From: Ignavibacteriales bacterium
GTDB taxonomy: Bacteria > Bacteroidota > Ignavibacteria > Ignavibacteriales > Melioribacteraceae
DNA: 64,000 bases
Assembly: GCA_026390775.1 (NCBI GenBank)
Contig: JAPLFF010000007.1
Coordinates: 744,001 to 808,000 of the forward strand
Reading direction: 5' to 3'
Shown here: positions 1 through 64,000 of the stretch, in pieces
Position numbering within the stretch: position 1 is the first letter of the stretch
Layout: every line of letters begins with the position of its first letter
Program-made: the position numbers and the translations under genes
The notes under the pieces: model-generated
What the model saw: the letters and a program-made list of their open reading frames with translations, nothing else
Told to the model about the DNA's origin: nothing
Database searches by the model: none

Positions 1-1
1 A

Positions 2-1027
2 ACGGAATTAGCTGAAAATTTTACCAATCTAACTTCAAAAGATTTTGTAAAGATTAGTTACCCTTTAGTTGATGAGTTAACCGGAGCTTACACATTTGTA
101 TTACTTCTACCATTGTTGCTTATTTTTTTTAAAAGGGTACCGCTGACAAAAGAAAATTGGTTCCACAAATTTCCTCTCTATTTAATAGCATCGATTATTG
201 TTGGTTTAACTCACACTTCAATGATGTACATCTCACGCTCAATAATATACCCGATTCTTCATTGGGGAAACTATGACTACGGTTACATTCCATTTAGAAT
301 TGTGATGGAGTATTTAAAACAGTTCGTCATATTCTGGGGAGTGTTTACTGTTTATGCTTTGATAAAAACATTCCAAGAAAAAGAAGCACATAAAATCAAG
401 ACGGCACAACTTGAAGAACAGCTTACAAAAGCCAGACTGGAAACTTTAAAGATGCAGCTCAATCCACATTTTCTTTTCAATACATTGAACATGATTTCAT
501 CCACAATGTACGAAGACACACAAGCCGCCGATAAAATGATTGCAAACTTAAGCGACCTTCTCAGAATCACTTTAAAAAGTTCTTCGAAAGGTGAAAACAT
601 ACTGGCAAAAGAGATTGACATTCTTAATCTCTACATAGAAATAATGAAAGCACGTTTTAAAGATAAACTTGAGATTGTATTACAAATTGATGAAGAAACT
701 ATCGAAGCTCTGGTCCCTAATTTTATTTTTCAGCCGCTCGTGGAAAATTCCATTAAGTACGGAATGGAAAATTTAACAAGCACTAAAATTGAAGTCTCTG
801 CTAAAAAATCTTTAGACAAATTGATTATAAAAATAAGAGACAATGGACCCGGCATTCAGAAAGAAAACGCTGCAGTATTAAACAGTGGTGTTGGTTTATC
901 AAACACTGTTGAACGGTTGGAGAAATTATATGGAAACAACTTCGAATTCAATTGGGTTAATTTAGATGAAGGCGGTTTGCTGCTTACAATAGAAATCCCA
1001 TTCAAAGAAGAGGAAGAACAAAATTGA
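2..1027 (+). CDS. LytS/YehU-type sensor histidine kinase (5' end outside window)
   Basis: Sensor kinase of the His_kinase (LytS) family that phosphorylates the LytTR regulator encoded just downstream. The visible part has hydrophobic segments (a partial one at the start, LYLIASIIVGLTH, VIFWGVFTVYALI), a short coiled coil, the phospho-acceptor box LNPHFLFNTLN and a HATPase domain with FQPLVENSIKYG and DNGPGI. The frame is open to the left edge of the window, so the gene is 5'-truncated here. The TTG at 113 lies inside a membrane segment and is not a credible start. The stop overlaps the next start by four bases (TTGA), which implies translational coupling. Confidence 0.9.
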   Translation, partial: TELAENFTNLTSKDFVKISYPLVDELTGAYTFVLLLPLLLIFFKRVPLTKENWFHKFPLYLIASIIVGLTHTSMMYISRSIIYPILHWGNYDYGYIPFRIVMEYLKQFVIFWGVFTVYALIKTFQEKEAHKIKTAQLEEQLTKARLETLKMQLNPHFLFNTLNMISSTMYEDTQAADKMIANLSDLLRITLKSSSKGENILAKEIDILNLYIEIMKARFKDKLEIVLQIDEETIEALVPNFIFQPLVENSIKYGMENLTSTKIEVSAKKSLDKLIIKIRDNGPGIQKENAAVLNSGVGLSNTVERLEKLYGNNFEFNWVNLDEGGLLLTIEIPFKEEEEQN

Positions 1028-1779
1028 AAGTATTAGTCGTTGACGATGAACAGCCGGCACGAAAAAAGATTATTTCATTTTTAAAAGATGAAAGTGAAAT
1101 AGAACAAATTCTAGAAGCCGGGAATGGAATTGAAGCAATAAAAAAAATAAAAAGTGAAAAGCCAGAAATAATTTTTCTTGATATACAGATGCCGGGCTTA
1201 AATGGTTTTGAAGTTATAAAAGAGATTGGCTCTGAAAATATGCCGCCGGTAGTTTTTGTTACTGCTTATGATCAATATGCTATCAATGCATTTGATGTAA
1301 ATGCAGTGGATTATCTTTTGAAACCATTTGACAAGGAAAGATTCTCAAAATCATTTCATCGTGTAACTGAAAAAATAAAATTCAAGAAAAGAAATACCAA
1401 TGACATTAAACTGATTCTAGATGAAGTTAAAAAGGAAAGGAAATATTTAGAGAGGTTTTTGGTAAGTCTTGGTTCCAAATACTTTTTTGTTGCTGTTAGA
1501 GAAATAATATTTATTTCATCCGCAGAAAAATATGTTGAACTGCATACAGCAAAAGGAAAATATCTATTAAGAGATACGATGAACAATGTTGAAGAATCGC
1601 TAGATCCGGAAAAGTTTGCACGCATCCATCGTTCATATATTGTTAATGTCGAACAGATTCAAGAAATGCAGCCATGGTCCCACGGTGATTATATCGTGAT
1701 TTTAAAGAATGGTGAAAAATTAAATATGAGCCGCAGGTACAGAGAGAATCTTTTCCGTAAAACGAATTTGTCAGATTAA
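1024..1779 (+). CDS. LytTR-family response regulator
   Basis: Two-domain transcriptional regulator. The N-terminal receiver has the acidic pair DDE at residues 7-9, phospho-acceptor Asp53 in FLDIQMPG and Lys100 in YLLKPFDK. The C-terminal LytTR DNA-binding domain covers roughly residues 145-248, with FISSAEKYVELHT and the family-typical RIHRSYIVN. It starts at a TTG that overlaps the kinase stop, preceded by a purine-rich AGAGGAAGAA. It is the partner of the upstream kinase; target promoters cannot be read from the sequence. Family assignment is secure. Confidence 0.93.
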   Translation: MKVLVVDDEQPARKKIISFLKDESEIEQILEAGNGIEAIKKIKSEKPEIIFLDIQMPGLNGFEVIKEIGSENMPPVVFVTAYDQYAINAFDVNAVDYLLKPFDKERFSKSFHRVTEKIKFKKRNTNDIKLILDEVKKERKYLERFLVSLGSKYFFVAVREIIFISSAEKYVELHTAKGKYLLRDTMNNVEESLDPEKFARIHRSYIVNVEQIQEMQPWSHGDYIVILKNGEKLNMSRRYRENLFRKTNLSD

Positions 1780-1782
1780 AAC

Positions 1783-2655
1783 CTATCTATCCGGTTCCGC
1801 ATGAACCATCACTTTTACATTTTTAATTTTACTGCTGATTGCTTCTTCAACCATGTGAGAAATTTCGTGCGCTTGATCTATGGTCATATTTTTATCAACA
1901 TGAATATTTAGATCAACAAATTTATACGGACCGGATTCGCGGACTTTTATATCATGAAATTGTTTTACTTCCGGTAAATTTTTCACAATATCTTCTACTC
2001 TTTCATGTAATCCTTTTGGAGCTCTGTCAATTAGAGCATCAAACGATTTTTTACCCAACCGGTAACATACTGTAAGAACAATTATTGCAACAATTAAAGC
2101 TGCGATCGGATCCGCGTAATCAAAATTAAAAGTAACTCCGATCAACCCAATCAAGACAACGAAAGAACTCCAAATATCTGTTGAGAAGTGAAGTGCATCT
2201 GCTTCGAGTGCCTGGCTGTCATGTTTTTTGGCAACTTTGTACAACGCTCGCGAACGGGAAATATCTATAACTATCGAAGTGAGAATAACAATGAAACTCC
2301 AAACTGTTACTTCGATGTGAACTTCATGCGTAACTAATCTTCTTATCCCTTCGTAGATAATCCATATACAAGTTATAACAAGCAGCAATGTTTCAATAAG
2401 AGCTGAGTAATTTTCGATTTTACCATGACCGTAATTGTGTCCTTCATCCGGGGGAACATCGGCAAACTTAACTGCAAAAAAAGTAATGATGGCTGCAACT
2501 AGATCTAACGCAGAGTGGAGCGCTTCAGAAAGAATTCCCAAGCTTCCGGTTAATAATCCAATCACAAGTTTAAAGCCGGTCAAAAAGATTGCAGCTGCAA
2601 CCGAAGTTAAAGCAATTGATTTTTTCTCTTTTGTTGCTAAACTAGAATTACTCAT
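1783..2655 (-). CDS. Cation diffusion facilitator transporter, zinc-type site
   Basis: Inner-membrane divalent metal/proton antiporter of the CDF family, about 290 residues with six membrane segments and a C-terminal cytoplasmic dimerisation domain. The transport site reads HxxxD in TM2 (His47, Asp51) and HxxxD in TM5 (His156, Asp160), the arrangement usually linked to Zn2+ (sometimes Fe2+ or Cd2+). A histidine-containing loop (GHNYGHGK) precedes TM3. It converges with the LytTR regulator, only four bases away, so it is not part of that operon. A second CDF at 59680-60531 has a different metal site. Confidence 0.92.
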   Translation of the reverse strand: MSNSSLATKEKKSIALTSVAAAIFLTGFKLVIGLLTGSLGILSEALHSALDLVAAIITFFAVKFADVPPDEGHNYGHGKIENYSALIETLLLVITCIWIIYEGIRRLVTHEVHIEVTVWSFIVILTSIVIDISRSRALYKVAKKHDSQALEADALHFSTDIWSSFVVLIGLIGVTFNFDYADPIAALIVAIIVLTVCYRLGKKSFDALIDRAPKGLHERVEDIVKNLPEVKQFHDIKVRESGPYKFVDLNIHVDKNMTIDQAHEISHMVEEAISSKIKNVKVMVHAEPDR

Positions 2656-2709
2656 TTAAGAAGTAAAATTGTTTTTTGATGTAAGTAAACTTAATACTTG
2701 TCAATTAAA

Positions 2710-3042
2710 CTAATTTATCTTTTCAACAACTACTGCGGTACCGTAACATAAAACTTCTGTAACGCCGCTCATAACTTCTGTTGCATCATATCGAACACCG
2801 AGTAATGCATTAGCACCAATAGCTTGTCCGTGCTGAACCATTAATTCAAATGCATCCGAGCGAGTTTTCTCGCAAAGTTCTGTAAAGAGTGTAATGTTTC
2901 CGCCAAAGATTGTTTGTAATCCGGCTCCGATGGTTCCGATAACCGAACGAGAACGAACTACGATTCCTTTTACTACACCAAGATTTTTTACAACTTTGCA
3001 GCCGTCAATTGTAAATGTAGTTGTAATGAGTGAATGATCCAT
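2710..3042 (-). CDS. YbjQ/UPF0145 family protein
   Basis: Small soluble protein of the YbjQ (UPF0145) family, sometimes labelled heavy-metal-binding domain protein. Recognisable features are the N-terminal TTTFTIDG strand, [14 protein letters not shown], the central helix [27 protein letters not shown] and the ending [12 protein letters not shown]. The full length of about 110 residues is normal for the family. Its molecular role is not established. It is preceded by the DUF72 gene with an 11-base gap on the same strand, so the two are probably co-transcribed. Confidence 0.88.
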
Positions 3043-3052
3043 ATAGACTCCA

Positions 3053-3916
3053 TTAATTATGTTTTAATAGATTTTTAATTTTGCGAATCGTCAACGGTGC
3101 TGAACCTTCATAATAGTTGTTCACATTTAAGTAAACATCAACATCTCTCTCAAGTAATTGTATAACCATTAAACAAATTTTTTCAAGTTCATCATCTTTA
3201 GGATCCACAATTTTATTCCACTCACCGCCTGTTCTTGTTTCAATTCCCTGCTTATCCGGTCCGTGTAATCTTATTACTGTAAAATCTTTTATGTAATCCT
3301 TGTAGCGGTTATAAATTTCATAAATCGGCGGCATATCATATCCTTGCATAAATACCTGTCCCAATTTATTATCTCTAAGAAACTGAAAATAAGTCTCGTT
3401 AAGATAATTCGAATTACGAGTTTCTATTGCAAATAAAAATCTATCCGGAAGGTTACTAACAAATTCTCTAAAGAGTCCTTGGAATTCAAATTGAGATTTC
3501 ATTTTTTCTTTATTAAGATATTCAAACTGAAACATGAGCGGGCCAAGATTTTTATGCAGCGGTTTTATCGAATGTATAAATTCTTTAAGTAAATCTATTG
3601 AGAGAAAATGAGGATTGATAACAGGTTGTTGGTCTATATCTGATTTGTTCAGATGTGTAAGCGTTATAGTGTTTGGAAGTTTAATTGAAAACTTAAATTG
3701 CGGCGTTACGGATTCTTTATAGTTTTTTACTACATAACTATGAGGCATAATAATATTATTTATTCCGTAAAGCGAAGAAAACCATTGTGGAATTTCAACA
3801 GAATTAAAATATGCTGAATACTCTTTTAAATAATTTATATCAGAATTATCCGAATATAATAACCCTTTCCATGATTCATACTTCCAGCCGCAAGTTCCGA
3901 TTCTTAATTCAGCCAT
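3053..3916 (-). CDS. DUF72 (YecE-like) protein
   Basis: DUF72 family protein with a TIM-barrel fold. It opens with [15 protein letters not shown], as the family typically does (a glycine-tryptophan motif in the first strand), and has the family motifs [40 protein letters not shown] and [17 protein letters not shown]. The usual family length is 240-290 residues, so it is complete. The biochemical function of DUF72 is unknown. It lies between the haem-binding gene (14 bases upstream) and ybjQ on the same strand, suggesting one transcript. Confidence 0.88.
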
Positions 3917-3930
3917 TGTATAATATTAAT

Positions 3931-4350
3931 TTACTCAGTAACCCATTTCTTAATAATGTTTTTTTGAATTATATCTAATTTTGCATTTGTATGCATGATG
4001 GTATAGATATCCTTCGGCATTTCATCTTGATTTATTTCATCCAATATTTTCTTTTTAAGTTTAGTTCGTTTGTCGGAATAAAATTTTTCCCACTCAGAAA
4101 AATTTAACTTTTTTCTTCCGTCCATTACATCATCTACGATCAACCAGGAGATTGGTGCAATTTTACTGTACCACGGCCATGCCGTTTCATTTGAATGGCA
4201 ATCATAACATGAGCTTTTAAAAATATTCTTTACTTCAGTAGGCGCATTTATATCTGCATTTACAGGAGGATTTGTCCGTTCTACCTCAACGAACTGTATT
4301 CCAATGAAAGCGAGAATCAATAAGACAAAAAATACTCGACCTATTTTCAT
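3931..4350 (-). CDS. Haem-binding (Haem_bd) membrane-anchored protein
   Basis: Periplasm-facing protein with an N-terminal membrane anchor (about residues 5-22) followed by a short domain with one c-type haem motif, CYDCH, in the context SSCYDCHSNETAWPWYSK. This is the hallmark of the Haem_bd (DUF1924-like) family common in Bacteroidota and Chlorobi. The rest of the domain carries WLIVDDVMDGRKKLNFSEW and a conserved EINQDEMP region. Length, 139 residues, is typical. A role in periplasmic electron transfer is inferred; its redox partner is not in the window. It is the first gene of a likely haem-DUF72-ybjQ transcript. Confidence 0.85.
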   Translation of the reverse strand: MKIGRVFFVLLILAFIGIQFVEVERTNPPVNADINAPTEVKNIFKSSCYDCHSNETAWPWYSKIAPISWLIVDDVMDGRKKLNFSEWEKFYSDKRTKLKKKILDEINQDEMPKDIYTIMHTNAKLDIIQKNIIKKWVTE

Positions 4351-4410
4351 AAAAACTCCTTTTTTAGCATGATCTTACTTTTATCTTTTAAAAAGATAAA
4401 ACAAGAATTA

Positions 4411-7400
4411 TTAACTGATCTTTGAAATTACTTCAATAATTTCTTTGCAAAATTTGATTAGAAAATTCATTGCTGCTTCAGCGGAACCGAATTTATTATT
4501 CATTTCAAATTTCATTATTTCATTTGCCTGTACAAATTTAATATCTTTTGAGTAATTCTCGTTGATGAAAGTCAAAAGCGGAATAAATTTTTTCTGATAG
4601 AAATTCTCTTTGTCGCCTTTCGGCAAAACAATGGTAATCTTATTAAATTGAATTAATACTCTTTCAAACAGTGCGAACGAAGAATAGAATCTTAGAACTG
4701 CCGCAAGGATTAATCTTTCAACATTGGGCGGCATTTTTCCAAACCGGTCAATCATTTCTTCTTTAATTTCTTCAAGCTCTTCAATTTTTATCATTGAAAA
4801 AAGTGCGGTATAAAAACTTAATCTATCTGCTTGATCCGGCATATATGAGTGAGGAATACCGATCTCGAAAAATGTATCTATCGTTGGCGAAGAACGCTCT
4901 TGCTGCTTCGGAAGGTCTTTGAATACTTCTTTGAACTCGTCTTGTTTTAATTCGTCCACAGCTTCATCAAGAAGTTTTATATACATATCAAAGCCGATCG
5001 TATCAATGAATCCGCTCTGTTCGGTACCAAGTAAATTTCCCGCACCGCGGATTTCAAGATCGCGCATAGATAGATTAAATCCTTCACCAAGATCTGTATA
5101 TTCTTCTATTGCCTGCAATCTCTTAACTGCTTTTTTTGTAATTGTGTCTAATGACGGAACAAGAAAATATGCGTAAGCCTGTCTATCGCTTCTGCCGACT
5201 CTTCCTCTTAGCTGATGGAGTTCTGCTAAGCCGAAACGATCGGAGCGGTTAATTATAATTGTATTAACATTTGGAATATCAAGTCCGCTCTCAATTATTT
5301 TTGTGGAGATCAGCATGTGATATTGTTTATTTAAAAATTTATGAATCACGTCTTCAAGTTGTGACGGTTTCATTTGTCCGTGTGCAACACCGATTTTTAT
5401 TTCCGGTACATATTTTTGAACATACGCTGCAATTTTTTCGATTGACTGAACACGGTCATGTACAAAATATATTTGTCCGTTCCTTTTCACCTCTGTTAAA
5501 ATCCATTCCCGCACTTTATGGATATCGAACGTATCAACTTTTGTATAGATTGATTGCCGGTTCGGCGGCGGAGTTGCAATGATAGAAAGATCTCGAGCAC
5601 CAAGCAATGAAAGATTCAGCGTTCTAGGAATTGGCGTTGCAGTTAAGGTTAAAGTATCAACATTCGCTTTTAATGAACGTAATTTTTCTTTAGCCATAAC
5701 CCCGAAGCGGTGCTCTTCATCAATGATAAGCAAACCGAGTTCCTTAAAAGAAATATCTTTTGAAAGCAAGCGGTGAGTTCCAATTACTAAATCAACTTCA
5801 CCTTTTTCCAGTTTTTTTGTAATCGCCATTTGTTCGGATTTGTTTTTAAATCTAGAAAGCGCTTCAACTTTAACCGGAAATTGAGTCAGCCGATCTTTAA
5901 AAGTATTGTAATGCTGTTCAGCAAGAATTGTTGTTGGTACAAGTAGAGCAACTTGTTTACCATCATTTATTGCTTTGAACGCAGCGCGCACAGCAATTTC
6001 AGTTTTACCAAATCCTACATCGCCGCACACAAGGCGGTCCATCGGATTCTCGCTTTCCATATCACGTTTAACTTCTTCAGTAACTTTTGTTTGATCGGGT
6101 GTATCCTCATAAAAAAATGATGCCTCTAATTCTTTTTGCCAGATGGAATCTGCACTGAAAGAAAATCCTTGTGCGGATTTCCTTCTTGCATAAAGAGTAA
6201 TGAGTTCCCGTGCGGCTTCTTTGATCTTTGCTTTAGCTTTTTTCTTTGTTGATTTCCACTCACCGCCGCCAAGGACAGAAAGTCTAGGTGCAATATTATC
6301 TTTAGAAGAAAATTTTTTAACAAGCGACAGATAATTCAGATTAACATAAACTACTCCGCTTTCAGCGTACAATATTTTTATTGATTCTTGCTCGGTTGTT
6401 CCGATCTTAATTGTTTCTAATCCAACGAATTGCCCGATTCCAAAATTCTCATGAACAACAAAATCTCCTTTTTTAATCGAAGCAAAATCTTTAATGCGTG
6501 ATTTTTTGTACTTAAGTTTTGTCGAAAGTTTAGTTCGATAAGGTTTGTTAAAAATTTCGTAATCGGTGAGAAGAATTAGATGATCCTGCTTTACTATAAA
6601 CCCGCTCTTAATTCCGAATACAACTATTTTGATCTTTCCAGCTTCGAATAATTCTGCCAATTCTTTTTTATAATCTGTCAGCAATTCAAAGAGACGCTGT
6701 TTCTGTAATTCATTTTCTACTGCAATAATTATTTGAAAATTTTTGTTTGCATAATCTTTTAAAAATGTAAACAGCAATTCAAAGTTGGAATTTATTGCCG
6801 GGGCTTGGTTAAGTTGAAGATTAATTCTCTCGTCATGCTGACCAATCGCATCTTCAATTATCCATCGTGCGTTTGTCTCAAATAGTTTTTCTACCGAATC
6901 AAAATTATCATTTCTTCTTTCCGTCTTTTCTTCTTTCCTTTCTGCTGCTTCGCTCGTTTCATAAAGTTCTTCTTTCAAATCATCATCAATTTCTTCTTCA
7001 TACTTTTGCGGAGTTGTATTTGTTTTTTTGTTGAACAGATTTAGCAATTCAAATTCGTCGACAAAAACAAGCGGATCGTTCAAATAATCAAAAATATCTG
7101 CGCTTAATTCCTCTGCGTTGATTGATGCGGCAATTGTTGCCGAAGATAATTTATCAAGCGAGCGCTGGTTATCAGGATCAAAGTGACGGATTGATTCTAT
7201 AAAATCTCCGTCAAATTCCAACCGCACCGGCTGTTTCTCGCTGTAAGACCAGAAATCAATTATTGAACCGCGTACTGCAAAATCACCCGCACCGTCAACA
7301 TACTTATCGCGGTTGTAATCAATCGAGTTAAAGTATTCGATCAAATCATTGTACGTTAAGTTGCCGCCGATTTCTACTTTAGTTGTGTTCTTATCTATCG

Positions 7401-7767
7401 TATTCTTTGAAGGCAATTTCAGTTTAAGAATTTCATAAGTTGAAATAAGAATAAATTTGTTTCTCTTGTTAAGATCGGTCAATCTTTCTTGAAGAATTTC
7501 GGCATTTAATTCATCAGCTGATACTATTAAATCCTCCAATTCCAGAATATTCAGCTCAACTTTAGTTTCATTTACAGATTGAACCGTCGGACAGAGAAGA
7601 AGAATTTGTTTTTCTTTCTCGACAATAGATTTTATGAAAAGAGATTTTGATGAACCGGCAAATGGTGAGACAAAAATCTTTTCATGCTGAGTTAAAATAA
7701 AAATCTTTTCTTTTAACTCGCGCAAAGATTGAAGTGAGTCTAGAAGAACATCGGAGGTTGATTTCAT
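4411..7767 (-). CDS. mfd: Transcription-repair coupling factor Mfd
   Basis: DNA translocase that removes RNA polymerase stalled at lesions and recruits UvrA. It has a UvrB-like N-terminal module, a CarD-like RNA polymerase interaction domain (DFVVHENFGIGQFVGLE, about residue 435 onward), superfamily 2 helicase motifs (Walker A GDVGFGKTE at about 582-590, DEEH at about 683-686, TATPIPRTL), a conserved RGRVGRS helicase motif and a C-terminal TRCF domain. I chose the ATG at 7767 (1118 aa) because it follows an AAAGGG site; the frame continues 20 codons upstream but that stretch (with RGRVFCILKK) looks non-coding. A charged low-complexity insert near residues 255-290 is unusual. Confidence 0.95.
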   Translation of the reverse strand: MKSTSDVLLDSLQSLRELKEKIFILTQHEKIFVSPFAGSSKSLFIKSIVEKEKQILLLCPTVQSVNETKVELNILELEDLIVSADELNAEILQERLTDLNKRNKFILISTYEILKLKLPSKNTIDKNTTKVEIGGNLTYNDLIEYFNSIDYNRDKYVDGAGDFAVRGSIIDFWSYSEKQPVRLEFDGDFIESIRHFDPDNQRSLDKLSSATIAASINAEELSADIFDYLNDPLVFVDEFELLNLFNKKTNTTPQKYEEEIDDDLKEELYETSEAAERKEEKTERRNDNFDSVEKLFETNARWIIEDAIGQHDERINLQLNQAPAINSNFELLFTFLKDYANKNFQIIIAVENELQKQRLFELLTDYKKELAELFEAGKIKIVVFGIKSGFIVKQDHLILLTDYEIFNKPYRTKLSTKLKYKKSRIKDFASIKKGDFVVHENFGIGQFVGLETIKIGTTEQESIKILYAESGVVYVNLNYLSLVKKFSSKDNIAPRLSVLGGGEWKSTKKKAKAKIKEAARELITLYARRKSAQGFSFSADSIWQKELEASFFYEDTPDQTKVTEEVKRDMESENPMDRLVCGDVGFGKTEIAVRAAFKAINDGKQVALLVPTTILAEQHYNTFKDRLTQFPVKVEALSRFKNKSEQMAITKKLEKGEVDLVIGTHRLLSKDISFKELGLLIIDEEHRFGVMAKEKLRSLKANVDTLTLTATPIPRTLNLSLLGARDLSIIATPPPNRQSIYTKVDTFDIHKVREWILTEVKRNGQIYFVHDRVQSIEKIAAYVQKYVPEIKIGVAHGQMKPSQLEDVIHKFLNKQYHMLISTKIIESGLDIPNVNTIIINRSDRFGLAELHQLRGRVGRSDRQAYAYFLVPSLDTITKKAVKRLQAIEEYTDLGEGFNLSMRDLEIRGAGNLLGTEQSGFIDTIGFDMYIKLLDEAVDELKQDEFKEVFKDLPKQQERSSPTIDTFFEIGIPHSYMPDQADRLSFYTALFSMIKIEELEEIKEEMIDRFGKMPPNVERLILAAVLRFYSSFALFERVLIQFNKITIVLPKGDKENFYQKKFIPLLTFINENYSKDIKFVQANEIMKFEMNNKFGSAEAAMNFLIKFCKEIIEVISKIS

Positions 7768-7952
7768 TTTCCCTTTCTTTAAAATACAGAACACCCTTCC
7801 TCGCAGAAGCGAAGAGGAATTTTTCAAAATTACCTTGGTAAAAGTAAGTTAATTACTTCAAATTTTATAGCTGTAATAATGATATTTCAATAACATCATT
7901 TTTATATTATTTTTGATACGGATTTCCATTCACTAATCGCAGGAAATTTACA

Positions 7953-10436
7953 ATGGCACTTCTAAAGGCACATCTACCAAAAGAATTAAAACCCGAAGAT
8001 TTAAAATGGACTTGTGATACCAAAGTTTTTGATTTTGAAGACACCGAAAAAGTAAAACCGATTGAAGGAATTGTAGGACAAGAACGAGCACTGAAAGCAT
8101 TACGGTTGGGAGTTGATTTAAAAAGTCCAGGTTACAATATTTTTATTACAGGACTATCAGGCACGGGAAAGTTTACAGCAATAAAACAAATGCTGGAATC
8201 AATCGCACACAATTACTCTCATCTAAACGATTATGCATATGTAAACAATTTTCAAGATGAAGACCGACCGACACTGCTTCAATTTCCTTCCGGACAGGCA
8301 ACTAAATTTAGGAAAGATCTTTTATGGGTAATAAAATTTTTACAGGAAAAGATCCCGCAATTACTTTCTACCGATCCGTTCACATCTCAGAAGAAACAAA
8401 TGCTTAATGAGTTTGGACAAACGCAGCAAAAGATGATGAACGACTTTGAAGAAAAATTACGAAAAGATAATTTTACACTTGGACAGGTTAAAGTAGGCGA
8501 ATTGGTCCGTCCCGAAATTTTAGCAGTGGTTGAAGATAAGCCGGTTTTTGTTCAGCAGTTAGATGAGCTGGTTCGTTCGGAAAAATTATCAAAAGAAAAA
8601 GCTCAAGAAATAATTACAAAGTATGCTTCTTATCAAGATGAACTTCAGGTTCTATTCAAACAAAGTTTAAAACTAACGCAGGAGTTCCAAGAAAAAATTT
8701 CACAGCTCGAAACGGATTTTGTAAATGGATTCATCATGGTTACAATTGATGATCTCAAAAAGAAATATAAAACGCATTCGGTAAAAGAATATTTAGATCA
8801 GATGCATGAAAGTATTCTGCAAAACCTTGATGTGTTTAAGGGACAAAAACCGGTACGCGAAGAAACCGGCGGCGGAATTGTAATTGATTACTTAAAAGAA
8901 TATGAAGTAAATATCATACTTGACAATTCTTCCATAAAAAAATGTCCGGTAATAGTTGAGACATCACCAACATATAACAACCTTTTTGGCACAATAGAAA
9001 AATACAGCGACGGCAAAGGCGGCTGGTACGCAGACTTCACAAAAATAAAAGCCGGGTCGCTGCTGCGTGCTAACGGCGGCTACTTAATTATTAATGCAAT
9101 GGATGCTTTTGGTGAACCCGGTGTTTGGAAAACCTTAAAACGTGTTTTACTATTCGGGCAGTTGGAGATTCAAGATCTTGCAAATATCTATCAGTTTTCT
9201 CCCAGCATAATAAAACCAGAACCGATCAATATTGACACAAAAGTAATTTTGATCGGTAACGCAAACATCTATTCAATACTTTCTTCTTATGAAGACGACT
9301 TTAATAAAATTTTTAAGATCAAAGCTGATTTTGATTATGAAATGAAACGCACTGATACTGCAATGACCGAATATGCAATGATCATTAAAAAATTAATTGA
9401 GAGTGAAAAACTTTTGGAGTTCGATAAATCGGCAATAGCAAAAATTATTGAATACGGTGCCCGTTATGCAGGGGAAAAAAATAAATTAACAACTCGTTTC
9501 GCTTATATAGCCGATCTCGTGCGGGAATCAAATTTTTGGGCGCATAGTATCGGGCATAAAATGGTTACTAAAAAAAATGTTGATGCGGCATTCAATGCAT
9601 CAAAAGAACGGCATGGACTCTATGAATCAAAACTTTCTGAAATGATAAATGACGGAACAATTTTAATTGATACAGATGGCGCGCGAGTAGGGACGATCAA
9701 CGGTCTCGCTGTTTATGAAAGCGGTCAGCATTCATTTGGGAAACCTACGCGTATTACAGCTTCGGTTTCTTTAGGCAATGGGATTATAATTAATGTTGAA
9801 CGCGAAGCAGGTTTAAGCGGGAATACACACAACAAAGGTGTGCTCATCATCTCGGGATACTTTAGAGAAAATTTTGGAAATCGAATTCCGCTTTCATTTC
9901 AAGCAAGCTTGGTTTTTGAACAAGGATACGGAATGATTGACGGCGATAGTGCATCCATTACGGAAATCTGTGCTTTGCTTTCTGCACTTTCAAACATTCC
10001 AATAAAACAATCTTTTGCAATTACCGGATCTGTAAATCAAAAAGGCGAGATACAACCAATCGGCGGAGTGAACGAAAAGATAGAAGGATTTTTTGATGTC
10101 TGCAAAATGAAAGGCTTAACAGGAAAGCATGGAGTAATTATTCCATTACAAAATGTAAAAGATTTGATGCTGAAAGATGAAGTTCTAAATGCCGTGAAGA
10201 AAAATCAATTTCATGTTTATGCAGTTTCTAAAGTTGAAGAAGCTATTGAGATTCTTACAGGTTTACGTGCCGGTAAAAAGTTAACCAATGGAAGATATCA
10301 ATCAGATACTATCTTCGGAGAAGTAGAAAAAGAACTTACTGCAATGAGAAAGAGAATACGCCCGCCGTCATCAAAGAAGAATAATTCAAAACCGAACGGT
10401 AATCACGAGGGAAAATCATTAAAGAGAAAAAAATAA
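7953..10436 (+). CDS. Lon-like ATP-dependent protease (AAA_32/LonB-type)
   Basis: Cytoplasmic AAA+ serine protease of the Lon-like group with an N-terminal AAA_32 ATPase rather than the classical Lon N domain. Walker A is GLSGTGKFT (near residue 70). A long helical insertion follows (about 110-290), and GGYLIINAMDAF lies in the Walker B region. The C-terminal Lon protease domain has a Ser-Lys dyad: Ser666 in GDSAS and Lys709 in VNEKIEG, spaced 43 residues as in classical Lon. The basic C-terminal tail (SSKKNNSKPNGN onward) is probably disordered. It is divergent from mfd, with about 185 bases between the two starts for promoters. Substrates are unknown. Confidence 0.93.
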   Translation: MALLKAHLPKELKPEDLKWTCDTKVFDFEDTEKVKPIEGIVGQERALKALRLGVDLKSPGYNIFITGLSGTGKFTAIKQMLESIAHNYSHLNDYAYVNNFQDEDRPTLLQFPSGQATKFRKDLLWVIKFLQEKIPQLLSTDPFTSQKKQMLNEFGQTQQKMMNDFEEKLRKDNFTLGQVKVGELVRPEILAVVEDKPVFVQQLDELVRSEKLSKEKAQEIITKYASYQDELQVLFKQSLKLTQEFQEKISQLETDFVNGFIMVTIDDLKKKYKTHSVKEYLDQMHESILQNLDVFKGQKPVREETGGGIVIDYLKEYEVNIILDNSSIKKCPVIVETSPTYNNLFGTIEKYSDGKGGWYADFTKIKAGSLLRANGGYLIINAMDAFGEPGVWKTLKRVLLFGQLEIQDLANIYQFSPSIIKPEPINIDTKVILIGNANIYSILSSYEDDFNKIFKIKADFDYEMKRTDTAMTEYAMIIKKLIESEKLLEFDKSAIAKIIEYGARYAGEKNKLTTRFAYIADLVRESNFWAHSIGHKMVTKKNVDAAFNASKERHGLYESKLSEMINDGTILIDTDGARVGTINGLAVYESGQHSFGKPTRITASVSLGNGIIINVEREAGLSGNTHNKGVLIISGYFRENFGNRIPLSFQASLVFEQGYGMIDGDSASITEICALLSALSNIPIKQSFAITGSVNQKGEIQPIGGVNEKIEGFFDVCKMKGLTGKHGVIIPLQNVKDLMLKDEVLNAVKKNQFHVYAVSKVEEAIEILTGLRAGKKLTNGRYQSDTIFGEVEKELTAMRKRIRPPSSKKNNSKPNGNHEGKSLKRKK

Positions 10437-10455
10437 TTGAGAATTGAAAACAAAG

Positions 10456-10490
10456 AAAAAGGCGACCAATTTTTGATCGCCTTTTTAGTC
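10456..10490. terminator. Bidirectional rho-independent terminator
   Basis: Perfect 10-base stem AAAAAGGCGA / TCGCCTTTTT (10456-10465 with 10077-style symmetry at 10477-10486) around an 11-base loop. The A-run on one side and T-run on the other make it usable from both strands. It sits between the convergent Lon-like gene and the T9SS metalloprotease gene. Confidence 0.85.
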
Positions 10491-10507
10491 TCACTTCTCG
10501 TGTTGCA

Positions 10508-13500
10508 TTACTTGATCAACAACATTTTCTTCGAAATGGAATTGCTTCCTGTTGTTAGATTATAGAAATAAACTCCGCTTGGTAATTTACTTGCATCAAA
10601 TGTTATTTCATACTTTCCAATATCATAAACTCCGTCAGCTAAGTTTGCTACTTCTCTTCCTAATGCATCAAACACTTTTAATTTAATCTGACTCTTCTGG
10701 GGAATAGAAAAACTAATTTTTGTTGTTGGGTTGAATGGATTAGGATAATTTTCCAATATTTCACCATCATTCTTTTCAATAACAGCCGATGGTTTTTCTG
10801 ATAATTCCGTTATTCCTTTTGATAGAGTTGTATTAAAATCCCATTTTCCAACAACATTTAATAGCCATTTTGCAGATAATATTTCATAATCATTCGCTCT
10901 ATTTGCCTTCACCTTTGAAAGTATTGAGGCAGCTAAATCATATTCCTTCTTATTGTAATAAATATAAAACAGATTCATCAAACCATTATTCCCATTTTCT
11001 GTATTAACAAATTTTATAACAAGTTTATTGTTTGCTTCAATAGCTTTTAAGTTATCGCCGTTGTTTGTATAAAGTAAAGAAAGGAGTTCGAAAGCAAGCG
11101 GTTCCATTTGATATTTATCATTCTTAAGTTGTGTATAAGCATCAATTATACTCATCAATTCAGGGGATTTCGTTCCCGAATAAATAAATGCAACTCCCAC
11201 AAGAGCTTTCTTTACAACATTAGAATTAGCACTTGAACTAAGAAGCGATTTATAAATTTTTATTGATTCATCATACTTTTTATTTTGTCTCAATTCATTT
11301 GCTTTCTCCAATAATTCTTCGTCAGGTGAGATGCTGGTGTTTTGAGTACTAACAGCAAGTAATCCTTGAGCAGGTGGAGAAGATAGCGCTGGATCCCAAT
11401 AAATACTAGACCCATTATAAGCTTTGAATTTTGTTTGATCTGGGGGATACAGACCCCACCAGTTATATCGTGCATTTACAGTAGAATTATAGTCTGCATA
11501 AACATTAGAATTAGTATTAAAATAAATCACATTATCTCTTGCCAAAGTAGCGGAACCAGCATCTACAGTACAGTAGTAAAAGGCATAGATCCCATCGTAA
11601 AATTGTTGTATTTCGTTTTTACCTTCGGTGCTGCCATAAGGTACACCAAAAAATGGGCGTGAAATATAGTAGGCATACACACCTGTGCTGCCACTATTAT
11701 TTTTTCCAATAATAGTGTTTTTTCTAATATATGGACTTGATTGACTTACATATATACCGTTCGTGCTGGTACCAAACATTCTAATTGTATTATTATAGAT
11801 GTATGGAGTGCTATTTGATAAAACCGAAATACCATTAGAAATATTTCTGGGTTGAATGGTACAATTCTGAATGGTAGGAGAACAATTATTAATTACTATA
11901 GCTGCACCACCATAGGTATCGACATAATTGATTGTGCAACCGTCCATAATACCAGTAGCACCACTTTGAAATGTAATACCACCCCAACTTGATACAGAAG
12001 TAAAAGTTGTATTGGTTGCATTTAGTGTACCATAAACAATTAATTTTTTACCTGGTGTAAAATAAATTGATGCACCGGGTAATATAGTTAAAGTAACACC
12101 GCTGTTTACTATTACATCGGTGTCAAAGCTCCATGCATAAGAGCTAAACGACATATCTTGAATGATTGTATAATTACTGTTAAAGCTAAAATCCACTAAA
12201 GCACTTCCACTGTTGCTTCTTATGTTAGTTACATTTAGAGCTGAAACACCGGTTTGTGCATAATTATTTGTATTACTTGAATACCAATTTGAATTTGGAT
12301 TAGATGTTGGTGTAAAAGTTTTTCCGGCATCGGGAGTAAAAAATATTGAACCGCTCCCAACATCTCTGTTATAATATGGACCACCTACAACTCTTCCGCT
12401 GCTAACAACTCTTATTTCTAAACTGTCTCTACCGGTATAAGGATTTTGTACTCCTGTGTTTGTTGCATTAGGTGGTGATATTGTCCAATCGTATTTTCCG
12501 TGTGCTGCTTCTAAATCAATATCCATTCTTCGCCAGTCAGCATAACTACCACCGCCTGTTTCATGCCAGATTAAAACTCCGCCCTTTTGCGGGTCTTGAT
12601 ATGGCCAATTACTATAAAAGTAACCGTTTCGATTATGGTGCGTAATATAAAACCTTTGACTTGACAGCATACCGCCTTGAGAAGAGTTTGAATTGTAAAC
12701 ATAACATTGTTTTGAAGTTTGAAAATCCTGTAATGTTACATTATTCTGAGAGGAAGTAATTGTTGTTGGAGTAAACCAATTGTTATTTACTCTAAAGACC
12801 GGATTATATAATGATGGTATATTACCAAAACCAAGAGTACTCATAACCTCGAAAGAGCCGAGCGACCAATGGTCATAAGTTTGAGAAGCACTGTGTTCCA
12901 TATCAGGTAATCCGAAATAATAATGCCCTGATTCATGGCAGAAAATATTAAAGAAATTTTTCTGGTCATTTCCTCTAGTTTGTCTTTCAATTCTAACAGT
13001 TACACGGCTGCCGTTCTTATAGTCGTTTGACAAATAATCAATTTGACAAACAACACCGCCGTTTCCAGAACCTTCTATAGAGACAAAGTGTGCGTTAACT
13101 ATGTTATTTGCATCAGCATAGTTTGCAAAATTATAGTCTACATCTGCTAAAGCAAGTACTGCTCTAATGTTACTTTCAGAATGTACATGCTGGCACGTGC
13201 CGTCAAATGGTGGAGTATATGGTGCGGGCATTATATATGCTCTTACTCCACCATCTTTTAATACAGTGCCCGTGTAAGAAAAATTACCAAAGGTTGCTTC
13301 GCTAAAATATTGAGGTAACCTATCAGTTACCTGATCAAACCAAACTGGCAATGTAGGGTTAGCTCCATAATCTTTTGCAACAATAATTACTTCGCTTAAA
13401 GGGGTAACCGCAGTAATTGACGAGATACTTTTGTTTTTTCCCTGTTGTAGAACAAAAGAGGATTTGTAACCCGGCGGGACATAACAATTAATAGTATTTG

Positions 13501-13564
13501 ATTGTGGAGTTGTTTTTTCACACATTAAGATTAAAAACAATAAAACAATAATTTGGCGTTTCAT
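10508..13564 (-). CDS. Secreted M6-like metalloprotease with beta-helix and T9SS sorting domain
   Basis: Large exported protein (1018 aa). Order: signal peptide (about 1-20); a zinc metalloprotease domain with HESGH at residues 210-214 followed by YYFGLPDMEH, resembling immune-inhibitor-A/M6 peptidases; a linker; a right-handed parallel beta-helix region with repeated short N-rich turns (about 520-720); a helical TPR-like region (about 750-900); and a C-terminal T9SS type A sorting domain from ENYPNPFNP to KKMLLIK. Family knowledge: the C-terminal domain directs transport by the type IX system and is usually removed at the surface. The substrate is unknown. Only 10 bases separate it from the upstream T9SS gene, so they likely form an operon. 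Confidence 0.88.
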   Translation of the reverse strand: MKRQIIVLLFLILMCEKTTPQSNTINCYVPPGYKSSFVLQQGKNKSISSITAVTPLSEVIIVAKDYGANPTLPVWFDQVTDRLPQYFSEATFGNFSYTGTVLKDGGVRAYIMPAPYTPPFDGTCQHVHSESNIRAVLALADVDYNFANYADANNIVNAHFVSIEGSGNGGVVCQIDYLSNDYKNGSRVTVRIERQTRGNDQKNFFNIFCHESGHYYFGLPDMEHSASQTYDHWSLGSFEVMSTLGFGNIPSLYNPVFRVNNNWFTPTTITSSQNNVTLQDFQTSKQCYVYNSNSSQGGMLSSQRFYITHHNRNGYFYSNWPYQDPQKGGVLIWHETGGGSYADWRRMDIDLEAAHGKYDWTISPPNATNTGVQNPYTGRDSLEIRVVSSGRVVGGPYYNRDVGSGSIFFTPDAGKTFTPTSNPNSNWYSSNTNNYAQTGVSALNVTNIRSNSGSALVDFSFNSNYTIIQDMSFSSYAWSFDTDVIVNSGVTLTILPGASIYFTPGKKLIVYGTLNATNTTFTSVSSWGGITFQSGATGIMDGCTINYVDTYGGAAIVINNCSPTIQNCTIQPRNISNGISVLSNSTPYIYNNTIRMFGTSTNGIYVSQSSPYIRKNTIIGKNNSGSTGVYAYYISRPFFGVPYGSTEGKNEIQQFYDGIYAFYYCTVDAGSATLARDNVIYFNTNSNVYADYNSTVNARYNWWGLYPPDQTKFKAYNGSSIYWDPALSSPPAQGLLAVSTQNTSISPDEELLEKANELRQNKKYDESIKIYKSLLSSSANSNVVKKALVGVAFIYSGTKSPELMSIIDAYTQLKNDKYQMEPLAFELLSLLYTNNGDNLKAIEANNKLVIKFVNTENGNNGLMNLFYIYYNKKEYDLAASILSKVKANRANDYEILSAKWLLNVVGKWDFNTTLSKGITELSEKPSAVIEKNDGEILENYPNPFNPTTKISFSIPQKSQIKLKVFDALGREVANLADGVYDIGKYEITFDASKLPSGVYFYNLTTGSNSISKKMLLIK

Positions 13565-13574
13565 AAATCACCCC

Positions 13575-14807
13575 CTACTTAATTAGTGTTAATTTGTTAG
13601 TTAGAACTGCTCGGGAAGTGCGAAGCTGGTATATGTACACTCCGCTGGATAGATTATATTTATTTGAATTTAATTCTACTTCATATTCTCCCGGATGTCT
13701 TTCTTCATTAACTAATTCTGTTATTCTTCTTCCTCTTATATCGTATAATGTAAGAGAGATAAATGTTGTTTCAGGAATGCTGTATTTTATTTTTGTTGAT
13801 GGATTGAAAGGGTTCGGGTAGTTCTGGTAAAGTTTATATCCCGTTGGTATTTTGTTTTCATTTTCTACTGAAACAGGCTTACCGTTTTCATCTATTAGTA
13901 AATAACTTACATAAATGTTATAAGCGTTACTGCTATCTTCCCTTGCTTCTCTTCTACTTGAATGGAAGTATAAAGTTTTACCATTCCGGGATATCCATGG
14001 AAATTCATCTACTCCGCCAGTCCAATTGAATGGATTATTAGGGTCTGGTTGAAATGCTTCTGAATTTATATTTAGAAAATATGGGTCACTCCAATAATTC
14101 TTATTCTCATCCCAGTATACTATACACAATTCTGAGTAACGTTTTTTATAATTACCATTGCTCCATGAAAAATTTATATCACTATAATATATTTTCTTTT
14201 TATTCGCAGGCATGCTTATACCTTGAACGCTACAGCAACCCAACTTGTGATAATAAAAACTATCTGCGATTGCCCAATCGTTCTTGGTCTTGTTGAAAAC
14301 ATATAGTATCGGAGAAGGTGTTGCTACTTTATCGTCAAGGATAAAAAGGGTGTCTTTGCTTACTTCATAGAGGTACCAATCCATTGTTGGCGAGTTAAGT
14401 TTTGGTCCCAGGTTCTTGTAAGAACCCCAGTCATTAGTAAGTGGATCCCAATCATTGTACCATAGATCCCAGCCGCCGTAACCACCCCATGCTGCATAAT
14501 ATATTCTTCTACCATCTTTGCTTATTGATGGATTTCTCATTGCGCCACCAGCGTTGACATTATTGTTCAATCTTTTTGGTGTTTGCCACTTCCCTTCTTT
14601 TAATGTAGTTACATAAATTTCACCGCTTCTGTAGAAATACATTGTGTCAAGATTTTTTGTCAGGCTCGGATTATCTGCATCTATTCCTTTTATGTATATA
14701 TCTTCAACTCTTTTTGGTTCGCTCCAAACTTCCGGTGCAAGCGGGTAATCTTGGGCTGAAAGTTTGATAGAAAATATTACCATTATTGTTACAATTATTT
14801 TATTCAT
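13575..14807 (-). CDS. Secreted PD40-type beta-propeller protein with T9SS sorting domain
   Basis: Exported 410-residue protein. The signal peptide (about 1-18, ending KLSAQ) is followed by WD40-like/PD40 repeats: NPSLTKNLDTMYFYRSG, NPSISKDGRRIYYAAWGG, and FPWISRNGKTLYFHSSR, each with the S-x-DG-x-x-[IL]-YF pattern of a propeller blade. It ends in a T9SS type A domain, from YQNYPNPFNPSTK to NKLTLIK. Such propellers often bind or display partners outside the cell; the partner is unknown. It is first in a two-gene unit with the metalloprotease. The promoter must lie in the 370-base gap upstream. Confidence 0.87.
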   Translation of the reverse strand: MNKIIVTIMVIFSIKLSAQDYPLAPEVWSEPKRVEDIYIKGIDADNPSLTKNLDTMYFYRSGEIYVTTLKEGKWQTPKRLNNNVNAGGAMRNPSISKDGRRIYYAAWGGYGGWDLWYNDWDPLTNDWGSYKNLGPKLNSPTMDWYLYEVSKDTLFILDDKVATPSPILYVFNKTKNDWAIADSFYYHKLGCCSVQGISMPANKKKIYYSDINFSWSNGNYKKRYSELCIVYWDENKNYWSDPYFLNINSEAFQPDPNNPFNWTGGVDEFPWISRNGKTLYFHSSRREAREDSSNAYNIYVSYLLIDENGKPVSVENENKIPTGYKLYQNYPNPFNPSTKIKYSIPETTFISLTLYDIRGRRITELVNEERHPGEYEVELNSNKYNLSSGVYIYQLRTSRAVLTNKLTLIK

Positions 14808-15177
14808 AGCGATTATCAGTTTTATTTTAAAATTATTTCGTTAAACTTATTTTTATTCCAATCTTTGGAAGTATGGAATGTCTAAATTAAGTTGATTAAT
14901 TATTTTTCTAATATGTTAACTTCCCCCATACTTAGTTAATATGACTTGTTATTCAAGAAGTGATATTTGTGAGAGTAAAACATTTCACCACCCATTTATT
15001 ACCCGCAAATAATATAATATATTTTTCAACAAATACTATCAGTACAATTACCATTTATTTTCATAGAAGTATTTGAAATTAGCACTAAAACAAATAGAGA
15101 CATGTTTTTACACTTATCCATTTATTTTAATCCTCTTTTGACTTTTTAATTCTATCAACAACATCTTTTTTATATTT
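14808..15177. other. 370-base intergenic region between divergent genes
   Basis: Very AT-rich gap upstream of both the T9SS propeller gene (minus) and the radical SAM gene (plus). I see no open reading frame, tRNA, or strong hairpin in it. It must contain at least one promoter for each direction, but no -33/-7 Bacteroidota-type box (TTTG / TAnnTTTG) could be placed with confidence. Confidence 0.5.
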
Positions 15178-16296
15178 ATGTTATTTTGGGGTGTAGGCAA
15201 AAAATTTAAATCACAAAATCCAAAATTCAAAACAGTTTTGAATTTTGGATTTCGAAATCAAGTGATAAATCTGCAAACAGAAAAATATCATCTTGCAAAA
15301 TGGTGGGAAAAAACTGAAATCGGTAAGTTGCTCTGCACGCTTTGCCCACGCTATTGTACAATTGGTGAAGGACAAGCAGGATTTTGTTACATCCGCCAAA
15401 ACATCGAAGGAAAACTTTATTCAACCGGATATGGAAAACCAACCGGCTTTGCAATTGATCCGATAGAAAAAAAACCACTCAATCATTTTCTCCCAGGAAC
15501 TGAAATTTTAAGTTTTGGTACAGCAGGATGTAATCTTGGATGCAAATTCTGTCAGAACTGGTCAATCAGCAAAGCTAAATTAGACAGCGTTCATTCCCTT
15601 TCTTATTCACCGGAGAATGTTGTTGCTCTTGCTAAGAAACATAATGTTCCATCTATAGCTTTTACATATAATGATCCTGTTATCTTTGGTGAATATGTTA
15701 TAGATATTTCTAAGATTGCCAAGGAAGAAAATATTAAATCAGTAATGGTTACTGCCGGTTACATTGATAAAAATGCACGTAAAGATGTTTTCAAATATAT
15801 TGATGCTGCCAATGTTGATCTAAAAGCTTTTTCAGAAACTTTCTATCACAAATTAACTTTCTCACATCTTAATTATGTTCTTGATACTCTTATATGGTTA
15901 AAAAAAGAAACTGCTATTTGGTTTGAAATAACTACACTTCTAATACCCGGTGAGAATGATTCCGAAGAAGAAACAAAAAAAATGTGCGGGTGGATTTTGG
16001 AAAATCTTGGAGATGATGTGCCGCTACATTTTACTGCGTTTCACCCCGATTTTAAGTTGATAAATAAAGGGCCAACTCCGGCACCAACATTAATAAGAGC
16101 ACGACAGATTGCGCTTCAATCTGGAATTAAGTTTTGTTATGTGGGTAATATTCACGATTCGATTGGACAAAATACTTATTGCCCTCATTGCAGTCATAAA
16201 CTTATTGTTAGAGACTGGCATTCTGTTAAGAGTTATAAGATAACAGGTAATAAATGTCCTTCGTGCGGCATTTTAATTGCGGGTGTTTTTTCTTAA
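15178..16296 (+). CDS. amrS: AmmeMemoRadiSam-type radical SAM enzyme
   Basis: Radical SAM protein of the AmrS family. Numbering from the ATG at 15178: an N-terminal cysteine cluster (Cys53, 56, 60, 70 in LCTLCPRYC and GFC), the radical SAM Cys118-x3-Cys122-x2-Cys125 (GCNLGCKFCQNW), FTYNDPVIFGEY, an AdoMet-binding MVTAGYI, NVDLKAF and a C-terminal zinc-ribbon-like CPHCSHK / CPSCG. The family is named for co-occurrence with Memo and AMMECR1, neither of which is in this window; its reaction is unresolved. The start is doubtful: a near-perfect palindrome lies at codons 14-25, and homology only begins near YHLAKWWEK. The GTG at 15262 is an alternative. Confidence 0.87.
   Translation: MLFWGVGKKFKSQNPKFKTVLNFGFRNQVINLQTEKYHLAKWWEKTEIGKLLCTLCPRYCTIGEGQAGFCYIRQNIEGKLYSTGYGKPTGFAIDPIEKKPLNHFLPGTEILSFGTAGCNLGCKFCQNWSISKAKLDSVHSLSYSPENVVALAKKHNVPSIAFTYNDPVIFGEYVIDISKIAKEENIKSVMVTAGYIDKNARKDVFKYIDAANVDLKAFSETFYHKLTFSHLNYVLDTLIWLKKETAIWFEITTLLIPGENDSEEETKKMCGWILENLGDDVPLHFTAFHPDFKLINKGPTPAPTLIRARQIALQSGIKFCYVGNIHDSIGQNTYCPHCSHKLIVRDWHSVKSYKITGNKCPSCGILIAGVFS
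15216..15252. repeat. 18-base-arm inverted repeat with one-base centre
   Basis: Arms AAATCCAAAATTCAAAAC (15216-15233) and its exact reverse complement (15235-15252) flank a single A at 15234. Part of the arm (AATTTTGGATTT) recurs at 22755-22766 in another intergenic region, so it is probably a dispersed extragenic repeat rather than coding sequence. Confidence 0.75.
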
Positions 16297-16411
16297 AAAA
16301 GTAGTTGTATAAATTAATTTATTATGAATATATTGATGCGGGGGATATATCTCTCAAGAGAAAAATCCTTCGGAAAAAAATATTTTTTTCAATTTATATA
16401 TTGGAGCTATT

Positions 16412-16906
16412 ATGAAAAAGTTGAAAGTACTTATTACTTTTTTCACTATCATATTGATGATCGGTTCATCAGTTGTTAGTGCCCAAGGTAAACTTGGTGT
16501 TGTTGGTAAATTAATGAGCAAGCAAGAAGCAAAAGTTTTGTTTGGTAAGGTCATTGGTTCAATTGATATTCCTGCCCAAGATTTAAGAGATGCTCTTAAA
16601 AATGATAAGGAATATGTTTTATTTACAATTAAAAACAACCGCGTTGTTATTCGCGATGAAAAGAAAAATTCATTGTCGGAAGAGAACGAATATCTTGATG
16701 ATAATGATGTATTATACATTTTCAGCAAGAGCCAGGTTGAACAATTACTGAATTTTGCGAAACCAAGGAAATCAAAAGGATTAACTGCAATGGCTACTAC
16801 TGATCCTGTAGTTACTTTTGAAGTAAGAGCATCAGTTTTAACTTTAACAGCCGGCGAAACTACTCTTGAGTTTGCTTTACCATGTCCTCCAATATGTTCG
16901 AATTAA
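16412..16906 (+). CDS. Secreted protein of unknown function
   Basis: I do not recognise this 164-residue protein. It has a clear signal peptide (MKKLKVLITFF..., cleavage near VVSAQ at about residue 25). The body is charged and soluble-looking (KEYVLFTIKNNRVVIRDEK, ENEYLDDNDVLYIFSKSQVEQLL). It ends in an apolar stretch and the cysteine pair CPPIC four residues from the end. It is the first of four same-strand genes with a membrane protein, a sensor kinase and a lone receiver; a role as a periplasmic input to that kinase is possible but only inferred from position. Confidence 0.7.
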   Translation: MKKLKVLITFFTIILMIGSSVVSAQGKLGVVGKLMSKQEAKVLFGKVIGSIDIPAQDLRDALKNDKEYVLFTIKNNRVVIRDEKKNSLSEENEYLDDNDVLYIFSKSQVEQLLNFAKPRKSKGLTAMATTDPVVTFEVRASVLTLTAGETTLEFALPCPPICSN

Positions 16907-16944
16907 TTCTATAATAATATAATTTGTTTAATTAAAACAAAAAT

Positions 16945-17508
16945 TTGATAAAGTACTTAGTCTATTTCAGTATTATTGTTTGGTTGTTCCCCCCAATCAG
17001 ACAATTTCGCTCAAGCAAGTTTTTCTTTTTTTTGATACTTGCTTTAATGGATCCTATTGCACTTTTATATGGTGAAATTTTTCATAATGATATTTCTTTT
17101 AATTATTATTTAGTGGGAAATTATTTATTGCTCGTCAGTATTCTCTGGAATAAAAATAAATCTGAAATAAACTATTCCTTAATTGTAGGTGGCATATTTT
17201 ATTTAATATTATTATTCACAATTAATTTCACAGCAAGAGATCATCTTTTCATCGCAATTATTCTTCAATTTATTCTTCTTATTGTATTTCTAAAAACTTT
17301 TATCGTAGAATACGCAATTAATTCTAAATTCAATGTTTTCTATTTAGCATTAGTTTTTTACATCCTTACAATTATTTCTAAATTTTTAATTGTTCTTATA
17401 GGTTTTGCTGATGCCACTGCTTTTTTTAGTATTACAACAATCGCGCAAATACTCTTTGGACTCTTCTTTTCAGTCCGCGGAGAAAATAAGCTCGGAAAAA
17501 CTGTTTAG
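16945..17508 (+). CDS. Multi-pass membrane protein of unknown function
   Basis: A 187-residue protein made almost entirely of hydrophobic helices (about six or seven: YLVYFSIIVWLF, FFFFLILALMDPIALLY, YYLVGNYLLLVSILW, LIVGGIFYLILLFTI, FIAIILQFILLIVFL, VFYLALVFYILTIIS, ATAFFSITTIAQILFGLFF), ending in a short charged tail. No family is recognised. The likely start is a TTG 38 bases after the previous stop. Its 3' end overlaps the N-terminal codons of the histidine kinase in another frame. The layout, a helix bundle followed directly by a kinase, suggests it is a detached sensory module of that kinase. Confidence 0.65.
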   Translation: MIKYLVYFSIIVWLFPPIRQFRSSKFFFFLILALMDPIALLYGEIFHNDISFNYYLVGNYLLLVSILWNKNKSEINYSLIVGGIFYLILLFTINFTARDHLFIAIILQFILLIVFLKTFIVEYAINSKFNVFYLALVFYILTIISKFLIVLIGFADATAFFSITTIAQILFGLFFSVRGENKLGKTV

Positions 17509-18700
17509 TGTAGAGAATCCTTTATTATTTTCTTTATTCTTGCTGGTCCTAATCTTGGCGATAACTTTTATCTATTATCGCTTTGTAATAATACCGATGA
17601 GGAAGAAGCATCTTAAAGCAGAAGAGAACATGCGTCTTGAGAAAGCAGAATCTATTGCCCTTTTTGCAGAGCTTTCTCCAGACCCTATTTTCAGGCTTGA
17701 TGAATCCGGAAAAATTATTCTAGCAAATAATTCCGCACACAAAATCTTTCCACATCAAGTGTTGCTTGGTGAAACAGTACAAAACATTTTCCCTTTTTTA
17801 CAAGATAAAGAGATCAAAGAGATCATAGATCAAGAAAAAACTATCAATCAATCTGCATTAATAGGAAATAATTATTTTCAATTCATTCTCGAAGGTATTA
17901 GTAAACTTAATATCTGCCAGGTTTACGGCCGCGACATAACCGAATTGAAAAACACAGAAAGCAATTTAAAAGTAGCGTTAGTTAATGCGGAAGAATCTAA
18001 ACGTTTAAAGGAATTCTTTTTAGCGCAAATTTCACATGAGATCCGTTCACCGTTGAATGTTATAGTTGGTTGTACTGATCTTTTGCTTGAAGAATCTAAC
18101 GATGCGATCGAAAGTGAGTTCGGTTCTATTCTGCGTTCAATGAAAAATAACAGCAAGCGATTATATAGAACATTTGACCTGCTGTTAAATATGTCGCAGC
18201 TACAAACGGGTAAATACGATGTTCGCTTGGAAAAAGTTGATCTCTATGCACTTTTAAAAACTCTCCAAAGCGAGTACACATCTTTAGCCGAAGAGAGAGG
18301 ATTAATTATTAATCTGACTAATCCAATTAAAGAAGATGCTAATGTTGTTGCAGATCATTATTCGATTACTCAAATATTTGCAAATCTCTTAGATAATGCG
18401 ATCAAATACACAAATAAAGGTGAGATCAACTTAAATATTTACAGAAATAACACAAATATTTGCGTTGATTTAACCGATACAGGCAAAGGAATATCTAAAG
18501 AATATATTAATAAACTGTTCGCTCCTTTTTCACAGGAAGAAATGGGATATACAAGAAGATACGAGGGAACAGGATTAGGGTTAGCGCTTGTAAAAAATTT
18601 TATAGATATAAATAAAGCACAGATTAAAGTAAAAAGTGAATTAAATGTAGGAACAACATTCACAGTAATTTTAAATGGAGATAAGAAATGGGGAATTTAG
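17411..18700 (+). CDS. PAS-domain sensor histidine kinase
   Basis: Membrane histidine kinase. One membrane helix (SLFLLVLILAITFIYYRFVIIP), a coiled linker, a PAS domain (LFAELSPDPIFRLDESGKI onward), HisKA with FFLAQISHEIRSPLNVIVG and HATPase_c with NLLDNAIKYTNKG, DTGKGIS and EGTGLGLALVKNF. The start is uncertain: ATG 17411 overlaps the preceding membrane gene by 98 bases, and the first 30 codons look unlike protein, so TTG 17456 or a later start is possible. The next gene, a receiver, overlaps its stop by 13 bases and is the obvious phosphotransfer partner. Confidence 0.88.
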   Translation: MPLLFLVLQQSRKYSLDSSFQSAEKISSEKLFSVENPLLFSLFLLVLILAITFIYYRFVIIPMRKKHLKAEENMRLEKAESIALFAELSPDPIFRLDESGKIILANNSAHKIFPHQVLLGETVQNIFPFLQDKEIKEIIDQEKTINQSALIGNNYFQFILEGISKLNICQVYGRDITELKNTESNLKVALVNAEESKRLKEFFLAQISHEIRSPLNVIVGCTDLLLEESNDAIESEFGSILRSMKNNSKRLYRTFDLLLNMSQLQTGKYDVRLEKVDLYALLKTLQSEYTSLAEERGLIINLTNPIKEDANVVADHYSITQIFANLLDNAIKYTNKGEINLNIYRNNTNICVDLTDTGKGISKEYINKLFAPFSQEEMGYTRRYEGTGLGLALVKNFIDINKAQIKVKSELNVGTTFTVILNGDKKWGI

Positions 18701-19125
18701 TAGAACAAAAACCCAAACTTCTTATAACAGAAGACGATTATGAAAATCAAAAATTTCTTGAATTGTTTCTCAAGAAATATTTCACAATCGACATATGCGA
18801 TTCATCCGAATCTTTCTATGCTTTAATGAATAACGGGAAATATGATATCATCCTTATGGATATTTCTATTAAAGGAAAGAAAGACGGTCTTGAATTAACA
18901 AGAGAGTTAAAGAATAATCCGAATTATTCTAACATCCCTGTTGTCTGTTATACTGCACATGCATTTAATAAAGACAGATTAAATGCTCTTGATGCCGGAT
19001 GTGATGTTTATTTAAGTAAACCATCTGATATTCATACTCTTCTTAACTCATTATTTGATCTTCTACGAGAGAAGGGAATAACTTTAGTAGGATCTAATCA
19101 CGTACAGGGTTTTGCCACATCATAA
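18688..19125 (+). CDS. Stand-alone response-regulator receiver
   Basis: Single receiver domain without an output domain (145 aa). The acidic pair is EDD in LLITEDDYENQKF, the phospho-acceptor Asp is in IILMDISIKGKKDG, and the conserved Lys is in VYLSKPSD. The Thr/Ser switch position is YTAHAF. It overlaps the kinase gene by 13 bases, so it is translationally coupled. It is clearly paralogous to the receiver at 48570-48968 (shared ENQKFL and MDIS-x-x-G-x-KDGL-x-LT-x-EL blocks). Such proteins act by protein-protein contact or phosphorelay; the target is unknown. Confidence 0.9.
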   Translation: MGNLVEQKPKLLITEDDYENQKFLELFLKKYFTIDICDSSESFYALMNNGKYDIILMDISIKGKKDGLELTRELKNNPNYSNIPVVCYTAHAFNKDRLNALDAGCDVYLSKPSDIHTLLNSLFDLLREKGITLVGSNHVQGFATS

Positions 19126-19157
19126 AAAAATCCCCGCGTAAGGCGGGGCTTTTTTGT
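19126..19157 (+). terminator. Rho-independent terminator
   Basis: Stem CCCCGC / GCGGGG (19132-19137 and 19143-19148), loop GTAAG, followed by CTTTTTTG. It closes the secreted protein-kinase-receiver transcript. An upstream A-run may let it serve the convergent ahcY gene as well. Confidence 0.9.
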
Positions 19158-19178
19158 AAAAGAATTATTTTACAAAAA

Positions 19179-20498
19179 TTAATATCTGTAATAATCCGGT
19201 TTGTAAGGACCGTCTGCTTTAACACCAATATATTTTGCCTGTTTCTCATTTAGCAAATCCAATTCCACACCAATTTTTTCTAAATGCAATCTTGCTACTT
19301 GTTCATCTAGATGTTTTGGAAGCGTGTAAACTTTATTTTCATATTTATCAGAATGATTCCAAAGCTCAAGCTGTGCAAGCACTTGATTTGTAAATGAATT
19401 GGACATAACAAAAGACGGATGCCCTGTTCCACAGCCAAGATTAACTAATCTTCCTTCAGCCAACACAATAATATCTTTACCATCCACAGTATATTTATCA
19501 ACTTGAGGTTTGATAGTGTCTTTTGTGTTTCCATAATTGTCGTTTAACCAAGCCATATCAATTTCATTATCAAAATGTCCAATGTTACAAACAATCGCTT
19601 TGTCTTTCATAAGACGGAAGTGTTCTTCTGTTATGATATCTATATTTCCGGTTGCTGTTACTATAAGATCCGCACGAGGAACTGCATTTTTCATCTTCTT
19701 AACTTCATAACCATCCATTGCAGCTTGCAGTGCACAAATAGGATCAATTTCAGAAACGATTACTCTAACTCCGGCACTTCTTAAAGATTGAGCAGAACCT
19801 TTTCCTACATCGCCATAACCGGCAACAACAGCTACTTTACCAGCCATCATTAAGTCTGTTGCTCTTCGAATTGCATCCACTAAAGATTCTCGGCAGCCAT
19901 ATTTGTTATCAAATTTAGATTTTGTAACTGAATCATTTACATTGAATGCTGGAATTGGAAGCGTACCTTGTTTAACTCTATCGTATAAACGATGAACACC
20001 CGTTGTAGTTTCCTCAGAGATTCCTTTTATACCTTTCACTAACTCCGGGAATTTATCTAAAACCATATTGGTTAAATCACCGCCGTCATCAAGAATCATG
20101 TTCAACGGTTTTTTGTCTTCACCGAAAAATAAAGTTTGTTCAATGCACCAATCGAATTCTTCGAGCGTCATTCCCTTCCACGCATAAACAGAAATTCCGG
20201 CAGCAGCTATTGCGGCGGCGGCATGATCTTGTGTAGAAAAAATATTGCATGAAGACCATTTTACTTCAGCCCCTAATTCAATCAATGTTTCAATAAGAAC
20301 TGCGGTTTGAATTGTCATGTGAAGGCATCCTGCAATTCGAGCTCCCTTAAATGGTTTTACTTTGCCATACTGTCTTCTCAACGACATTAATCCGGGCATT
20401 TCAGCTTCTGCTAATTTAATTTCTTTCCTTCCCCATTCGGCAAGAGATATATCTTTTACTTTATAATTCATAACTTTCGTTTCAACTGCTTGACTCAT
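19179..20498 (-). CDS. ahcY: Adenosylhomocysteinase
   Basis: S-adenosylhomocysteine hydrolase, converting SAH to adenosine and homocysteine and closing the methyl cycle. It shows [16 protein letters not shown], the substrate-site [13 protein letters not shown] with the catalytic Lys, the NAD-binding [29 protein letters not shown], and the C-terminal [13 protein letters not shown], which supplies the Lys and Tyr that contact NAD in the neighbouring subunit. At 439 residues it is the normal bacterial length. It follows metK by 17 bases on the same strand, a functional pairing: MetK makes SAM and AhcY recycles its product. Confidence 0.97.
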
Positions 20499-20515
20499 TT
20501 TACTTCCCTTTTTAA

Positions 20516-21658
20516 TTATAAATATTCTCTAAACGTTGGAACAAGATCCAATTGTTCCCATGTAAAGTCTTTTTCGTTTCTGCCGAAGTGACCGTACGAA
20601 GAAGTTTTCTGATAGATCGGTCTGCGCAATTTCAACCTTTCTATAATTCCTCGAGGTGTCAGATCCACTTCCTTTTTTATCATATCTGCAATTTTAAGAT
20701 CAGATATTTTTCCCGTGCCTTTAGTATCAACATAAATTGATACCGGTTCTGCAACACCAATAGCATAAGCAACCTGAACCAAACATTCTTTAGCGAGTTT
20801 TGCGGCTACAATATTTTTAGCAATATGCCGTGCAGCGTATGTTGCACTGCGGTCAACTTTGGATGGATCTTTACCAGAGAATGCGCCACCACCATGCGGT
20901 GCCCATCCGCCGTAAGTATCAACAATAATTTTTCTTCCGGTCAATCCGCTGTCTCCATGCGGTCCGCCAATTTCAAATCTTCCTGTTGGATTAACAAAAT
21001 ATTTTGTTTTGCTATCAATATATTTTGCCGGAATAACTTTTTTAATGATGTGTTTAATAACATCATCTTTAATTTTTTTCTGAGAAACATCACCATCATG
21101 CTGAGTAGAAATTACAACCGCATCTACACGCAGAGGTTTATTTTTATCATCATACTCAATTGTTACTTGAGATTTTGCGTCAGGTCTCAAGTAAGGCATT
21201 AGTCGCGGATTTTTTTTGCGCACCTCCGCAAGTCGTTTAACTAATTTATGTGCATAAACGATCGGCATCGGCATTAACTCGGGAGTTTGATCGCATGCAT
21301 AACCGAACATGATTCCTTGATCCCCCGCTCCGCCTGTATCAACACCCATAGCAATATCGGGTGATTGTGAGTGAATTGCATTCAGCACACCGCAAGATTC
21401 TGAATCAAATTTATATTCTGCTTTTGTATAACCAATGTTACGAATTGTTTTTCTTACGACAGATTCAACATCAATGTAAGCGCTTGTTGTAACTTCACCG
21501 CCGACTATAACAAGTCCCGTAGTAACAAAAGTTTCGCAGGCAACACGTGCTTTGGGATCTTTTGAAAAGATCGCATCGAGTATTCCGTCTGATATTGCAT
21601 CGCAGACTTTATCCGGATGACCTTCCGAGACGGATTCCGAAGTGAATAAGTATGACAT
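20516..21658 (-). CDS. metK: S-adenosylmethionine synthetase
   Basis: Makes S-adenosylmethionine from ATP and methionine in the cytoplasm. The N-terminus [21 protein letters not shown] holds the catalytic His and metal-binding residues. [21 protein letters not shown] and the P-loop-like [23 protein letters not shown] are diagnostic. The length, 380 residues, is complete. It lies between the nucleotidyltransferase (15 bases upstream) and ahcY (17 bases downstream), so all three probably share one transcript. No SAM riboswitch was recognisable upstream of the cluster. Confidence 0.97.
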
Positions 21659-21673
21659 CTGTTCCTCTATTAT

Positions 21674-22651
21674 TTAATTAAATTCTATTTCGGATGAATC
21701 GCCGGTGTTTAACTTTCTAAAGTTGCTTCGAACAATTGCATTACTGCCAATGATCGAATTTTCAAGCATTGCTTTTTCAATCTTTGCACCGGAACTAATA
21801 ATTGAATTGCGAATAATTGAATCAGTGATTTCACAATTATCTGATATTGTTGTAAATGGACCAATAACAGAATTTTTTATTACTGCACTATCAGAGATGA
21901 AAACCGGATCATTAATAACAACATTTTCCACTCGTCTATTGGTTCCACGTTTTGTCAATAGAAATTGATTTGTAGATAAAAGAGTTTCCGGCTTACCGCA
22001 ATCGTACCATCCTTCTACTTGGAATGTTGTTAAACTTTCTCCTTTATCAATCATGATTTGAAGTGCATCAGTTAATTGATATTCTCCACAAGTTTTTATT
22101 TGCTTATTAAAAAGTTCGTTCAACGAATCTTTCAATAAATTAGCGTTCGTGATATAATATAAACCAACCAAGGCAAGTTTTGAGATAATCTCTTTTGGTT
22201 TTTCAATTAGTTTAATAATTTTTTCGTTTTCACAAACAGCAACTCCAAACCTTGAAGGATCGTCAACAATCTTAACGCCAAGTGAACTGTTCTTTTTCAA
22301 AAAAACTTTTTTTAGATCAACATCAAAGATTGTATCGCCAAGTATTATGAATATTTCATCATCGTCAAAAGTTGGTATTGCCACTTGAATTGCATGTCCT
22401 AATCCAAGCGCTTCTTCCTGCTCAATAAAATCTGCTTTTAGAGATGGAAATTCTTTATGAACATATTCAACAATTTTTTCACCGAGATATCCTGTAACAA
22501 AAGTAGCTTTGATAATTTTCTCGGCAAGTAATTTTTCAATTATATGCCCGAGAATCGGTTTGCCGCCAACATTGAGCAAAACTTTAGGAAGAGAATATGT
22601 ATGCGGTTTAAGGCGTGTGCCAATTCCTGCTGCCGGTATTACTGCCCTCAA
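21674..22651 (-). CDS. Sugar-phosphate nucleotidyltransferase
   Basis: Nucleotidyltransferase that activates a sugar-1-phosphate with an NTP. The N-terminal Rossmann-type domain has AVIPAAGIGTRLKPHTYSLPKVLLNVGGKPI and the metal-site ILGDTIFDVD; EKPKEI and the CGEYQLTDAL block follow. The C-terminus is a left-handed beta-helix of hexapeptide repeats (VFISDSAVIKNSVIGPFTTISDNCEI). The exact sugar (glucose- or GlcNAc-type) cannot be decided from sequence. I place the start at TTG 22651, with AAGGA upstream, which makes the protein begin LRAVIPAAG as is usual; the frame runs 22 codons further upstream without homology. Confidence 0.85.
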   Translation of the reverse strand: MRAVIPAAGIGTRLKPHTYSLPKVLLNVGGKPILGHIIEKLLAEKIIKATFVTGYLGEKIVEYVHKEFPSLKADFIEQEEALGLGHAIQVAIPTFDDDEIFIILGDTIFDVDLKKVFLKKNSSLGVKIVDDPSRFGVAVCENEKIIKLIEKPKEIISKLALVGLYYITNANLLKDSLNELFNKQIKTCGEYQLTDALQIMIDKGESLTTFQVEGWYDCGKPETLLSTNQFLLTKRGTNRRVENVVINDPVFISDSAVIKNSVIGPFTTISDNCEITDSIIRNSIISSGAKIEKAMLENSIIGSNAIVRSNFRKLNTGDSSEIEFN

Positions 22652-22753
22652 AAATTTCCTTCGTTGTTTAAAATCACGTGGCAATTTAATTAATAGGTTG
22701 GCGTATATCAAACCCAACGAAGAAGCAATTATAAGTTATGAATTATATATCTC

Positions 22754-22795
22754 GAATTTTGGATTTTGAGCTTTGAATTTAAGATTTTGAATGTA
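22754..22795. repeat. Copy of the AATTTTGGATTT dispersed repeat
   Basis: GAATTTTGGATTTT at 22754-22767 matches an arm of the palindrome at 15216-15252, and degenerate versions (TTTGAATTTAAGATTTTGAAT) follow directly. It lies between the divergent nucleotidyltransferase and flavin oxidoreductase genes. Confidence 0.4.
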
Positions 22796-22828
22796 AGAAA
22801 ATAAACAGAACATTAAATGTGATAGATA

Positions 22829-23770
22829 ATGGAAATTAATAACCGCATTACAAAACTCTTTGGAATTAAACGTCCGATCATACAAGCTGGGATGGTTTGG
22901 GTAAGCGGATGGAAACTTGCATCTGCAGTTTCTAATAACGGCGGATTAGGTTTAATCGGCTCCGGATCAATGAAACCTGATCTTTTACGTGAACATATCC
23001 AAAAATGCCGTGCTGCAACAGATAAACCATTCGGTGTAAATGTCCCTCTTCTTCGCGGAGACGCTGCTGAATTGATAAAAGTAATAATCGAAGAAAATGT
23101 AGAAATTGTTTTTTCATCTGCCGGACATCCTGGAAAATTTATTGATGAGTTGAAAAGAAATAATATTACTGTTGTTCATGTTGTGCCGTCATTAAAATAT
23201 GCACTCAAAGCAGAAAGCGTTGGTTGCGATGCGGTTGTAGGTGAAGGTGTTGAAGCCGGAGGACATAACGGCGCAGATGAGATCACAACTTTTTGTTTGA
23301 TACCTCAGCTTGTTGATGCTTTAAAAATTCCGGTCATTGCTGCAGGAGGGATAACAGACGGGAGAGGAATTCTTGCCGCGCTTTCTCTTGGTGCAGAAGG
23401 TGTGCAGATCGGAACTCGTTTTGCTGTAACAGAAGAATCCTCTGCGCATCCCAACTATAAGAAGAAAATAGTTGAAGCGAAAAATAATGATACTATACTT
23501 GTTCTAAAAAAAATCGGAATGGCAAGAATGATCAAGAACGTTTTTACTTCAATCGTTCATAAAGAAGAATTGAATGGTGCTGATGAGGATAAATTAAAAT
23601 CTTTGTTAGGAGAAAAACGGGAACGGCTCGGAATCTTTGAAGGAGACGAACAAAACGGAATGATGGAAGCAGGGCAAGGCGCAGGATTAATAAAAGAAAT
23701 TCTTACTGTTAAAGATTTGACAGAAAGATTAATCAAAGAGTTTGATGAAGCTAAAAGAAGATTGAATTAA
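22829..23770 (+). CDS. Nitronate monooxygenase / FabK-like flavin oxidoreductase
   Basis: FMN-dependent TIM-barrel enzyme of the 2-nitropropane dioxygenase family. It has RPIIQAGMVWVSGWKLASAVSNNGGLGLIGSG, PFGVNVPLL, the VGEGVEAGGHNG phosphate loop with the conserved His, and IPVIAAGGITDGRGILAALSLGAEGVQIGTRF. The same fold serves as nitronate monooxygenase and as the FabK enoyl-ACP reductase. The GMVWVS and EAGGHNG blocks do not separate the two confidently. It is a single gene, followed by an intergenic stretch with a broken small gene and then dxr. Confidence 0.85.
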   Translation: MEINNRITKLFGIKRPIIQAGMVWVSGWKLASAVSNNGGLGLIGSGSMKPDLLREHIQKCRAATDKPFGVNVPLLRGDAAELIKVIIEENVEIVFSSAGHPGKFIDELKRNNITVVHVVPSLKYALKAESVGCDAVVGEGVEAGGHNGADEITTFCLIPQLVDALKIPVIAAGGITDGRGILAALSLGAEGVQIGTRFAVTEESSAHPNYKKKIVEAKNNDTILVLKKIGMARMIKNVFTSIVHKEELNGADEDKLKSLLGEKRERLGIFEGDEQNGMMEAGQGAGLIKEILTVKDLTERLIKEFDEAKRRLN

Positions 23771-23845
23771 AATTCCTTCCATTAGGGAAGAGTAAATAGC
23801 ATGGCTTTTTTTAATACCAAAAATAAACATGCAAAATAAATTCTT

Positions 23846-23988
23846 ATGGTTATATTGTTAATTATAATAGGATTAATGATCACACCTACTTCAAAAAAAA
23901 GGTTAGAACTACAATCGGTATTGATTTTGGAAAAAACGAACAGTTAAGCGATGATGTTTATAATAATCTGAATAAGCTTTTTAAGTAG
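23846..23988 (+). pseudogene. Frameshifted or slippage-dependent small membrane peptide
   Basis: An ATG at 23846 opens a 33-codon frame beginning MVILLIIIGLMIT, a membrane-anchor-like start. After TSKK it runs through an A8 tract (23893-23900). One extra A, or a -1 slip on A-AAA-AAA, would join it to a coding-looking tail in the other frame, TTIGIDFGKNEQLSDDVYNN then LNKLFK, ending at TAG 23986-23988. The joined product is about 48 residues. It could be a decayed gene, a sequencing error or programmed slippage. No family is recognised. Confidence 0.3.
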
Positions 23989-24069
23989 AATGTGGTAATT
24001 AATTTTATTGTATTAATTAAATTTCTTTTAGCGATCACACATATTTTTTTTTGTTTAATTATAATTGAC

Positions 24070-25215
24070 ATGAAAAAAATTTTAGTCCTTGGATCAACAG
24101 GCTCGATAGGTATTAACACTTTAGAAATCGCACGAACATTTCCAGATAACTTGGAGATTGTCGGGCTCTCCGTTAACAATAATATAGAATTACTCGAGAG
24201 ACAAATTTCAGAATTTCATCCCGGTGCTGTTGCTGTTAGAGATAAGAAAAATGCATTAGAATTAAAAAACAGAATCGGAAACAGATGCGAGATTCTTATT
24301 GGTGATGAAGGATTATTGGAATTAACACGCCGTAATAATTATGATATTCTGCTTTCAGCACTTGTAGGATTTGCCGGATTGGCCCCAACCATTGAGGCAA
24401 TCAAGTTAAAAAAAAGAATTGCTCTGGCGAATAAAGAAACTCTGGTAACTGCCGGTGAAATTATAATTGATCTTTGCAGAAAATACGGAGCCGAATTAAT
24501 TCCCGTTGATTCCGAACATAGTGCAATTTTTCAATGCTTGAACGGTGAGGACAAAAAAAATATTAAGAAAATAATTCTAACCGCCTCCGGTGGACCATTC
24601 TTAAATAAAAATAAAACCGAACTTGAAACCGTAACAATTGAAGAAGCTCTAAATCATCCAAATTGGAAAATGGGAAATAAGATCTCGATTGATTCCGCAA
24701 CTATGATGAATAAAGGTCTCGAAGTTATAGAAGCATTTTGGCTTTTTAATCTTCCTAAAGAAAAAATTGAGGTATTAGTTCATCCTCAATCAGTAATTCA
24801 CTCTATGGTTGAATTCTGTGACGGATCTATAAAAGCACAATTAAGTTTACCTGATATGAAATTGCCAATTTTATATGCAATAACTTTCCCAGAAAGGTAT
24901 TATTTTGAAACCGTTAATACCGATTTCAAGAAAATTAATCTGTTAACATTTTTTGAACCAGATTTTAATAAATTTGAATGTCTTAAAATTGCATATAAGG
25001 TAATTGAAGAGGGCGGAACTGCACCGTGCATCCTTAATGCAGCTAATGAAGTTGCAGTAGAAAAATTTCTTTCGGGTAAAATTAAGTTTACCCGGATTCC
25101 GGAAATAATTAATGATGCATTAAATACTATCGCTATAAAACACAATGCGGATCTTCAAACAATAATTGAATGCGATTCAATGACGAGAGAATACCTAAAT
25201 AAAAAATTGAACTAA
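24070..25215 (+). CDS. dxr: 1-deoxy-D-xylulose 5-phosphate reductoisomerase
   Basis: Second enzyme of the MEP isoprenoid pathway; it makes MEP from DXP with NADPH. The N-terminal NADPH motif is LGSTGSIGINTLEI; ANKETLV, PVDSEHSAIFQCL (metal-site Asp and Glu), TASGGPF, HPNWKMGNKISIDSATMMNKGLEVIEA and HPQSVIHSMVEF are all diagnostic. I use the ATG at 24070 (381 aa), which begins MKKILVLGSTGSIG as in other Dxr proteins; the frame extends 26 hydrophobic codons upstream without support. RseP follows after nine bases, a gene pair common in bacteria. Confidence 0.96.
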   Translation: MKKILVLGSTGSIGINTLEIARTFPDNLEIVGLSVNNNIELLERQISEFHPGAVAVRDKKNALELKNRIGNRCEILIGDEGLLELTRRNNYDILLSALVGFAGLAPTIEAIKLKKRIALANKETLVTAGEIIIDLCRKYGAELIPVDSEHSAIFQCLNGEDKKNIKKIILTASGGPFLNKNKTELETVTIEEALNHPNWKMGNKISIDSATMMNKGLEVIEAFWLFNLPKEKIEVLVHPQSVIHSMVEFCDGSIKAQLSLPDMKLPILYAITFPERYYFETVNTDFKKINLLTFFEPDFNKFECLKIAYKVIEEGGTAPCILNAANEVAVEKFLSGKIKFTRIPEIINDALNTIAIKHNADLQTIIECDSMTREYLNKKLN

Positions 25216-25224
25216 GGGAGTTGA

Positions 25225-26580
25225 ATGGATTATATAATTTATTTCATGATTACAATCGGAATTCTGGTTTTTGTACATGAGTTCGGACATTTTGCCGCGG
25301 CAAAAATTTCCAAGATGCGCGTTGATATTTTTGCCATCGGTTTCGGTAAGAGATTATTCGGTTGGAATAAATTAACCGGATTCACATTCGGTGATTTACC
25401 AAAAGATTTTGACGGACAGGGAAATACTGATTACAGATTATGCCTTCTTCCTCTGGGCGGCTACGTTAAAATTGCCGGAATGGTGGATGAAAGTTTCGAT
25501 ACCAAATTTGCAGAATCCGAACCAAAGCCGTACGAATTTAGAGCAAAGAAAACTTTACCCAAACTTTTTGTTATCACCGCCGGCGTGATGATGAATCTTA
25601 CTCTTACACTTATGATATTCTGGGGAATTAATTTCTTCCAGGGAAAACTAGTTTTTAAAACTACTACAATTAATAAGGTTCTACCCGGCAGTGATGCAGA
25701 GAAAGCCGGATTCCAATCCTACGATAAAATCTTATCGGTTAATGGCGAACAAGCTAACAATTGGCAGAAAACTGTTGAACAATTATTTGTTCAAAATTCT
25801 ACAAGCGATGTTGTTATAAAAGTCCAACGTGATGGGAAAGAAAAGATCATAACTGTTGAACGTCATTTAGTTTCTCAAAATTCTAAAAAAGGATTTTTCA
25901 TACAGCCCAGTCCTTCAAAACCCTTGGTTGTAGAAGTTATGAAGAATTCTCCGGCTGAAGAATCCGGACTAAAAGCTGGCGATATTTTTATTTCAATTAA
26001 TGGAATTAATATTAGTGAATTACAGCAGGTTAACGATATTATTTCTTCTTTTAAAGAAAAGAATCTTAAGATTATTGTTTTAAGAGGTAGAGACACAGTT
26101 ACAACCACTGTTAAACCTGGTCCTGATGGAAAAATTGGTATTTCACATTCAATCACGTATACCGGTCCAAGTGAGTTTATTACTTACAATTTCTTTTCTT
26201 CCATTACTCATGCGCTCGATGATGCCGCCAAATACACAGTACTTACTTTTGGAATGTTGAAAAATGTTATTACAGGTAAGATTGCTTTTAAGGAAGCTTT
26301 TGGCGGACCAATTAAGATTGCTCAAATCGCTGTTGCCTCCGCGGATAAAGGGGGAATGGATTTCTTATTCTTTCTTGCAATGCTCAGTTTAAGTTTGGCA
26401 ATTATAAATATTCTTCCTTTCCCCGTTTTAGACGGTGGACATTTTGTAATTATTTTGCTTGAAGGTTTGTTTAAGAAAGAATTGCCGATCAAAATTAAAA
26501 TGGCAATTCAAAACGCGGGATTTGTACTTTTACTTTTGTTGATGGCGTTTATAATTTATAATGACATAATTAGTTTGTAA
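25225..26580 (+). CDS. rseP: Site-2 intramembrane metalloprotease RseP
   Basis: Membrane zinc protease of the M50 family that cleaves membrane-anchored substrates such as anti-sigma factors. The zinc motif HEFGH is at residues 18-22 in TM1 and the third ligand motif LDGGH lies in the C-terminal membrane region (INILPFPVLDGGHF). Two PDZ domains sit between (VLPGSDAEKAGFQSYDKILSVNGE and NSPAEESGLKAGDIFISING). The length of 451 residues is typical. The ATG follows a good AGGGAG site nine bases after dxr. Substrates are not identifiable here. Confidence 0.95.
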   Translation: MDYIIYFMITIGILVFVHEFGHFAAAKISKMRVDIFAIGFGKRLFGWNKLTGFTFGDLPKDFDGQGNTDYRLCLLPLGGYVKIAGMVDESFDTKFAESEPKPYEFRAKKTLPKLFVITAGVMMNLTLTLMIFWGINFFQGKLVFKTTTINKVLPGSDAEKAGFQSYDKILSVNGEQANNWQKTVEQLFVQNSTSDVVIKVQRDGKEKIITVERHLVSQNSKKGFFIQPSPSKPLVVEVMKNSPAEESGLKAGDIFISINGINISELQQVNDIISSFKEKNLKIIVLRGRDTVTTTVKPGPDGKIGISHSITYTGPSEFITYNFFSSITHALDDAAKYTVLTFGMLKNVITGKIAFKEAFGGPIKIAQIAVASADKGGMDFLFFLAMLSLSLAIINILPFPVLDGGHFVIILLEGLFKKELPIKIKMAIQNAGFVLLLLLMAFIIYNDIISL

Positions 26581-26591
26581 CAAAAAGTCCT

Positions 26592-27161
26592 CTAATAGAG
26601 TGGGTTTTTTATAGAGGATAAAATGGAATTCTGAATTTTATAGAGTTCTTGTAGGTTTTGCGTCTTTACCGGAATAGCGGAAAGTTCGTAAAATTTATTG
26701 CCCGACTTAAATACCACCACGCGGATGTTTCTCTTTGCGCCATCTGAATACTCGTAAGCAAAAAATTTCTGTTTGTTGATCTCGAAGGTTTCTTGATTTA
26801 CAAAACCTCCAAATGTTTTTTCATACTTTGCTTTTTTAAAAGCTTTACTGAATTCAACAACGGATTTTATTTCATCGCTTTGAATTTCCTTCATAGTAAG
26901 AGAATCAACATTTAGTGTAATAAAATTTAGTGTGGCGGAGTAATCATCTTTTACAAGCCAGAGGTCAATCAACTTGTTTTCATTGTCTTCTGCAGTGAAC
27001 CAGCCTTGCGGAATTTTAACAGATAATTGTGATGATTTTGCTTTTGCAAATTCATTTGTAAGTGTAAAGTTGGAATCATACAACGAGGATAATCCGCTTG
27101 AACATGATTGAACTATACCAAGCAGAATAAATGCAAAAAATATTTTAATGTAGCGTTTCAA
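26592..27161 (-). CDS. Putative lipoprotein of unknown function
   Basis: A 189-residue exported protein with a lipobox-like ending to its signal peptide (GIVQSC, Cys20, then SSG), so probably an outer-membrane or periplasmic lipoprotein. The body has alternating strands (LSVKIPQGWFTAEDNENKLIDLWLVKDDYSATLNFITL; residues 47 onward) resembling small PsbP/DUF1795-like folds, but I cannot assign a family. It lies 51 bases downstream of the peroxiredoxin gene on the same strand and converges with rseP. Confidence 0.7.
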   Translation of the reverse strand: MKRYIKIFFAFILLGIVQSCSSGLSSLYDSNFTLTNEFAKAKSSQLSVKIPQGWFTAEDNENKLIDLWLVKDDYSATLNFITLNVDSLTMKEIQSDEIKSVVEFSKAFKKAKYEKTFGGFVNQETFEINKQKFFAYEYSDGAKRNIRVVVFKSGNKFYELSAIPVKTQNLQELYKIQNSILSSIKNPLY

Positions 27162-27212
27162 ATTGTTATTAAAATGCGAACTCTCATAAAAGAATCCGCA
27201 TTTAATTCTAAA

Positions 27213-27776
27213 TTATATTTTTCCAACAAGATCTTCACCCGGTACAAGAGTTTTATCACCCGGTTCCCAGCTCGCGGGACAAACTTGTTCGGGATGTTGG
27301 CGAACATATGCGGCAGCTTTAACACGCCGTAAAATTTCTTTTGAACTTCTGCCAATGCTGTTATCGTGAATATCAATCGTCTTCAAAATTCCATCCGGAT
27401 CAATAATAAATGTTCCGCGTAGAGAAAGACCGTCTTCATCAATGTAAGTTCCAAAAGCTTTGCACATAGTTCCGGTCGGATCTGCAGCCATCGGATATTT
27501 AATTTTACCGATTGCTTTTGATGTATCATGCCAGGCGAAGTGAGCATATTTTGTATCCGTACTAACACTAATAATTTCGGCGCCGGCTTTTTTGAATTCT
27601 TCGTAATAATGTGCGGCTTCTTCCAACTCTGTTGGACATACAAAAGTAAAATCTGCCGGATAAAATAAAAGCACTGTCCATTTGCCGCGCGTATCGGATA
27701 GCTTCATTTGTTTGAACTCATTGTTATGGTAAACATCAAATTTAAAGTCCGGAATTTCTTGACCAATTTTTAACAT
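27213..27776 (-). CDS. Typical 2-Cys peroxiredoxin (AhpC-type)
   Basis: Thiol peroxidase that reduces hydrogen peroxide and organic hydroperoxides. The peroxidatic Cys47 is in DFTFVCPTE and the resolving Cys166 in EQVCPASW. The conserved Arg is in SLRGTFIIDP. At 187 residues it has the AhpC length, with a C-terminal tail. No AhpF or thioredoxin reductase lies in the window, so its reductant is unknown. A short dispersed repeat lies between this gene and the PorV-like gene upstream, so co-transcription with that gene is unlikely. Confidence 0.94.
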   Translation of the reverse strand: MLKIGQEIPDFKFDVYHNNEFKQMKLSDTRGKWTVLLFYPADFTFVCPTELEEAAHYYEEFKKAGAEIISVSTDTKYAHFAWHDTSKAIGKIKYPMAADPTGTMCKAFGTYIDEDGLSLRGTFIIDPDGILKTIDIHDNSIGRSSKEILRRVKAAAYVRQHPEQVCPASWEPGDKTLVPGEDLVGKI

Positions 27777-27857
27777 CTAGTTTATCTCCTATAAATAATT
27801 TTTATAAACAATATTACACAATGGTAAAATACGAAAAGATTTTGAATGGTTTAAAAC

Positions 27858-27918
27858 GTAGAGACGACCTGTTGGGTCGTCTCAAAATTATAAATTAACG
27901 ATTGCCGTGTGTCTCTAC
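27858..27918. repeat. Nested inverted repeat (dispersed GTAGAGAC element)
   Basis: Outer arms GTAGAGAC (27858-27865) and GTCTCTAC (27911-27918) enclose a hairpin GAGACGACC / GGTCGTCTC (27861-27869 and 27875-27883, loop TGTTG). This GTAGAGAC...GTCTCTAC pattern is a known type of extragenic palindrome in many bacteria; it could also terminate transcripts of the porV-like gene. Confidence 0.65.
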
Positions 27919-27925
27919 AAAAAAA

Positions 27926-28957
27926 TTACATCCCGTCACGCATGAACTTGGGCTGTTCTAGTGTTAGGATTAACGAAATTCGGTGTGTATCCGGTAACCG
28001 TTCCGTTTCAGATTGACTAAACCGCGCAAAAGAATAATCAATTTGAAGTTTTGGTAAAGTTACACCTGCACCAACAGTAAATTGTTTTACATCATTGTAT
28101 CCGGCGCGCACAGCAAAAATATTTTTATAATTGAATTCGAATCCGGCATGTGCATCAAAACTTACGGGTCCAATATTAAATGTTGAAGCTGTTTTTCTAT
28201 TTTCAAAACGAAGATCAAAATCAATAGCAGGCATTATTCTTCCACCAAGAAATTTTAAAGCATATGCCGCACCAACTTTTGCTGTCGGAGAAATTAATTC
28301 ATTACGTCCTGTACTCCATGCAACAAGCGTTGTAGTAATATCTTGAATATTAGCACCGAAAAATAAATTTTCCATCGGGACGTAAACAGCGCCAAGATCA
28401 AAACCAATTCCGAACGCACTGTATTCGGCAAGACTTCTCGAAATCAATTTAACATTTGCGCCCCAGTAAAAATCATCCGAGTAACGTTTTGCAAATGTTA
28501 GATACATTGCCCAATCGGTATTACTGAATTCGGAAATTTTAGAGTAATCAAGCCGGTCGGTGTGAATATCAAGAATGCCGTCACCATTTGCATCGTACAA
28601 TGCATTTCGGGTATCCGGAATTCCATCAACACTTGAACGCATAATACTTATACCAAAACTCATATCTTTTCCGTAAGGAATTGCTACAGCACCGTAATTG
28701 TAGTTAACAAGACTTCCAAAATGTTCTTCGTGCATTAAAGCAACTTGTGGATAGTTAATACGTGCAAGTCCTGCGGGATTCCAGTATCCGGAAGTAACAT
28801 CATTAACAATAGCAGTTTGAGCGCTACCCATAGCAAGCGCACGTCCGCCAACACCAATAGCTAAAAACTCTCCGGCATATTTGCCAATTACAGTTTGGGA
28901 ATGAATTGATGTGATTGAGCAAAGGAGAAAGGATAATGCAAGAACTGATTTTTTCAT
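27926..28957 (-). CDS. PorV/PorQ family outer-membrane protein
   Basis: Outer-membrane beta-barrel of the PorV/PorQ group linked to type IX secretion. Signal peptide ends near IHSQ (about residue 20). The diagnostic block AGEFLAIGVGGRALAMGSAQTAIVNDVTSGYWNPAGLARI follows (residues 29-68), then barrel strands to the C-terminus. Family knowledge: PorV shuttles T9SS cargo to the attachment complex. The two T9SS-tagged proteins at 10508-14807 make that context relevant, though this genus of bacteria usually has several paralogues. It is a single gene with a purine-rich site (GAAGGAAAGC) upstream. Confidence 0.88.
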   Translation of the reverse strand: MKKSVLALSFLLCSITSIHSQTVIGKYAGEFLAIGVGGRALAMGSAQTAIVNDVTSGYWNPAGLARINYPQVALMHEEHFGSLVNYNYGAVAIPYGKDMSFGISIMRSSVDGIPDTRNALYDANGDGILDIHTDRLDYSKISEFSNTDWAMYLTFAKRYSDDFYWGANVKLISRSLAEYSAFGIGFDLGAVYVPMENLFFGANIQDITTTLVAWSTGRNELISPTAKVGAAYALKFLGGRIMPAIDFDLRFENRKTASTFNIGPVSFDAHAGFEFNYKNIFAVRAGYNDVKQFTVGAGVTLPKLQIDYSFARFSQSETERLPDTHRISLILTLEQPKFMRDGM

Positions 28958-29026
28958 GATTGCTTTCCTTCTGAATTAGTTATTGTAGAAATAACTATCT
29001 GCTTTCTCCTTTTCGTTGATACAATA

Positions 29027-29773
29027 TTACTTTTTATCTGTTTGTTTTGCAACTGCATTAATTGCCGCATTAATTGCTTCTTGATCGCCTAGATAATAAT
29101 GTTTGATCGGTTTCAAATCTTTATCAAGTTCGTAAACTAGAGGTACACCGGTTGGAATATTTAATTCGGTTATTTCAGCTTCAGTAATTTTATCAAGATA
29201 TTTTACAAGCGCGCGCAAACTATTTCCGTGTGCAGCAATAATAACACGTTTTCTGCTCTTGATAGTCGGTGCGATTGTATCATGCCAATACGGTAAAAAA
29301 CGATCAACTGTGAGTTTCAAACTTTCTGTTAATGGAATATCTTTCTTATCAAGATCAGCATAGCGTCGGTCTTTGCCTGGATATCTTTCATCATTTTCTT
29401 CAAGCGATGGCGGCGGAACATCGTAACTTCTTCGCCACAATTTTACTTTTTCATTACCATATTTTTCTGCCGTCTCTGCTTTGTTCAATCCTTGAAGCGC
29501 TCCGTAATGTCTTTCATTCAATCGCCACGATTTGATGACCGGAATCCATAACAGATCCAATCCCTCGAGAGTAATGTTGAGAGTTCTTATAGCTCGTTTC
29601 AAAACAGATGTAAATGCGATATCAAAAGTATAACCTTCTTGTTTAAGAACAATTCCGGCCTGTTTAGCTTCTTCCAATCCTTTTTCCGAAAGATCAACAT
29701 CCGTCCAACCGGTAAAAAGATTTAGTTTATTCCATTCGCTTTCACCGTGTCTTAGTAATACTACTTTGTACAT
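29027..29773 (-). CDS. gpmA: 2,3-bisphosphoglycerate-dependent phosphoglycerate mutase
   Basis: Glycolytic interconversion of 3- and 2-phosphoglycerate. The phosphohistidine motif LRHGESEWN (His9) opens the protein; [13 protein letters not shown], the [15 protein letters not shown] block and the second catalytic [10 protein letters not shown] follow. Length 248 is that of the dPGM family. It is divergent from the TPM-domain gene. Its pathway partner, a class I aldolase, is at 45583. Confidence 0.96.
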
Positions 29774-29887
29774 TTTTTAATTTCCATAATTGTTGTAAAT
29801 GCTTTGGCAAATATAGGAAAATTTGAAAAGAGGAGAGTTTCTTTTGATTGCATCTTCTGTTATCTTTGCTGCAAAAGTGTGAGCCAA

Positions 29888-30343
29888 ATGGATCGTCTGA
29901 TTTATAATTTCTTTAGTGATGATGATTTTCTGCGCATCTCAAATAAGATCAAAGAGATGGAGAAAAATACTTCCGGGGAAATCCGCGTTGCAGTAAAAGA
30001 AAAGAAACATTTTCTCGACCGCAAAAAAAATATTCGTCAACTGGCAGAAAAGGAATTCCATAAGCTTAACATGCACAACACACGCGATAAGACCGGAATA
30101 CTTCTTTATTTACTTTTGAATGAAAGACAATTCTACATACTTGCCGATAAAGGTATTCATGAAAAAGTCGGCGATGAAACTTGGCATAAAGTTCGTGATG
30201 AAATACAAGATCATTTTAAGAACGGAAATTTTCCAGAAGGATTAATTTGGGGAATTGAAAGAGTCGGTAAAATTCTTTCAAATCACTTTCCTATAAAAAC
30301 AGACGATACAAACGAGCTCTCCAATGAGATCGTAATCGAATGA
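29888..30343 (+). CDS. TPM-domain protein
   Basis: A 151-residue protein with a TPM (TLP18.3/Psb32/MOLO-1) domain: KIKEMEKNTSGEIRVAVK, EKEFHKLNMHNTRDKTGILLYLLLNERQFYILADKGIHEKV and FPEGLIWGIERVGKIL. Unlike many TPM proteins it has no signal peptide or membrane helix, so it looks cytoplasmic, like the YgcG-related short forms. The ATG at 29888 is chosen because the upstream 28 codons are Cys-rich and non-homologous. Function is unclear (acid phosphatase activity is reported for some plant members). Confidence 0.8.
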   Translation: MDRLIYNFFSDDDFLRISNKIKEMEKNTSGEIRVAVKEKKHFLDRKKNIRQLAEKEFHKLNMHNTRDKTGILLYLLLNERQFYILADKGIHEKVGDETWHKVRDEIQDHFKNGNFPEGLIWGIERVGKILSNHFPIKTDDTNELSNEIVIE

Positions 30344-30412
30344 TCTTTTCTGCAAACCGCCCACTGCTAACTGTACGGAAATTTTTTAGCTCACATCTCT
30401 GTTTATAACTTC

Positions 30413-31351
30413 ATGAAACGAAAAGAATTTATAAAGAAAAGTTTCTTAGCCGCGGGCGCAATAATACTAGCTCCCTTATTTATTAATTCCGATTCAAAAG
30501 CAAAACCAAGTGTTAAACTAAATTATAAACCCGAACCGCATAAATGGAATGACAATGAATTAACACTTGCCTGGATCGGGCAGTCAACAGTATTAATAAA
30601 TTTTTTGGGTAAGTGGATCATAACAGATCCGGTTTTATTCGAACGGATCGGTGTATATTTCTTCGGCGGTTCTATCGGTCCGGCACGACTTACGCCTCCG
30701 GCGCTTGAAGTTCATGAAATACCCAAACCGGATATTATTCTTCTTTCGCATGCACATATGGATCACATGGATTATCCAACACTAAAAACTATTGCTGAAC
30801 ATTATCCGAATGAAATTGATGTTATCACAGCTTACTTAACAAAAGATGTTATTAATGATCTGCCATGGAAATCACTTCACGTAATGGATTGGAATGATGA
30901 ACTGATTCTTAACAATATAAGATTCAGAGCTAACGAAGTAAAACATTTCGGCTGGCGTTTTCCGTGGGAGAAAGACCGCTCGCGCGGATATTTCAAGGAT
31001 GGAAGAAGCTACAACGCATATTTGATCGAATATAAAAACAAGAAAATTTTATTCGGCGGAGATACATCTTTGCAGGATAAATTCCACCAGCTAAAAAATG
31101 AAAATATCGATGTTGCACTTATGCCCATTGGCGCTTACAATCCTTGGTTAAGAAACCATTGCAATCCGGAACAAGCATTACAAATGGCAACCGAGATCAA
31201 CGCAAAATATTTCATTCCGATGCACACTAAAACGTTTCAGCAGGGTGTAGAACCGTTCAACGAACCAATTGACTGGATGAAACGAATTGCTCCAAATTAT
31301 AATATTAAAATCGGTCTGGAAGAAATCGGGCAGACGTTTGTTTTGTCTTAA
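30413..31351 (+). CDS. MBL-fold metallo-hydrolase (UlaG/NAPE-PLD-like)
   Basis: Metallo-beta-lactamase-fold hydrolase with an exported N-terminus: KRKEFIKKSFLAAGAIILAP resembles a Tat signal in which the second Arg is Lys. The metal motif LSHAHMDHMDYPTL, followed by FGGDTSLQDKFH and the late IPMHTKTF, gives a full dinuclear site. Overall it resembles the UlaG/NAPE-PLD branch (LAWIGQSTVLINFLGKWIITDP). The substrate is unknown. It precedes the glycyl-radical locus by about 120 bases on the same strand but is not obviously part of it. Confidence 0.87.
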   Translation: MKRKEFIKKSFLAAGAIILAPLFINSDSKAKPSVKLNYKPEPHKWNDNELTLAWIGQSTVLINFLGKWIITDPVLFERIGVYFFGGSIGPARLTPPALEVHEIPKPDIILLSHAHMDHMDYPTLKTIAEHYPNEIDVITAYLTKDVINDLPWKSLHVMDWNDELILNNIRFRANEVKHFGWRFPWEKDRSRGYFKDGRSYNAYLIEYKNKKILFGGDTSLQDKFHQLKNENIDVALMPIGAYNPWLRNHCNPEQALQMATEINAKYFIPMHTKTFQQGVEPFNEPIDWMKRIAPNYNIKIGLEEIGQTFVLS

Positions 31352-31471
31352 TCTCTCTGAGCTTCACTCTTCTCTCATATAATAAAAGCGGTAACTAAGT
31401 CGATTCTTTTTCTTTACACCCCTTTCAATTATATTAACCGCACAAAAAAAAATAATAACGCCCGTTTTACT

Positions 31472-32278
31472 GTGCAAGACAAAGGTTACATCTTTGATAT
31501 AAAAAAGTTCTCGGTTAATGACGGACCGGGAATCCGCACAACCGTTTTTTTCAAAGGCTGTCCGCTCAATTGCTGGTGGTGTCATAATCCCGAATCTCAA
31601 CACACAGAACCTGAAGAAGTTGATAACTGCATTTTTAGATGGAGTCTCTCACACGATCAATCACAGCGGAACAAGATAGGTTCTCAAGTTTCTGTTGATG
31701 AAGTGATGAAAGAAATCGAAAAAGATCTTCCTTTCTACGAAGAATCAAACGGAGGCGCAACCTTTTCTGGCGGTGAACCGATGCTTCAAATTGATTTTCT
31801 GCAATCGCTTCTTGCTGAATGCAAAAAGAAAGATATTAACGCCGCTGTTGATACTACCGGTTACGTACCGTTCAGTGACTTTGAAAAAATTTATGATAAA
31901 ACGGATATTTTTCTTTACGATCTGAAACTCATGGATGATAAAATTCACTTTGAATATTGCGGTGTATCCAATAAACTGATTCATGAAAATCTCAAAAATC
32001 TTTCTTCCCGCGGTGATAAAATTATTTTACGTCTTCCTATTATTCCTACAATAACCGACACAGAAGAAAATATTTCTCAAACTATTTCTTTTATCTCAAC
32101 ATTAAAGAACATCCGCGAGATTGATCTGCTTCCCTTTCACAGCACGGCAAAATCTAAATACGAACGGATGCAAAAAGAGAACAAAGTTGTTAATTTAGTA
32201 CCGCCTACAAAAGAATATATGAATGAATTAAGAAATAGATTCCTACAACTTGGCATTCCGATCAAGGTCGGAGGATAA
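31472..32278 (+). CDS. Glycyl-radical enzyme activase
   Basis: Radical SAM enzyme that installs the glycyl radical on the dehydratase encoded two bases downstream. The cluster motif is Cys30-x3-Cys34-x2-Cys37 (GCPLNCWWCHNP), after DGPGIRTTVFFKG. GGATFSGGEPMLQ and YDLKLMD are standard activase motifs. It lacks the extra ferredoxin-like cysteine pairs found in many activases, so it is the short, PflA-like form. The start is GTG 31472. The tight coupling makes it the specific partner (HypE-type) of the downstream enzyme. Confidence 0.92.
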   Translation: MQDKGYIFDIKKFSVNDGPGIRTTVFFKGCPLNCWWCHNPESQHTEPEEVDNCIFRWSLSHDQSQRNKIGSQVSVDEVMKEIEKDLPFYEESNGGATFSGGEPMLQIDFLQSLLAECKKKDINAAVDTTGYVPFSDFEKIYDKTDIFLYDLKLMDDKIHFEYCGVSNKLIHENLKNLSSRGDKIILRLPIIPTITDTEENISQTISFISTLKNIREIDLLPFHSTAKSKYERMQKENKVVNLVPPTKEYMNELRNRFLQLGIPIKVGG

Positions 32279-32280
32279 AA

Positions 32281-34644
32281 ATGAACGAAAAAATAAAAAA
32301 ACTCAGACAGCAATCACTTGATGCAATTCCCACGCTTTCGCATGAACGTGCAAAACTTTTAACTGAATTTTACAAAAGCGGAGAGCCGCAAAAACATTCC
32401 GTTCCGGTTGCACGCGCTTTAGCTTTCAAATACCTTTTAGAGCATAAAGAACTTTGTATAAATGATGGTGAGCTTTTCGTTGGTGAAAAAGGACCTGCGC
32501 CAAAAGCAACACCGACCTATCCGGAACTCTGTGTTCACTCACAGCAAGATTTGGAAATTCTTCACAACCGCGAAAAAGTATGGTTCAAATCGAGTGATAA
32601 AACTCGTAACGTAATTCTTAATGAAGTGGCTCCTTTCTGGAAAGGAAAAAGTATTCGCGAAAAAATCTTTGAAGAAGTTGACCAAGAATGGCGCGATTCA
32701 TACAAAGCCGGAATTTTCACAGAGTTTATGGAACAGCGCGCTCCGGGACATACGGTTGGCGATGATAAAATTTTTAAAAAGGGAATGCTTGATTTCAAAA
32801 AAGAGATTCAAGAAGCAATCAGCAAGTTAGATTTTTATAACGATCCGGAAGCGTTCTCAAAACGCGAAGAACTGCACGCTATGGAAATTTCTGCTGAAGC
32901 TTTAATTGCATTTGCGAAACGTTACAGCAAAAAACTTTCCGAGCTTGCTGAAACAGAAAAAGATAAACAACGCAAGAACGAACTTGAAACAATGGCAGGT
33001 ATTTGCGAGCGCGTTCCGGCAAATGCACCGCGTACATTCTGGGAAGCACTTCAATATTATTGGTTCGTTCATCTAGGAGTTACAACAGAACTCAACACAT
33101 GGGATTCATTCAATCCGGGACGGCTTGATCAGCATCTTTATCCATTTTATAAACGAGATATTGAAAGCGGACTGCTGAACGAAAAACAAGCGTGCGAACT
33201 TCTTCAATCATTCTGGATAAAGTTTAACAATCAACCTGCTCCCCCGAAAGTCGGTGTGACTGCACAGGAAAGTAATACTTACACGGATTTTTGTTTGATC
33301 AACATTGGCGGCGTTACTGAAAAAGGCGATGATGCATCCAACGAGATGAGCTACATACTTCTTGATACTATTGAAGAAATGCGTTTGCTTCAGCCAAGCT
33401 CGATGGTACAGGTAAGTAAAAAAAATCCGGATAAACTTTTAAGACGCGCTTTGAAAATCATTAAAACCGGTTATGGTCAGCCGTCTATCTTCAACACTGA
33501 TGCGATAATTCAAGAACTAACACGGCAAGGTAAATCAATAATTGACGCACGATGCGGCGGTGCAAGCGGATGCGTTGAAGCCGATGCATTCGGAAAAGAA
33601 GCGTACATTCTTACCGGCTACTTCAACATTCCTAAAATTTTGGAAATCACTCTTCACAACGGATTAGATCCGCTAACAGAAGAACAAATTGGGTTACAAA
33701 CCGGAAATCCGGAATCATTCAAATCATTTGATGAACTTTATTCTGCTTTCGAAAAACAACTCAATCATTTCATAGATATTAAGATTAAAGGAAATATCAT
33801 CATCGAACGAATTTATGCTGAATACATGCCCGCACCGTTCTTATCTATATTGATTGACGATTGTATCAAGAAAGGAAAAGATTATAATGCCGGCGGAGCG
33901 CGTTACAATTCATCTTATATACAAGGAGTTGGTATAGGAACCATTACCGATTCACTTTCTTCAATCAAGTTCAACGTGTTTGATAATAAGAATTTTACAA
34001 TGAGTGAAATGCTTGAACTTCTTAAATGTAATTTCGAAAACAAAAAAGAGGAGAGAGAAAAACTTTTGTTCTTTACTCCAAAGTACGGTAATGACGACGA
34101 CTATGCTGATGATATATTGCGAAAAGTTTTTGAAAGTTACTTTAAAGCTGTAGATGGAAGGCCGAATACAAAAGGCGGGCATTTCAGAATTGATCTGTTG
34201 CCAACTACTTGTCACATTTATTTTGGAAGTGTTCTTGGCGCAACACCCGACGGACGTTTTGCAAAAGAACCTGTAAGCGAAGGAATTTCTCCAGTGCAAG
34301 GCGCTGACGTACATGGTCCTACTTCTGTTATTAAATCTGCATCAAAGATTGATCATCTACGGACGGGCGGAACATTGCTTAATCAAAAATTTACTCCTAA
34401 CTTTCTTGAGACCGATGAGGGAATTGAAAAAGTTCTTTATCTCATCAGAACATATTTTAAGTTGGACGGACATCATATGCAGTTTAATGTTGTTAATGCA
34501 GAAACTTTGCGCGAAGCACAAAAGCATCCTGAAAAATACAGGGATCTTATTGTTCGAGTTGCCGGTTATAGTGATTACTTCGTTGATCTCGGCGAAGATT
34601 TACAGAATGAAATTATTAGAAGAACAGAACATACTGGTGCGTGA
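32281..34644 (+). CDS. hypD: Glycyl radical dehydratase, trans-4-hydroxy-L-proline dehydratase-like
   Basis: Oxygen-sensitive radical enzyme of the PFL superfamily (787 aa). The thiyl Cys431 and general-base Glu433 are in GGASGCVEAD, and the radical glycine Gly762 in RVAGYSD. A GCVE active site marks dehydratases, whereas pyruvate formate-lyase has adjacent cysteines. The following blocks FGKEAYILTGYFNIPKILE and IKGNIIIERIYAEYMPAPF match, from memory, the HypD family, which turns trans-4-hydroxy-L-proline into P5C. HypD usually has ETG/ETGA after the Cys; EADA here is a small difference. Neighbouring proline-pathway genes support the call. Alternative: another GCVE dehydratase. Confidence 0.83.
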   Translation: MNEKIKKLRQQSLDAIPTLSHERAKLLTEFYKSGEPQKHSVPVARALAFKYLLEHKELCINDGELFVGEKGPAPKATPTYPELCVHSQQDLEILHNREKVWFKSSDKTRNVILNEVAPFWKGKSIREKIFEEVDQEWRDSYKAGIFTEFMEQRAPGHTVGDDKIFKKGMLDFKKEIQEAISKLDFYNDPEAFSKREELHAMEISAEALIAFAKRYSKKLSELAETEKDKQRKNELETMAGICERVPANAPRTFWEALQYYWFVHLGVTTELNTWDSFNPGRLDQHLYPFYKRDIESGLLNEKQACELLQSFWIKFNNQPAPPKVGVTAQESNTYTDFCLINIGGVTEKGDDASNEMSYILLDTIEEMRLLQPSSMVQVSKKNPDKLLRRALKIIKTGYGQPSIFNTDAIIQELTRQGKSIIDARCGGASGCVEADAFGKEAYILTGYFNIPKILEITLHNGLDPLTEEQIGLQTGNPESFKSFDELYSAFEKQLNHFIDIKIKGNIIIERIYAEYMPAPFLSILIDDCIKKGKDYNAGGARYNSSYIQGVGIGTITDSLSSIKFNVFDNKNFTMSEMLELLKCNFENKKEEREKLLFFTPKYGNDDDYADDILRKVFESYFKAVDGRPNTKGGHFRIDLLPTTCHIYFGSVLGATPDGRFAKEPVSEGISPVQGADVHGPTSVIKSASKIDHLRTGGTLLNQKFTPNFLETDEGIEKVLYLIRTYFKLDGHHMQFNVVNAETLREAQKHPEKYRDLIVRVAGYSDYFVDLGEDLQNEIIRRTEHTGA

Positions 34645-34671
34645 ATAAATCAACAATATCATCTTGGCGAA

Positions 34672-34838
34672 AGTTTGCCTACCGGCAGGAGGACCAGAAT
34701 CCATAAGCAATGCTGTATTACATTTACATATTAGCAAGTAAAAGAAATAGAACACTTTATTTTGGAATGACAATCATAATTGAAGGAACTACACCATGTT
34801 CAAATCAAAAACTTACATTCAACGCAGAGCAGAATTAA
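34672..34838 (+). pseudogene. Remnant of a GIY-YIG endonuclease gene with repeat
   Basis: ATG at 34710 starts MLYYIYILASKRNRTLYFGMT, which is the conserved first strand pair of UPF0213/GIY-YIG nucleases, then the similarity ends abruptly and the frame stops at 34838, inside the next gene. The stretch before it (CTACCGGCAGGAGG at 34679-34692, then CCAGAATCC) resembles palindromic sequence commonly flanking such genes. About 21 residues of the domain remain. Inference: a degraded dispersed nuclease element. Confidence 0.55.
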
Positions 34839-36190
34839 AAAAGAAGATCGGTAAAGGATTGATTTTGTTCCTGGGCAACAATGAAGCGCCGATGAATTAT
34901 ACAGATAACACTTACTCATACCGTCAGGACAGCACTTTTCTATATTACTTCGGATTGGATAGATCAGAATTAGCTGCAGTTATAGATGTTGATGAGAATA
35001 AGGAAATTGTTTTCGGAAATGATTTCTCACTCGATGATATAGTTTGGATGGGACCGCAACAAACCGTTAAACAACTTGCATCGAAATACGGAGTAAAACA
35101 AACTGCATCATTGAATGATCTTGAAACTATGTGCGCTAATGCAATTAAGCAAGGAAGAAAAATTCATTTTATTCCTCAATACCGATATGATAATGTTTTT
35201 ACTTTGCACAGAATTCTTGGAATAATGTCCAGCCGTATAAATAATTTTGCTTCAACAGAATTGATTAAAGCAATCGCCGAACAGAGAATGATAAAATCCA
35301 ACGAAGAACTAGCAGAGATTGAAAAAGCAATTGCAATTTCTTATCAGATGCAGACTTCTGCCATGCGTTTTGCAAGACCCGAAATGTACGAACGCGATGT
35401 AATGGGATTTATTGCCGGATTAGCAATGTCGCTTGGAAGCGGAACATCATTCCCGGTAATTTTATCACGTCACGGAGAAACTCTTCACAATCATTTTTAC
35501 GGAAATAAATTTAAGAATGGCGATTTGGTTGTAAATGATTCCGGTGCAGAATCAGCTTTACATTATGCAAGTGATATAACACGCACATTTCCGGTTAACG
35601 GAAAATTTTCTCCGCGTCAAAAAGATATTTACGAAATAGTTCTTCTCTCACAGCTTGTAGCAATATCGGAAATTAAACCGGATATAAATTTTAAATCGGT
35701 TCATCTTAAAACAGCCAGAGTAATTGCAGAGGGTTTGAAAGCAGTTGGATTGATGAAAGGAAATATGAAAAATGCTGTTGAAGCCGGTGCACATGCTTTG
35801 TTCTTCCCGCATGGACTTGGACATTTAATGGGTCTTGATGTTCACGATATGGAAAATTATGGCGAGAATAATCTTGGCTATGATGAAAAAACAAAACGAA
35901 GTACACAATTCGGTTTAAAATATTTACGTTATGCAAAACCGCTTGTTCCCGGAACCGTTATTACAGTTGAACCGGGCATCTATTTCATTCCTCAGTTGAT
36001 AGATAAATGGCAAGGAGAGAAAAAGTTTACTGAGTTCATCAACTACAGCAAAGTTAATCAGTACAAAAATTTCGGCGGCGTTAGAATTGAAGATGATGTT
36101 GTTGTAACAAAGAAAGGATGTCGCGTACTTGGCAAACCAATTCCTAAAGCCGTTGATGATGTTGAGGCTATAGCTTCTGACAAAATTTAA
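34796..36190 (+). CDS. Xaa-Pro aminopeptidase (M24B)
   Basis: Metallopeptidase that removes N-terminal residues preceding proline (or hydroxyproline). The N-terminal creatinase-like domain (YTDNTYSYRQDSTFLYYFGLDRSELA) is followed by a pita-bread M24 domain with ligands Asp in VNDSGAES, Asp in ASDITRTF, His in GLGHLMGLDVHD, Glu in VEPGIYF and Glu in GVRIEDDV. The length of 464 residues fits PepP. It follows hypD after a 150-base gap with a nuclease remnant. In context it would release Pro and Hyp from peptides for the neighbouring catabolic enzymes. Confidence 0.92.
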   Translation: MFKSKTYIQRRAELKKKIGKGLILFLGNNEAPMNYTDNTYSYRQDSTFLYYFGLDRSELAAVIDVDENKEIVFGNDFSLDDIVWMGPQQTVKQLASKYGVKQTASLNDLETMCANAIKQGRKIHFIPQYRYDNVFTLHRILGIMSSRINNFASTELIKAIAEQRMIKSNEELAEIEKAIAISYQMQTSAMRFARPEMYERDVMGFIAGLAMSLGSGTSFPVILSRHGETLHNHFYGNKFKNGDLVVNDSGAESALHYASDITRTFPVNGKFSPRQKDIYEIVLLSQLVAISEIKPDINFKSVHLKTARVIAEGLKAVGLMKGNMKNAVEAGAHALFFPHGLGHLMGLDVHDMENYGENNLGYDEKTKRSTQFGLKYLRYAKPLVPGTVITVEPGIYFIPQLIDKWQGEKKFTEFINYSKVNQYKNFGGVRIEDDVVVTKKGCRVLGKPIPKAVDDVEAIASDKI

Positions 36191-36200
36191 CATATATGTT

Positions 36201-36234
36201 ATTTCGATCCCGATTTGTCGGGAGAGGAATCTCA
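36201..36234. repeat. Dispersed palindromic repeat (TCCCGATTTGTCGGGA type)
   Basis: ATTTCGATCCCGATTTGTCGGGAGAGGAATCTC with arms TCCCGA / TCGGGA (36208-36213 and 36218-36223). This text is typical of short dispersed elements of this bacterial group. It lies just upstream of the restriction gene. Confidence 0.5.
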
Positions 36235-36253
36235 AAATTAATTTGGAGAGAAT

Positions 36254-37192
36254 ATGCATCCATTTGAAGAAGAGTTAAGTGTAAGTAAAGAAGAAATTAC
36301 AATTCTACTTCAGAGTATAGGCAAAATTGAATGGTCTGATTTTTTGTTGAATCCGCGAAGATTACGTGGAAGCGACTTCTTGATGCGTTGGTCGCAAGGT
36401 GTTTGGAGCGAACACAGATTGATTGAGGCAGTGAACTCAACAAAAAAATATTTTGCTGTTCAATATGGACCAAGTAGTGCTGCACCATCAGATGATGTAC
36501 GAGAATTTGAATTATACTTTGAAAGATTAGATAAAGCAGGACTAGGAAATATCAAACGACCAGATTTGTTGATCTATAAAATTGAAGACCGAGAATTTGT
36601 AGACAATTTTCTCAATGATGTTGGAGGGGAACAGGAGTTACCATTCATAAAAGAAAAAGATTTACAACCACTCATAGAAAAATCATTAATTGGTGTTGAA
36701 TGTGAAAACTCGCTTTGGGTTGCGAAAGATATGCCCGCTTATGGAAGTGAACTTACCCCACAAAAAAGATTGAACGGAAAATTAGGGTTAAAAAAATCTG
36801 CCGTTCTTCCAACAATCATTGTAAAAGAAGAGGATTTAAAACCGTTAACTAGATGGCAGACAAGCAATAAAAAAACTATTCATATTTGGCATGGTTTCTA
36901 TGATTTAGCTTTTGGAATCTCTTATAATAGATTAAAAAGCTTAATTTCTAGAAAGCTTATACTTCCTACTGAGCAGGTCTTTCAAGCACCCGGAGGTGCA
37001 ACCACAAAAAAAATCATTTATAAAGTTTATTATCACTATGCTTATCCATTAGGGGTTTCGACGCAAGAACCAAAGTTAATACCTGCTTACATTAAAGATA
37101 AAAATGGTCATATACTCCCTTATGTAATGTTTGAAGGCGGTCAATTGAAAATTATGAACGAAGCATTAGAAGAATTAGAAAGGTTACGATGA
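36254..37192 (+). CDS. Type II restriction endonuclease (AccI-like, tentative)
   Basis: Predicted type II restriction enzyme of 312 residues, assigned mainly because it overlaps a TaqI-class DNA methyltransferase gene by four bases (ATGA). A plausible PD-(D/E)xK nuclease core is RPDLLIY (Asp104) and GVECENSLWVAKDMPAYG (Glu149, Glu151, Lys158). The N-terminus (FLMRWSQGVWSEHRLIEAVN) and C-terminal specificity region (HGFYDLAFGISYNRLKSLI) resemble my memory of AccI-type enzymes, which is uncertain. The recognition site cannot be read. Confidence 0.7.
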   Translation: MHPFEEELSVSKEEITILLQSIGKIEWSDFLLNPRRLRGSDFLMRWSQGVWSEHRLIEAVNSTKKYFAVQYGPSSAAPSDDVREFELYFERLDKAGLGNIKRPDLLIYKIEDREFVDNFLNDVGGEQELPFIKEKDLQPLIEKSLIGVECENSLWVAKDMPAYGSELTPQKRLNGKLGLKKSAVLPTIIVKEEDLKPLTRWQTSNKKTIHIWHGFYDLAFGISYNRLKSLISRKLILPTEQVFQAPGGATTKKIIYKVYYHYAYPLGVSTQEPKLIPAYIKDKNGHILPYVMFEGGQLKIMNEALEELERLR

Positions 37193-38751
37193 CAAATAAA
37201 GCGGTTCAATTAATTCCAACTAACTGGGACAAAAGAGAAAAGCTGAGAGAGAAAGGTCAGTTCTGGACTCCGCCATGGGTTGCAGATGCAATGGTTAGTT
37301 ATGTTTTAGACAATACAAAATTAATATTTGATCCCGCAGTTGGGAGAGGCGCATTTTTAGAAGCGTTAAGAAGAACTACAAATAAAAAAATTTCTTTTTA
37401 CGGAACTGATATTGACCAAGATGTTTTGCGTGATACAATTTTTAGCGATAATAATTGTTCTGTTGAAAAAAGAGATTTCATTAAGGACCCTCCGAAAAAA
37501 CTTTTCAAATCAATCATTGCTAATCCACCATATATTCGTCATCATCGCATCGATAGTGCGACAAAACTTTTTTTAAAAAAACTTACTGCAAACATTACTG
37601 GATTTACATTAGATGGAAGAACAGGTTATCACATTTTCTTTTTGCTACAAGCGCTGAATCATCTTGAAGAGAATGGAAAACTTGCTTTTATCATGCCCGC
37701 GGATACGTGCGAAGGGACATTCGCAAAAAAATTATGGAACTGGATTTCAAAAAAATATGCTATTGAATGCGTCATTACTTTCGATAGTTCAGCCACTCCG
37801 TTCCCATCTGTAGATACAAATCCATTAATTTTCTTGATTAAAAAAGCAGAACCGCTGGAAAATCTTATTTGGGTTAGAGTAAATGAACCACATTCGGATG
37901 ATCTGACATTGTTTATAAAAAGTAGTTTCCAAACAGGACATTACAAAACAATATCGGTTACGCAAAGAAAAATTCAGGAAGCCTTAGAAACAGGATTTTC
38001 CAGACCACAACAAAATGGGAATGGATTTAAATATCATCTTTCTGACTTTGCAAAAGTCATGCGTGGAATTGCAACCGGTTCAAACGAATTTTTCTTTTTA
38101 ACAAATGACCAAGTGAAAGAATCAAAGATTCCCGAAAAGTATTTTAAATTAGCAGTGGGAAGAACTAAAGATGTCACTGGTGATATTCTCGAAACAAATG
38201 AAATCAAGAACCTTGAGTTTAAGCAACGCCCAACTCGCCTTCTTTCTATTGAAGATCATAAAGATAGTCTACCTAAGTCGGTAGTTCAGTATTTGAAACT
38301 TGGCCAAGAGATGGGCTTACCGTATAGAGCACTTATTCAACAAAGAAAACCATGGTTCAGAATGGAAAGAAGAGAAATTCCTCAAATTCTTTTTACGTAT
38401 TTGGGCCGCCGGAATTCTCGGTTTATTTTAAATCAAGCCGAAGTATTACCTTTAACAGGATTTCTTTGTGTTTATCCTATTCATAAAGATGAAATATTTG
38501 TACACAATCTTTGGAAAGTGTTAAATCATCCTGATACAATTAAAAATTTGTTACTCGTTGGTAAAAGTTATGGTTCAGGTGCAATTAAAGTTGAACCAAG
38601 AAATTTAGAAAGACTCGGGATCCCAGAAGAACTTGTAGAAAAATATAAATTGGTTCGACTTCAATACAAGCAAACAAATCAATTAAGTTTATTTGTAAAT
38701 GAAAAGAAAAATAGATACAGAGTAAAAAAATCAGCTAGAATTAAAACGTAA
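37189..38751 (+). CDS. Type II N6-adenine DNA methyltransferase (gamma class)
   Basis: DNA methyltransferase of the M.TaqI-like gamma class (520 aa). Motif X-like QFWTPPWVADAM, motif I DPAVGRGAFL (residues 48-57) and the catalytic NPPY at 112-115 are in the order expected for gamma enzymes; a large C-terminal target-recognition region follows (RGIATGSNEFFFLT, FTYLGRRNSRFILNQ). It protects host DNA from the overlapping upstream endonuclease. The C-terminus is strongly basic. Together the pair is a mobile accessory cassette dropped between peptidase and proline dehydrogenase genes. Confidence 0.92.
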   Translation: MTNKAVQLIPTNWDKREKLREKGQFWTPPWVADAMVSYVLDNTKLIFDPAVGRGAFLEALRRTTNKKISFYGTDIDQDVLRDTIFSDNNCSVEKRDFIKDPPKKLFKSIIANPPYIRHHRIDSATKLFLKKLTANITGFTLDGRTGYHIFFLLQALNHLEENGKLAFIMPADTCEGTFAKKLWNWISKKYAIECVITFDSSATPFPSVDTNPLIFLIKKAEPLENLIWVRVNEPHSDDLTLFIKSSFQTGHYKTISVTQRKIQEALETGFSRPQQNGNGFKYHLSDFAKVMRGIATGSNEFFFLTNDQVKESKIPEKYFKLAVGRTKDVTGDILETNEIKNLEFKQRPTRLLSIEDHKDSLPKSVVQYLKLGQEMGLPYRALIQQRKPWFRMERREIPQILFTYLGRRNSRFILNQAEVLPLTGFLCVYPIHKDEIFVHNLWKVLNHPDTIKNLLLVGKSYGSGAIKVEPRNLERLGIPEELVEKYKLVRLQYKQTNQLSLFVNEKKNRYRVKKSARIKT

Positions 38752-38820
38752 CCCATAACTAATAACCTTTTTGGTTATGTCCTTTACATTACTCTATCAT
38801 AAAACTAAAAGGATTCTTTA

Positions 38821-39747
38821 ATGAGTTTATCACGCAACATTCTTCTCTGGGCTTCTGAAAATAAATGGATGCGTAAAAATGTTCCTTCTTTGGGATTTGT
38901 AAAAAGTGCTGTAAAAAAATTTATGCCCGGCGAGAAAGTTGAAGATGCTTTAAATGCTGCAAAAATTTTCCAAGATAAAACCATTCCAACAATCTTTACG
39001 AAACTTGGTGAAAATATTACCGATCTTTCCGAAGGATTAGTTGTACGTGATCATTATTTGAGATTAATAGATAAAATTGCAGAACGAAATCTTGATATTG
39101 AAATTTCCTTAAAGCTTACCCAACTTGGTTTTGATCTTTCATTTGATGAAACGTATGAAAGATTTAAAGCCATAACTAAAAAAGTAAAAGAAAAACTCGG
39201 AAATGTAATTTGGATCGATATGGAAGGCAGTGCATATACACAGAAAACAATTGAGTTTTATAAAAAAATCAGAAGTGAGTATGAAAATGTCGGTTTATGC
39301 CTTCAAGCATATCTGTACAGTACTGAAAAAGATATTTATGACCTGCTAAGTATTAATCCTTATATAAGATTGGTTAAAGGTGCATACAAAGAATCACATG
39401 AAATTGCATTCCCCAAAAAGAAAGATGTAGATCATTCTTTCTTTGAGATTTCCAAAAAATTAATGATTGCCGCCAAAGAAGAAAATATTCATGTTGCGTT
39501 TGGAACTCACGATGAAGATTTGATTTATGCTATAATTAAAGAATCAAAATATTTAGGTGTTCCTAAAAACAAAATTGAATTTCAAATGTTGTACGGTATA
39601 AAAACTAATTTCCAAAACGAATTGGTTAAACTCGGTTACAAATTAAAAGTGTTGATCAGTTACGGCGATTTCTGGTATCCATGGTACATGAGAAGATTAG
39701 CTGAGCGACCATCCAATGTTTGGTTTGTTTTAAAAAATATTTTTTAA
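38821..39747 (+). CDS. Proline dehydrogenase-like flavoenzyme
   Basis: Monofunctional FAD enzyme of the PRODH family (308 aa) that oxidises proline to P5C. It has ISLKLTQLGFDLS, IWIDMEGSAYT, RLVKGAYKE, FGTHDEDL, EFQMLYGIK and the substrate-binding RRLAERPSN (Arg291, Arg292). In most PRODHs a Tyr lies 13 residues before the first of these Args; here that position is Leu278 (KVLISYG). Vertebrate hydroxyproline dehydrogenase also lacks that Tyr, so substrate preference may differ from proline. It belongs with the aldolase and P5C dehydrogenase genes that follow on the same strand. Confidence 0.9.
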   Translation: MSLSRNILLWASENKWMRKNVPSLGFVKSAVKKFMPGEKVEDALNAAKIFQDKTIPTIFTKLGENITDLSEGLVVRDHYLRLIDKIAERNLDIEISLKLTQLGFDLSFDETYERFKAITKKVKEKLGNVIWIDMEGSAYTQKTIEFYKKIRSEYENVGLCLQAYLYSTEKDIYDLLSINPYIRLVKGAYKESHEIAFPKKKDVDHSFFEISKKLMIAAKEENIHVAFGTHDEDLIYAIIKESKYLGVPKNKIEFQMLYGIKTNFQNELVKLGYKLKVLISYGDFWYPWYMRRLAERPSNVWFVLKNIF

Positions 39748-39749
39748 AT

Positions 39750-39810
39750 TATCAGACCACCCCCTTCTATTCCCCCTCCTTACTTAAGGAGGGGGACACG
39801 GGGGAGGTTA
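39750..39810. repeat. Dispersed C/G-rich palindrome
   Basis: Perfect 10-base stem CCCCCTCCTT (39772-39781) / AAGGAGGGGG (39786-39795) with loop ACTT, flanked by ACCACCCCC and ACGGGGGAGG, giving further outer pairing. A related, degraded copy lies at 62844-62880. It sits between the PRODH and aldolase genes and ends close to a possible ribosome-binding site for the latter. Confidence 0.7.
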
Positions 39811-39819
39811 AGAGGAAAC

Positions 39820-40713
39820 ATGAAACAGTTGAAAGGCATAATGCCTCCAATAGCAACTCCATTTGTTAACGATGAAGTTGCATATGAAAAGCTGGCACAA
39901 AATTTTTCTAAGTGGAACAAAACTGGATTGAGCGGATTTGTAGTTATGGGTTCGAACGGTGAATCCGTTTTCTTAACAAGAAATGAAAAATTAAGACTTG
40001 TTGAAGAAGTGAAGAAAAATATCCCTGATGATAAATTACTGATTGCCGGTACGGGTTCAGATTCTATTAGAGAAACAATTTTATTATCGAATGATGCGGC
40101 TGAGCGCGGCGCTGATTATGTTTTAATTCTAACGCCTTCTTTTTATAAATCCGAAATGAACCCCGCAGCATATATAAAATATTTTCCCGCGGTAGCTGAT
40201 AAAACAAAAATCCCGGTTATAATCTACAACGTACCAAAGTTTACCGGGGTTGATATTGAAGCCGAGACAGTAGCAAAACTTGCCGAGCATAAAAATATTG
40301 TAGGCATAAAAAACAGTTCTGAAAATATTAGACAAACCATAGAGATGATTGATCAAACACCTAAAGATTTTGCAGTAATTATTGGAACTGCCTCCGTATT
40401 GTATCCGGGTTTGGCTGCCGGAGCCGTTGGTGGAATACTTGCGCTTGCAAATATTGCACCTAATGAGTGTGTGCAGATTCAAAAATTTGTTGAAGAAAAA
40501 AAATATTCGGAAGCACTTGAATTACAGAAGAAAATGTTACCAGTGAACAAAGCTATTACATCTAAGTATGGTGTTGCCGGATTAAAAGCGGCAATGGATA
40601 TGCTTGGCTATTTCGGTGGTGAACCACGAGCGCCGCTTTCGGTATTGAGTGAGCCGGATAAACTGCAGCTAAAACAAATACTAGTAACTGCAAGCTTACT
40701 AAAACAATTTTGA
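39820..40713 (+). CDS. DapA-family aldolase, 4-hydroxy-2-oxoglutarate aldolase-like
   Basis: Class I Schiff-base aldolase of the DHDPS family (297 aa). Lys164 (IVGIKNSS) is the Schiff-base residue and Tyr136 (IIYNVP) the catalytic tyrosine. The motif after Tyr is NVPKFTGVDI. True DapA has an Arg two residues after the Pro (NVPSRTG) to bind aspartate semialdehyde; here it is Phe, so lysine synthesis is unlikely. The ends AVGGILALANIA and ITSKYGVAGLKAAMDMLGYF resemble, from memory, the HOGA enzyme of hydroxyproline breakdown. Context of PRODH and P5CDH supports that. Alternative: another NAL-family aldolase. Confidence 0.8.
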   Translation: MKQLKGIMPPIATPFVNDEVAYEKLAQNFSKWNKTGLSGFVVMGSNGESVFLTRNEKLRLVEEVKKNIPDDKLLIAGTGSDSIRETILLSNDAAERGADYVLILTPSFYKSEMNPAAYIKYFPAVADKTKIPVIIYNVPKFTGVDIEAETVAKLAEHKNIVGIKNSSENIRQTIEMIDQTPKDFAVIIGTASVLYPGLAAGAVGGILALANIAPNECVQIQKFVEEKKYSEALELQKKMLPVNKAITSKYGVAGLKAAMDMLGYFGGEPRAPLSVLSEPDKLQLKQILVTASLLKQF

Positions 40714-40714
40714 T

Positions 40715-40757
40715 TGTCATCCTGAATTATGCGAAGAATTTCTAAGACGGCGGAGTA
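40715..40757. repeat. Dispersed extragenic fragment
   Basis: TGTCATCCTGAATTATGCGAAGAATTTCTAAG resembles the widely dispersed GTCATCCTGA...GAAG element class seen between genes in many genomes. It occupies the gap between the aldolase and the unknown gene that follows. Family membership is by eye only. Confidence 0.35.
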
Positions 40758-40785
40758 AATGATTTATTAAAATAAAGAGTTCATT

Positions 40786-41235
40786 ATGATTCCTTATACT
40801 AAAACCATAGCAATAACTGAAATACAAAGTCAGATATCTGTAATTGATTCTATTAACCCAAGTGAACTGTTCTCAGAACAATTTGAAGACTGGAGAAAAA
40901 AAACTGAAGGTCTCCTTTCTGACATATTTAACAGCGATAGCCGCCAACTGAAAGATTTTATTAAATTAAAATTTAGGCCTAGTATTAGATTTCTGAGTAC
41001 TGTTGTAAATGATCAAACAGATGTAAAATATTTTAAGGATGGTTTGAATACAGCGAAAATTCTACTCGAATCATTTATAAAAGAAATTGATAAGTATTGG
41101 CAAGATGATATCAAAGCAAACAATAAGTCGAATATAAACCTAAATGACGTTATTGAACTTAAACCAAACTTTATGGGATTTGGACTGAACATTAACGCAA
41201 TTATTAAAAAATTTTTTAAGAGAAAACAGAATTAA
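40786..41235 (+). CDS. Hypothetical protein
   Basis: Unrecognised 149-residue soluble protein with no signal peptide. It is helical and charged: WRKKTEGLLSDIFNSDSRQLKDFIKLKF in the middle, and a basic end (IIKKFFKRKQN). No catalytic motif is visible. It lies between the aldolase and P5C dehydrogenase genes on the same strand, about 70 and 155 bases from each, with a dispersed repeat on the upstream side, so it may be a later insertion rather than a pathway gene. Confidence 0.6.
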   Translation: MIPYTKTIAITEIQSQISVIDSINPSELFSEQFEDWRKKTEGLLSDIFNSDSRQLKDFIKLKFRPSIRFLSTVVNDQTDVKYFKDGLNTAKILLESFIKEIDKYWQDDIKANNKSNINLNDVIELKPNFMGFGLNINAIIKKFFKRKQN

Positions 41236-41390
41236 GGAAAAATTTCAACAAGGCATAAACTGTCATAACCACGATAGTCTAAAAATCAAATAAGTTTACA
41301 ACACAGATTAAATAGATTGTGAACTCACCAGATAATTTTCCTAATTTTCGTATATCAATTTATTTCCTCTTGAATGAAAAAGGTATAAAC

Positions 41391-43028
41391 ATGGCAAATG
41401 CAATATTTAATGTTCAACTTCCACCAAACGAACCGGTAAAAAATTACGCATCCGGATCACCGGAAAAAGCTGCACTGAAAGCAAAGCTTGATGAAATGGC
41501 TAAGCAGACAATTGATATTCCAATTATTATCGGCGGAAAAGAATTCAGAACCGGCGATACGGACAATTGTGTAATGCCTCATGACCATAAACATATTCTC
41601 GGTAAATATCATAAAGTAGGAACGAAAGAAGTTAATGATGCTATTGCCTCCTCAATGAAAGCACATAAAGATTGGTCACGAATGAATTGGCAAGATAGAG
41701 TTTCCGTATTCCTAAAAGCTGCAGATCTTTTAAGTCAAACCGAATGGAGATATATTCTAAACGCTGCAACAATGTTAGGACAAAGCAAAAATCCATTTCA
41801 AGCTGAAATTGATGCTGCTGCTGAACTGGTTGATTTCTTCCGCTTCAATGCTTATTACGCTATGAAGATCTATCAAGAGCAGCCGCTTCATTCCCCAATT
41901 GGAATGTGGAACAGAATGGAATACCGTCCTCTCGAAGGATTTATTTTTGCAGTAGCTCCGTTCAACTTTACATCTATCTGCGGAAACTTACCAAGTGCAC
42001 CTGCTTTGATGGGAAATGTTGCATTATTAAAACCAGCATCAAGTGCGGTTTATTCTGCTTATTGGATAATGAAATTATTGGAAGCTGCAGGATTGCCTGA
42101 GGGTGTAATAAATTTTGTTCCGGGCGCGGGTTCTAAAGTTGGAAATCCTGTAATGGATTCAGAACATTTTGCAGGAATTCATTTTACCGGAAGTACTTCT
42201 GTATTTCAAGGAATGTGGAAAACAGTTTCGAATAATTTACCTAAGTATAAATCTTATCCAAGAATTGTGGGTGAGACAGGCGGCAAAAATTTTATTTTTG
42301 CTCACCAAAGTGCAGATGTAAAAGCTCTCGGTGTTGCTTTGATTCGCGGTGCGTTTGAATATCAAGGACAAAAATGTTCTGCCGCTTCACGCGCTTATAT
42401 TCCAAAATCAATTTGGCCAGAACTAAAAGATTTTATTGTTAGCGAATTAAAAACTGTTAAGATGGGCGATCCGCGTGACTTCTCTAACTTTATGAATGCC
42501 GTAATTGATAAAGGTGCATTCGATACAATTACTGGTTACATAGATTACGCAAAGAAATCGAACGAAGCTAAAATTATCTCCGGCGGAAATTACGACAGCA
42601 CTAAAGGTTATTTCATAGAACCAACCGTTATCGAAACAACAAATCCAAAATTCAAATCAATGGAAGAAGAAATTTTCGGTCCCGTTCTAACGCTTTATGT
42701 TTACGATGACAGCAAATACGAAGAGACTCTTAACATATGCGATCAAACTTCTCCTTATTCACTAACCGGAGCTATCTTCGCACAAGACAGATATGCAGTA
42801 GAACTTGCAAATAAAATCTTGGTGAATGCCGCCGGTAATTTTTATATCAACGATAAACCAACGGGTGCAGTTGTAGGTCAACAACCGTTCGGCGGTGCGC
42901 GTGCAAGCGGAACTAATGATAAAGCAGGAAGTTATTTGAATCTCCTACGCTGGGTTTCTGCCCGTACAATAAAAGAAAATTTTATTCCGCCTCATGATTA
43001 CCGTTATTCGTTCATGTCGGAAAAGTAA
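41391..43028 (+). CDS. L-glutamate gamma-semialdehyde (P5C) dehydrogenase
   Basis: NAD-dependent aldehyde dehydrogenase of the P5CDH (ALDH4-like) group, oxidising glutamate semialdehyde to glutamate. It has APFNFTSICGNLPSAPALMGN, the NAD loop HFTGSTSVFQGM, the general-base Glu in VGETGGKN and catalytic Cys329 in YQGQKCSAASR, plus the C-terminal QQPFGGARASGTNDKAG anchor typical of P5CDH. I use the ATG at 41391 (545 aa), preceded by AAAGG; the frame runs 24 codons upstream without homology. It would take P5C from either PRODH or HypD. Confidence 0.94.
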   Translation: MANAIFNVQLPPNEPVKNYASGSPEKAALKAKLDEMAKQTIDIPIIIGGKEFRTGDTDNCVMPHDHKHILGKYHKVGTKEVNDAIASSMKAHKDWSRMNWQDRVSVFLKAADLLSQTEWRYILNAATMLGQSKNPFQAEIDAAAELVDFFRFNAYYAMKIYQEQPLHSPIGMWNRMEYRPLEGFIFAVAPFNFTSICGNLPSAPALMGNVALLKPASSAVYSAYWIMKLLEAAGLPEGVINFVPGAGSKVGNPVMDSEHFAGIHFTGSTSVFQGMWKTVSNNLPKYKSYPRIVGETGGKNFIFAHQSADVKALGVALIRGAFEYQGQKCSAASRAYIPKSIWPELKDFIVSELKTVKMGDPRDFSNFMNAVIDKGAFDTITGYIDYAKKSNEAKIISGGNYDSTKGYFIEPTVIETTNPKFKSMEEEIFGPVLTLYVYDDSKYEETLNICDQTSPYSLTGAIFAQDRYAVELANKILVNAAGNFYINDKPTGAVVGQQPFGGARASGTNDKAGSYLNLLRWVSARTIKENFIPPHDYRYSFMSEK

Positions 43029-43034
43029 ATTCAT

Positions 43035-43062
43035 TTAACCCGCTAAATGCGGGGTTTTTTAT
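43035..43062 (+). terminator. Rho-independent terminator
   Basis: AACCCGC TAAAT GCGGGG followed by TTTTTTATTTATTT. The core stem CCCGC/GCGGG is short, but the T-tract is good. It ends the P5CDH gene. Confidence 0.75.
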
Positions 43063-43146
43063 TTATTTCATTTTTTACTTGCAATAAATCCTTTGAAACC
43101 GTAAGATACTCTGGAAGACTATGAAAGTTTTCCAATGGAGGCATAA

Positions 43147-43575
43147 ATGAAATCATTAAAAGAAATTTTGATCTCGCAAACAATTTTAACTGTTAAAACG
43201 GGAACAAGTATTTATGATGTTACTTGTTTTATGGCAAAGCATAATATCGGACTTGTTCCGGTATTAGGAGAAGATGGAAAACTTTTAGGTGTTTTTTCAG
43301 AACGTGATTTAGTCCGCCGTGTAATTGCGCAAGGATTAGATTTGAAAAAAACAGGTGTTGACGACGTGATGACAAAGGATCTATTAGTTGCAGAGATCAG
43401 CCAGACCCACGAACAATGCTTAAAAAAAATGAAAGATAAAGGCACTCGTCACATTTTAATTGTTGATAAAGAAAAGCTAGCCGGAATTTTATCTATTAAA
43501 GATCTTTTGGAAGTTGATATAAAAGATCACAAAGAAACTATTGAAGTTCTTCAAAATTATATTTACGCTAGATAA
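43147..43575 (+). CDS. CBS-domain pair protein
   Basis: A 142-residue protein that consists of two tandem CBS motifs (Bateman module): IYDVTCFMAKHNIGLVPVLGEDGKLLGVFSERDLVRRVI and the second CLKKMKDKGTRHILIVDKEKLAGILSIKDLLE. Such modules bind adenine nucleotides and act as sensors, usually by contact with other proteins. No catalytic domain is attached. It is a single gene after a terminator; its partner is not evident. Confidence 0.9.
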   Translation: MKSLKEILISQTILTVKTGTSIYDVTCFMAKHNIGLVPVLGEDGKLLGVFSERDLVRRVIAQGLDLKKTGVDDVMTKDLLVAEISQTHEQCLKKMKDKGTRHILIVDKEKLAGILSIKDLLEVDIKDHKETIEVLQNYIYAR

Positions 43576-43688
43576 ATTTAATTAGAAAAATTTTCTTACC
43601 TCCTTTACGTATTTAATTGCCAAGATGATTAATTTTCAATTGTCAAATTGAATTTATGATCTGCTTACTACAATAAGGAGCAAAAACT

Positions 43689-44180
43689 ATGGACCCATTC
43701 AGAGAGTTAACTCTTAACGCATTGCAAATAATTCAACTTATGGTTGCACCAGCGGTAATGATAAGCGCTTGCGGTTTATTATTGCTCGGCATTAATAACA
43801 AATATTCTTTAGTCGCTAACCGAATTAGATTACTGAATGAAGAAAAAAGAAGATTGCTCAGTAAGCTTGCAGATGGTAAGCATTCAACGGATGATAACAT
43901 TAGATTAGAAAGTATAGCGATTCAAATTAATGCTTTGGTGTACAGAGCAAAATTAGTGAGAAATACTGTTTTGTGTTACACCACTTCTGTTGCATTATTT
44001 GTTTTTACCTCATTGCTTCTTGGCGTTTCTTCTTTTCTTTCGATTGGTAAATTAAATTATTTTATTATTAGCTCATTCTTGGTTGGAATGTTATTTGTTC
44101 TTGTAGGAATTGTATTTGCCGGATTCGAAACAAAAAAAGGATATGATATTATTTCGTACGAAGTAAAATCTCATGAGTAG
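43689..44180 (+). CDS. DUF2721 membrane protein
   Basis: A 163-residue inner-membrane protein of the DUF2721 family: three or four hydrophobic segments (LMVAPAVMISACGLLLLGI, LCYTTSVALFVFTSLLLGV, FIISSFLVGMLFVLVGIVFAG) and a cytoplasmic helix with RIRLLNEEKRRLL after the first helix. Function is unknown. Its last eight bases overlap the start of aat, so the two are translationally coupled. Confidence 0.83.
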   Translation: MDPFRELTLNALQIIQLMVAPAVMISACGLLLLGINNKYSLVANRIRLLNEEKRRLLSKLADGKHSTDDNIRLESIAIQINALVYRAKLVRNTVLCYTTSVALFVFTSLLLGVSSFLSIGKLNYFIISSFLVGMLFVLVGIVFAGFETKKGYDIISYEVKSHE

Positions 44181-44775
44181 AGAAAAAAATCTTTCGAAGG
44201 TTGATCTGCTTAAACCGGAGAATATGATTTTAATGTATGCGCGCGGTGCTTTTCCTATGGCAGATGAAACCGGCGGTATAAATTGGTACATGCCGGAGAC
44301 ACGCACAATAATTCCGATAAATGATTTTAATCTACCCCGCTCGTTAAAAAAAATTTTAGAAAAAACCGATTTTGAATTCCGCTATGACTCAAATACAATC
44401 GGAGTAATTAAAAAATGTGCCGATCGTGAATCAACATGGATTTCAAAAGAATTGATCGAAGCATATCGGGGCTTACAGAAACTGGGTAATCTTCATTCGG
44501 TAGAAGTTTATCAAAAAAATATTTTGATAGGCGGTTTATACGGCGTTACTTATCAAGGAGCTTTCTTTGGTGAATCAATGTTTTCAAAAATTCCGCAAGC
44601 TTCTAAATGTGCGCTCGTTAAATTATTAGAAAGACTTCGTGAAAAAGGATTTACACTGCTCGATGTTCAGTATCAAACCGATCATTTGAAGATGTTTGGG
44701 GCAAAAGAAATTTCATTCCAAGAGTTTGCAGAATTGTTATTAAAATCATACCAAAAAGATATTAACTTTATTTAA
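44173..44775 (+). CDS. aat: Leucyl/phenylalanyl-tRNA-protein transferase
   Basis: Attaches Leu or Phe from its tRNA to the N-terminus of proteins, feeding the ClpS/ClpAP N-end rule pathway. It has YARGAFPMADETGGINWYMPETR, HSVEVYQKNILIGGLYGVTYQGAFFGESMFSKIPQASKCALVKLLERL, and the ending DVQYQTDHLKMFGAKEIS. At 200 residues it is on the short side, normal for this group. It overlaps the DUF2721 gene. Confidence 0.92.
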   Translation: MSREKNLSKVDLLKPENMILMYARGAFPMADETGGINWYMPETRTIIPINDFNLPRSLKKILEKTDFEFRYDSNTIGVIKKCADRESTWISKELIEAYRGLQKLGNLHSVEVYQKNILIGGLYGVTYQGAFFGESMFSKIPQASKCALVKLLERLREKGFTLLDVQYQTDHLKMFGAKEISFQEFAELLLKSYQKDINFI

Positions 44776-44866
44776 AAAAACTCAATTAATCAGCCTAAAG
44801 ATTTTTTGTATATTTACATATAAAATCAACAGGAAGGTTAATTCAACCTAGCAAATAGGGTAAAGT

Positions 44867-45553
44867 ATGAAAAAACATTTATCTGTGATCATGATTTTAA
44901 TTTTTGCGTCTTTATCAATGGCGCAGACAGCTGGCGGAAGTTTTATGCTTGGTTATCCGCAAGGTGATTTCAGGAAAAATGTTGATCAGTTGGGATTTGG
45001 ATTTCAAATTCAAGGAACACTTTGGGAACCGACACATGAAAAACCTTTTACAATTGGACTTGATGGAGGATATTTAGTTTACGGACACACGAGCGATCGT
45101 AGAGAATGGCCCGGGTTTCCTGGTGTATATCTAAATTTAACCAGAACAAATAGCATGGCAAATCTACATTTAATGTTTCAAGTAAGTCCATTCTTTGGTA
45201 CAGTACGCCCTTATTTCGAAGGTTTATTTGGCGGTGCGATTATCTGGACATCATCAGAAGTGAAAAACGAAAATGGAAATTGGCAAATTGCCTCAACGAC
45301 AAATTATAATGATTTTACTTGGAATTACGGCGGTGGTTGCGGTATTCTTTTCAAGTTGACCGATAATCTTGATAAGATCAGCGCTTTATATCTTGACATA
45401 AAAGCACGCTACTTATTTGGAACAGAAGCAAGTTATCTTACCGAACAAAGCATTACTGTAAATAATCAAGGTCAAACTATTTATAATGCAAAAAAATCTA
45501 AGACTGATTTTTTCACAATTCATGTTGGTGTTGTTGCTTATTTCAATCCATAA
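44867..45553 (+). CDS. Outer-membrane beta-barrel protein
   Basis: A 228-residue exported protein. Signal peptide to about residue 20 (SLSMAQ). The mature part alternates aromatic and glycine residues ([54 protein letters not shown]) and ends in a strand with terminal aromatic-rich [10 protein letters not shown], as expected for an OmpA-N/porin-family eight-stranded barrel. Ligand or role is unknown. It is followed by the aldolase gene after 29 bases, though functions look unrelated. Confidence 0.75.
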
Positions 45554-45582
45554 AAAATTTCAAGAAAATATATGAGGATAAA

Positions 45583-46644
45583 ATGATTAAAAAGATCAAA
45601 GAATATTTAGGAAGTGATGCTGATTCGTTTCTCAACTACAAAGCAAAATTTCCGAAAGAAAAATTACATCTGCCGGGTCCTGATTTTGTTGACAGAATCT
45701 TTTTCCCTTCGGATAGAAATAATAATGTTTTAAAAAATCTTCAATGGATGTATAACACCGGACGATTGAGCGGTACCGGTTATTTATCAATTCTTCCTGT
45801 AGATCAAGGTATTGAACATTCAGCAGGAGCTTCATTTGCTAAAAATCCGGATTACTTCGATCCGGAAAACATTGTTAAGCTGGCAATTGAAGGCGGGTGT
45901 AATGCTGTTGCTTCAACTCTTGGTGTTCTTGGAATGACGGCAAGAAAATATGCACACAAGATTCCTTTCATTGTTAAAATAAATCACAATGAACTTCTTA
46001 CATTTCCAAATAAGTTCGATCAAATTATGTTTGCCGGAGTTGAACAAGCTTACGATATGGGAGCGGCGGCAGTTGGTGCAACAATTTATTTTGGCTCTGA
46101 TGAAAGCGGTCGTCAAATCGTAGATGTCAGTGAAGCATTCCAATACGCACATGAACTTGGAATGGCAACAATTCTTTGGTGTTATCTTAGAAATCCTCAA
46201 TTCAAAAAAGATAAAGACTATCATGTTTCTGCGGATTTGACCGGACAGGCAAATCATCTTGGCGTAACAATCGAAGCTGATATTATTAAACAAAAACTTC
46301 CGGAAAATAACGGAGGATACACTGCACTTAATATGGGAAATTCTTCGTACGGAAAAATTGATAAACGCGTTTACTCGGAACTTACAACAGATCATCCTAT
46401 TGATCTGGCTCGCTATCAAGTGATGAACAATTATATGGGTCGTGCAGGTTTAATTAACAGCGGCGGTGCAAGCGGTGAAAACGATTTTGCCGAAGCAACA
46501 AAAACTGCAGTCATTAATAAACGTGCCGGCGGTATGGGATTGATCTGCGGACGTAAATCATTTCAGCGCCCATTGGCAGAAGGTGTAAAACTCCTTAACA
46601 CAATCCAAGATGTTTATTTGTGTAAAGAAGTAACTATTGCTTAA
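45583..46644 (+). CDS. fbaB: Class I fructose-bisphosphate aldolase (DhnA/FbaB type)
   Basis: Schiff-base fructose-1,6-bisphosphate aldolase of the archaeal/DhnA type, acting in glycolysis or gluconeogenesis. Motifs: [80 protein letters not shown] and, near the end, [14 protein letters not shown], the phosphate-binding loop. The 353 residues match the family. A terminator follows 23 bases after the stop. Confidence 0.93.
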
Positions 46645-46667
46645 ACGATAACATAATAAATTCAATT

Positions 46668-46698
46668 AGCCCCGATTCAATCGGGGCTTTTTGTTTTT
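46668..46698 (+). terminator. Rho-independent terminator
   Basis: Stem AGCCCCGA / TCGGGGCT (46668-46675 and 46681-46688), loop TTCAA, then TTTTTGTTTTT. It closes the aldolase transcript. Confidence 0.92.
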
Positions 46699-46803
46699 GC
46701 TCTTTAATTATAACTATTCTCTTCCCTAAACGACTAAATATCTGATGCTTGATTCAAGATAAAAATTCGAGTATAATTTGATCGGAGTTTATCTAAGAAG
46801 AAG

Positions 46804-47127
46804 ATGAAACGTATTAAATCCACATTGAAAATTGTTGAATGGGAAGCCGTACTTTGGTTTGCAGGGTTAGTGTTTCTACTAACTATCAATCCGTATCAAA
46901 TTCAGCAATTTTCGTTCTGTCCTTTTCATAATCTTGGAATAACATTTTGTCCCGGCTGCGGATTAGGCAGATCAATCTCGTTCTTTTATCATGGCGATTT
47001 TTTTCGTTCTCTTCAAACACATCCTCTCGGAATTATTGCATTCATACTTATCTCAATTCGCATTATAAAACTTTCACATAAAATGTATCACAACTATCAC
47101 AAAACTAAAGAGGTTATCTATGGCTAA
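46804..47127 (+). CDS. DUF2752 membrane protein
   Basis: A 107-residue membrane protein of the DUF2752 family. It has the diagnostic cysteine block FCPFHNLGITFCPGCGLGRSISFFYHGDFFRSLQTHPLG, between two hydrophobic helices (AVLWFAGLVFLLTI and IIAFILISIRIIKL). Function is not established. Its stop overlaps the next gene by eight bases; DUF2752 and TM2 genes are often found together. Confidence 0.87.
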   Translation: MKRIKSTLKIVEWEAVLWFAGLVFLLTINPYQIQQFSFCPFHNLGITFCPGCGLGRSISFFYHGDFFRSLQTHPLGIIAFILISIRIIKLSHKMYHNYHKTKEVIYG

Positions 47128-47470
47128 CGTTCTAGAAATGCTGCCTGAAATTATGGGCGAAGAACAAATGTACATATCCAGTTTAATTAAAAACATGGAT
47201 GACAAACAAGCACAACAGTTTGCCAATATTTATCGTGCACGAAGAAAAGATCCTCAAACAATTTTACTAGTAACCCTGGTTGGATTTCTTGGTATCTCCG
47301 GCATACAAAGATTTTTAACAGATCAGATTGGTATGGGAATTCTCTATTTACTTACCGGAGGTATCTGCATGATCGGGACAATAATTGATTTGGTGAATCA
47401 CAAAAAAATTGCTTTTGAGTATAATCAGAAGCAGGCAAATCAAATTGCAATGATGGCAAAGAATTTATAG
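47120..47470 (+). CDS. TM2-domain membrane protein
   Basis: A 116-residue protein with a cytoplasmic helix (ISSLIKNMDDKQAQQFANIYRARRKDPQ) and a C-terminal TM2 domain: two helices separated by a short turn with a DQIGMGILYLLTGG motif, the G-x-QRFLTDQ pattern preceding it. Function unknown. It overlaps the DUF2752 gene upstream and is followed by a strong terminator. Confidence 0.88.
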   Translation: MANVLEMLPEIMGEEQMYISSLIKNMDDKQAQQFANIYRARRKDPQTILLVTLVGFLGISGIQRFLTDQIGMGILYLLTGGICMIGTIIDLVNHKKIAFEYNQKQANQIAMMAKNL

Positions 47471-47481
47471 TATAGGAATAA

Positions 47482-47515
47482 AAAAGAGCGGCATAAAACA
47501 ACCGCTCTTTTCATT
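47482..47515. terminator. Bidirectional rho-independent terminator
   Basis: Stem AAAAGAGCGG / CCGCTCTTTT (47482-47491 and 47502-47511) around a ten-base loop. It lies between the convergent TM2 gene and the 47536-48471 gene and can act on both. Confidence 0.88.
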
Positions 47516-47535
47516 TTAAATCTTTTTAGTGTTAT

Positions 47536-48471
47536 TTAAAAAGTAACAGTTATACCAAATTTGATCGTTTCATAAGTTAACGGTGCTTCTGTTTCAAACG
47601 GCCAATTCATTCTATCTTTCTTCAATGTAAAGAATGCATAAGAAAGACCATTGTTCAAAAGAAAATCTACAATTGGCGTTGCATATGGCGAAGAATCACT
47701 TACTTCATCAATAAAATTACCCAAAAAATGCTTGGCACTTTCTTCTATCATCATACTTCCCAGATGTTTCCAAAATAAATGCCGCGGGAAAATAACAGCC
47801 GCTTCATAACTAACATTTAATGATACTGAAGAGAAAATATCAAACTTAATTCCTCCTTCATTCACTGTTCCAAATCTGAATTCTTGATGAAATCTGTTGA
47901 GAATTTCGGTGTCGTTAACAGCATCATCCAAACTCATTGGCGGATTTGTCAGCAAATAAAATTTCGCGGGGTAATCAATCATATCGAGGCGGGACCAAAC
48001 AAAACCGCTACTGTTATACGGCATGATTGAAAAATTATTAAGTTTATAAGCATATCCTTCTCTTTTAGCAAAACCAAATCTCCATAAATCGGATTTCATT
48101 TCGCCAATTGCCGTCGAAGAAGATTTCAAATCCGCACTGAACTTAGATCCAAAAAGATATTTCTCGCTGAATTGAATAATATCTTCAGTATAGTATGTTG
48201 AACGTGAAGCATAACCGAGTTTTAATTCCAGAGATCCGTTATCGGCAAAATTGCTTTTAAGTTTTTTGTTATCAGCTTTTCCAAATCCGTAATTAATTTC
48301 TATAAATGGTCTGCCATGAAATTCCCAGTGGAACCATTCGTAATCTTTCCAGTTTAACCACTTTTCATCATTCCATTTTTCATCGGTCGAATCTTTTCCG
48401 TTCTGAGCGAACAAATTCATATTTGTTAATAGAACAATTACTGCAGAAAGTAATAATATTTTACGAATCAT
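47536..48471 (-). CDS. Predicted outer-membrane or periplasmic protein, unknown
   Basis: A 311-residue protein with a signal peptide (cleavage near NLFAQ, about residue 23). The mature N-terminus is tryptophan-rich (EKWNDEKWLNWKDYEWFHWEFHG), followed by aromatic and glycine alternation (IEINYGFGKADN, LELKLGYASRSTYYTE) that suggests a beta-barrel, and a C-terminal TIKFGITVTF strand. I do not recognise the family. It is about 100 bases downstream of the lone receiver gene on the same strand and might be co-transcribed with it. Confidence 0.7.
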   Translation of the reverse strand: MIRKILLLSAVIVLLTNMNLFAQNGKDSTDEKWNDEKWLNWKDYEWFHWEFHGRPFIEINYGFGKADNKKLKSNFADNGSLELKLGYASRSTYYTEDIIQFSEKYLFGSKFSADLKSSSTAIGEMKSDLWRFGFAKREGYAYKLNNFSIMPYNSSGFVWSRLDMIDYPAKFYLLTNPPMSLDDAVNDTEILNRFHQEFRFGTVNEGGIKFDIFSSVSLNVSYEAAVIFPRHLFWKHLGSMMIEESAKHFLGNFIDEVSDSSPYATPIVDFLLNNGLSYAFFTLKKDRMNWPFETEAPLTYETIKFGITVTF

Positions 48472-48569
48472 ATTAACTCCCTCCTATCGGTTTTTTAGCT
48501 TTAGACGAATTCTATTAAGAATTGTTACACATCATTTTCAAAAAAAATAGAATTAATGTGAGTAGCTTA

Positions 48570-48968
48570 TCAAGCTATAATGATACCGGTTTTTTGTTTA
48601 AGTGCGGTTAGGAGATTTTCCATCAGAAAATTTCCCTGAGCAGGTTTAGTTATAAATATATCAACCCCGGCTTCATAAGCATTATCTCTATCCTTTTGAA
48701 ATGCATGTGCGGAAAGACCAACGATAGGCATATTTTTGTATTTTTCTTGAGAGCGAAGTTCTTTTGTGAGTTGAAGACCGTCTTTTGCCCCGCGAAGTGA
48801 TATATCCATCAAGATTATATCATATTTGTTTTCATTAAGTTTTTCATAAAATGATTCTGCTGAATCACAAACATCCAAATCAAAATTTCTTTTAAGAAAA
48901 ATGCGGAGAAATTTTTGATTTTCTAAATCATCTTCTACAACAAGAAGTCTGGGTTTCTTTTTATCCAA
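48570..48968 (-). CDS. Stand-alone response-regulator receiver (paralogue)
   Basis: Single receiver domain, 132 residues. Acidic pocket in LLVVEDDLENQKF, phospho-acceptor Asp in IILMDISLRGAKDG, conserved Lys in IFITKPAQG. It is a clear paralogue of the receiver at 18688-19125, down to the LENQKFLRIFLKR and SAHAF-x-KDR blocks. No kinase is next to it, so it may be served by the kinase at 17411-18700 or by another outside the window. Confidence 0.9.
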   Translation of the reverse strand: MDKKKPRLLVVEDDLENQKFLRIFLKRNFDLDVCDSAESFYEKLNENKYDIILMDISLRGAKDGLQLTKELRSQEKYKNMPIVGLSAHAFQKDRDNAYEAGVDIFITKPAQGNFLMENLLTALKQKTGIIIA

Positions 48969-49055
48969 ATAATTTACCCTTTTTCCGTATTCAAATTTAA
49001 CTTCAAGAATAAAATAAGTATTTAAATAATCATAAGAAATACTAACTACTTGGAC

Positions 49056-52000
49056 TTAATACTCATCCCAACTTTTTGCTTCTAGATTTAACGGATCTTT
49101 GTTTGTTAATGCTTCTGCCAGACGCATTGCAAGCTGGCGATTTGTAATTAACGGAATTTTATAATCTACGGCGGTACGGCGAATGATGTAATCGTTGGTT
49201 AGTTCTTCTTCCTGGAAATTTTTAGGAATGTTTATCACAAGATCAATCTTACCAGACTTAATATAATCAGCTGCATTCGGAGTTTTACTGCTTAGAGGCC
49301 ATTCCAAAGTTTCTACGGGAATTCCGTTTGCATTCATAAACTTAGACGTTCCTTGTGTTCCATAAAATTTTATTCCAAGTTTTACCAGCTGTCTGGTTGG
49401 TTCTAGTAATTCTGATTTTGAAACAATCGAACCTGATGATATTAAAATTGATTTGATCGGAAATTTATATCCGACAGATGTAAGAGCTTTTAAAAATGCC
49501 TCATCAAAATCCTGACCCAGACATGCAACCTCTCCGGTTGATGCCATTTCAACTCCTGTTGTAGGATCAGCTCCTTCAAGACGTGTAAATGAAAACTCCG
49601 GCGCTTTTACTCCGACATAATCGTAAGTCAAAGTTTGATCATCCCACTTCTCAACTTTCTTACCTATAATAACTTTGGAAGCGATTTCTATAAAATTTTT
49701 CTTGAGTGTCTTAGATACAAAAGGAAAACTTCTCGATGCACGCAAATTACATTCTATAACTTTTACACGATTATCTTTTGCGATAAACTGAATATTGAAA
49801 GGACCATTGATATTTAATTTCTTGGCAATATCTGAAGAGATCTGTTTAATCTGCCGCATAGTTTCAAGATAGGTTCGTTGCGCCGGCAAAACCAATGTAG
49901 CATCGCCGGAATGTACTCCGGCATTCTCAACATGTTCAGAGATCGCAGAGCAAACAATTTTTCCGTTTTGTGCAACCGCATCAAATTCTAATTCTTTTGC
50001 ATTAACTAAAAATTTTGAAATCACTACCGGATGTTCCGGAGAGACATCAACCGCTTTTTGTAGGAACCCAGTTAATTCAAAATCGCCGGTTGCTATTGCC
50101 ATTGCAGCGCCGCTTAATACATAAGAAGGACGAACTAAAACCGGATAGCCGACTTTGTTAGCAAATTGTAACGCATCTTCCAAAGTACTTAGCTTACTCC
50201 ACACAGGTTGTTCTATTTCAAGTTCATCAAGCATAGCTGAAAAGATACTTCTGTTCTCCGCTGCATCAATTGATTCAGGTGAAGTGCCGAGAATTTTTAC
50301 ACCTATCTTATGAAGTTTGAGTGCGAGGTTATTCGGAGTTTGTCCGCCCATAGAAACAACAACTCCAAGCGGTTTTAATACATCATAAATTTCCCAAATT
50401 GTTTCGGTTGTTAGTTCCTCGAAGAACAAAGCATCAAACTCATCGTAATCAGTACTTACAGTTTCCGGATTACAATTTATCATTACAGTTTTGTAACCCA
50501 TCTCGCGTAATGTTTTCCCGGTAATCACACAACACCAATCAAATTCTACCGAGCTGCCAATTCTGTACGGACCTGATCCTAAAATGAAAACACTTTTCTT
50601 TAATTTAAACTCGAAATCATGAATAGAACAATTGTATGTGAGATATAAATAATTTGTCTTTGCAGGATATTCTGCAGCAAGTGTATCTATATGCTGGATG
50701 AACGGATGAATATTATTTTTCTTTCTTAGCAAATAAATATCATGTGCATCTTTTCCAATTACGTTTGCAATTTGACGGTCGGAAAAACCATGCTGCTTTG
50801 CTTCTATCAGAAGTTCTGTAGATAATTTTCCTTTTGTTACTGAAATCTTTTTTTCTATATCAACAATGTTTTGAATTTTATAAAGGAACCATTTATTAAT
50901 ATGAGTTAGCGAATGAACCCAGTCAATGGAGTATCCTTGTTTCAAAGCTTGAACAACAGCAAACATTCTTTCTTCGGTTGGATTGCGCAGTGCTTCTTCT
51001 AATTCTTCAAACTCGACTTTTGTTCTGCTTGCGGTTAATCCTTCAACACCAATATCCAGCATACGCATTGCTTTCTGAATCGCTTCTTCAAATTTTCTTC
51101 CGATCGCCATCACTTCGCCGACAGATTTCATTGAGGAACCGAGGTTACGTTTTACGAGACGGAACTTTTTCAAATCCCAGCGAGGAACTTTTATGACTAT
51201 ATAATCAAGTGCAGGTTCGAAAAATGCTTTAGTCGTTTTTGTGATTGAGTTTGGTAATTCGTGCAAACCAAAACCAAGAGCAAGTTTTGCGGCAACAAAT
51301 GCAAGAGGATAACCGGTTGCCTTCGATGCAAGCGCAGAACTTCTTGAAAGACGCGCATTAACTTCTATTACTCTATAATCTTGAGAGTTTGGATCAAGTG
51401 CATATTGAATATTGCATTCACCGACAATTCGAAGATGGCGGATAGTTTTAATTGCAATTTCCCTCAGCATATGAAATTCGTTGTTGGTAAGTGTTTGGCT
51501 GGGTGCAACTACAATACTTTCTCCAGTATGAATTCCCATCGGATCAATATTTTCCATATTGCAGACTGTGATACAATTATCATATCTGTCGCGGACAACT
51601 TCATATTCAATCTCTTTCCATCCTTCAAGATATTCTTCAACTAAAATTTGAGAAGAATAAGAGAGCGCTTTTGCTGCAAGCTTTTTAACTTCATTTTGAT
51701 TTCTGCAAACTCCTGAACCTAATCCCCCGAGTGCATAAGCAATTCTAATAATAACCGGATAACCAATTTTTTTTGCAAACTCAATGGCTTTATCAACGCT
51801 TGTTACAGCTTTACTCTGCGGAAATTTTATGTTTATTTCTGAAAGCTTATTACAGAACAACTGTCTGTCTTCAGTATTTTCAATCGCATCAATTTGGGTT
51901 CCCAAAACTTGTATTTTATATTTTTTTAGCACCCCTTCTCTATGAAGAGCCAATCCGCAGTTCAAAGCAGTTTGTCCGCCGAATCCAAGTATAATTCCAT

Positions 52001-52244
52001 CAGGTTTTTCTTTAGCAATAACTTTTTCAACATAGTTAGTGTTGATTGGAAGTAGGTAAACTTTATCGGCGAGGTAGTCTGATGTTTGGATTGTCGCAAT
52101 GTTGGGATTAATTAAAATTGTATAAAGTCCTTCTTCTTTAAGAGCTTTTATTGCCTGGGAGCCTGAATAATCAAACTCGCCGGCTTCACCAATCTTTAGT
52201 GCTGAACTACCGATGATCAAAACTTTTTTAATTTTATGTTTCAC
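49056..52244 (-). CDS. carB: Carbamoyl-phosphate synthase large subunit
   Basis: Makes carbamoyl phosphate for arginine and pyrimidine synthesis from ammonia delivered by CarA, bicarbonate and two ATP. The two homologous ATP-grasp halves start with IGSSALKIGEAGEFDYSGSQAIKAL and LGSGPYRIGSSVEFDWCCVITGKTL. VNARLSRSSALASKATGYPLA and ECNLRASRSFPFVSKT are the corresponding catalytic ends. The C-terminal MGS-like allosteric domain (SGSIVSKSELLEPTRQLVKLG) is present. At 1062 residues it is full-length. It overlaps the carA stop by four bases. Confidence 0.97.
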   Translation of the reverse strand: MKHKIKKVLIIGSSALKIGEAGEFDYSGSQAIKALKEEGLYTILINPNIATIQTSDYLADKVYLLPINTNYVEKVIAKEKPDGIILGFGGQTALNCGLALHREGVLKKYKIQVLGTQIDAIENTEDRQLFCNKLSEINIKFPQSKAVTSVDKAIEFAKKIGYPVIIRIAYALGGLGSGVCRNQNEVKKLAAKALSYSSQILVEEYLEGWKEIEYEVVRDRYDNCITVCNMENIDPMGIHTGESIVVAPSQTLTNNEFHMLREIAIKTIRHLRIVGECNIQYALDPNSQDYRVIEVNARLSRSSALASKATGYPLAFVAAKLALGFGLHELPNSITKTTKAFFEPALDYIVIKVPRWDLKKFRLVKRNLGSSMKSVGEVMAIGRKFEEAIQKAMRMLDIGVEGLTASRTKVEFEELEEALRNPTEERMFAVVQALKQGYSIDWVHSLTHINKWFLYKIQNIVDIEKKISVTKGKLSTELLIEAKQHGFSDRQIANVIGKDAHDIYLLRKKNNIHPFIQHIDTLAAEYPAKTNYLYLTYNCSIHDFEFKLKKSVFILGSGPYRIGSSVEFDWCCVITGKTLREMGYKTVMINCNPETVSTDYDEFDALFFEELTTETIWEIYDVLKPLGVVVSMGGQTPNNLALKLHKIGVKILGTSPESIDAAENRSIFSAMLDELEIEQPVWSKLSTLEDALQFANKVGYPVLVRPSYVLSGAAMAIATGDFELTGFLQKAVDVSPEHPVVISKFLVNAKELEFDAVAQNGKIVCSAISEHVENAGVHSGDATLVLPAQRTYLETMRQIKQISSDIAKKLNINGPFNIQFIAKDNRVKVIECNLRASRSFPFVSKTLKKNFIEIASKVIIGKKVEKWDDQTLTYDYVGVKAPEFSFTRLEGADPTTGVEMASTGEVACLGQDFDEAFLKALTSVGYKFPIKSILISSGSIVSKSELLEPTRQLVKLGIKFYGTQGTSKFMNANGIPVETLEWPLSSKTPNAADYIKSGKIDLVINIPKNFQEEELTNDYIIRRTAVDYKIPLITNRQLAMRLAEALTNKDPLNLEAKSWDEY

Positions 52245-53317
52245 TTCACATCCTTCAAGAATTCATCAAAAATAAATGCGGTGTCTGCTGGTCCGGGTGA
52301 TGCTTCTGGATGAAATTGAACACTTCGGAAAGGAAGTTTTTCATGACGAACACCTTCATTTGAATAATCATTTAAATTTTCGAACCAGGGCTGCCATCCA
52401 CGCGGTAATGATTTTGTATCAACGGCAAAACTGTGATTCTGCGAAGTAACATAGCACTTGTTCGAATCTACTTGCTTTACCGGCTGGTTTTGGCTGCGAT
52501 GACCATATTTTAATTTATAAGTTTTTGCGCCAGCAGCAAGAGAAAGTATCTGATGACCCAAGCAGATACCTAATGTGGGAATTTGTTTTTGAATAAGTTT
52601 TTTTGCCGAAGCAACAAGTTGTTTGTACACAACTGGGTTTCCGGGACCATTGGAAATTACAGCCCCATCAAAATCTTCTTTGTCTATATCATAATTATAC
52701 GGAACACGAAGAACGGTTACTTTTCTTTGAATCAGATTTGAAAAAATACTTTTCTTGCAGCCGCAATCAATCAATAAAATTCTTTTCTTACCATTTCCAA
52801 ATTTCTCTGCTTTATTAACAGTTACTTTTGAAATTAGATCTTCTACATCCGGATTGTAGTATTTAATTTTTTCTTTCCCGATTTCAATTTTACCAAGCAT
52901 CGTTCCCCGTTCTCTCAAAATTTTTGTCAGGCGGCGTGTATCAATTCCGTAAAGTCCGGGAATCTTGAAGCGCTTAAACCATTGATCAAGACTTTCAACC
53001 GCATTCCAATGATTAAATGATTTTGATTCTTCTGAGACAATTAAAGCTTGCACTTGAATTCGATCGGATTCAAAATTTTCCGGTATTCCCTCATTCATTG
53101 ATGGAATGCCATAATTGCCAATAAGCGGATAAGTCATTACAAGAATTTGTCCTTTGTAAGACGGATCGGTCAATGTTTCGGGGTATCCGACCATACCTGT
53201 ATTAAAAACAACTTCTCCTGCTATAGATTTATGATAACCGAAAAGTTTTCCTTCAAAAATATTTCCATCTTCTAATATTAATTTTGTTGTTTGAGCGTGT
53301 GCAGTTTTCTTGTTCAA
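52241..53317 (-). CDS. carA: Carbamoyl-phosphate synthase small subunit
   Basis: Glutamine amidotransferase subunit of carbamoyl-phosphate synthase. The N-terminal half begins LILEDGNIFEGKLFGYHKSIAGEVVFNTGMVGYPETLTDPSY. The class I GATase half has the nucleophile in LGICLGHQILSLAAGA and the His/Glu pair in VQFHPEASPGP. The 358 residues are normal. It is first in the carAB unit and overlaps carB. The long upstream region (53318 onward) should hold its promoter. Confidence 0.96.
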   Translation of the reverse strand: MNKKTAHAQTTKLILEDGNIFEGKLFGYHKSIAGEVVFNTGMVGYPETLTDPSYKGQILVMTYPLIGNYGIPSMNEGIPENFESDRIQVQALIVSEESKSFNHWNAVESLDQWFKRFKIPGLYGIDTRRLTKILRERGTMLGKIEIGKEKIKYYNPDVEDLISKVTVNKAEKFGNGKKRILLIDCGCKKSIFSNLIQRKVTVLRVPYNYDIDKEDFDGAVISNGPGNPVVYKQLVASAKKLIQKQIPTLGICLGHQILSLAAGAKTYKLKYGHRSQNQPVKQVDSNKCYVTSQNHSFAVDTKSLPRGWQPWFENLNDYSNEGVRHEKLPFRSVQFHPEASPGPADTAFIFDEFLKDVK

Positions 53318-53806
53318 CCTCTTTTCGGACTCCTAATAATTTTTTTGATTGCGTGAAGGGAGGAAAAAATTCAAAATTGATTGCACGAAGGTAAAAAAAT
53401 TATTTGTGCGCACAAAATTTTTTTCGGCTAAACGGCAATCTTGCAGTATTCTATGCCAGATATCTACATTGAATATAAAACTTTACTATCCTAAGTCTGG
53501 CAGTAAATATCCTGGATTCTGAATGGTTATTTATACAATCAACCGCCATCTGCCATCGCAAAGTAATAATCTGTTAACTATGCCGATCGAGGCAACTTAT
53601 ATTAAATCGTTCGGATATCTGCCTAATTAATTCATTTCTATGAGTTTGAAAGATCAATACTCTCAAACTCATTGTTTAAATTTTGATTTATATTTCTTTA
53701 ACTCTTTCCTAAAATATTTCAGATAGGAATAACTTTTTATTCGTAAGTCAAGTGATGCGGAACTAAAATATTCCAATTGATGTTTAATTTTTTATGGATA
53801 TCAATT
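53318..53806. other. Long intergenic region upstream of carA
   Basis: About 490 bases with no credible reading frame on either strand. Contents seen: a 14-base palindrome at 53403-53416, a 10-base hairpin ATGAGTTTGA / TCAAACTCAT (53640-53649 and 53663-53672) without a good T-tract, and plus-strand sequence leading into a structured leader at 53807. No tRNA, SRP, RNase P or tmRNA signature was recognised. Confidence 0.5.
53403..53416. promoter_or_regulatory. 14-base perfect palindrome upstream of carA
   Basis: TTTGTGCGCACAAA, 86-99 bases upstream of the carA start, in the position of a promoter-proximal operator. Its GC-rich core stands out in an AT-rich region. Regulator unknown; it may be chance. 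Confidence 0.35.
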
Positions 53807-53885
53807 CGTGTAGAGAATCGGTCGGCTGGCAACTCTCTATACGTATTAATGCAAAAGGGAGCGTATTATCGTTCCCTTTTGTAAT
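53807..53885 (+). ncRNA. Candidate structured leader or sRNA ending in a terminator
   Basis: Two hairpins in a row. First: CGTGTAGAGA / TCTCTATACG (53807-53816 and 53834-53843; one G-U pair), with a 17-base loop ATCGGTCGGCTGGCAAC. Second: AAAAGGGAGCG / CGTTCCCTTTT (53853-53863 and 53870-53880), loop TATTAT, whose 3' arm ends in a T-run: a terminator-like element 30 bases before rlpA. The layout suits an attenuator upstream of rlpA or the 3' end of a small RNA. No known riboswitch class was recognised. Confidence 0.45.
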
Positions 53886-53910
53886 TTTAAACCGAACAAA
53901 AAAAAGTCTA

Positions 53911-54381
53911 ATGAATAGAAGATTAACTTACATTGCAATTATCTTAATTATTTTTATTGTATTAACAGCTTGCGGATCAGCTCCGCGCTTTACATCAAGA
54001 GAATCCCGATTTGAGAAAAGAACACCACCTCCAACTGAAAATTTAGAGCGATATAAAAATGTCGAGCCGCTTGAAACCGTTACTGGAGTTGCCTCCTATT
54101 ATGCAGATCAATACGATGGGAAGATTACTTATGGCGGTGAGGTTTATGATATGTATGGTTTGAGTGCAGCTCATCCTTCATATCAGATGGGAACGGTTAT
54201 TCGTGTTACAAATCTTTATAATGATAAAAGTGTAATTATTCGGGTAAATGATAAAATGCCATTCCGTCCGGATCGAATTATTGATCTTTCACTTGGATGC
54301 GCTCAGGAACTGGATATGGTTAATGTTGGAATTCAAGAAGTTAAAGTGGAGGTTCTTGAGTGGGGTAAAGGAAAAAAGTAA
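53911..54381 (+). CDS. rlpA: RlpA-like lipoprotein (septal-ring DPBB domain)
   Basis: Lipoprotein with a double-psi beta-barrel of the RlpA family, which in some bacteria cleaves denuded peptidoglycan at the septum. The signal peptide ends in lipobox VLTAC (Cys21). The DPBB domain has TGVASYYADQYDGKITYGGEVYDMYGLSAAHPSYQMGTVIRVTNL and RPDRIIDLSLGCAQELDM. There is no SPOR domain. The ATG 53911 is chosen because it starts the signal peptide directly (MNRRLTYIAI); upstream codons in this frame run through the leader hairpins. 156 residues. Confidence 0.88.
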   Translation: MNRRLTYIAIILIIFIVLTACGSAPRFTSRESRFEKRTPPPTENLERYKNVEPLETVTGVASYYADQYDGKITYGGEVYDMYGLSAAHPSYQMGTVIRVTNLYNDKSVIIRVNDKMPFRPDRIIDLSLGCAQELDMVNVGIQEVKVEVLEWGKGKK

Positions 54382-54442
54382 AAGTAACTGAATCCAAGGA
54401 TGAATCATCTCATCTAATATGATATAATCAGAATTGTTTATA

Positions 54443-54640
54443 ATGAAGCTAAAAAAAATGTTGCCTGTTCTTGCCGGAGCCAGTTTAGGTTTTGCTTATT
54501 ATTATTTTATCGGCTGCAGAACAGGATCTTGTCCAATTACAGGAAGCCATTACATTTCCACATTATACGGTGCACTGATCGGTTTGGTCTGGACTATTTC
54601 AACTAAAAAGAAAAACACAGATGATAACAAAAGAAATTGA
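54443..54640 (+). CDS. DUF6132-like small membrane protein
   Basis: A 65-residue membrane protein with two helices, VLAGASLGFAYYYFIGC and TLYGALIGLVWTIS, linked by CRTGSCPITGS. This Cys-rich CRTGSCPI link is what I recall of the DUF6132/YtxH-like small family. It starts at ATG 54443 (a TTG three codons upstream is less likely). Its end overlaps the DUF1858 gene by 20 bases, so the two are coupled. Confidence 0.75.
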   Translation: MKLKKMLPVLAGASLGFAYYYFIGCRTGSCPITGSHYISTLYGALIGLVWTISTKKKNTDDNKRN

Positions 54641-54833
54641 AATAGAAGATCTTATAAAAGAAATTCCAAAAGCGGTAACTTATTTGATGGAAAAAGGTAT
54701 AAGATGTTTGAGGTGCGGTGAACCAATTTGGAGTACGCTTGAAACCGCAGCGAAAGAAAAAGGGTTTAATGATTTAGAAATAGAATCATTTGTAAATGAT
54801 TTGAACAACCTTAAAAATGAAAAGACTAACTAA
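54621..54833 (+). CDS. DUF1858-domain protein
   Basis: A 70-residue cytoplasmic protein with a DUF1858 (ScdA_N-like) domain: IEDLIKEIPKAVTYLMEKGIRCLRCGEPIWSTLETAAKEKGF. The conserved Cys-x2-Cys (CLRC) is in the middle. Related proteins contribute to Fe-S or sulfur chemistry (for example, as N-terminal domains of iron-sulfur repair proteins). It overlaps the DUF6132 gene and is followed 56 bases later by a TlpA oxidoreductase, so a thiol or redox unit is likely. Confidence 0.83.
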   Translation: MITKEIEIEDLIKEIPKAVTYLMEKGIRCLRCGEPIWSTLETAAKEKGFNDLEIESFVNDLNNLKNEKTN

Positions 54834-54889
54834 TTTTTTCCAATGAGAATAAATTCTTATTTTATTAACAGATTAATTCAGAGGATATA

Positions 54890-55495
54890 ATGAATCAGAA
54901 TAAAAACGATCAACAAAAAACATTTGGCGGTTTAACTAAAAAACATAGAAGCTGGATCTACACAGGATTTTTTATCGGTGTTATTATATTGTTATTCCTT
55001 TTTAACAACTCAGATTATTTATTCGGAAGAGCGGAAGAGAACGGACCTTATCCGCCTAATTATATTCCCGCAGCTCAAAAAGGAACAACACTAGCGCCGG
55101 ATTTTACATTACCGACATCAGATGGTAAGACTCTGAAGTTATCTGATCTTAGAGGTAAAGTGGTAATTGTGGATTTCTGGGCTACTTGGTGTCCCCCGTG
55201 CCGCAAAGGAATTCCGGATCTAATTGATTTGAAAAAGAAATACGGCAGTAAAGGATTTGAAATAGTTGGTGTTTCACTTGATACAGATACCAAAAGCGAT
55301 GTTGTTCCTTTCATAAAGAACCAGGGAATGAATTATCCGGTTGTATATGGAAACTCTATTGTTGCTCAAGCATACGGCGGTGTAAGAGCAATACCAACTT
55401 CATTTGTAATTGATAAACAAGGTAAAATAGTAGCCAGCTATGAAGGTTTGATGCCGAAATCAACTTATGAAAATCATATTAAGAAGTTACTATAA
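54890..55495 (+). CDS. TlpA-like thiol-disulfide oxidoreductase
   Basis: Membrane-anchored periplasmic thioredoxin-fold protein (201 aa). A cytoplasmic N-terminus and one helix (about 24-40) precede the redoxin domain, with LAPDFTLPTSDGKTLKLSDLRGKVVIVDFWATW, active-site Cys101-Pro-Pro-Cys104 and cis-Pro region VRAIPTSFVID. It likely reduces periplasmic disulfides, for example in cytochrome c maturation. A good purine-rich site (AGAGGAT) precedes the ATG. It follows DUF1858. Confidence 0.92.
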   Translation: MNQNKNDQQKTFGGLTKKHRSWIYTGFFIGVIILLFLFNNSDYLFGRAEENGPYPPNYIPAAQKGTTLAPDFTLPTSDGKTLKLSDLRGKVVIVDFWATWCPPCRKGIPDLIDLKKKYGSKGFEIVGVSLDTDTKSDVVPFIKNQGMNYPVVYGNSIVAQAYGGVRAIPTSFVIDKQGKIVASYEGLMPKSTYENHIKKLL

Positions 55496-55556
55496 AGATT
55501 AAGAGCAAGATTAAGATCAATTCTTTTTCTTGCTCTTTCTCATAATCTTAATCTTT
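55494..55556. terminator. Nested hairpin between convergent genes
   Basis: Inner stem AAGAGCAAGA / TCTTGCTCTT (55501-55510 and 55528-55537); outer stem AAAGATTAAG / CTTAATCTTT (55494-55503 and 55547-55556) shares its last three bases. It fills the gap between the TlpA gene and the convergent DUF971 gene and probably terminates both. Confidence 0.65.
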
Positions 55557-55558
55557 CG

Positions 55559-55909
55559 TCAGTGTTCGTGATCAAAATCCTGATGAAGATTATTTCTCAC
55601 TTCTAAATAATCTCCGTATTGTTTCAGTAGATCCCAAGAGTAAATTCCAAAATCGTAACCGTCTTTCCATTTAATTTGAATTGCATAGTTACCCACCATT
55701 TCAATTTTTTCAACCTTATACGCTTCTGATTTAAGCGGCGCTCTTTTTGGCGGGGCGTAATGTTTCCAAAGAATTGTCTCACCTTTATTGCCTGCGTCCG
55801 GCGATTCATCGCGTAAAAATTTGAGCGGATATTTAATTACTTTTCCGTTATCCCAAATTATTTCAAGATGTTCTTGCTTATGTAATTTTATCTTAGTTGG
55901 AACGCTCAT
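55559..55909 (-). CDS. DUF971 (GBBH-like) protein
   Basis: Soluble 116-residue protein with a DUF971/GBBH-like N domain: HLEIIWDNGKVIKYPLKFLRDESPDAGNKGE, and the characteristic YAIQIKWKDGYDFGIYSWDLLK. The His-rich C-terminus (NNLHQDFDHEH) may bind metal. The ATG at 55909 follows GCGGAAT at a good distance; the TTG four codons upstream is less likely. DUF971 domains are often found with Fe-S assembly (ApbC/Mrp) genes; the closest such gene here is the Nfu scaffold far away at 63251. Confidence 0.86.
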   Translation of the reverse strand: MSVPTKIKLHKQEHLEIIWDNGKVIKYPLKFLRDESPDAGNKGETILWKHYAPPKRAPLKSEAYKVEKIEMVGNYAIQIKWKDGYDFGIYSWDLLKQYGDYLEVRNNLHQDFDHEH

Positions 55910-55996
55910 ATTATTCCGCAAGAAGTTAGAAACAAGAAATGGGAAATGGAAATGAGAAGTAAATTTAAAATCACGTCTAGCTTCTTACCCTTCACA

Positions 55997-56863
55997 TTAT
56001 TGATTTAAGATAATCGGCAATCCATTCTTACCTGATCCTATTATAACAATTTTCGCATTAGTAGAATTCGATAGCTTTTCGGTTGCTTCAATACCTTTCC
56101 ATTGTAAATAGTTTTGACTAATACCTCTTGCAACAATTTCTTGGAAATCAGCGATACCTTTCGCTTCAATTCGCTTACGATCTGCTTCCTGTTCTTCTTT
56201 CTTCAAAACAAATTGCATTTGTTGACTGGCTTGTTCTGCCTGAAGTTTTTGCTCGATTGACGCAGTGAGTCCAGCCGGTAAAATTATCTGTCGCATAGGT
56301 GCGGATTCTATGGTTATTCCTCTTGGACCAACTAACTTTTCTAATTGATCTTTCATCTTCGTTGCTAACTGTTCACGAGATTCTGTGTAAAGAGCTTTGG
56401 CTTCGTATTCAGAGGTTACACCGCGAACTACTGAGCGGAATTGTGGAACTATAATAATTTCCTCGTAATTTTCTCCAACCGATTTATAAATCTTTGATGC
56501 GTTATCCGGATCAAGACTGTAAAGCAAACTTATCTCAAGCTGAACGCTCAATCCCTCTTTCGAAGGAACATTCATAGTTTCTTTTAATTCTTGAGTTTTA
56601 ATGCTGAACTTGATCACGTTAGCTAATGGATTAACAAAGTTCACACCGGATTTTAGAGTTGTGCTACTAACACTTCCAAGAAAATCAACAACTCCAACAG
56701 TTCCTGCCGGAACTACAGTGAAAATTTGAACCAGCGCTAAGACTCCGCCAAGCACAATCCCGATTATAGAAAGTTTTGCCTCCTGGACTCTTCCCGTTTT
56801 TTTAGTATTGATGTAAACCAGAATTGATACCGCAAAAATTATTAATGCAAATATAAAAAACAT
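55997..56863 (-). CDS. SPFH/prohibitin-family membrane protein
   Basis: Membrane-anchored scaffold protein with two N-terminal helices (MFFIFALIIFAVSILVY; IGIVLGGVLALVQIF) and a Band 7/SPFH domain from VPAGTVGVVDFLGSV to about residue 200 (QFRSVVRGVTSEYEAKALYTESREQL, PMRQIILPAGLTASIEQKLQAEQ), then a charged coiled coil. Prohibitin-like proteins organise membrane microdomains and modulate FtsH-type proteases. The 288 residues are complete. It lies alone between DUF971 and the phosphorylase. Confidence 0.9.
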   Translation of the reverse strand: MFFIFALIIFAVSILVYINTKKTGRVQEAKLSIIGIVLGGVLALVQIFTVVPAGTVGVVDFLGSVSSTTLKSGVNFVNPLANVIKFSIKTQELKETMNVPSKEGLSVQLEISLLYSLDPDNASKIYKSVGENYEEIIIVPQFRSVVRGVTSEYEAKALYTESREQLATKMKDQLEKLVGPRGITIESAPMRQIILPAGLTASIEQKLQAEQASQQMQFVLKKEEQEADRKRIEAKGIADFQEIVARGISQNYLQWKGIEATEKLSNSTNAKIVIIGSGKNGLPIILNQ

Positions 56864-56917
56864 ACTTCCTCCTTTATCATTAGTTACTAATTAATTAAGT
56901 ACAAAAAAAATATTTTT

Positions 56918-58225
56918 CTAAACCCCCATAATAGTTTTAATAAGTTTTACCGATTGAGTTTTTTGATTTGAAACTGTAATTGCTGAAAGAAGTTTTTTCT
57001 TTACCGAAGCTACATTCTCTTCCCTATCTGTATATAATTCAGCGATCACTTCCCCTTTCTTAATTTTTGTGCCGATCTTGGGATAGAAAATTATTCCGGC
57101 TTTAGGATCAATCTTATCTTCCATTGTTTTTCTTCCGGCACCAAGTTCAAGCGACGCCATACCAACTTCGTAATTATTAATTGTTTTTATATATCCGGTT
57201 TTATCTGCTATTAACGATTCACGGATTTTTGATTTCGGATACTTCTCAGGATGTTTGATCATCGCAACATCACCGCCTTGAAGTTTTACAATCTCTAAAA
57301 ATTTATTGAATGCTTTTCCGCTTGCAATAATTTCTTTACTGATTTCCACTCCCTCTTTTATGGATGATGCTTTACCGCCAAGATAAATCATCGCACCGGA
57401 TAAATTCAGTGATAAATCAGCAAGATCGCCGAACATTTCTCCTTGCAAAACTTTAATTGATTCATAAACCTCAAGCCAGTTGCCGATATAATTACCAAGC
57501 GGTTGATTCATATCCGTAATAAATGTAATTACTTTTTTATTGAATGCTTTTGCAGTATCGGTAAGAGATTCTGCTAGTGCTAATGAATCATTATACGTTT
57601 TCATGAAAGCGCCGGAGCCGGTTTTAACATCAAGAACTAATCCGTCAATTCCTTCTGCTAATTTCTTACTCATTATACTTCCCGTTATAAGCGGAATAGA
57701 TTCAACAGTAGCCGTTACATCTCTTAGTGAATAAATTAATTTATCTGCCGGTGCGACTTCTTTTGTTTGTCCTGCTAAAACTGCGCCGCATTTTTTCAAT
57801 ACTGATTTATATTTAGACAAACTAATTTTTGTTTTGAATCCCGGAATTGCTTCTAGCTTATCAAGAGTTCCGCCAGTGTGCCCAAGTCCGCGGCCGCTAA
57901 TCATTGGCACATTAACTCCGGCTGCTGCTACAATAGGTGCAAGAACTAACGAAGTTTTATCGCCTACTCCGCCTGTAGAATGCTTATCAATTTTTTTTCC
58001 TTTTATTGAATCAAGATTAATAACACTTCCGCTAAATAGCATTGCCTTAGTTAACCATGCTGTTTCTTTTTTGTTCAATCCCTTCAGATAAGCAGCCATT
58101 AGAAACGATGAGAATTGGTAATTTGGAATTTTCCCCATTGTGAAATTTGAAACCAGATATTTGATTTCTTCGTCGGTTAAAGATTCTCCGTCTCGTTTTT
58201 TTCTGATAAGTTCTACAGTGTTCAT
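56918..58225 (-). CDS. pdp: Pyrimidine-nucleoside (thymidine) phosphorylase
   Basis: Phosphorolysis of thymidine or uridine to base and (deoxy)ribose-1-phosphate. The signature MISGRGLGHTGGTLDKLEAIPGF and the phosphate site KHSTGGVGDKTSLVLAPI are both present, with DVKTGSGAFMKT and the C-terminal barrel-sandwich domain (GAGRKTMEDKIDPKAGI). Length 435 residues fits the Pdp/DeoA family; the choice between thymidine-specific DeoA and broader Pdp is not resolved. It is a single gene, divergent from pepT. Confidence 0.93.
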   Translation of the reverse strand: MNTVELIRKKRDGESLTDEEIKYLVSNFTMGKIPNYQFSSFLMAAYLKGLNKKETAWLTKAMLFSGSVINLDSIKGKKIDKHSTGGVGDKTSLVLAPIVAAAGVNVPMISGRGLGHTGGTLDKLEAIPGFKTKISLSKYKSVLKKCGAVLAGQTKEVAPADKLIYSLRDVTATVESIPLITGSIMSKKLAEGIDGLVLDVKTGSGAFMKTYNDSLALAESLTDTAKAFNKKVITFITDMNQPLGNYIGNWLEVYESIKVLQGEMFGDLADLSLNLSGAMIYLGGKASSIKEGVEISKEIIASGKAFNKFLEIVKLQGGDVAMIKHPEKYPKSKIRESLIADKTGYIKTINNYEVGMASLELGAGRKTMEDKIDPKAGIIFYPKIGTKIKKGEVIAELYTDREENVASVKKKLLSAITVSNQKTQSVKLIKTIMGV

Positions 58226-58356
58226 ATAACTCCAAATAAGAATAAGATTATGATTAAGAATAAACCGGTTAAGGGTAATTATTTTCGATTGAACTCTCTA
58301 TCAATTTCTATTAACTTGCCATCACAAATAATCATCAAAACAGAATAGAGGCAAAA

Positions 58357-59607
58357 ATGTTTGATCCTAATTACAAGTTTACTTGCGTTGACCGCTTCCT
58401 AAAATACGTAAAATATGATACTCAATCGAACGAAGATTCAACAACATTTCCGAGCGATCCGAAACAGATTGAACTTAGTAAAGCGTTAGTTAAAGAACTA
58501 AAGCAGATTGGTTTGAAGGATGCTGTTATGGATGAATATGGTTATGTCATGGCAACTCTGCCGTCGAATACAACAAAGAATGTCCCCACTATCGGATTTA
58601 TTTCTCACGTAGATACAAGCCCCGCTGTAACAGGAACGAATGTAAATCCGGTGATACATAAAAACTATCAAGGCGGAGATATTGTTCTTCCAAAAGATCC
58701 GACAAAAGTAATTGTTGCTTCAGAGAATCCTGAACTGAAAGAAATGATCGGTCTCGACATCATAACTACCGATGGAACAACTTTACTTGGTGCTGATGAT
58801 AAAGCTGGTATTGCAGAAATTATAGATGCAATGAATTACTTAATTCAACACCCGGAAGTTAAACATGGTACAATAAGAATTTGTTTTACTCCGGATGAAG
58901 AAGTTGGACGCGGAACAGAAAAATTTAATGTTAAAAAGTACGATGCAAAATATGCTTATACCATTGACGGATCAACACGCGGTGAGGTTGAAACGGAAAC
59001 ATTCAGCGCCGATGCTGTAGTAATTAAATTCAACGGAAAGAATGTTCATCCCGGATATGCAAAAGGAAAAATGATCAATGCTGTTAAGATCGCTTCCAGA
59101 TTTTTAGAAATGCTTCCTAAGGATAACCTTTCACCTGAAACTACAGAGATGCGCGAAGGTTATGTGCACCCGACACAAATCAATGGAAATGAAACACAAA
59201 CAATAATAAAATTTATCATCCGCGATTTTGATGCAGAAAAGTTGAAAGAATATGAATCATTCTTAAAAGATCTCTGCCAAAAAACAATTGCACAATTCCC
59301 GGGTTCAACAATGGGGTTTGAAGTGATCGAACAATACCGCAACATGAAATTCATTCTTGATCAGCACCCCGAGATCGAAGCAAATGCGATCGAAGCTCTG
59401 AAGCGATTGGGAATAAAACCGATTAACTCTGCTATACGCGGTGGAACTGACGGCTCACGCTTAAGTTATTTAGGATTGCCTACGCCGAACTTATTTGCCG
59501 GCGGGCATAATTTCCATGCTTACACTGAATACGTTGCAATTCAAGATATGGAAGCGGCTGTGAAGATGATTGTAACTCTTGCAAATGTTTGGGAAGAGAA
59601 AGCATGA
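58357..59607 (+). CDS. pepT: Peptidase T (tripeptide aminopeptidase)
   Basis: Cytoplasmic M20 zinc tripeptidase releasing N-terminal residues. The zinc His/Asp in GFISHVDTSPA, LLGADDKAGIAEIIDAM, the catalytic Glu pair in FTPDEEVGRGTEKF, and the last ligand His in FAGGHNFHAYTEYV are visible. The lid has VHPGYAKGKMINAVKIA. The 416 residues are full-length. The start ATG has AGAGG nine bases upstream. Together with the Xaa-Pro aminopeptidase it suggests peptide use as a nutrient source. Confidence 0.95.
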   Translation: MFDPNYKFTCVDRFLKYVKYDTQSNEDSTTFPSDPKQIELSKALVKELKQIGLKDAVMDEYGYVMATLPSNTTKNVPTIGFISHVDTSPAVTGTNVNPVIHKNYQGGDIVLPKDPTKVIVASENPELKEMIGLDIITTDGTTLLGADDKAGIAEIIDAMNYLIQHPEVKHGTIRICFTPDEEVGRGTEKFNVKKYDAKYAYTIDGSTRGEVETETFSADAVVIKFNGKNVHPGYAKGKMINAVKIASRFLEMLPKDNLSPETTEMREGYVHPTQINGNETQTIIKFIIRDFDAEKLKEYESFLKDLCQKTIAQFPGSTMGFEVIEQYRNMKFILDQHPEIEANAIEALKRLGIKPINSAIRGGTDGSRLSYLGLPTPNLFAGGHNFHAYTEYVAIQDMEAAVKMIVTLANVWEEKA

Positions 59608-59679
59608 TGGTTGATGGATTATGTATGAAGGTTGATGTGAAATAATTTCTAATCCGTATAGAAAGAGTTTTATTTAAAT

Positions 59680-60531
59680 ATGCCCCATAGATTAAAACGA
59701 GCAACCGACATTGCTCTTGTAATAAATATTTTTCTGTTTATCATTAAATCAATTGTAGGAATACTTTCAAATTCCATTGCAGTAATTTCCGAAGCTCTTA
59801 ATTCTCTTACCGATATACTTTCTTCATTAGGAATTAAATATGCTGTAAAGCTTTCGCGGGAAAAACCGGATTCAAAACATCAGTTCGGACATACGCCTGC
59901 TCAACCGATTGCGGCATTCATTCTTTCCGTCTTTGCTTTTGTAGTCGGGATAAATATCATCGAAGAATCCGTTAAACGATTGATCACACCGCAAAATATT
60001 AATACAATTCCCGCCGTCTATATTGTTTTAATTATAACCATGATTATAAAAATTTCTCTTAATCGTTATCAAGTAAAAATCAGCAAGATGTTCAACAGTC
60101 CTGCAATTAAAGCGGCATCTATAGACAGCATTAACGATGTGCTTGCTTCTTCAATTGCATTGGTCGGTGTGATTGGTGCATCTTATAATTTAAAATTTAT
60201 TGACAGCATTGCGGGAATCATGGTTGCAATGTTTGTCTTCAAAACAGGTTATGAAGTTGCAAAAGAAAATCTTGATTATTTAATGGGGCGATCTGCAACC
60301 ATAGAGTTTGATGAAAAGTTAAAAAGTATTGCAAGAGAAATTAAAGGTGTTAAAGGTATTAACGATCTTCGTTCTCATTACGTTGGAAATAAATTTCATA
60401 TTGAAATTCATATTGAAGTTGATAAAGATTTAAGTACGGTTGTTTCTCATGATATCGGCAATGAAGTTAAATTTACGCTTGAAAAACTTGAAGAAGTTCA
60501 AAAAGTTTTTGTGCACGTAGATCCGGTTTAA
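59680..60531 (+). CDS. Cation diffusion facilitator, manganese-type site
   Basis: Second CDF antiporter (283 aa, six helices and a C-terminal cytoplasmic domain). Its transport site differs from the copy at 1783-2655: TM2 has NxxxD (Asn41, Asp45 in EALNSLTDI) and TM5 DxxxD (Asp149, Asp153 in IDSINDV). Family knowledge: all-oxygen sites like this go with Mn2+ (and sometimes Fe2+) rather than Zn2+. A manganese exporter is therefore inferred. It is a single gene, 70 bases after pepT. Confidence 0.88.
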   Translation: MPHRLKRATDIALVINIFLFIIKSIVGILSNSIAVISEALNSLTDILSSLGIKYAVKLSREKPDSKHQFGHTPAQPIAAFILSVFAFVVGINIIEESVKRLITPQNINTIPAVYIVLIITMIIKISLNRYQVKISKMFNSPAIKAASIDSINDVLASSIALVGVIGASYNLKFIDSIAGIMVAMFVFKTGYEVAKENLDYLMGRSATIEFDEKLKSIAREIKGVKGINDLRSHYVGNKFHIEIHIEVDKDLSTVVSHDIGNEVKFTLEKLEEVQKVFVHVDPV

Positions 60532-60755
60532 TAAATAAATTGAGGGAACCTCCTAAAGTTAGATCATTCAGGTCATGCTTAAGCAGTAACTTATAATTCC
60601 TTTTATAGATACCTTTTTTAAGCAATGTTTGCGAATTTTTTTTATATCTGTCTTTGTTCTCCTATTATGAGACTATATATAATTTATCTCATTTTTTTGA
60701 AACTAAACTATTATTTTGGTGTAACACTATTCAACAATACTGAAATGGGAACCAA

Positions 60756-62828
60756 ATGAAGAAACTGTTTATAATTCTACTGTTATTCGTGTTTGCGGTT
60801 AACTCCTATGCACAAAATCCTAATGAAGTTCTTTCAAAAGATCATTCAATAGATACAAATAAAGTAATTCTGCCCGATGAAACATACAAACGTGTTAGTC
60901 AGGTAATTACACAATTTCTTTCCATGTATCATTATAAAAAACAAAAATTGAATGACTCTTTATCGTCGGTTATTTACGATCAATATATCAACACACTTGA
61001 TAATAATAAATTATACTTCGTTAAATCCGACTTAGATAATTTTGAAAAATATAGATTTCAGATTGATGATTTCTTAAAAGAAGGAAATATCAATTCTGCA
61101 TTTGAAATATTTTATGTTTTCAAAAAGCGACTGGGGGAAAGAATTAAATACATTGATTCTCTTCTAAAAAATAAATTTGATTTTAGTATTGACGAATCCT
61201 TTGCACCTGATCGAGAAAAATCGGATTGGGCAAAAACGCCCGATGAACTTGACGAGCTCTGGAGATTACGAATAAAAAATGATGCTCTTAATTTAATTTT
61301 ATCTGGAAAAGATTGGAAAGGAACTTCCGACATGTTAACAAAACGTTATCATAATTATCACAAGATAGTTTTGCAATATGAGGCGGAAGACATCTTTGCT
61401 CTTTTCATGAATTCATTTACACAAGTTTACGATCCGCATACAGATTATTTTTCACCTGCTGCTTCAGAAAATTTCAATATTGCTATGAGATTATCTTTAG
61501 AAGGAATTGGTGCAACATTACGTCAAGACAATGATTATACAGTTGTTGCAAGCATTGTCCCGGGGGGACCAGCTAATAAGAGCGGACTACTTCATGAAGA
61601 AGATAAAATAATCGGTGTAGCCCAAGGTGATGACGGCGAAATGGTGGACATAATTGGATGGCGTGTTGATGATGCTATTCAGTTGATTCGCGGAAAGAAA
61701 GGTACAATTGTTCGTTTGCAAATAATGAAAGCTAAAGATGGACCAGGTGATCCTCCAACAGAAATTAAAATCGTAAGAGAAAAAATTAAACTTGAAGAAC
61801 AAGCTGCTAAAGATGAAATATTAAACATCGAAGAAAGCGGAAAAAGTTTTAAGCTTGGCGTAATTAAACTACCTTCATTTTATACTGACTTTGAAGCTCA
61901 ACAGAAAGGTGATCCAAATTATAAAAGCACAACACGTGATGTAAAAATTATTCTCAATAAATTCAAAGAACAAAAAGTTGACGGAGTAATACTTGATCTG
62001 CGAAATAACGGCGGCGGATCGCTTCAAGAAGCAATTCAATTAACCGGTTTGTTTATCAAAGATGGTCCAGTTGTTCAAGTAAAGAATTCCTCAAACATGG
62101 TAGAAGTTGATCAAGACCCCGATCCAACTATTTTTTATGATGGACCGCTTGCTGTTATGACAAACAGATTTAGTGCTTCGGCATCAGAAATTTTTGCCGC
62201 TGCAATTCAAGATTACGGCAGAGGACTTATTCTTGGTTCAAATACTTACGGTAAAGGTACTGTTCAAAATATGATTGACCTTAACCGGGCATTACCAATG
62301 ACAAATAAGAAATTAGGTCAATTGAAAATAACTATACAAAAATTTTATAGGATAACAGGCAGCAGTACTCAACGTCTCGGCGTTAAACCTGATATTAGTT
62401 TCCCTTCACAGTTCACAGCAAAAGAATTTGGAGAAAGTTCACAGCCAAGTGCATTACCCTGGGATCAAATTCAATCTGCACAGTTTAAACCGTACTCTGA
62501 TCTATCAAAATATTTTCCTCTTTTGGAAAAGGAACATAACGATAGAATAAAAAATGATATTGAATTCAATTTTATGTTGGATGATATAAAAGCGTTTAAC
62601 CAAAACAGAGATAAAAAAACACTTTCGCTAAACGAATCTGTTCGTAAGCAGGAGCGTGATCAAGCTGAAGTTAATAAAAAGAAGAAAGATGAAGAGCGGG
62701 CAAAATATTTGGGATTAAAAATTGATGATAAAAAAGAAGTTGAAGTACCTAAAACAAAAGTGACTGATTTTGAATTAAAAGAAAGCGGAAGAATTCTAGC
62801 GGATTTAATTTTAGCAAAAATTGGTTGA
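60756..62828 (+). CDS. prc: Carboxy-terminal processing protease (Prc/CtpA, S41)
   Basis: Periplasmic tail-specific serine protease (690 aa). Signal peptide to about residue 20 (VNSYAQ). N-terminal helical domain with the Prc-type FMNSFTQVYDPHTDYFSP, a PDZ domain (TVVASIVPGGPANKSGLLHEEDKIIGVAQGDDGE), then the S41 peptidase core: VDGVILDLRNNGGGSLQEA, NRFSASASEIFAAAIQDYG with the catalytic Ser, and SNTYGKGTVQ with the catalytic Lys. The C-terminus is highly charged (DQAEVNKKKKDEERAKY), normal for this group. A single gene. Confidence 0.95.
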   Translation: MKKLFIILLLFVFAVNSYAQNPNEVLSKDHSIDTNKVILPDETYKRVSQVITQFLSMYHYKKQKLNDSLSSVIYDQYINTLDNNKLYFVKSDLDNFEKYRFQIDDFLKEGNINSAFEIFYVFKKRLGERIKYIDSLLKNKFDFSIDESFAPDREKSDWAKTPDELDELWRLRIKNDALNLILSGKDWKGTSDMLTKRYHNYHKIVLQYEAEDIFALFMNSFTQVYDPHTDYFSPAASENFNIAMRLSLEGIGATLRQDNDYTVVASIVPGGPANKSGLLHEEDKIIGVAQGDDGEMVDIIGWRVDDAIQLIRGKKGTIVRLQIMKAKDGPGDPPTEIKIVREKIKLEEQAAKDEILNIEESGKSFKLGVIKLPSFYTDFEAQQKGDPNYKSTTRDVKIILNKFKEQKVDGVILDLRNNGGGSLQEAIQLTGLFIKDGPVVQVKNSSNMVEVDQDPDPTIFYDGPLAVMTNRFSASASEIFAAAIQDYGRGLILGSNTYGKGTVQNMIDLNRALPMTNKKLGQLKITIQKFYRITGSSTQRLGVKPDISFPSQFTAKEFGESSQPSALPWDQIQSAQFKPYSDLSKYFPLLEKEHNDRIKNDIEFNFMLDDIKAFNQNRDKKTLSLNESVRKQERDQAEVNKKKKDEERAKYLGLKIDDKKEVEVPKTKVTDFELKESGRILADLILAKIG

Positions 62829-62843
62829 ACTCCTTCTCTCCTT

Positions 62844-62880
62844 TTATTCCCTCCCCTTACTAATGAGAGGGACGCATGGT
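62844..62880. repeat. Degraded copy of the C/G-rich palindrome
   Basis: TTATTCCCTCCCCTTACTAATGAGAGGGACGC shares ATTCCC, CTCC, TTACT and GAG-GGGAC with the perfect hairpin at 39750-39810. The remaining stem is CCCTC / GAGGG (62849-62853 and 62867-62871). Confidence 0.45.
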
Positions 62881-63020
62881 TGGGATTCAAGTAAACATAT
62901 CTCCCTCTGACTTGGCATTATTAATTAATGCTGACTTTCTCGATCTAATTTAAAGAGGCTTCCTTTTGCTGTTAAATGGATTTTTCTTAAATTTGCCATC
63001 AAAATTAATGGAGATAAACC

Positions 63021-63182
63021 ATGGCAAAGCAACAGTCCTTCGGTGATAAAGCGAAAGGAAAGGTTAAGTCAAGTGTTGTAAATGTGAAATTTATTAAAAC
63101 CGTAAAAAGCGGTAACAGTTATAAATTTCATGAGAAGTTTGTTAAGCTTGATGATATCAGCAAAGTGACAACCCTTAAATAA
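63021..63182 (+). CDS. Small conserved-looking 53-residue protein
   Basis: Short coding region below the usual length cut-off. ATG 63021 follows GGAGATAAACC, a clear ribosome-binding site eight bases away, and a terminator lies just after the TAA at 63180-63182. The product starts MAKQQSFGDKAKGKVKSSVV and is basic with a beta-like YKFHEKFVKLDDISKV ending. From memory, similar short proteins exist in Chlorobi and Ignavibacteria; the function is unknown. The tidy flanking signals argue for a real gene. Confidence 0.75.
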   Translation: MAKQQSFGDKAKGKVKSSVVNVKFIKTVKSGNSYKFHEKFVKLDDISKVTTLK

Positions 63183-63203
63183 AAATTATTGCTTAAAACA
63201 AAG

Positions 63204-63230
63204 AACCCCGACCTCGTCGGGGTTTTTCAT
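63204..63230. terminator. Rho-independent terminator
   Basis: Stem AACCCCGA / TCGGGGTT (63204-63211 and 63217-63224), loop CCTCG, followed by TTTCATTTT. It lies between the 53-residue protein and the convergent Nfu gene. Confidence 0.9.
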
Positions 63231-63250
63231 TTTAAGGAAAAGTAATTCTG

Positions 63251-63799
63251 TTAATCTGCAGAAACTACTTCTATGGAAGGATTCACTTCCCGGCGTAATA
63301 AATTCTCAATTGCTACCAAAGTTCCTCTAATAGAACTGGGACAGCTGCCACAAGCGCCTTGATATTTAATCTTAAGTATATAACCTTCCATCCCGGTAAC
63401 TTCAAGTCCGCCGCCATCTCCTGCAAGCGCGGGGCGAACACGCTGATCTAATATTTCATTTACTTTTTTAAGAAGTGCAGTTTCTTCTTCGCTGTTGACT
63501 ATTGTACTTACATTTTCTGCCGGTATCAACGACTTATCAAAATTTTTGATGAACTCAACAAACGGACGCTGTATTTGTCCCCAGGCAACTTTAGCTTCTT
63601 TTTCGATCGTAATAAATTTATCCATATAAAAAACAGAAACAACTCCGGAAATTTCAAAAATGCCTTTTGCCAGCGGATCATTCTGAGCTTCTTCTTTTGT
63701 TTTAAAATTGCGCGTTTCTTTAATTAAAAGTTTTTCATTTATAACAAATTTAAGTGCCTGCGGATTCGGTGTAAGATCTACATCTTGAACTAGTAACAT
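63251..63799 (-). CDS. Nfu-type iron-sulfur cluster scaffold
   Basis: Fe-S cluster carrier with an Nfu_N domain (residues about 8-90; TPNPQALKFVINEKLL, DPLAKGIFEISGVVSVFYMDKFITI) and a C-terminal NifU-like domain (VRPALAGDGGGLEVTGMEG, Cys150-x2-Cys153 in GACGSCPSS). The two cysteines bind a [4Fe-4S] cluster at the dimer interface. Length 182 is standard for the eukaryote-like Nfu form. An upstream gene, cut by the window edge, is on the same strand and may be an Mrp-type ATPase, a usual partner. Confidence 0.94.
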   Translation of the reverse strand: MLLVQDVDLTPNPQALKFVINEKLLIKETRNFKTKEEAQNDPLAKGIFEISGVVSVFYMDKFITIEKEAKVAWGQIQRPFVEFIKNFDKSLIPAENVSTIVNSEEETALLKKVNEILDQRVRPALAGDGGGLEVTGMEGYILKIKYQGACGSCPSSIRGTLVAIENLLRREVNPSIEVVSAD

Positions 63800-63930
63800 A
63801 TTTAACTCCTTTTCTTCCTAAACAAATAGTATTTCAAATTAGTTTCGCTGCAACATTATCAAAAATTGGTTAGGGATTCAAGTTATGAAGTGAGAGAAAT
63901 TAATTAACATGTTAAAATCTTTGTTTTGAT

Positions 63931-63999
63931 TCAGATGTTTGCAAGATATTTTCTAATCTCATAAACCACTTTTTTGCTATGAGTTCCTTTATTGGTCTC
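63931..63999 (-). CDS. C-terminal end of a gene entering from the right
   Basis: Minus-strand frame with 22 codons before TGA: ETNKGTHSKKVVYEIRKYLANI is a protein-like ending, 130 bases upstream of the Nfu gene. The pattern E-x-N...SK..x-EI..x-L resembles the ending of Mrp/ApbC-type P-loop ATPases, which would suit the Nfu context, but 22 residues are too few for a firm call. Confidence 0.35.
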   Translation of the reverse strand, partial: ETNKGTHSKKVVYEIRKYLANI

Positions 64000-64000
64000 C

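Follow-up and report, generated by a model that had tools for sequence, protein, structure and literature searches.

We analyzed a 64,000-nucleotide stretch of Ignavibacteriales DNA (the window; Melioribacteraceae, Ignavibacteriota, judging by its relatives), in which a cluster of plus-strand genes is preceded by a recurring upstream neighbor (Table 1). The genes that an earlier note had listed for this cluster, encoding a glycyl-radical activase, HypD, an aminopeptidase, a proline dehydrogenase (PRODH), an aldolase and P5C dehydrogenase (P5CDH), were all found as plus-strand open reading frames, but the list had missed the AccI-type endonuclease and methyltransferase at 36254-38751. This restriction-modification pair splits the cluster, lying between the genes for the aminopeptidase and the cluster's PRODH paralogue, PRODH-B. 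It sits between aminopeptidase and PRODH in two more genomes (G023 and G027), and a comparison of loci did not find it in the close relative G028.

The P5CDH frame as listed begins at 41319, while the likely start at 41391 is the MANAIF-type start of relatives. The 149-aa protein had no Pfam or NCBIfam match at E 0.001 and no match among 40 relative loci (E 1e-8, >60 bits). In many relatives the hydrolase gene adjoins that of the activase or the aminopeptidase. The gene order recurs across genomes and so reflects more than chance.

Table 1. Genes of the window cluster and the hydrolase gene upstream of it.
Gene product	Position	Strand	Basis and remarks
Metallo-beta-lactamase-fold hydrolase	30413..31351	+	PF12706; recurring upstream neighbor
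HypD activase, radical SAM, short form without ferredoxin insert	31472..32278	+	NF043069 (best model), 324.6 bits, under the 425 cut-off
HypD	32281..34644	+	NF043068, 1322.7 bits (cut-off 1100); PDB 6vxc, 1070 bits
M24 Xaa-Pro aminopeptidase	34796..36190	+	PF00557 and PF05195; recurs in the cluster of relatives
AccI-type restriction endonuclease (cluster passenger)	36254..37192	+	PF09545, 47.8 bits
N6-adenine DNA methyltransferase, partner of the endonuclease	37189..38751	+	PF02384, PF07669, PF22837
PRODH-B, proposed hydroxyproline dehydrogenase	38821..39747	+	PF01619; Leu and Trp replacing two Tyr
HOGA-like 4-hydroxy-2-oxoglutarate aldolase (putative)	39820..40713	+	Best PDB match 3s5n; HOGA specificity residues kept
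149-aa protein, no assigned family	40786..41235	+	Position is the aminotransferase site in many relatives
P5C dehydrogenase	41391..43028	+	TIGR01236, 794.4 bits (cut-off 613.6)

HypD and its activase

The glycyl-radical enzyme, proposed in the earlier note to be HypD-like, is HypD by both its curated model and its active-site residues. Its score lies well above the model cut-off, and the next PDB match after 6vxc reached 554 bits. The window protein keeps the glycine that we take to be Gly765 of HypD. All 11 active-site residues checked against C. difficile HypD were identical (Arg156, His160, Asp278, Lys326, Ser334, Asp339, Phe340, Cys434, Glu436, Tyr450 and Thr645), these being the residues named in the available text of the HypD structure paper (PMC7077986). 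Position 718, outside that residue set, has Ile for Leu.

The activase scored below the cut-off of NF043069, yet this was its best model. Its CxxxCxxC cysteines lie at positions 30, 34 and 37, with one further Cys (53) before GGEP, and its insert holds 1 Cys compared with 8-10 in the activases of distant HypD loci (L129, L131 and L132). The low score is probably explained by the absence of the ferredoxin insert, which in the C. difficile type has 8 Cys. The HypD-ProC route of Clostridia such as C. difficile otherwise shares with the window HypD, an adjoining activase gene and the same active site. Unlike in C. difficile, HypD here sits with PRODH-HOGA and P5CDH genes, and the ProC match of the window genome is on another contig.

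PRODH-B and the HOGA-like aldolase

PRODH-B belongs to the same family as the monofunctional PRODHs 2ekg and 4h6q, which we take to be the Thermus and Deinococcus enzymes, and shares their catalytic Lys, Asp, Arg-Arg and Glu columns. These residues were kept in the 53 PRODH-B proteins of the loci that we collected from named genomes, with one row gapped at Lys and Asp. It differs from both references in the substrate pocket, where it has Leu and Trp at columns in which they carry two Tyr. Leu at the Tyr540 column together with Trp at the next pocket Tyr was present in 53/53, and Leu at the Tyr540 column also in 29/29 family genomes, a set that overlaps the 53. Housekeeping PRODH-A has Tyr at both pocket sites (sample of 20 distinct genes), and the window genome additionally encodes an ordinary PRODH-A with both tyrosines.

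PRODH-B differs from animal PRODH2 in that its kinship is with the short Thermus enzyme and its two Tyr sites hold Leu and Trp. We assume that human PRODH2/HYPDH carries Ser, not Leu, at the site equivalent to Tyr540; the residue numbers are Tyr552 of PutA, Tyr275 of TtPRODH and Ser485 of HYPDH. That Ser is not matched in PRODH-B, so PRODH-B may work like the animal HYPDH subfamily but is not filed there. In the text available from PMC3718742, which cites Ostrander 2009, Tyr540 is reported to set the preference for proline over hydroxyproline. PRODH-B has lost this Tyr, the change by which we would recognize an enzyme of HYPDH/PRODH2 type, and the two altered active-site residues suggest that it now acts on hydroxyproline.

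The Tyr replacements alter the pocket without specifying one substrate, and PRODH-B and the aldolase might instead serve another cyclic imino acid (such as D-proline, cis-4-hydroxyproline or a different 4-substituted proline). The aldolase would then take the corresponding oxo-acid, leaving hydroxyproline to HypD. That the module lacks a HypD match in many loci would fit, though many of the 60 loci end at contig ends. We consider this unlikely, since from pathway chemistry the downstream pyruvate-forming class I aldolase would need a 4-hydroxy-2-oxo acid, as expected from 4-hydroxylated prolines, and since the neighbors that some relatives add to the locus (prolyl peptidases, a dipeptide permease, trans-3-hydroxyproline dehydratase), along with HypD, point at collagen peptides. 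Hydroxyproline, a constituent of collagen, is the substrate we favor.

The best PDB match of the aldolase was mitochondrial HOGA (3s5n; 222 bits), followed by DapA (155 bits). The HOGA residues Lys196, Tyr168, Ser77, Asn78, Ser198 and Gly222 are all kept, Asn78 and Ser198 being the sites that differ in DapA, and the window protein has Ser-Asn and Ser where the compared DapA (n = 1) has Thr-Thr and Ala. Tyr140 of human HOGA, putatively catalytic, is replaced by Phe in the window protein and in 54/60 cluster members; the accessible part of the HOGA paper describes it as dispensable for proton shuttling (PMC3188589). Of 20 distant aldolases without a nearby PRODH match, 19 or all 20 keep the same HOGA residues, so the residue set does not prove the substrate. 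Cluster-type (n = 60) and distant aldolases (n = 20) were divided at a 52% line drawn post hoc from the results table. Human HOGA was about equally far from the two groups (mean identity 0.40 versus 0.42), the aldolase tree gave it no clear place, and five of the 20 distant neighborhoods (L216, L219, L225, L226 and L227) had no common theme by eye. We read the cluster aldolase as HOGA-like, with 4-hydroxy-2-oxoglutarate as its predicted substrate.

A more conventional reading would have ordinary proline catabolism by PRODH and P5CDH beside HypD, and an aldolase that is either DapA, serving lysine and the cell wall, or some other, unrelated pyruvate aldolase. In its favor, our search of the genome found no DapA-family gene besides the aldolase, which narrowly misses the DapA cut-off (200.5 versus 206.15 bits, TIGR00674), and P5CDH is the only one in the genome above its cut-off and is thus not dedicated to hydroxyproline. 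But no DapA-family match was obtained in 40 of the 79 family genomes, and some of these 40 have a listed completeness of 99-100%, so the lineage does without DapA, and ordinary proline oxidation already has PRODH-A. Because its specificity residues differ and family genomes live without a DapA-family gene, we rejected the identification of the aldolase as DapA, and the earlier note's reading of this enzyme as HOGA-like stands. The conventional reading as a whole is already disfavored, and we give it a very low probability.

Conservation of the module and its link to HypD

We surveyed 79 genomes of the family, calling PRODH-B at >350 bits to the window copy and the aldolase at >300 bits. The aldolase was present in 31/79 and PRODH-B in 29/79. 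In all 29, no more than 542 bp separated the PRODH-B gene from the aldolase gene, so that 29 of the 31 aldolase-bearing genomes had PRODH-B beside it; G044 and G052 are aldolase genomes with PRODH-A only. In the named genomes, PRODH-B was upstream of a cluster-type aldolase on the same strand, at 9-542 bp, in 53/60 loci. The aldolase occurred without PRODH-B in 7/60, one of which begins at a contig end, and inspection by eye of the listed ORFs at L176, L177 and L180 found no evident substitute oxidase. The pairing of PRODH-B with the aldolase as a single conserved module is new here. The carriers of the module are mostly uncultured bacteria.

A full HypD was in the same stretch as the aldolase in 13/60 named loci. 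The expectation that the genes stay together in relatives was borne out for PRODH and HOGA and only in part for HypD. Among family genomes, HypD was found in 23/31 with the aldolase versus 7/48 others, a count that ignores kinship and scores the HypD fragments in G013 and G026 as absent. HypD is separable from the oxidative module: 7 genomes have HypD above the cut-off and no aldolase, HypD was not found at the module locus in G023, G024, G025, G054, G064 and G066, and three genomes of the window's genus have no HypD at the locus. One carrier of the module, Stygiobacter electus 09-Me (L181), showed no HypD match in its genome. Such separation would suit unrelated neighbors that chance or transfer had joined in a single clade. 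We nevertheless find that explanation highly improbable, as HypD and the module share one contig within ~12 kb in several family genera and in further named genomes, have shared neighbors, and would both feed the single P5CDH.

P5CDH was in the same stretch as the aldolase in 24/60 loci, on the same strand in 22. An alanine-glyoxylate-type aminotransferase was present in 41/60 loci at >45 bits and 38/60 at >200 bits, and 34 of these 38 clear cases start within 702 bases after the aldolase. This proximity counts for the pathway because the aminotransferase would use the expected product of the aldolase. The relatives' enzyme had alanine-glyoxylate aminotransferases as its closest solved relatives (1vjo, 366 bits), scored 287-294 bits against serine-pyruvate aminotransferase PDB entries, which we take to be human AGXT, and fell below every listed NCBIfam equivalog cut-off.

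The relatives' PF05544 proteins showed the Cys/Thr pattern of trans-3-hydroxyproline dehydratase in 13/13 loci, by a rule that agrees with PDB 7qpo. Two of them scored 394.5 and 375.2, below the NF045511 cut-off of 540, with 6r76, named proline racemase, as top PDB match. We dropped 4-hydroxyproline epimerase as an identity for this gene, as the Cys/Thr pattern favors the dehydratase. PF05544 is, we believe, the family of the Lhp epimerase; it had no match in the window genome, and an epimerase route there was rejected. The Pseudomonas Lhp route (LhpA-F, to alpha-ketoglutarate) likewise breaks down trans-4-hydroxy-L-proline, according to the available text of PMC5144071.

A predicted animal-type hydroxyproline pathway

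From the observed gene identities, conserved order and residue changes we infer every reaction that follows, a change of substrate in PRODH-B and a division of the routes by redox conditions. In the first route, which would be anaerobic because HypD is a glycyl radical enzyme, HypD switched on by its activase would dehydrate hydroxyproline to P5C, which P5CDH could convert to glutamate or ProC to proline. In the second, oxidative route, PRODH-B as a hydroxyproline dehydrogenase would yield 3-hydroxy-P5C, P5CDH 4-hydroxyglutamate and a general aminotransferase 4-hydroxy-2-oxoglutarate, which the HOGA-like aldolase would split into pyruvate and glyoxylate. The alanine-glyoxylate-type aminotransferase encoded nearby in most named relatives would turn glyoxylate into glycine. 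That enzyme appears to have been lost from the window genome (best match 24 bits), where our search also found no malate synthase and no glyoxylate-consuming enzyme. The two routes may be used under different redox conditions.

The animal mitochondrial pathway (PRODH2/HYPDH, P5CDH, AspAT, HOGA1, AGXT) has a protein-family counterpart for each step, although the transaminase is matched only by general class I aminotransferases, which are present in the window genome, and AGXT in relatives only. The animal trans-3-hydroxyproline dehydratase likewise has a counterpart in relatives (PMC8779045, available text). Unlike the animal pathway, this one is bacterial, its genes are encoded together, and HypD lies beside them in part of the genomes.

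Bacterial use of 4-hydroxyproline has been described via HypD-ProC (PMC9044972, PMC12899673) and via four Lhp enzymes to alpha-ketoglutarate (PMC5144071), and the portions of such works available to us give the pyruvate-glyoxylate route for mammals. A plasmid-borne gene cluster of Geobacillus, possibly for the use of proline and hydroxyproline, has a proline dehydrogenase, and its gene list, in the text available, includes neither HypD nor HOGA (PMC4593210). Among the matches listed from CC-licensed literature, which includes few subscription journals, no title or opening of an abstract described HypD combined with PRODH-HOGA.

Judging from sequence, the locus quite probably serves the catabolism of collagen peptides and hydroxyproline, which would enter by two routes. 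The earlier note's proposal that oxygen-free and oxidative breakdown of collagen-type peptides are encoded together is supported at the level of predicted functions, with none of the HypD, aldolase and gene-order tests against it. Most simply, these bacteria would convert hydroxyproline to glyoxylate by an animal-type pathway, in some cases with HypD alongside. With somewhat less assurance, we favor the view that Ignavibacteria and neighboring lineages carry this as a gene module whose dedicated hydroxyproline dehydrogenase evolved from a bacterial PRODH along its own path (Tyr to Leu, Tyr to Trp), and that some pair it with HypD, allowing collagen hydroxyproline to be consumed with or without a respiratory acceptor.

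If this is true, bacteria would share the mammalian pyruvate-glyoxylate route by way of a conserved PRODH-HOGA-aminotransferase module, and the module would offer a natural experiment on PRODH substrate change. Leu and Trp in a PRODH beside HOGA would be a genome signature of hydroxyproline users among environmental genomes. Some genomes carry only the oxidative module, others only HypD and others both, which makes the division of labor between the routes directly testable.

Gene order and the glycyl-radical enzyme

The earlier note had described an activase, HypD, an aminopeptidase, a proline dehydrogenase (PRODH), a HOGA-like aldolase and P5CDH on the plus strand, and we found all of these in the claimed order. 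The plus-strand order in full is hydrolase, activase, HypD, M24 aminopeptidase, AccI-type endonuclease, methyltransferase, PRODH, HOGA-like aldolase, 149-aa protein, P5CDH and 142-aa protein. The AccI-type restriction-modification pair lies between the aminopeptidase and PRODH genes in three genomes of the genus (the window genome, G023 and G027; loci L098 and L103) and looks like a passenger in the cluster. The 149-aa protein occupies the place that an aminotransferase holds in many relatives.

Features at the window locus and the HypD remnant of a related genome
Feature	Position	Strand	Remark
Activase	window 31472-32278	+	short kind
AccI-type endonuclease and methyltransferase	window 36254-38751	+	between aminopeptidase and PRODH
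149-aa protein	window 40786-41235	+	without recognised family
142-aa protein		+	after P5CDH; resembles CBS domains by eye
HypD C-terminus remnant (L188)	G025 C169:3342-3470		beside aminopeptidase gene; 20.7 bits

The glycyl-radical enzyme proved to be HypD, as proposed. It scored 1322.7 bits against the curated HypD model (cut-off 1100) and 1070 bits against the solved structure 6vxc, ahead of the runner-up at 554, and 11 of 11 residues named in passages of the HypD structure paper (PMC7077986) were identical in the window protein.

The family holds two HypD lineages, told apart by activase insert and gene order. In the clustered lineage the activase gene precedes HypD and its product lacks the 8-Cys ferredoxin insert, whereas in the distant lineage (L129, L131 and L132 examined) the insert is present and HypD precedes the activase. 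Out of 20 loci taken for a count of cysteines between the CxxxCxxC motif and GGEP, the 17 beside the close HypD type (at least 70% identical) had 0 or 1, and those beside the distant type (54-55% identical; the same three loci) had 8-10.

A second proline dehydrogenase and its aldolase neighbor

The window genome encodes two proline dehydrogenases. PRODH-A, the housekeeping type, is present in most of the 79 family genomes, while PRODH-B, defined as scoring >350 bits to the window copy, is present in 29; the aldolase, counted at >300 bits, is present in 31. In each of the 29 genomes, PRODH-B and the aldolase gene share a contig and are separated by 9-542 bp. An additional 50-residue PRODH-B fragment sits at a contig end in G026.

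A scan of named genomes with two peptide patterns from cluster aldolases gave 137 confirmed loci; we retained the best 80, to which all counts of named loci apply. These were split into 60 cluster-type loci (at least 52% identity to the window aldolase) and 20 distant homologues (at most 51%), a line drawn post hoc from the locus table; a few genomes contribute two loci (L169 and L171; L188 and L205). In 53 of the 60, PRODH-B preceded the aldolase on its strand at a distance of 9-542 bp, so the co-occurrence predicted for relatives was borne out for this pair. Seven lacked PRODH-B, one of them beginning at a contig end.

One pocket tyrosine has been reported as favoring proline over hydroxyproline (PMC3718742, citing Ostrander 2009). 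We compared the 29 family PRODH-B genes with 21 PRODH-A rows, which were hand-picked from many and represent 20 distinct genes, one appearing twice. At the alignment column that we take to be this tyrosine, Tyr was found in 21/21 PRODH-A rows and Leu in 29/29 PRODH-B. A second tyrosine, a little ahead of the Arg-Arg motif, was likewise Tyr in all 21 PRODH-A rows and Trp in 29/29 PRODH-B. The 53 named PRODH-B loci, which share some genomes with the family set, carried Leu (53/53) and Trp (53/53) at the two columns and kept the Arg pair and Glu (53/53) and the catalytic Lys and Asp (52/53, one row being gapped).

The best solved relative of the window aldolase was mitochondrial HOGA at 222 bits, versus 155 for the best DapA. 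The window protein conserves the human HOGA residues Lys196, Tyr168, Ser77, Asn78, Ser198 and Gly222, of which Asn78 and Ser198 differ in DapA according to PMC3188589; at these two sites the aldolase departs from true DapA. The Tyr140 column holds Phe in the window and in 54/60 cluster members. The six residues were also conserved in 19 or 20 of the 20 distant homologues, and human HOGA was no nearer to the cluster group (mean identity 0.40) than to the distant one (0.42), which cautions against over-reading the aldolase as HOGA. The gene might instead be the genome's DapA, since we found no other DapA-family match in the window genome. That reading is undercut by the 40 of 79 family genomes with no DapA-family (PF00701) match; some of these are listed as 99-100% complete, and the lack of DapA is therefore a lineage trait.

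Composition of the module across genomes

Among the 60 cluster-type loci, 41 had an aminotransferase; it scored >200 bits in 38, and in 34 of these 38 its gene began no more than 702 bases past the aldolase. P5CDH was found in 24 loci (sharing the aldolase's strand in 22), trans-3-hydroxyproline dehydratase in 13, S37 peptidase in 11 and POT permease in 7. HypD was present in full in 13 and as a 55-bit remnant in one other. All 13 PF05544 proteins at these loci carried Cys and Thr at the pair of catalytic positions, as does 7qpo. The nearest solved relatives of the cluster aminotransferase were alanine-glyoxylate and serine-pyruvate aminotransferases, and three that we scanned each fell under every NCBIfam cut-off listed. 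Near the 20 distant aldolases we found no match to PRODH, HypD or P5CDH, and a weak aminotransferase match at two.

The module occurs, among others, in records titled Ignavibacteria, Melioribacter, Candidatus Kryptoniota and Calditrichaceae, and in a single one titled Deltaproteobacteria (L185). The ORFs that surround L185 look like those around L190, a Calditrichaceae record, so the Deltaproteobacteria title may be wrong. Two loci, L115 (G052) and L117 (G044), have a HOGA-like aldolase with hydroxyproline-type neighbors and no PRODH-B, with HypD alongside in G052. In Gudongella sp. (L225) a distant HOGA-like aldolase has neighbors that by eye resemble an aminotransferase, hydroxyacid dehydrogenases and a transporter; the family may have a further catabolic role here.

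Two proposed routes at one locus

HypD exceeded its cut-off in 30 of the 79 family genomes: 23 of 31 with the aldolase versus 7 of 48 without (Fisher p 1.8e-7, with relatedness left uncorrected and the HypD fragments of G013 and G026 scored as absent). HypD and the aldolase co-occur, but HypD and the oxidative genes are separable: three other genomes of the genus (G023, G024 and G025) retain aminopeptidase-PRODH-HOGA with HypD absent at the locus. In G025 the remnant, at the expected place, marks the loss of HypD from a locus that kept its oxidative module.

The window P5CDH is the only one over cut-off in the genome and would therefore serve both PRODHs and HypD. A search for proC elsewhere in the genome gave a match, but at 171.4 bits it is under the cut-off of 196.75. 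The aminotransferase sought elsewhere was represented by five class I enzymes (>120 bits), which could supply the transamination step; neither a cluster-type aminotransferase (best 24 bits) nor malate synthase was found in the window genome.

In the openly licensed literature examined, there was no description of a bacterial glyoxylate route with a specialized PRODH. Gene identities, gene order and residue changes at the locus are direct observations, and the combination of an oxygen-free with an oxidative route, as the earlier note had it, is the best available reading of them. We infer that HypD would convert hydroxyproline to P5C by the radical route, and that PRODH-B, P5CDH, a transaminase and the HOGA-like aldolase would yield pyruvate and glyoxylate by the oxidative one.
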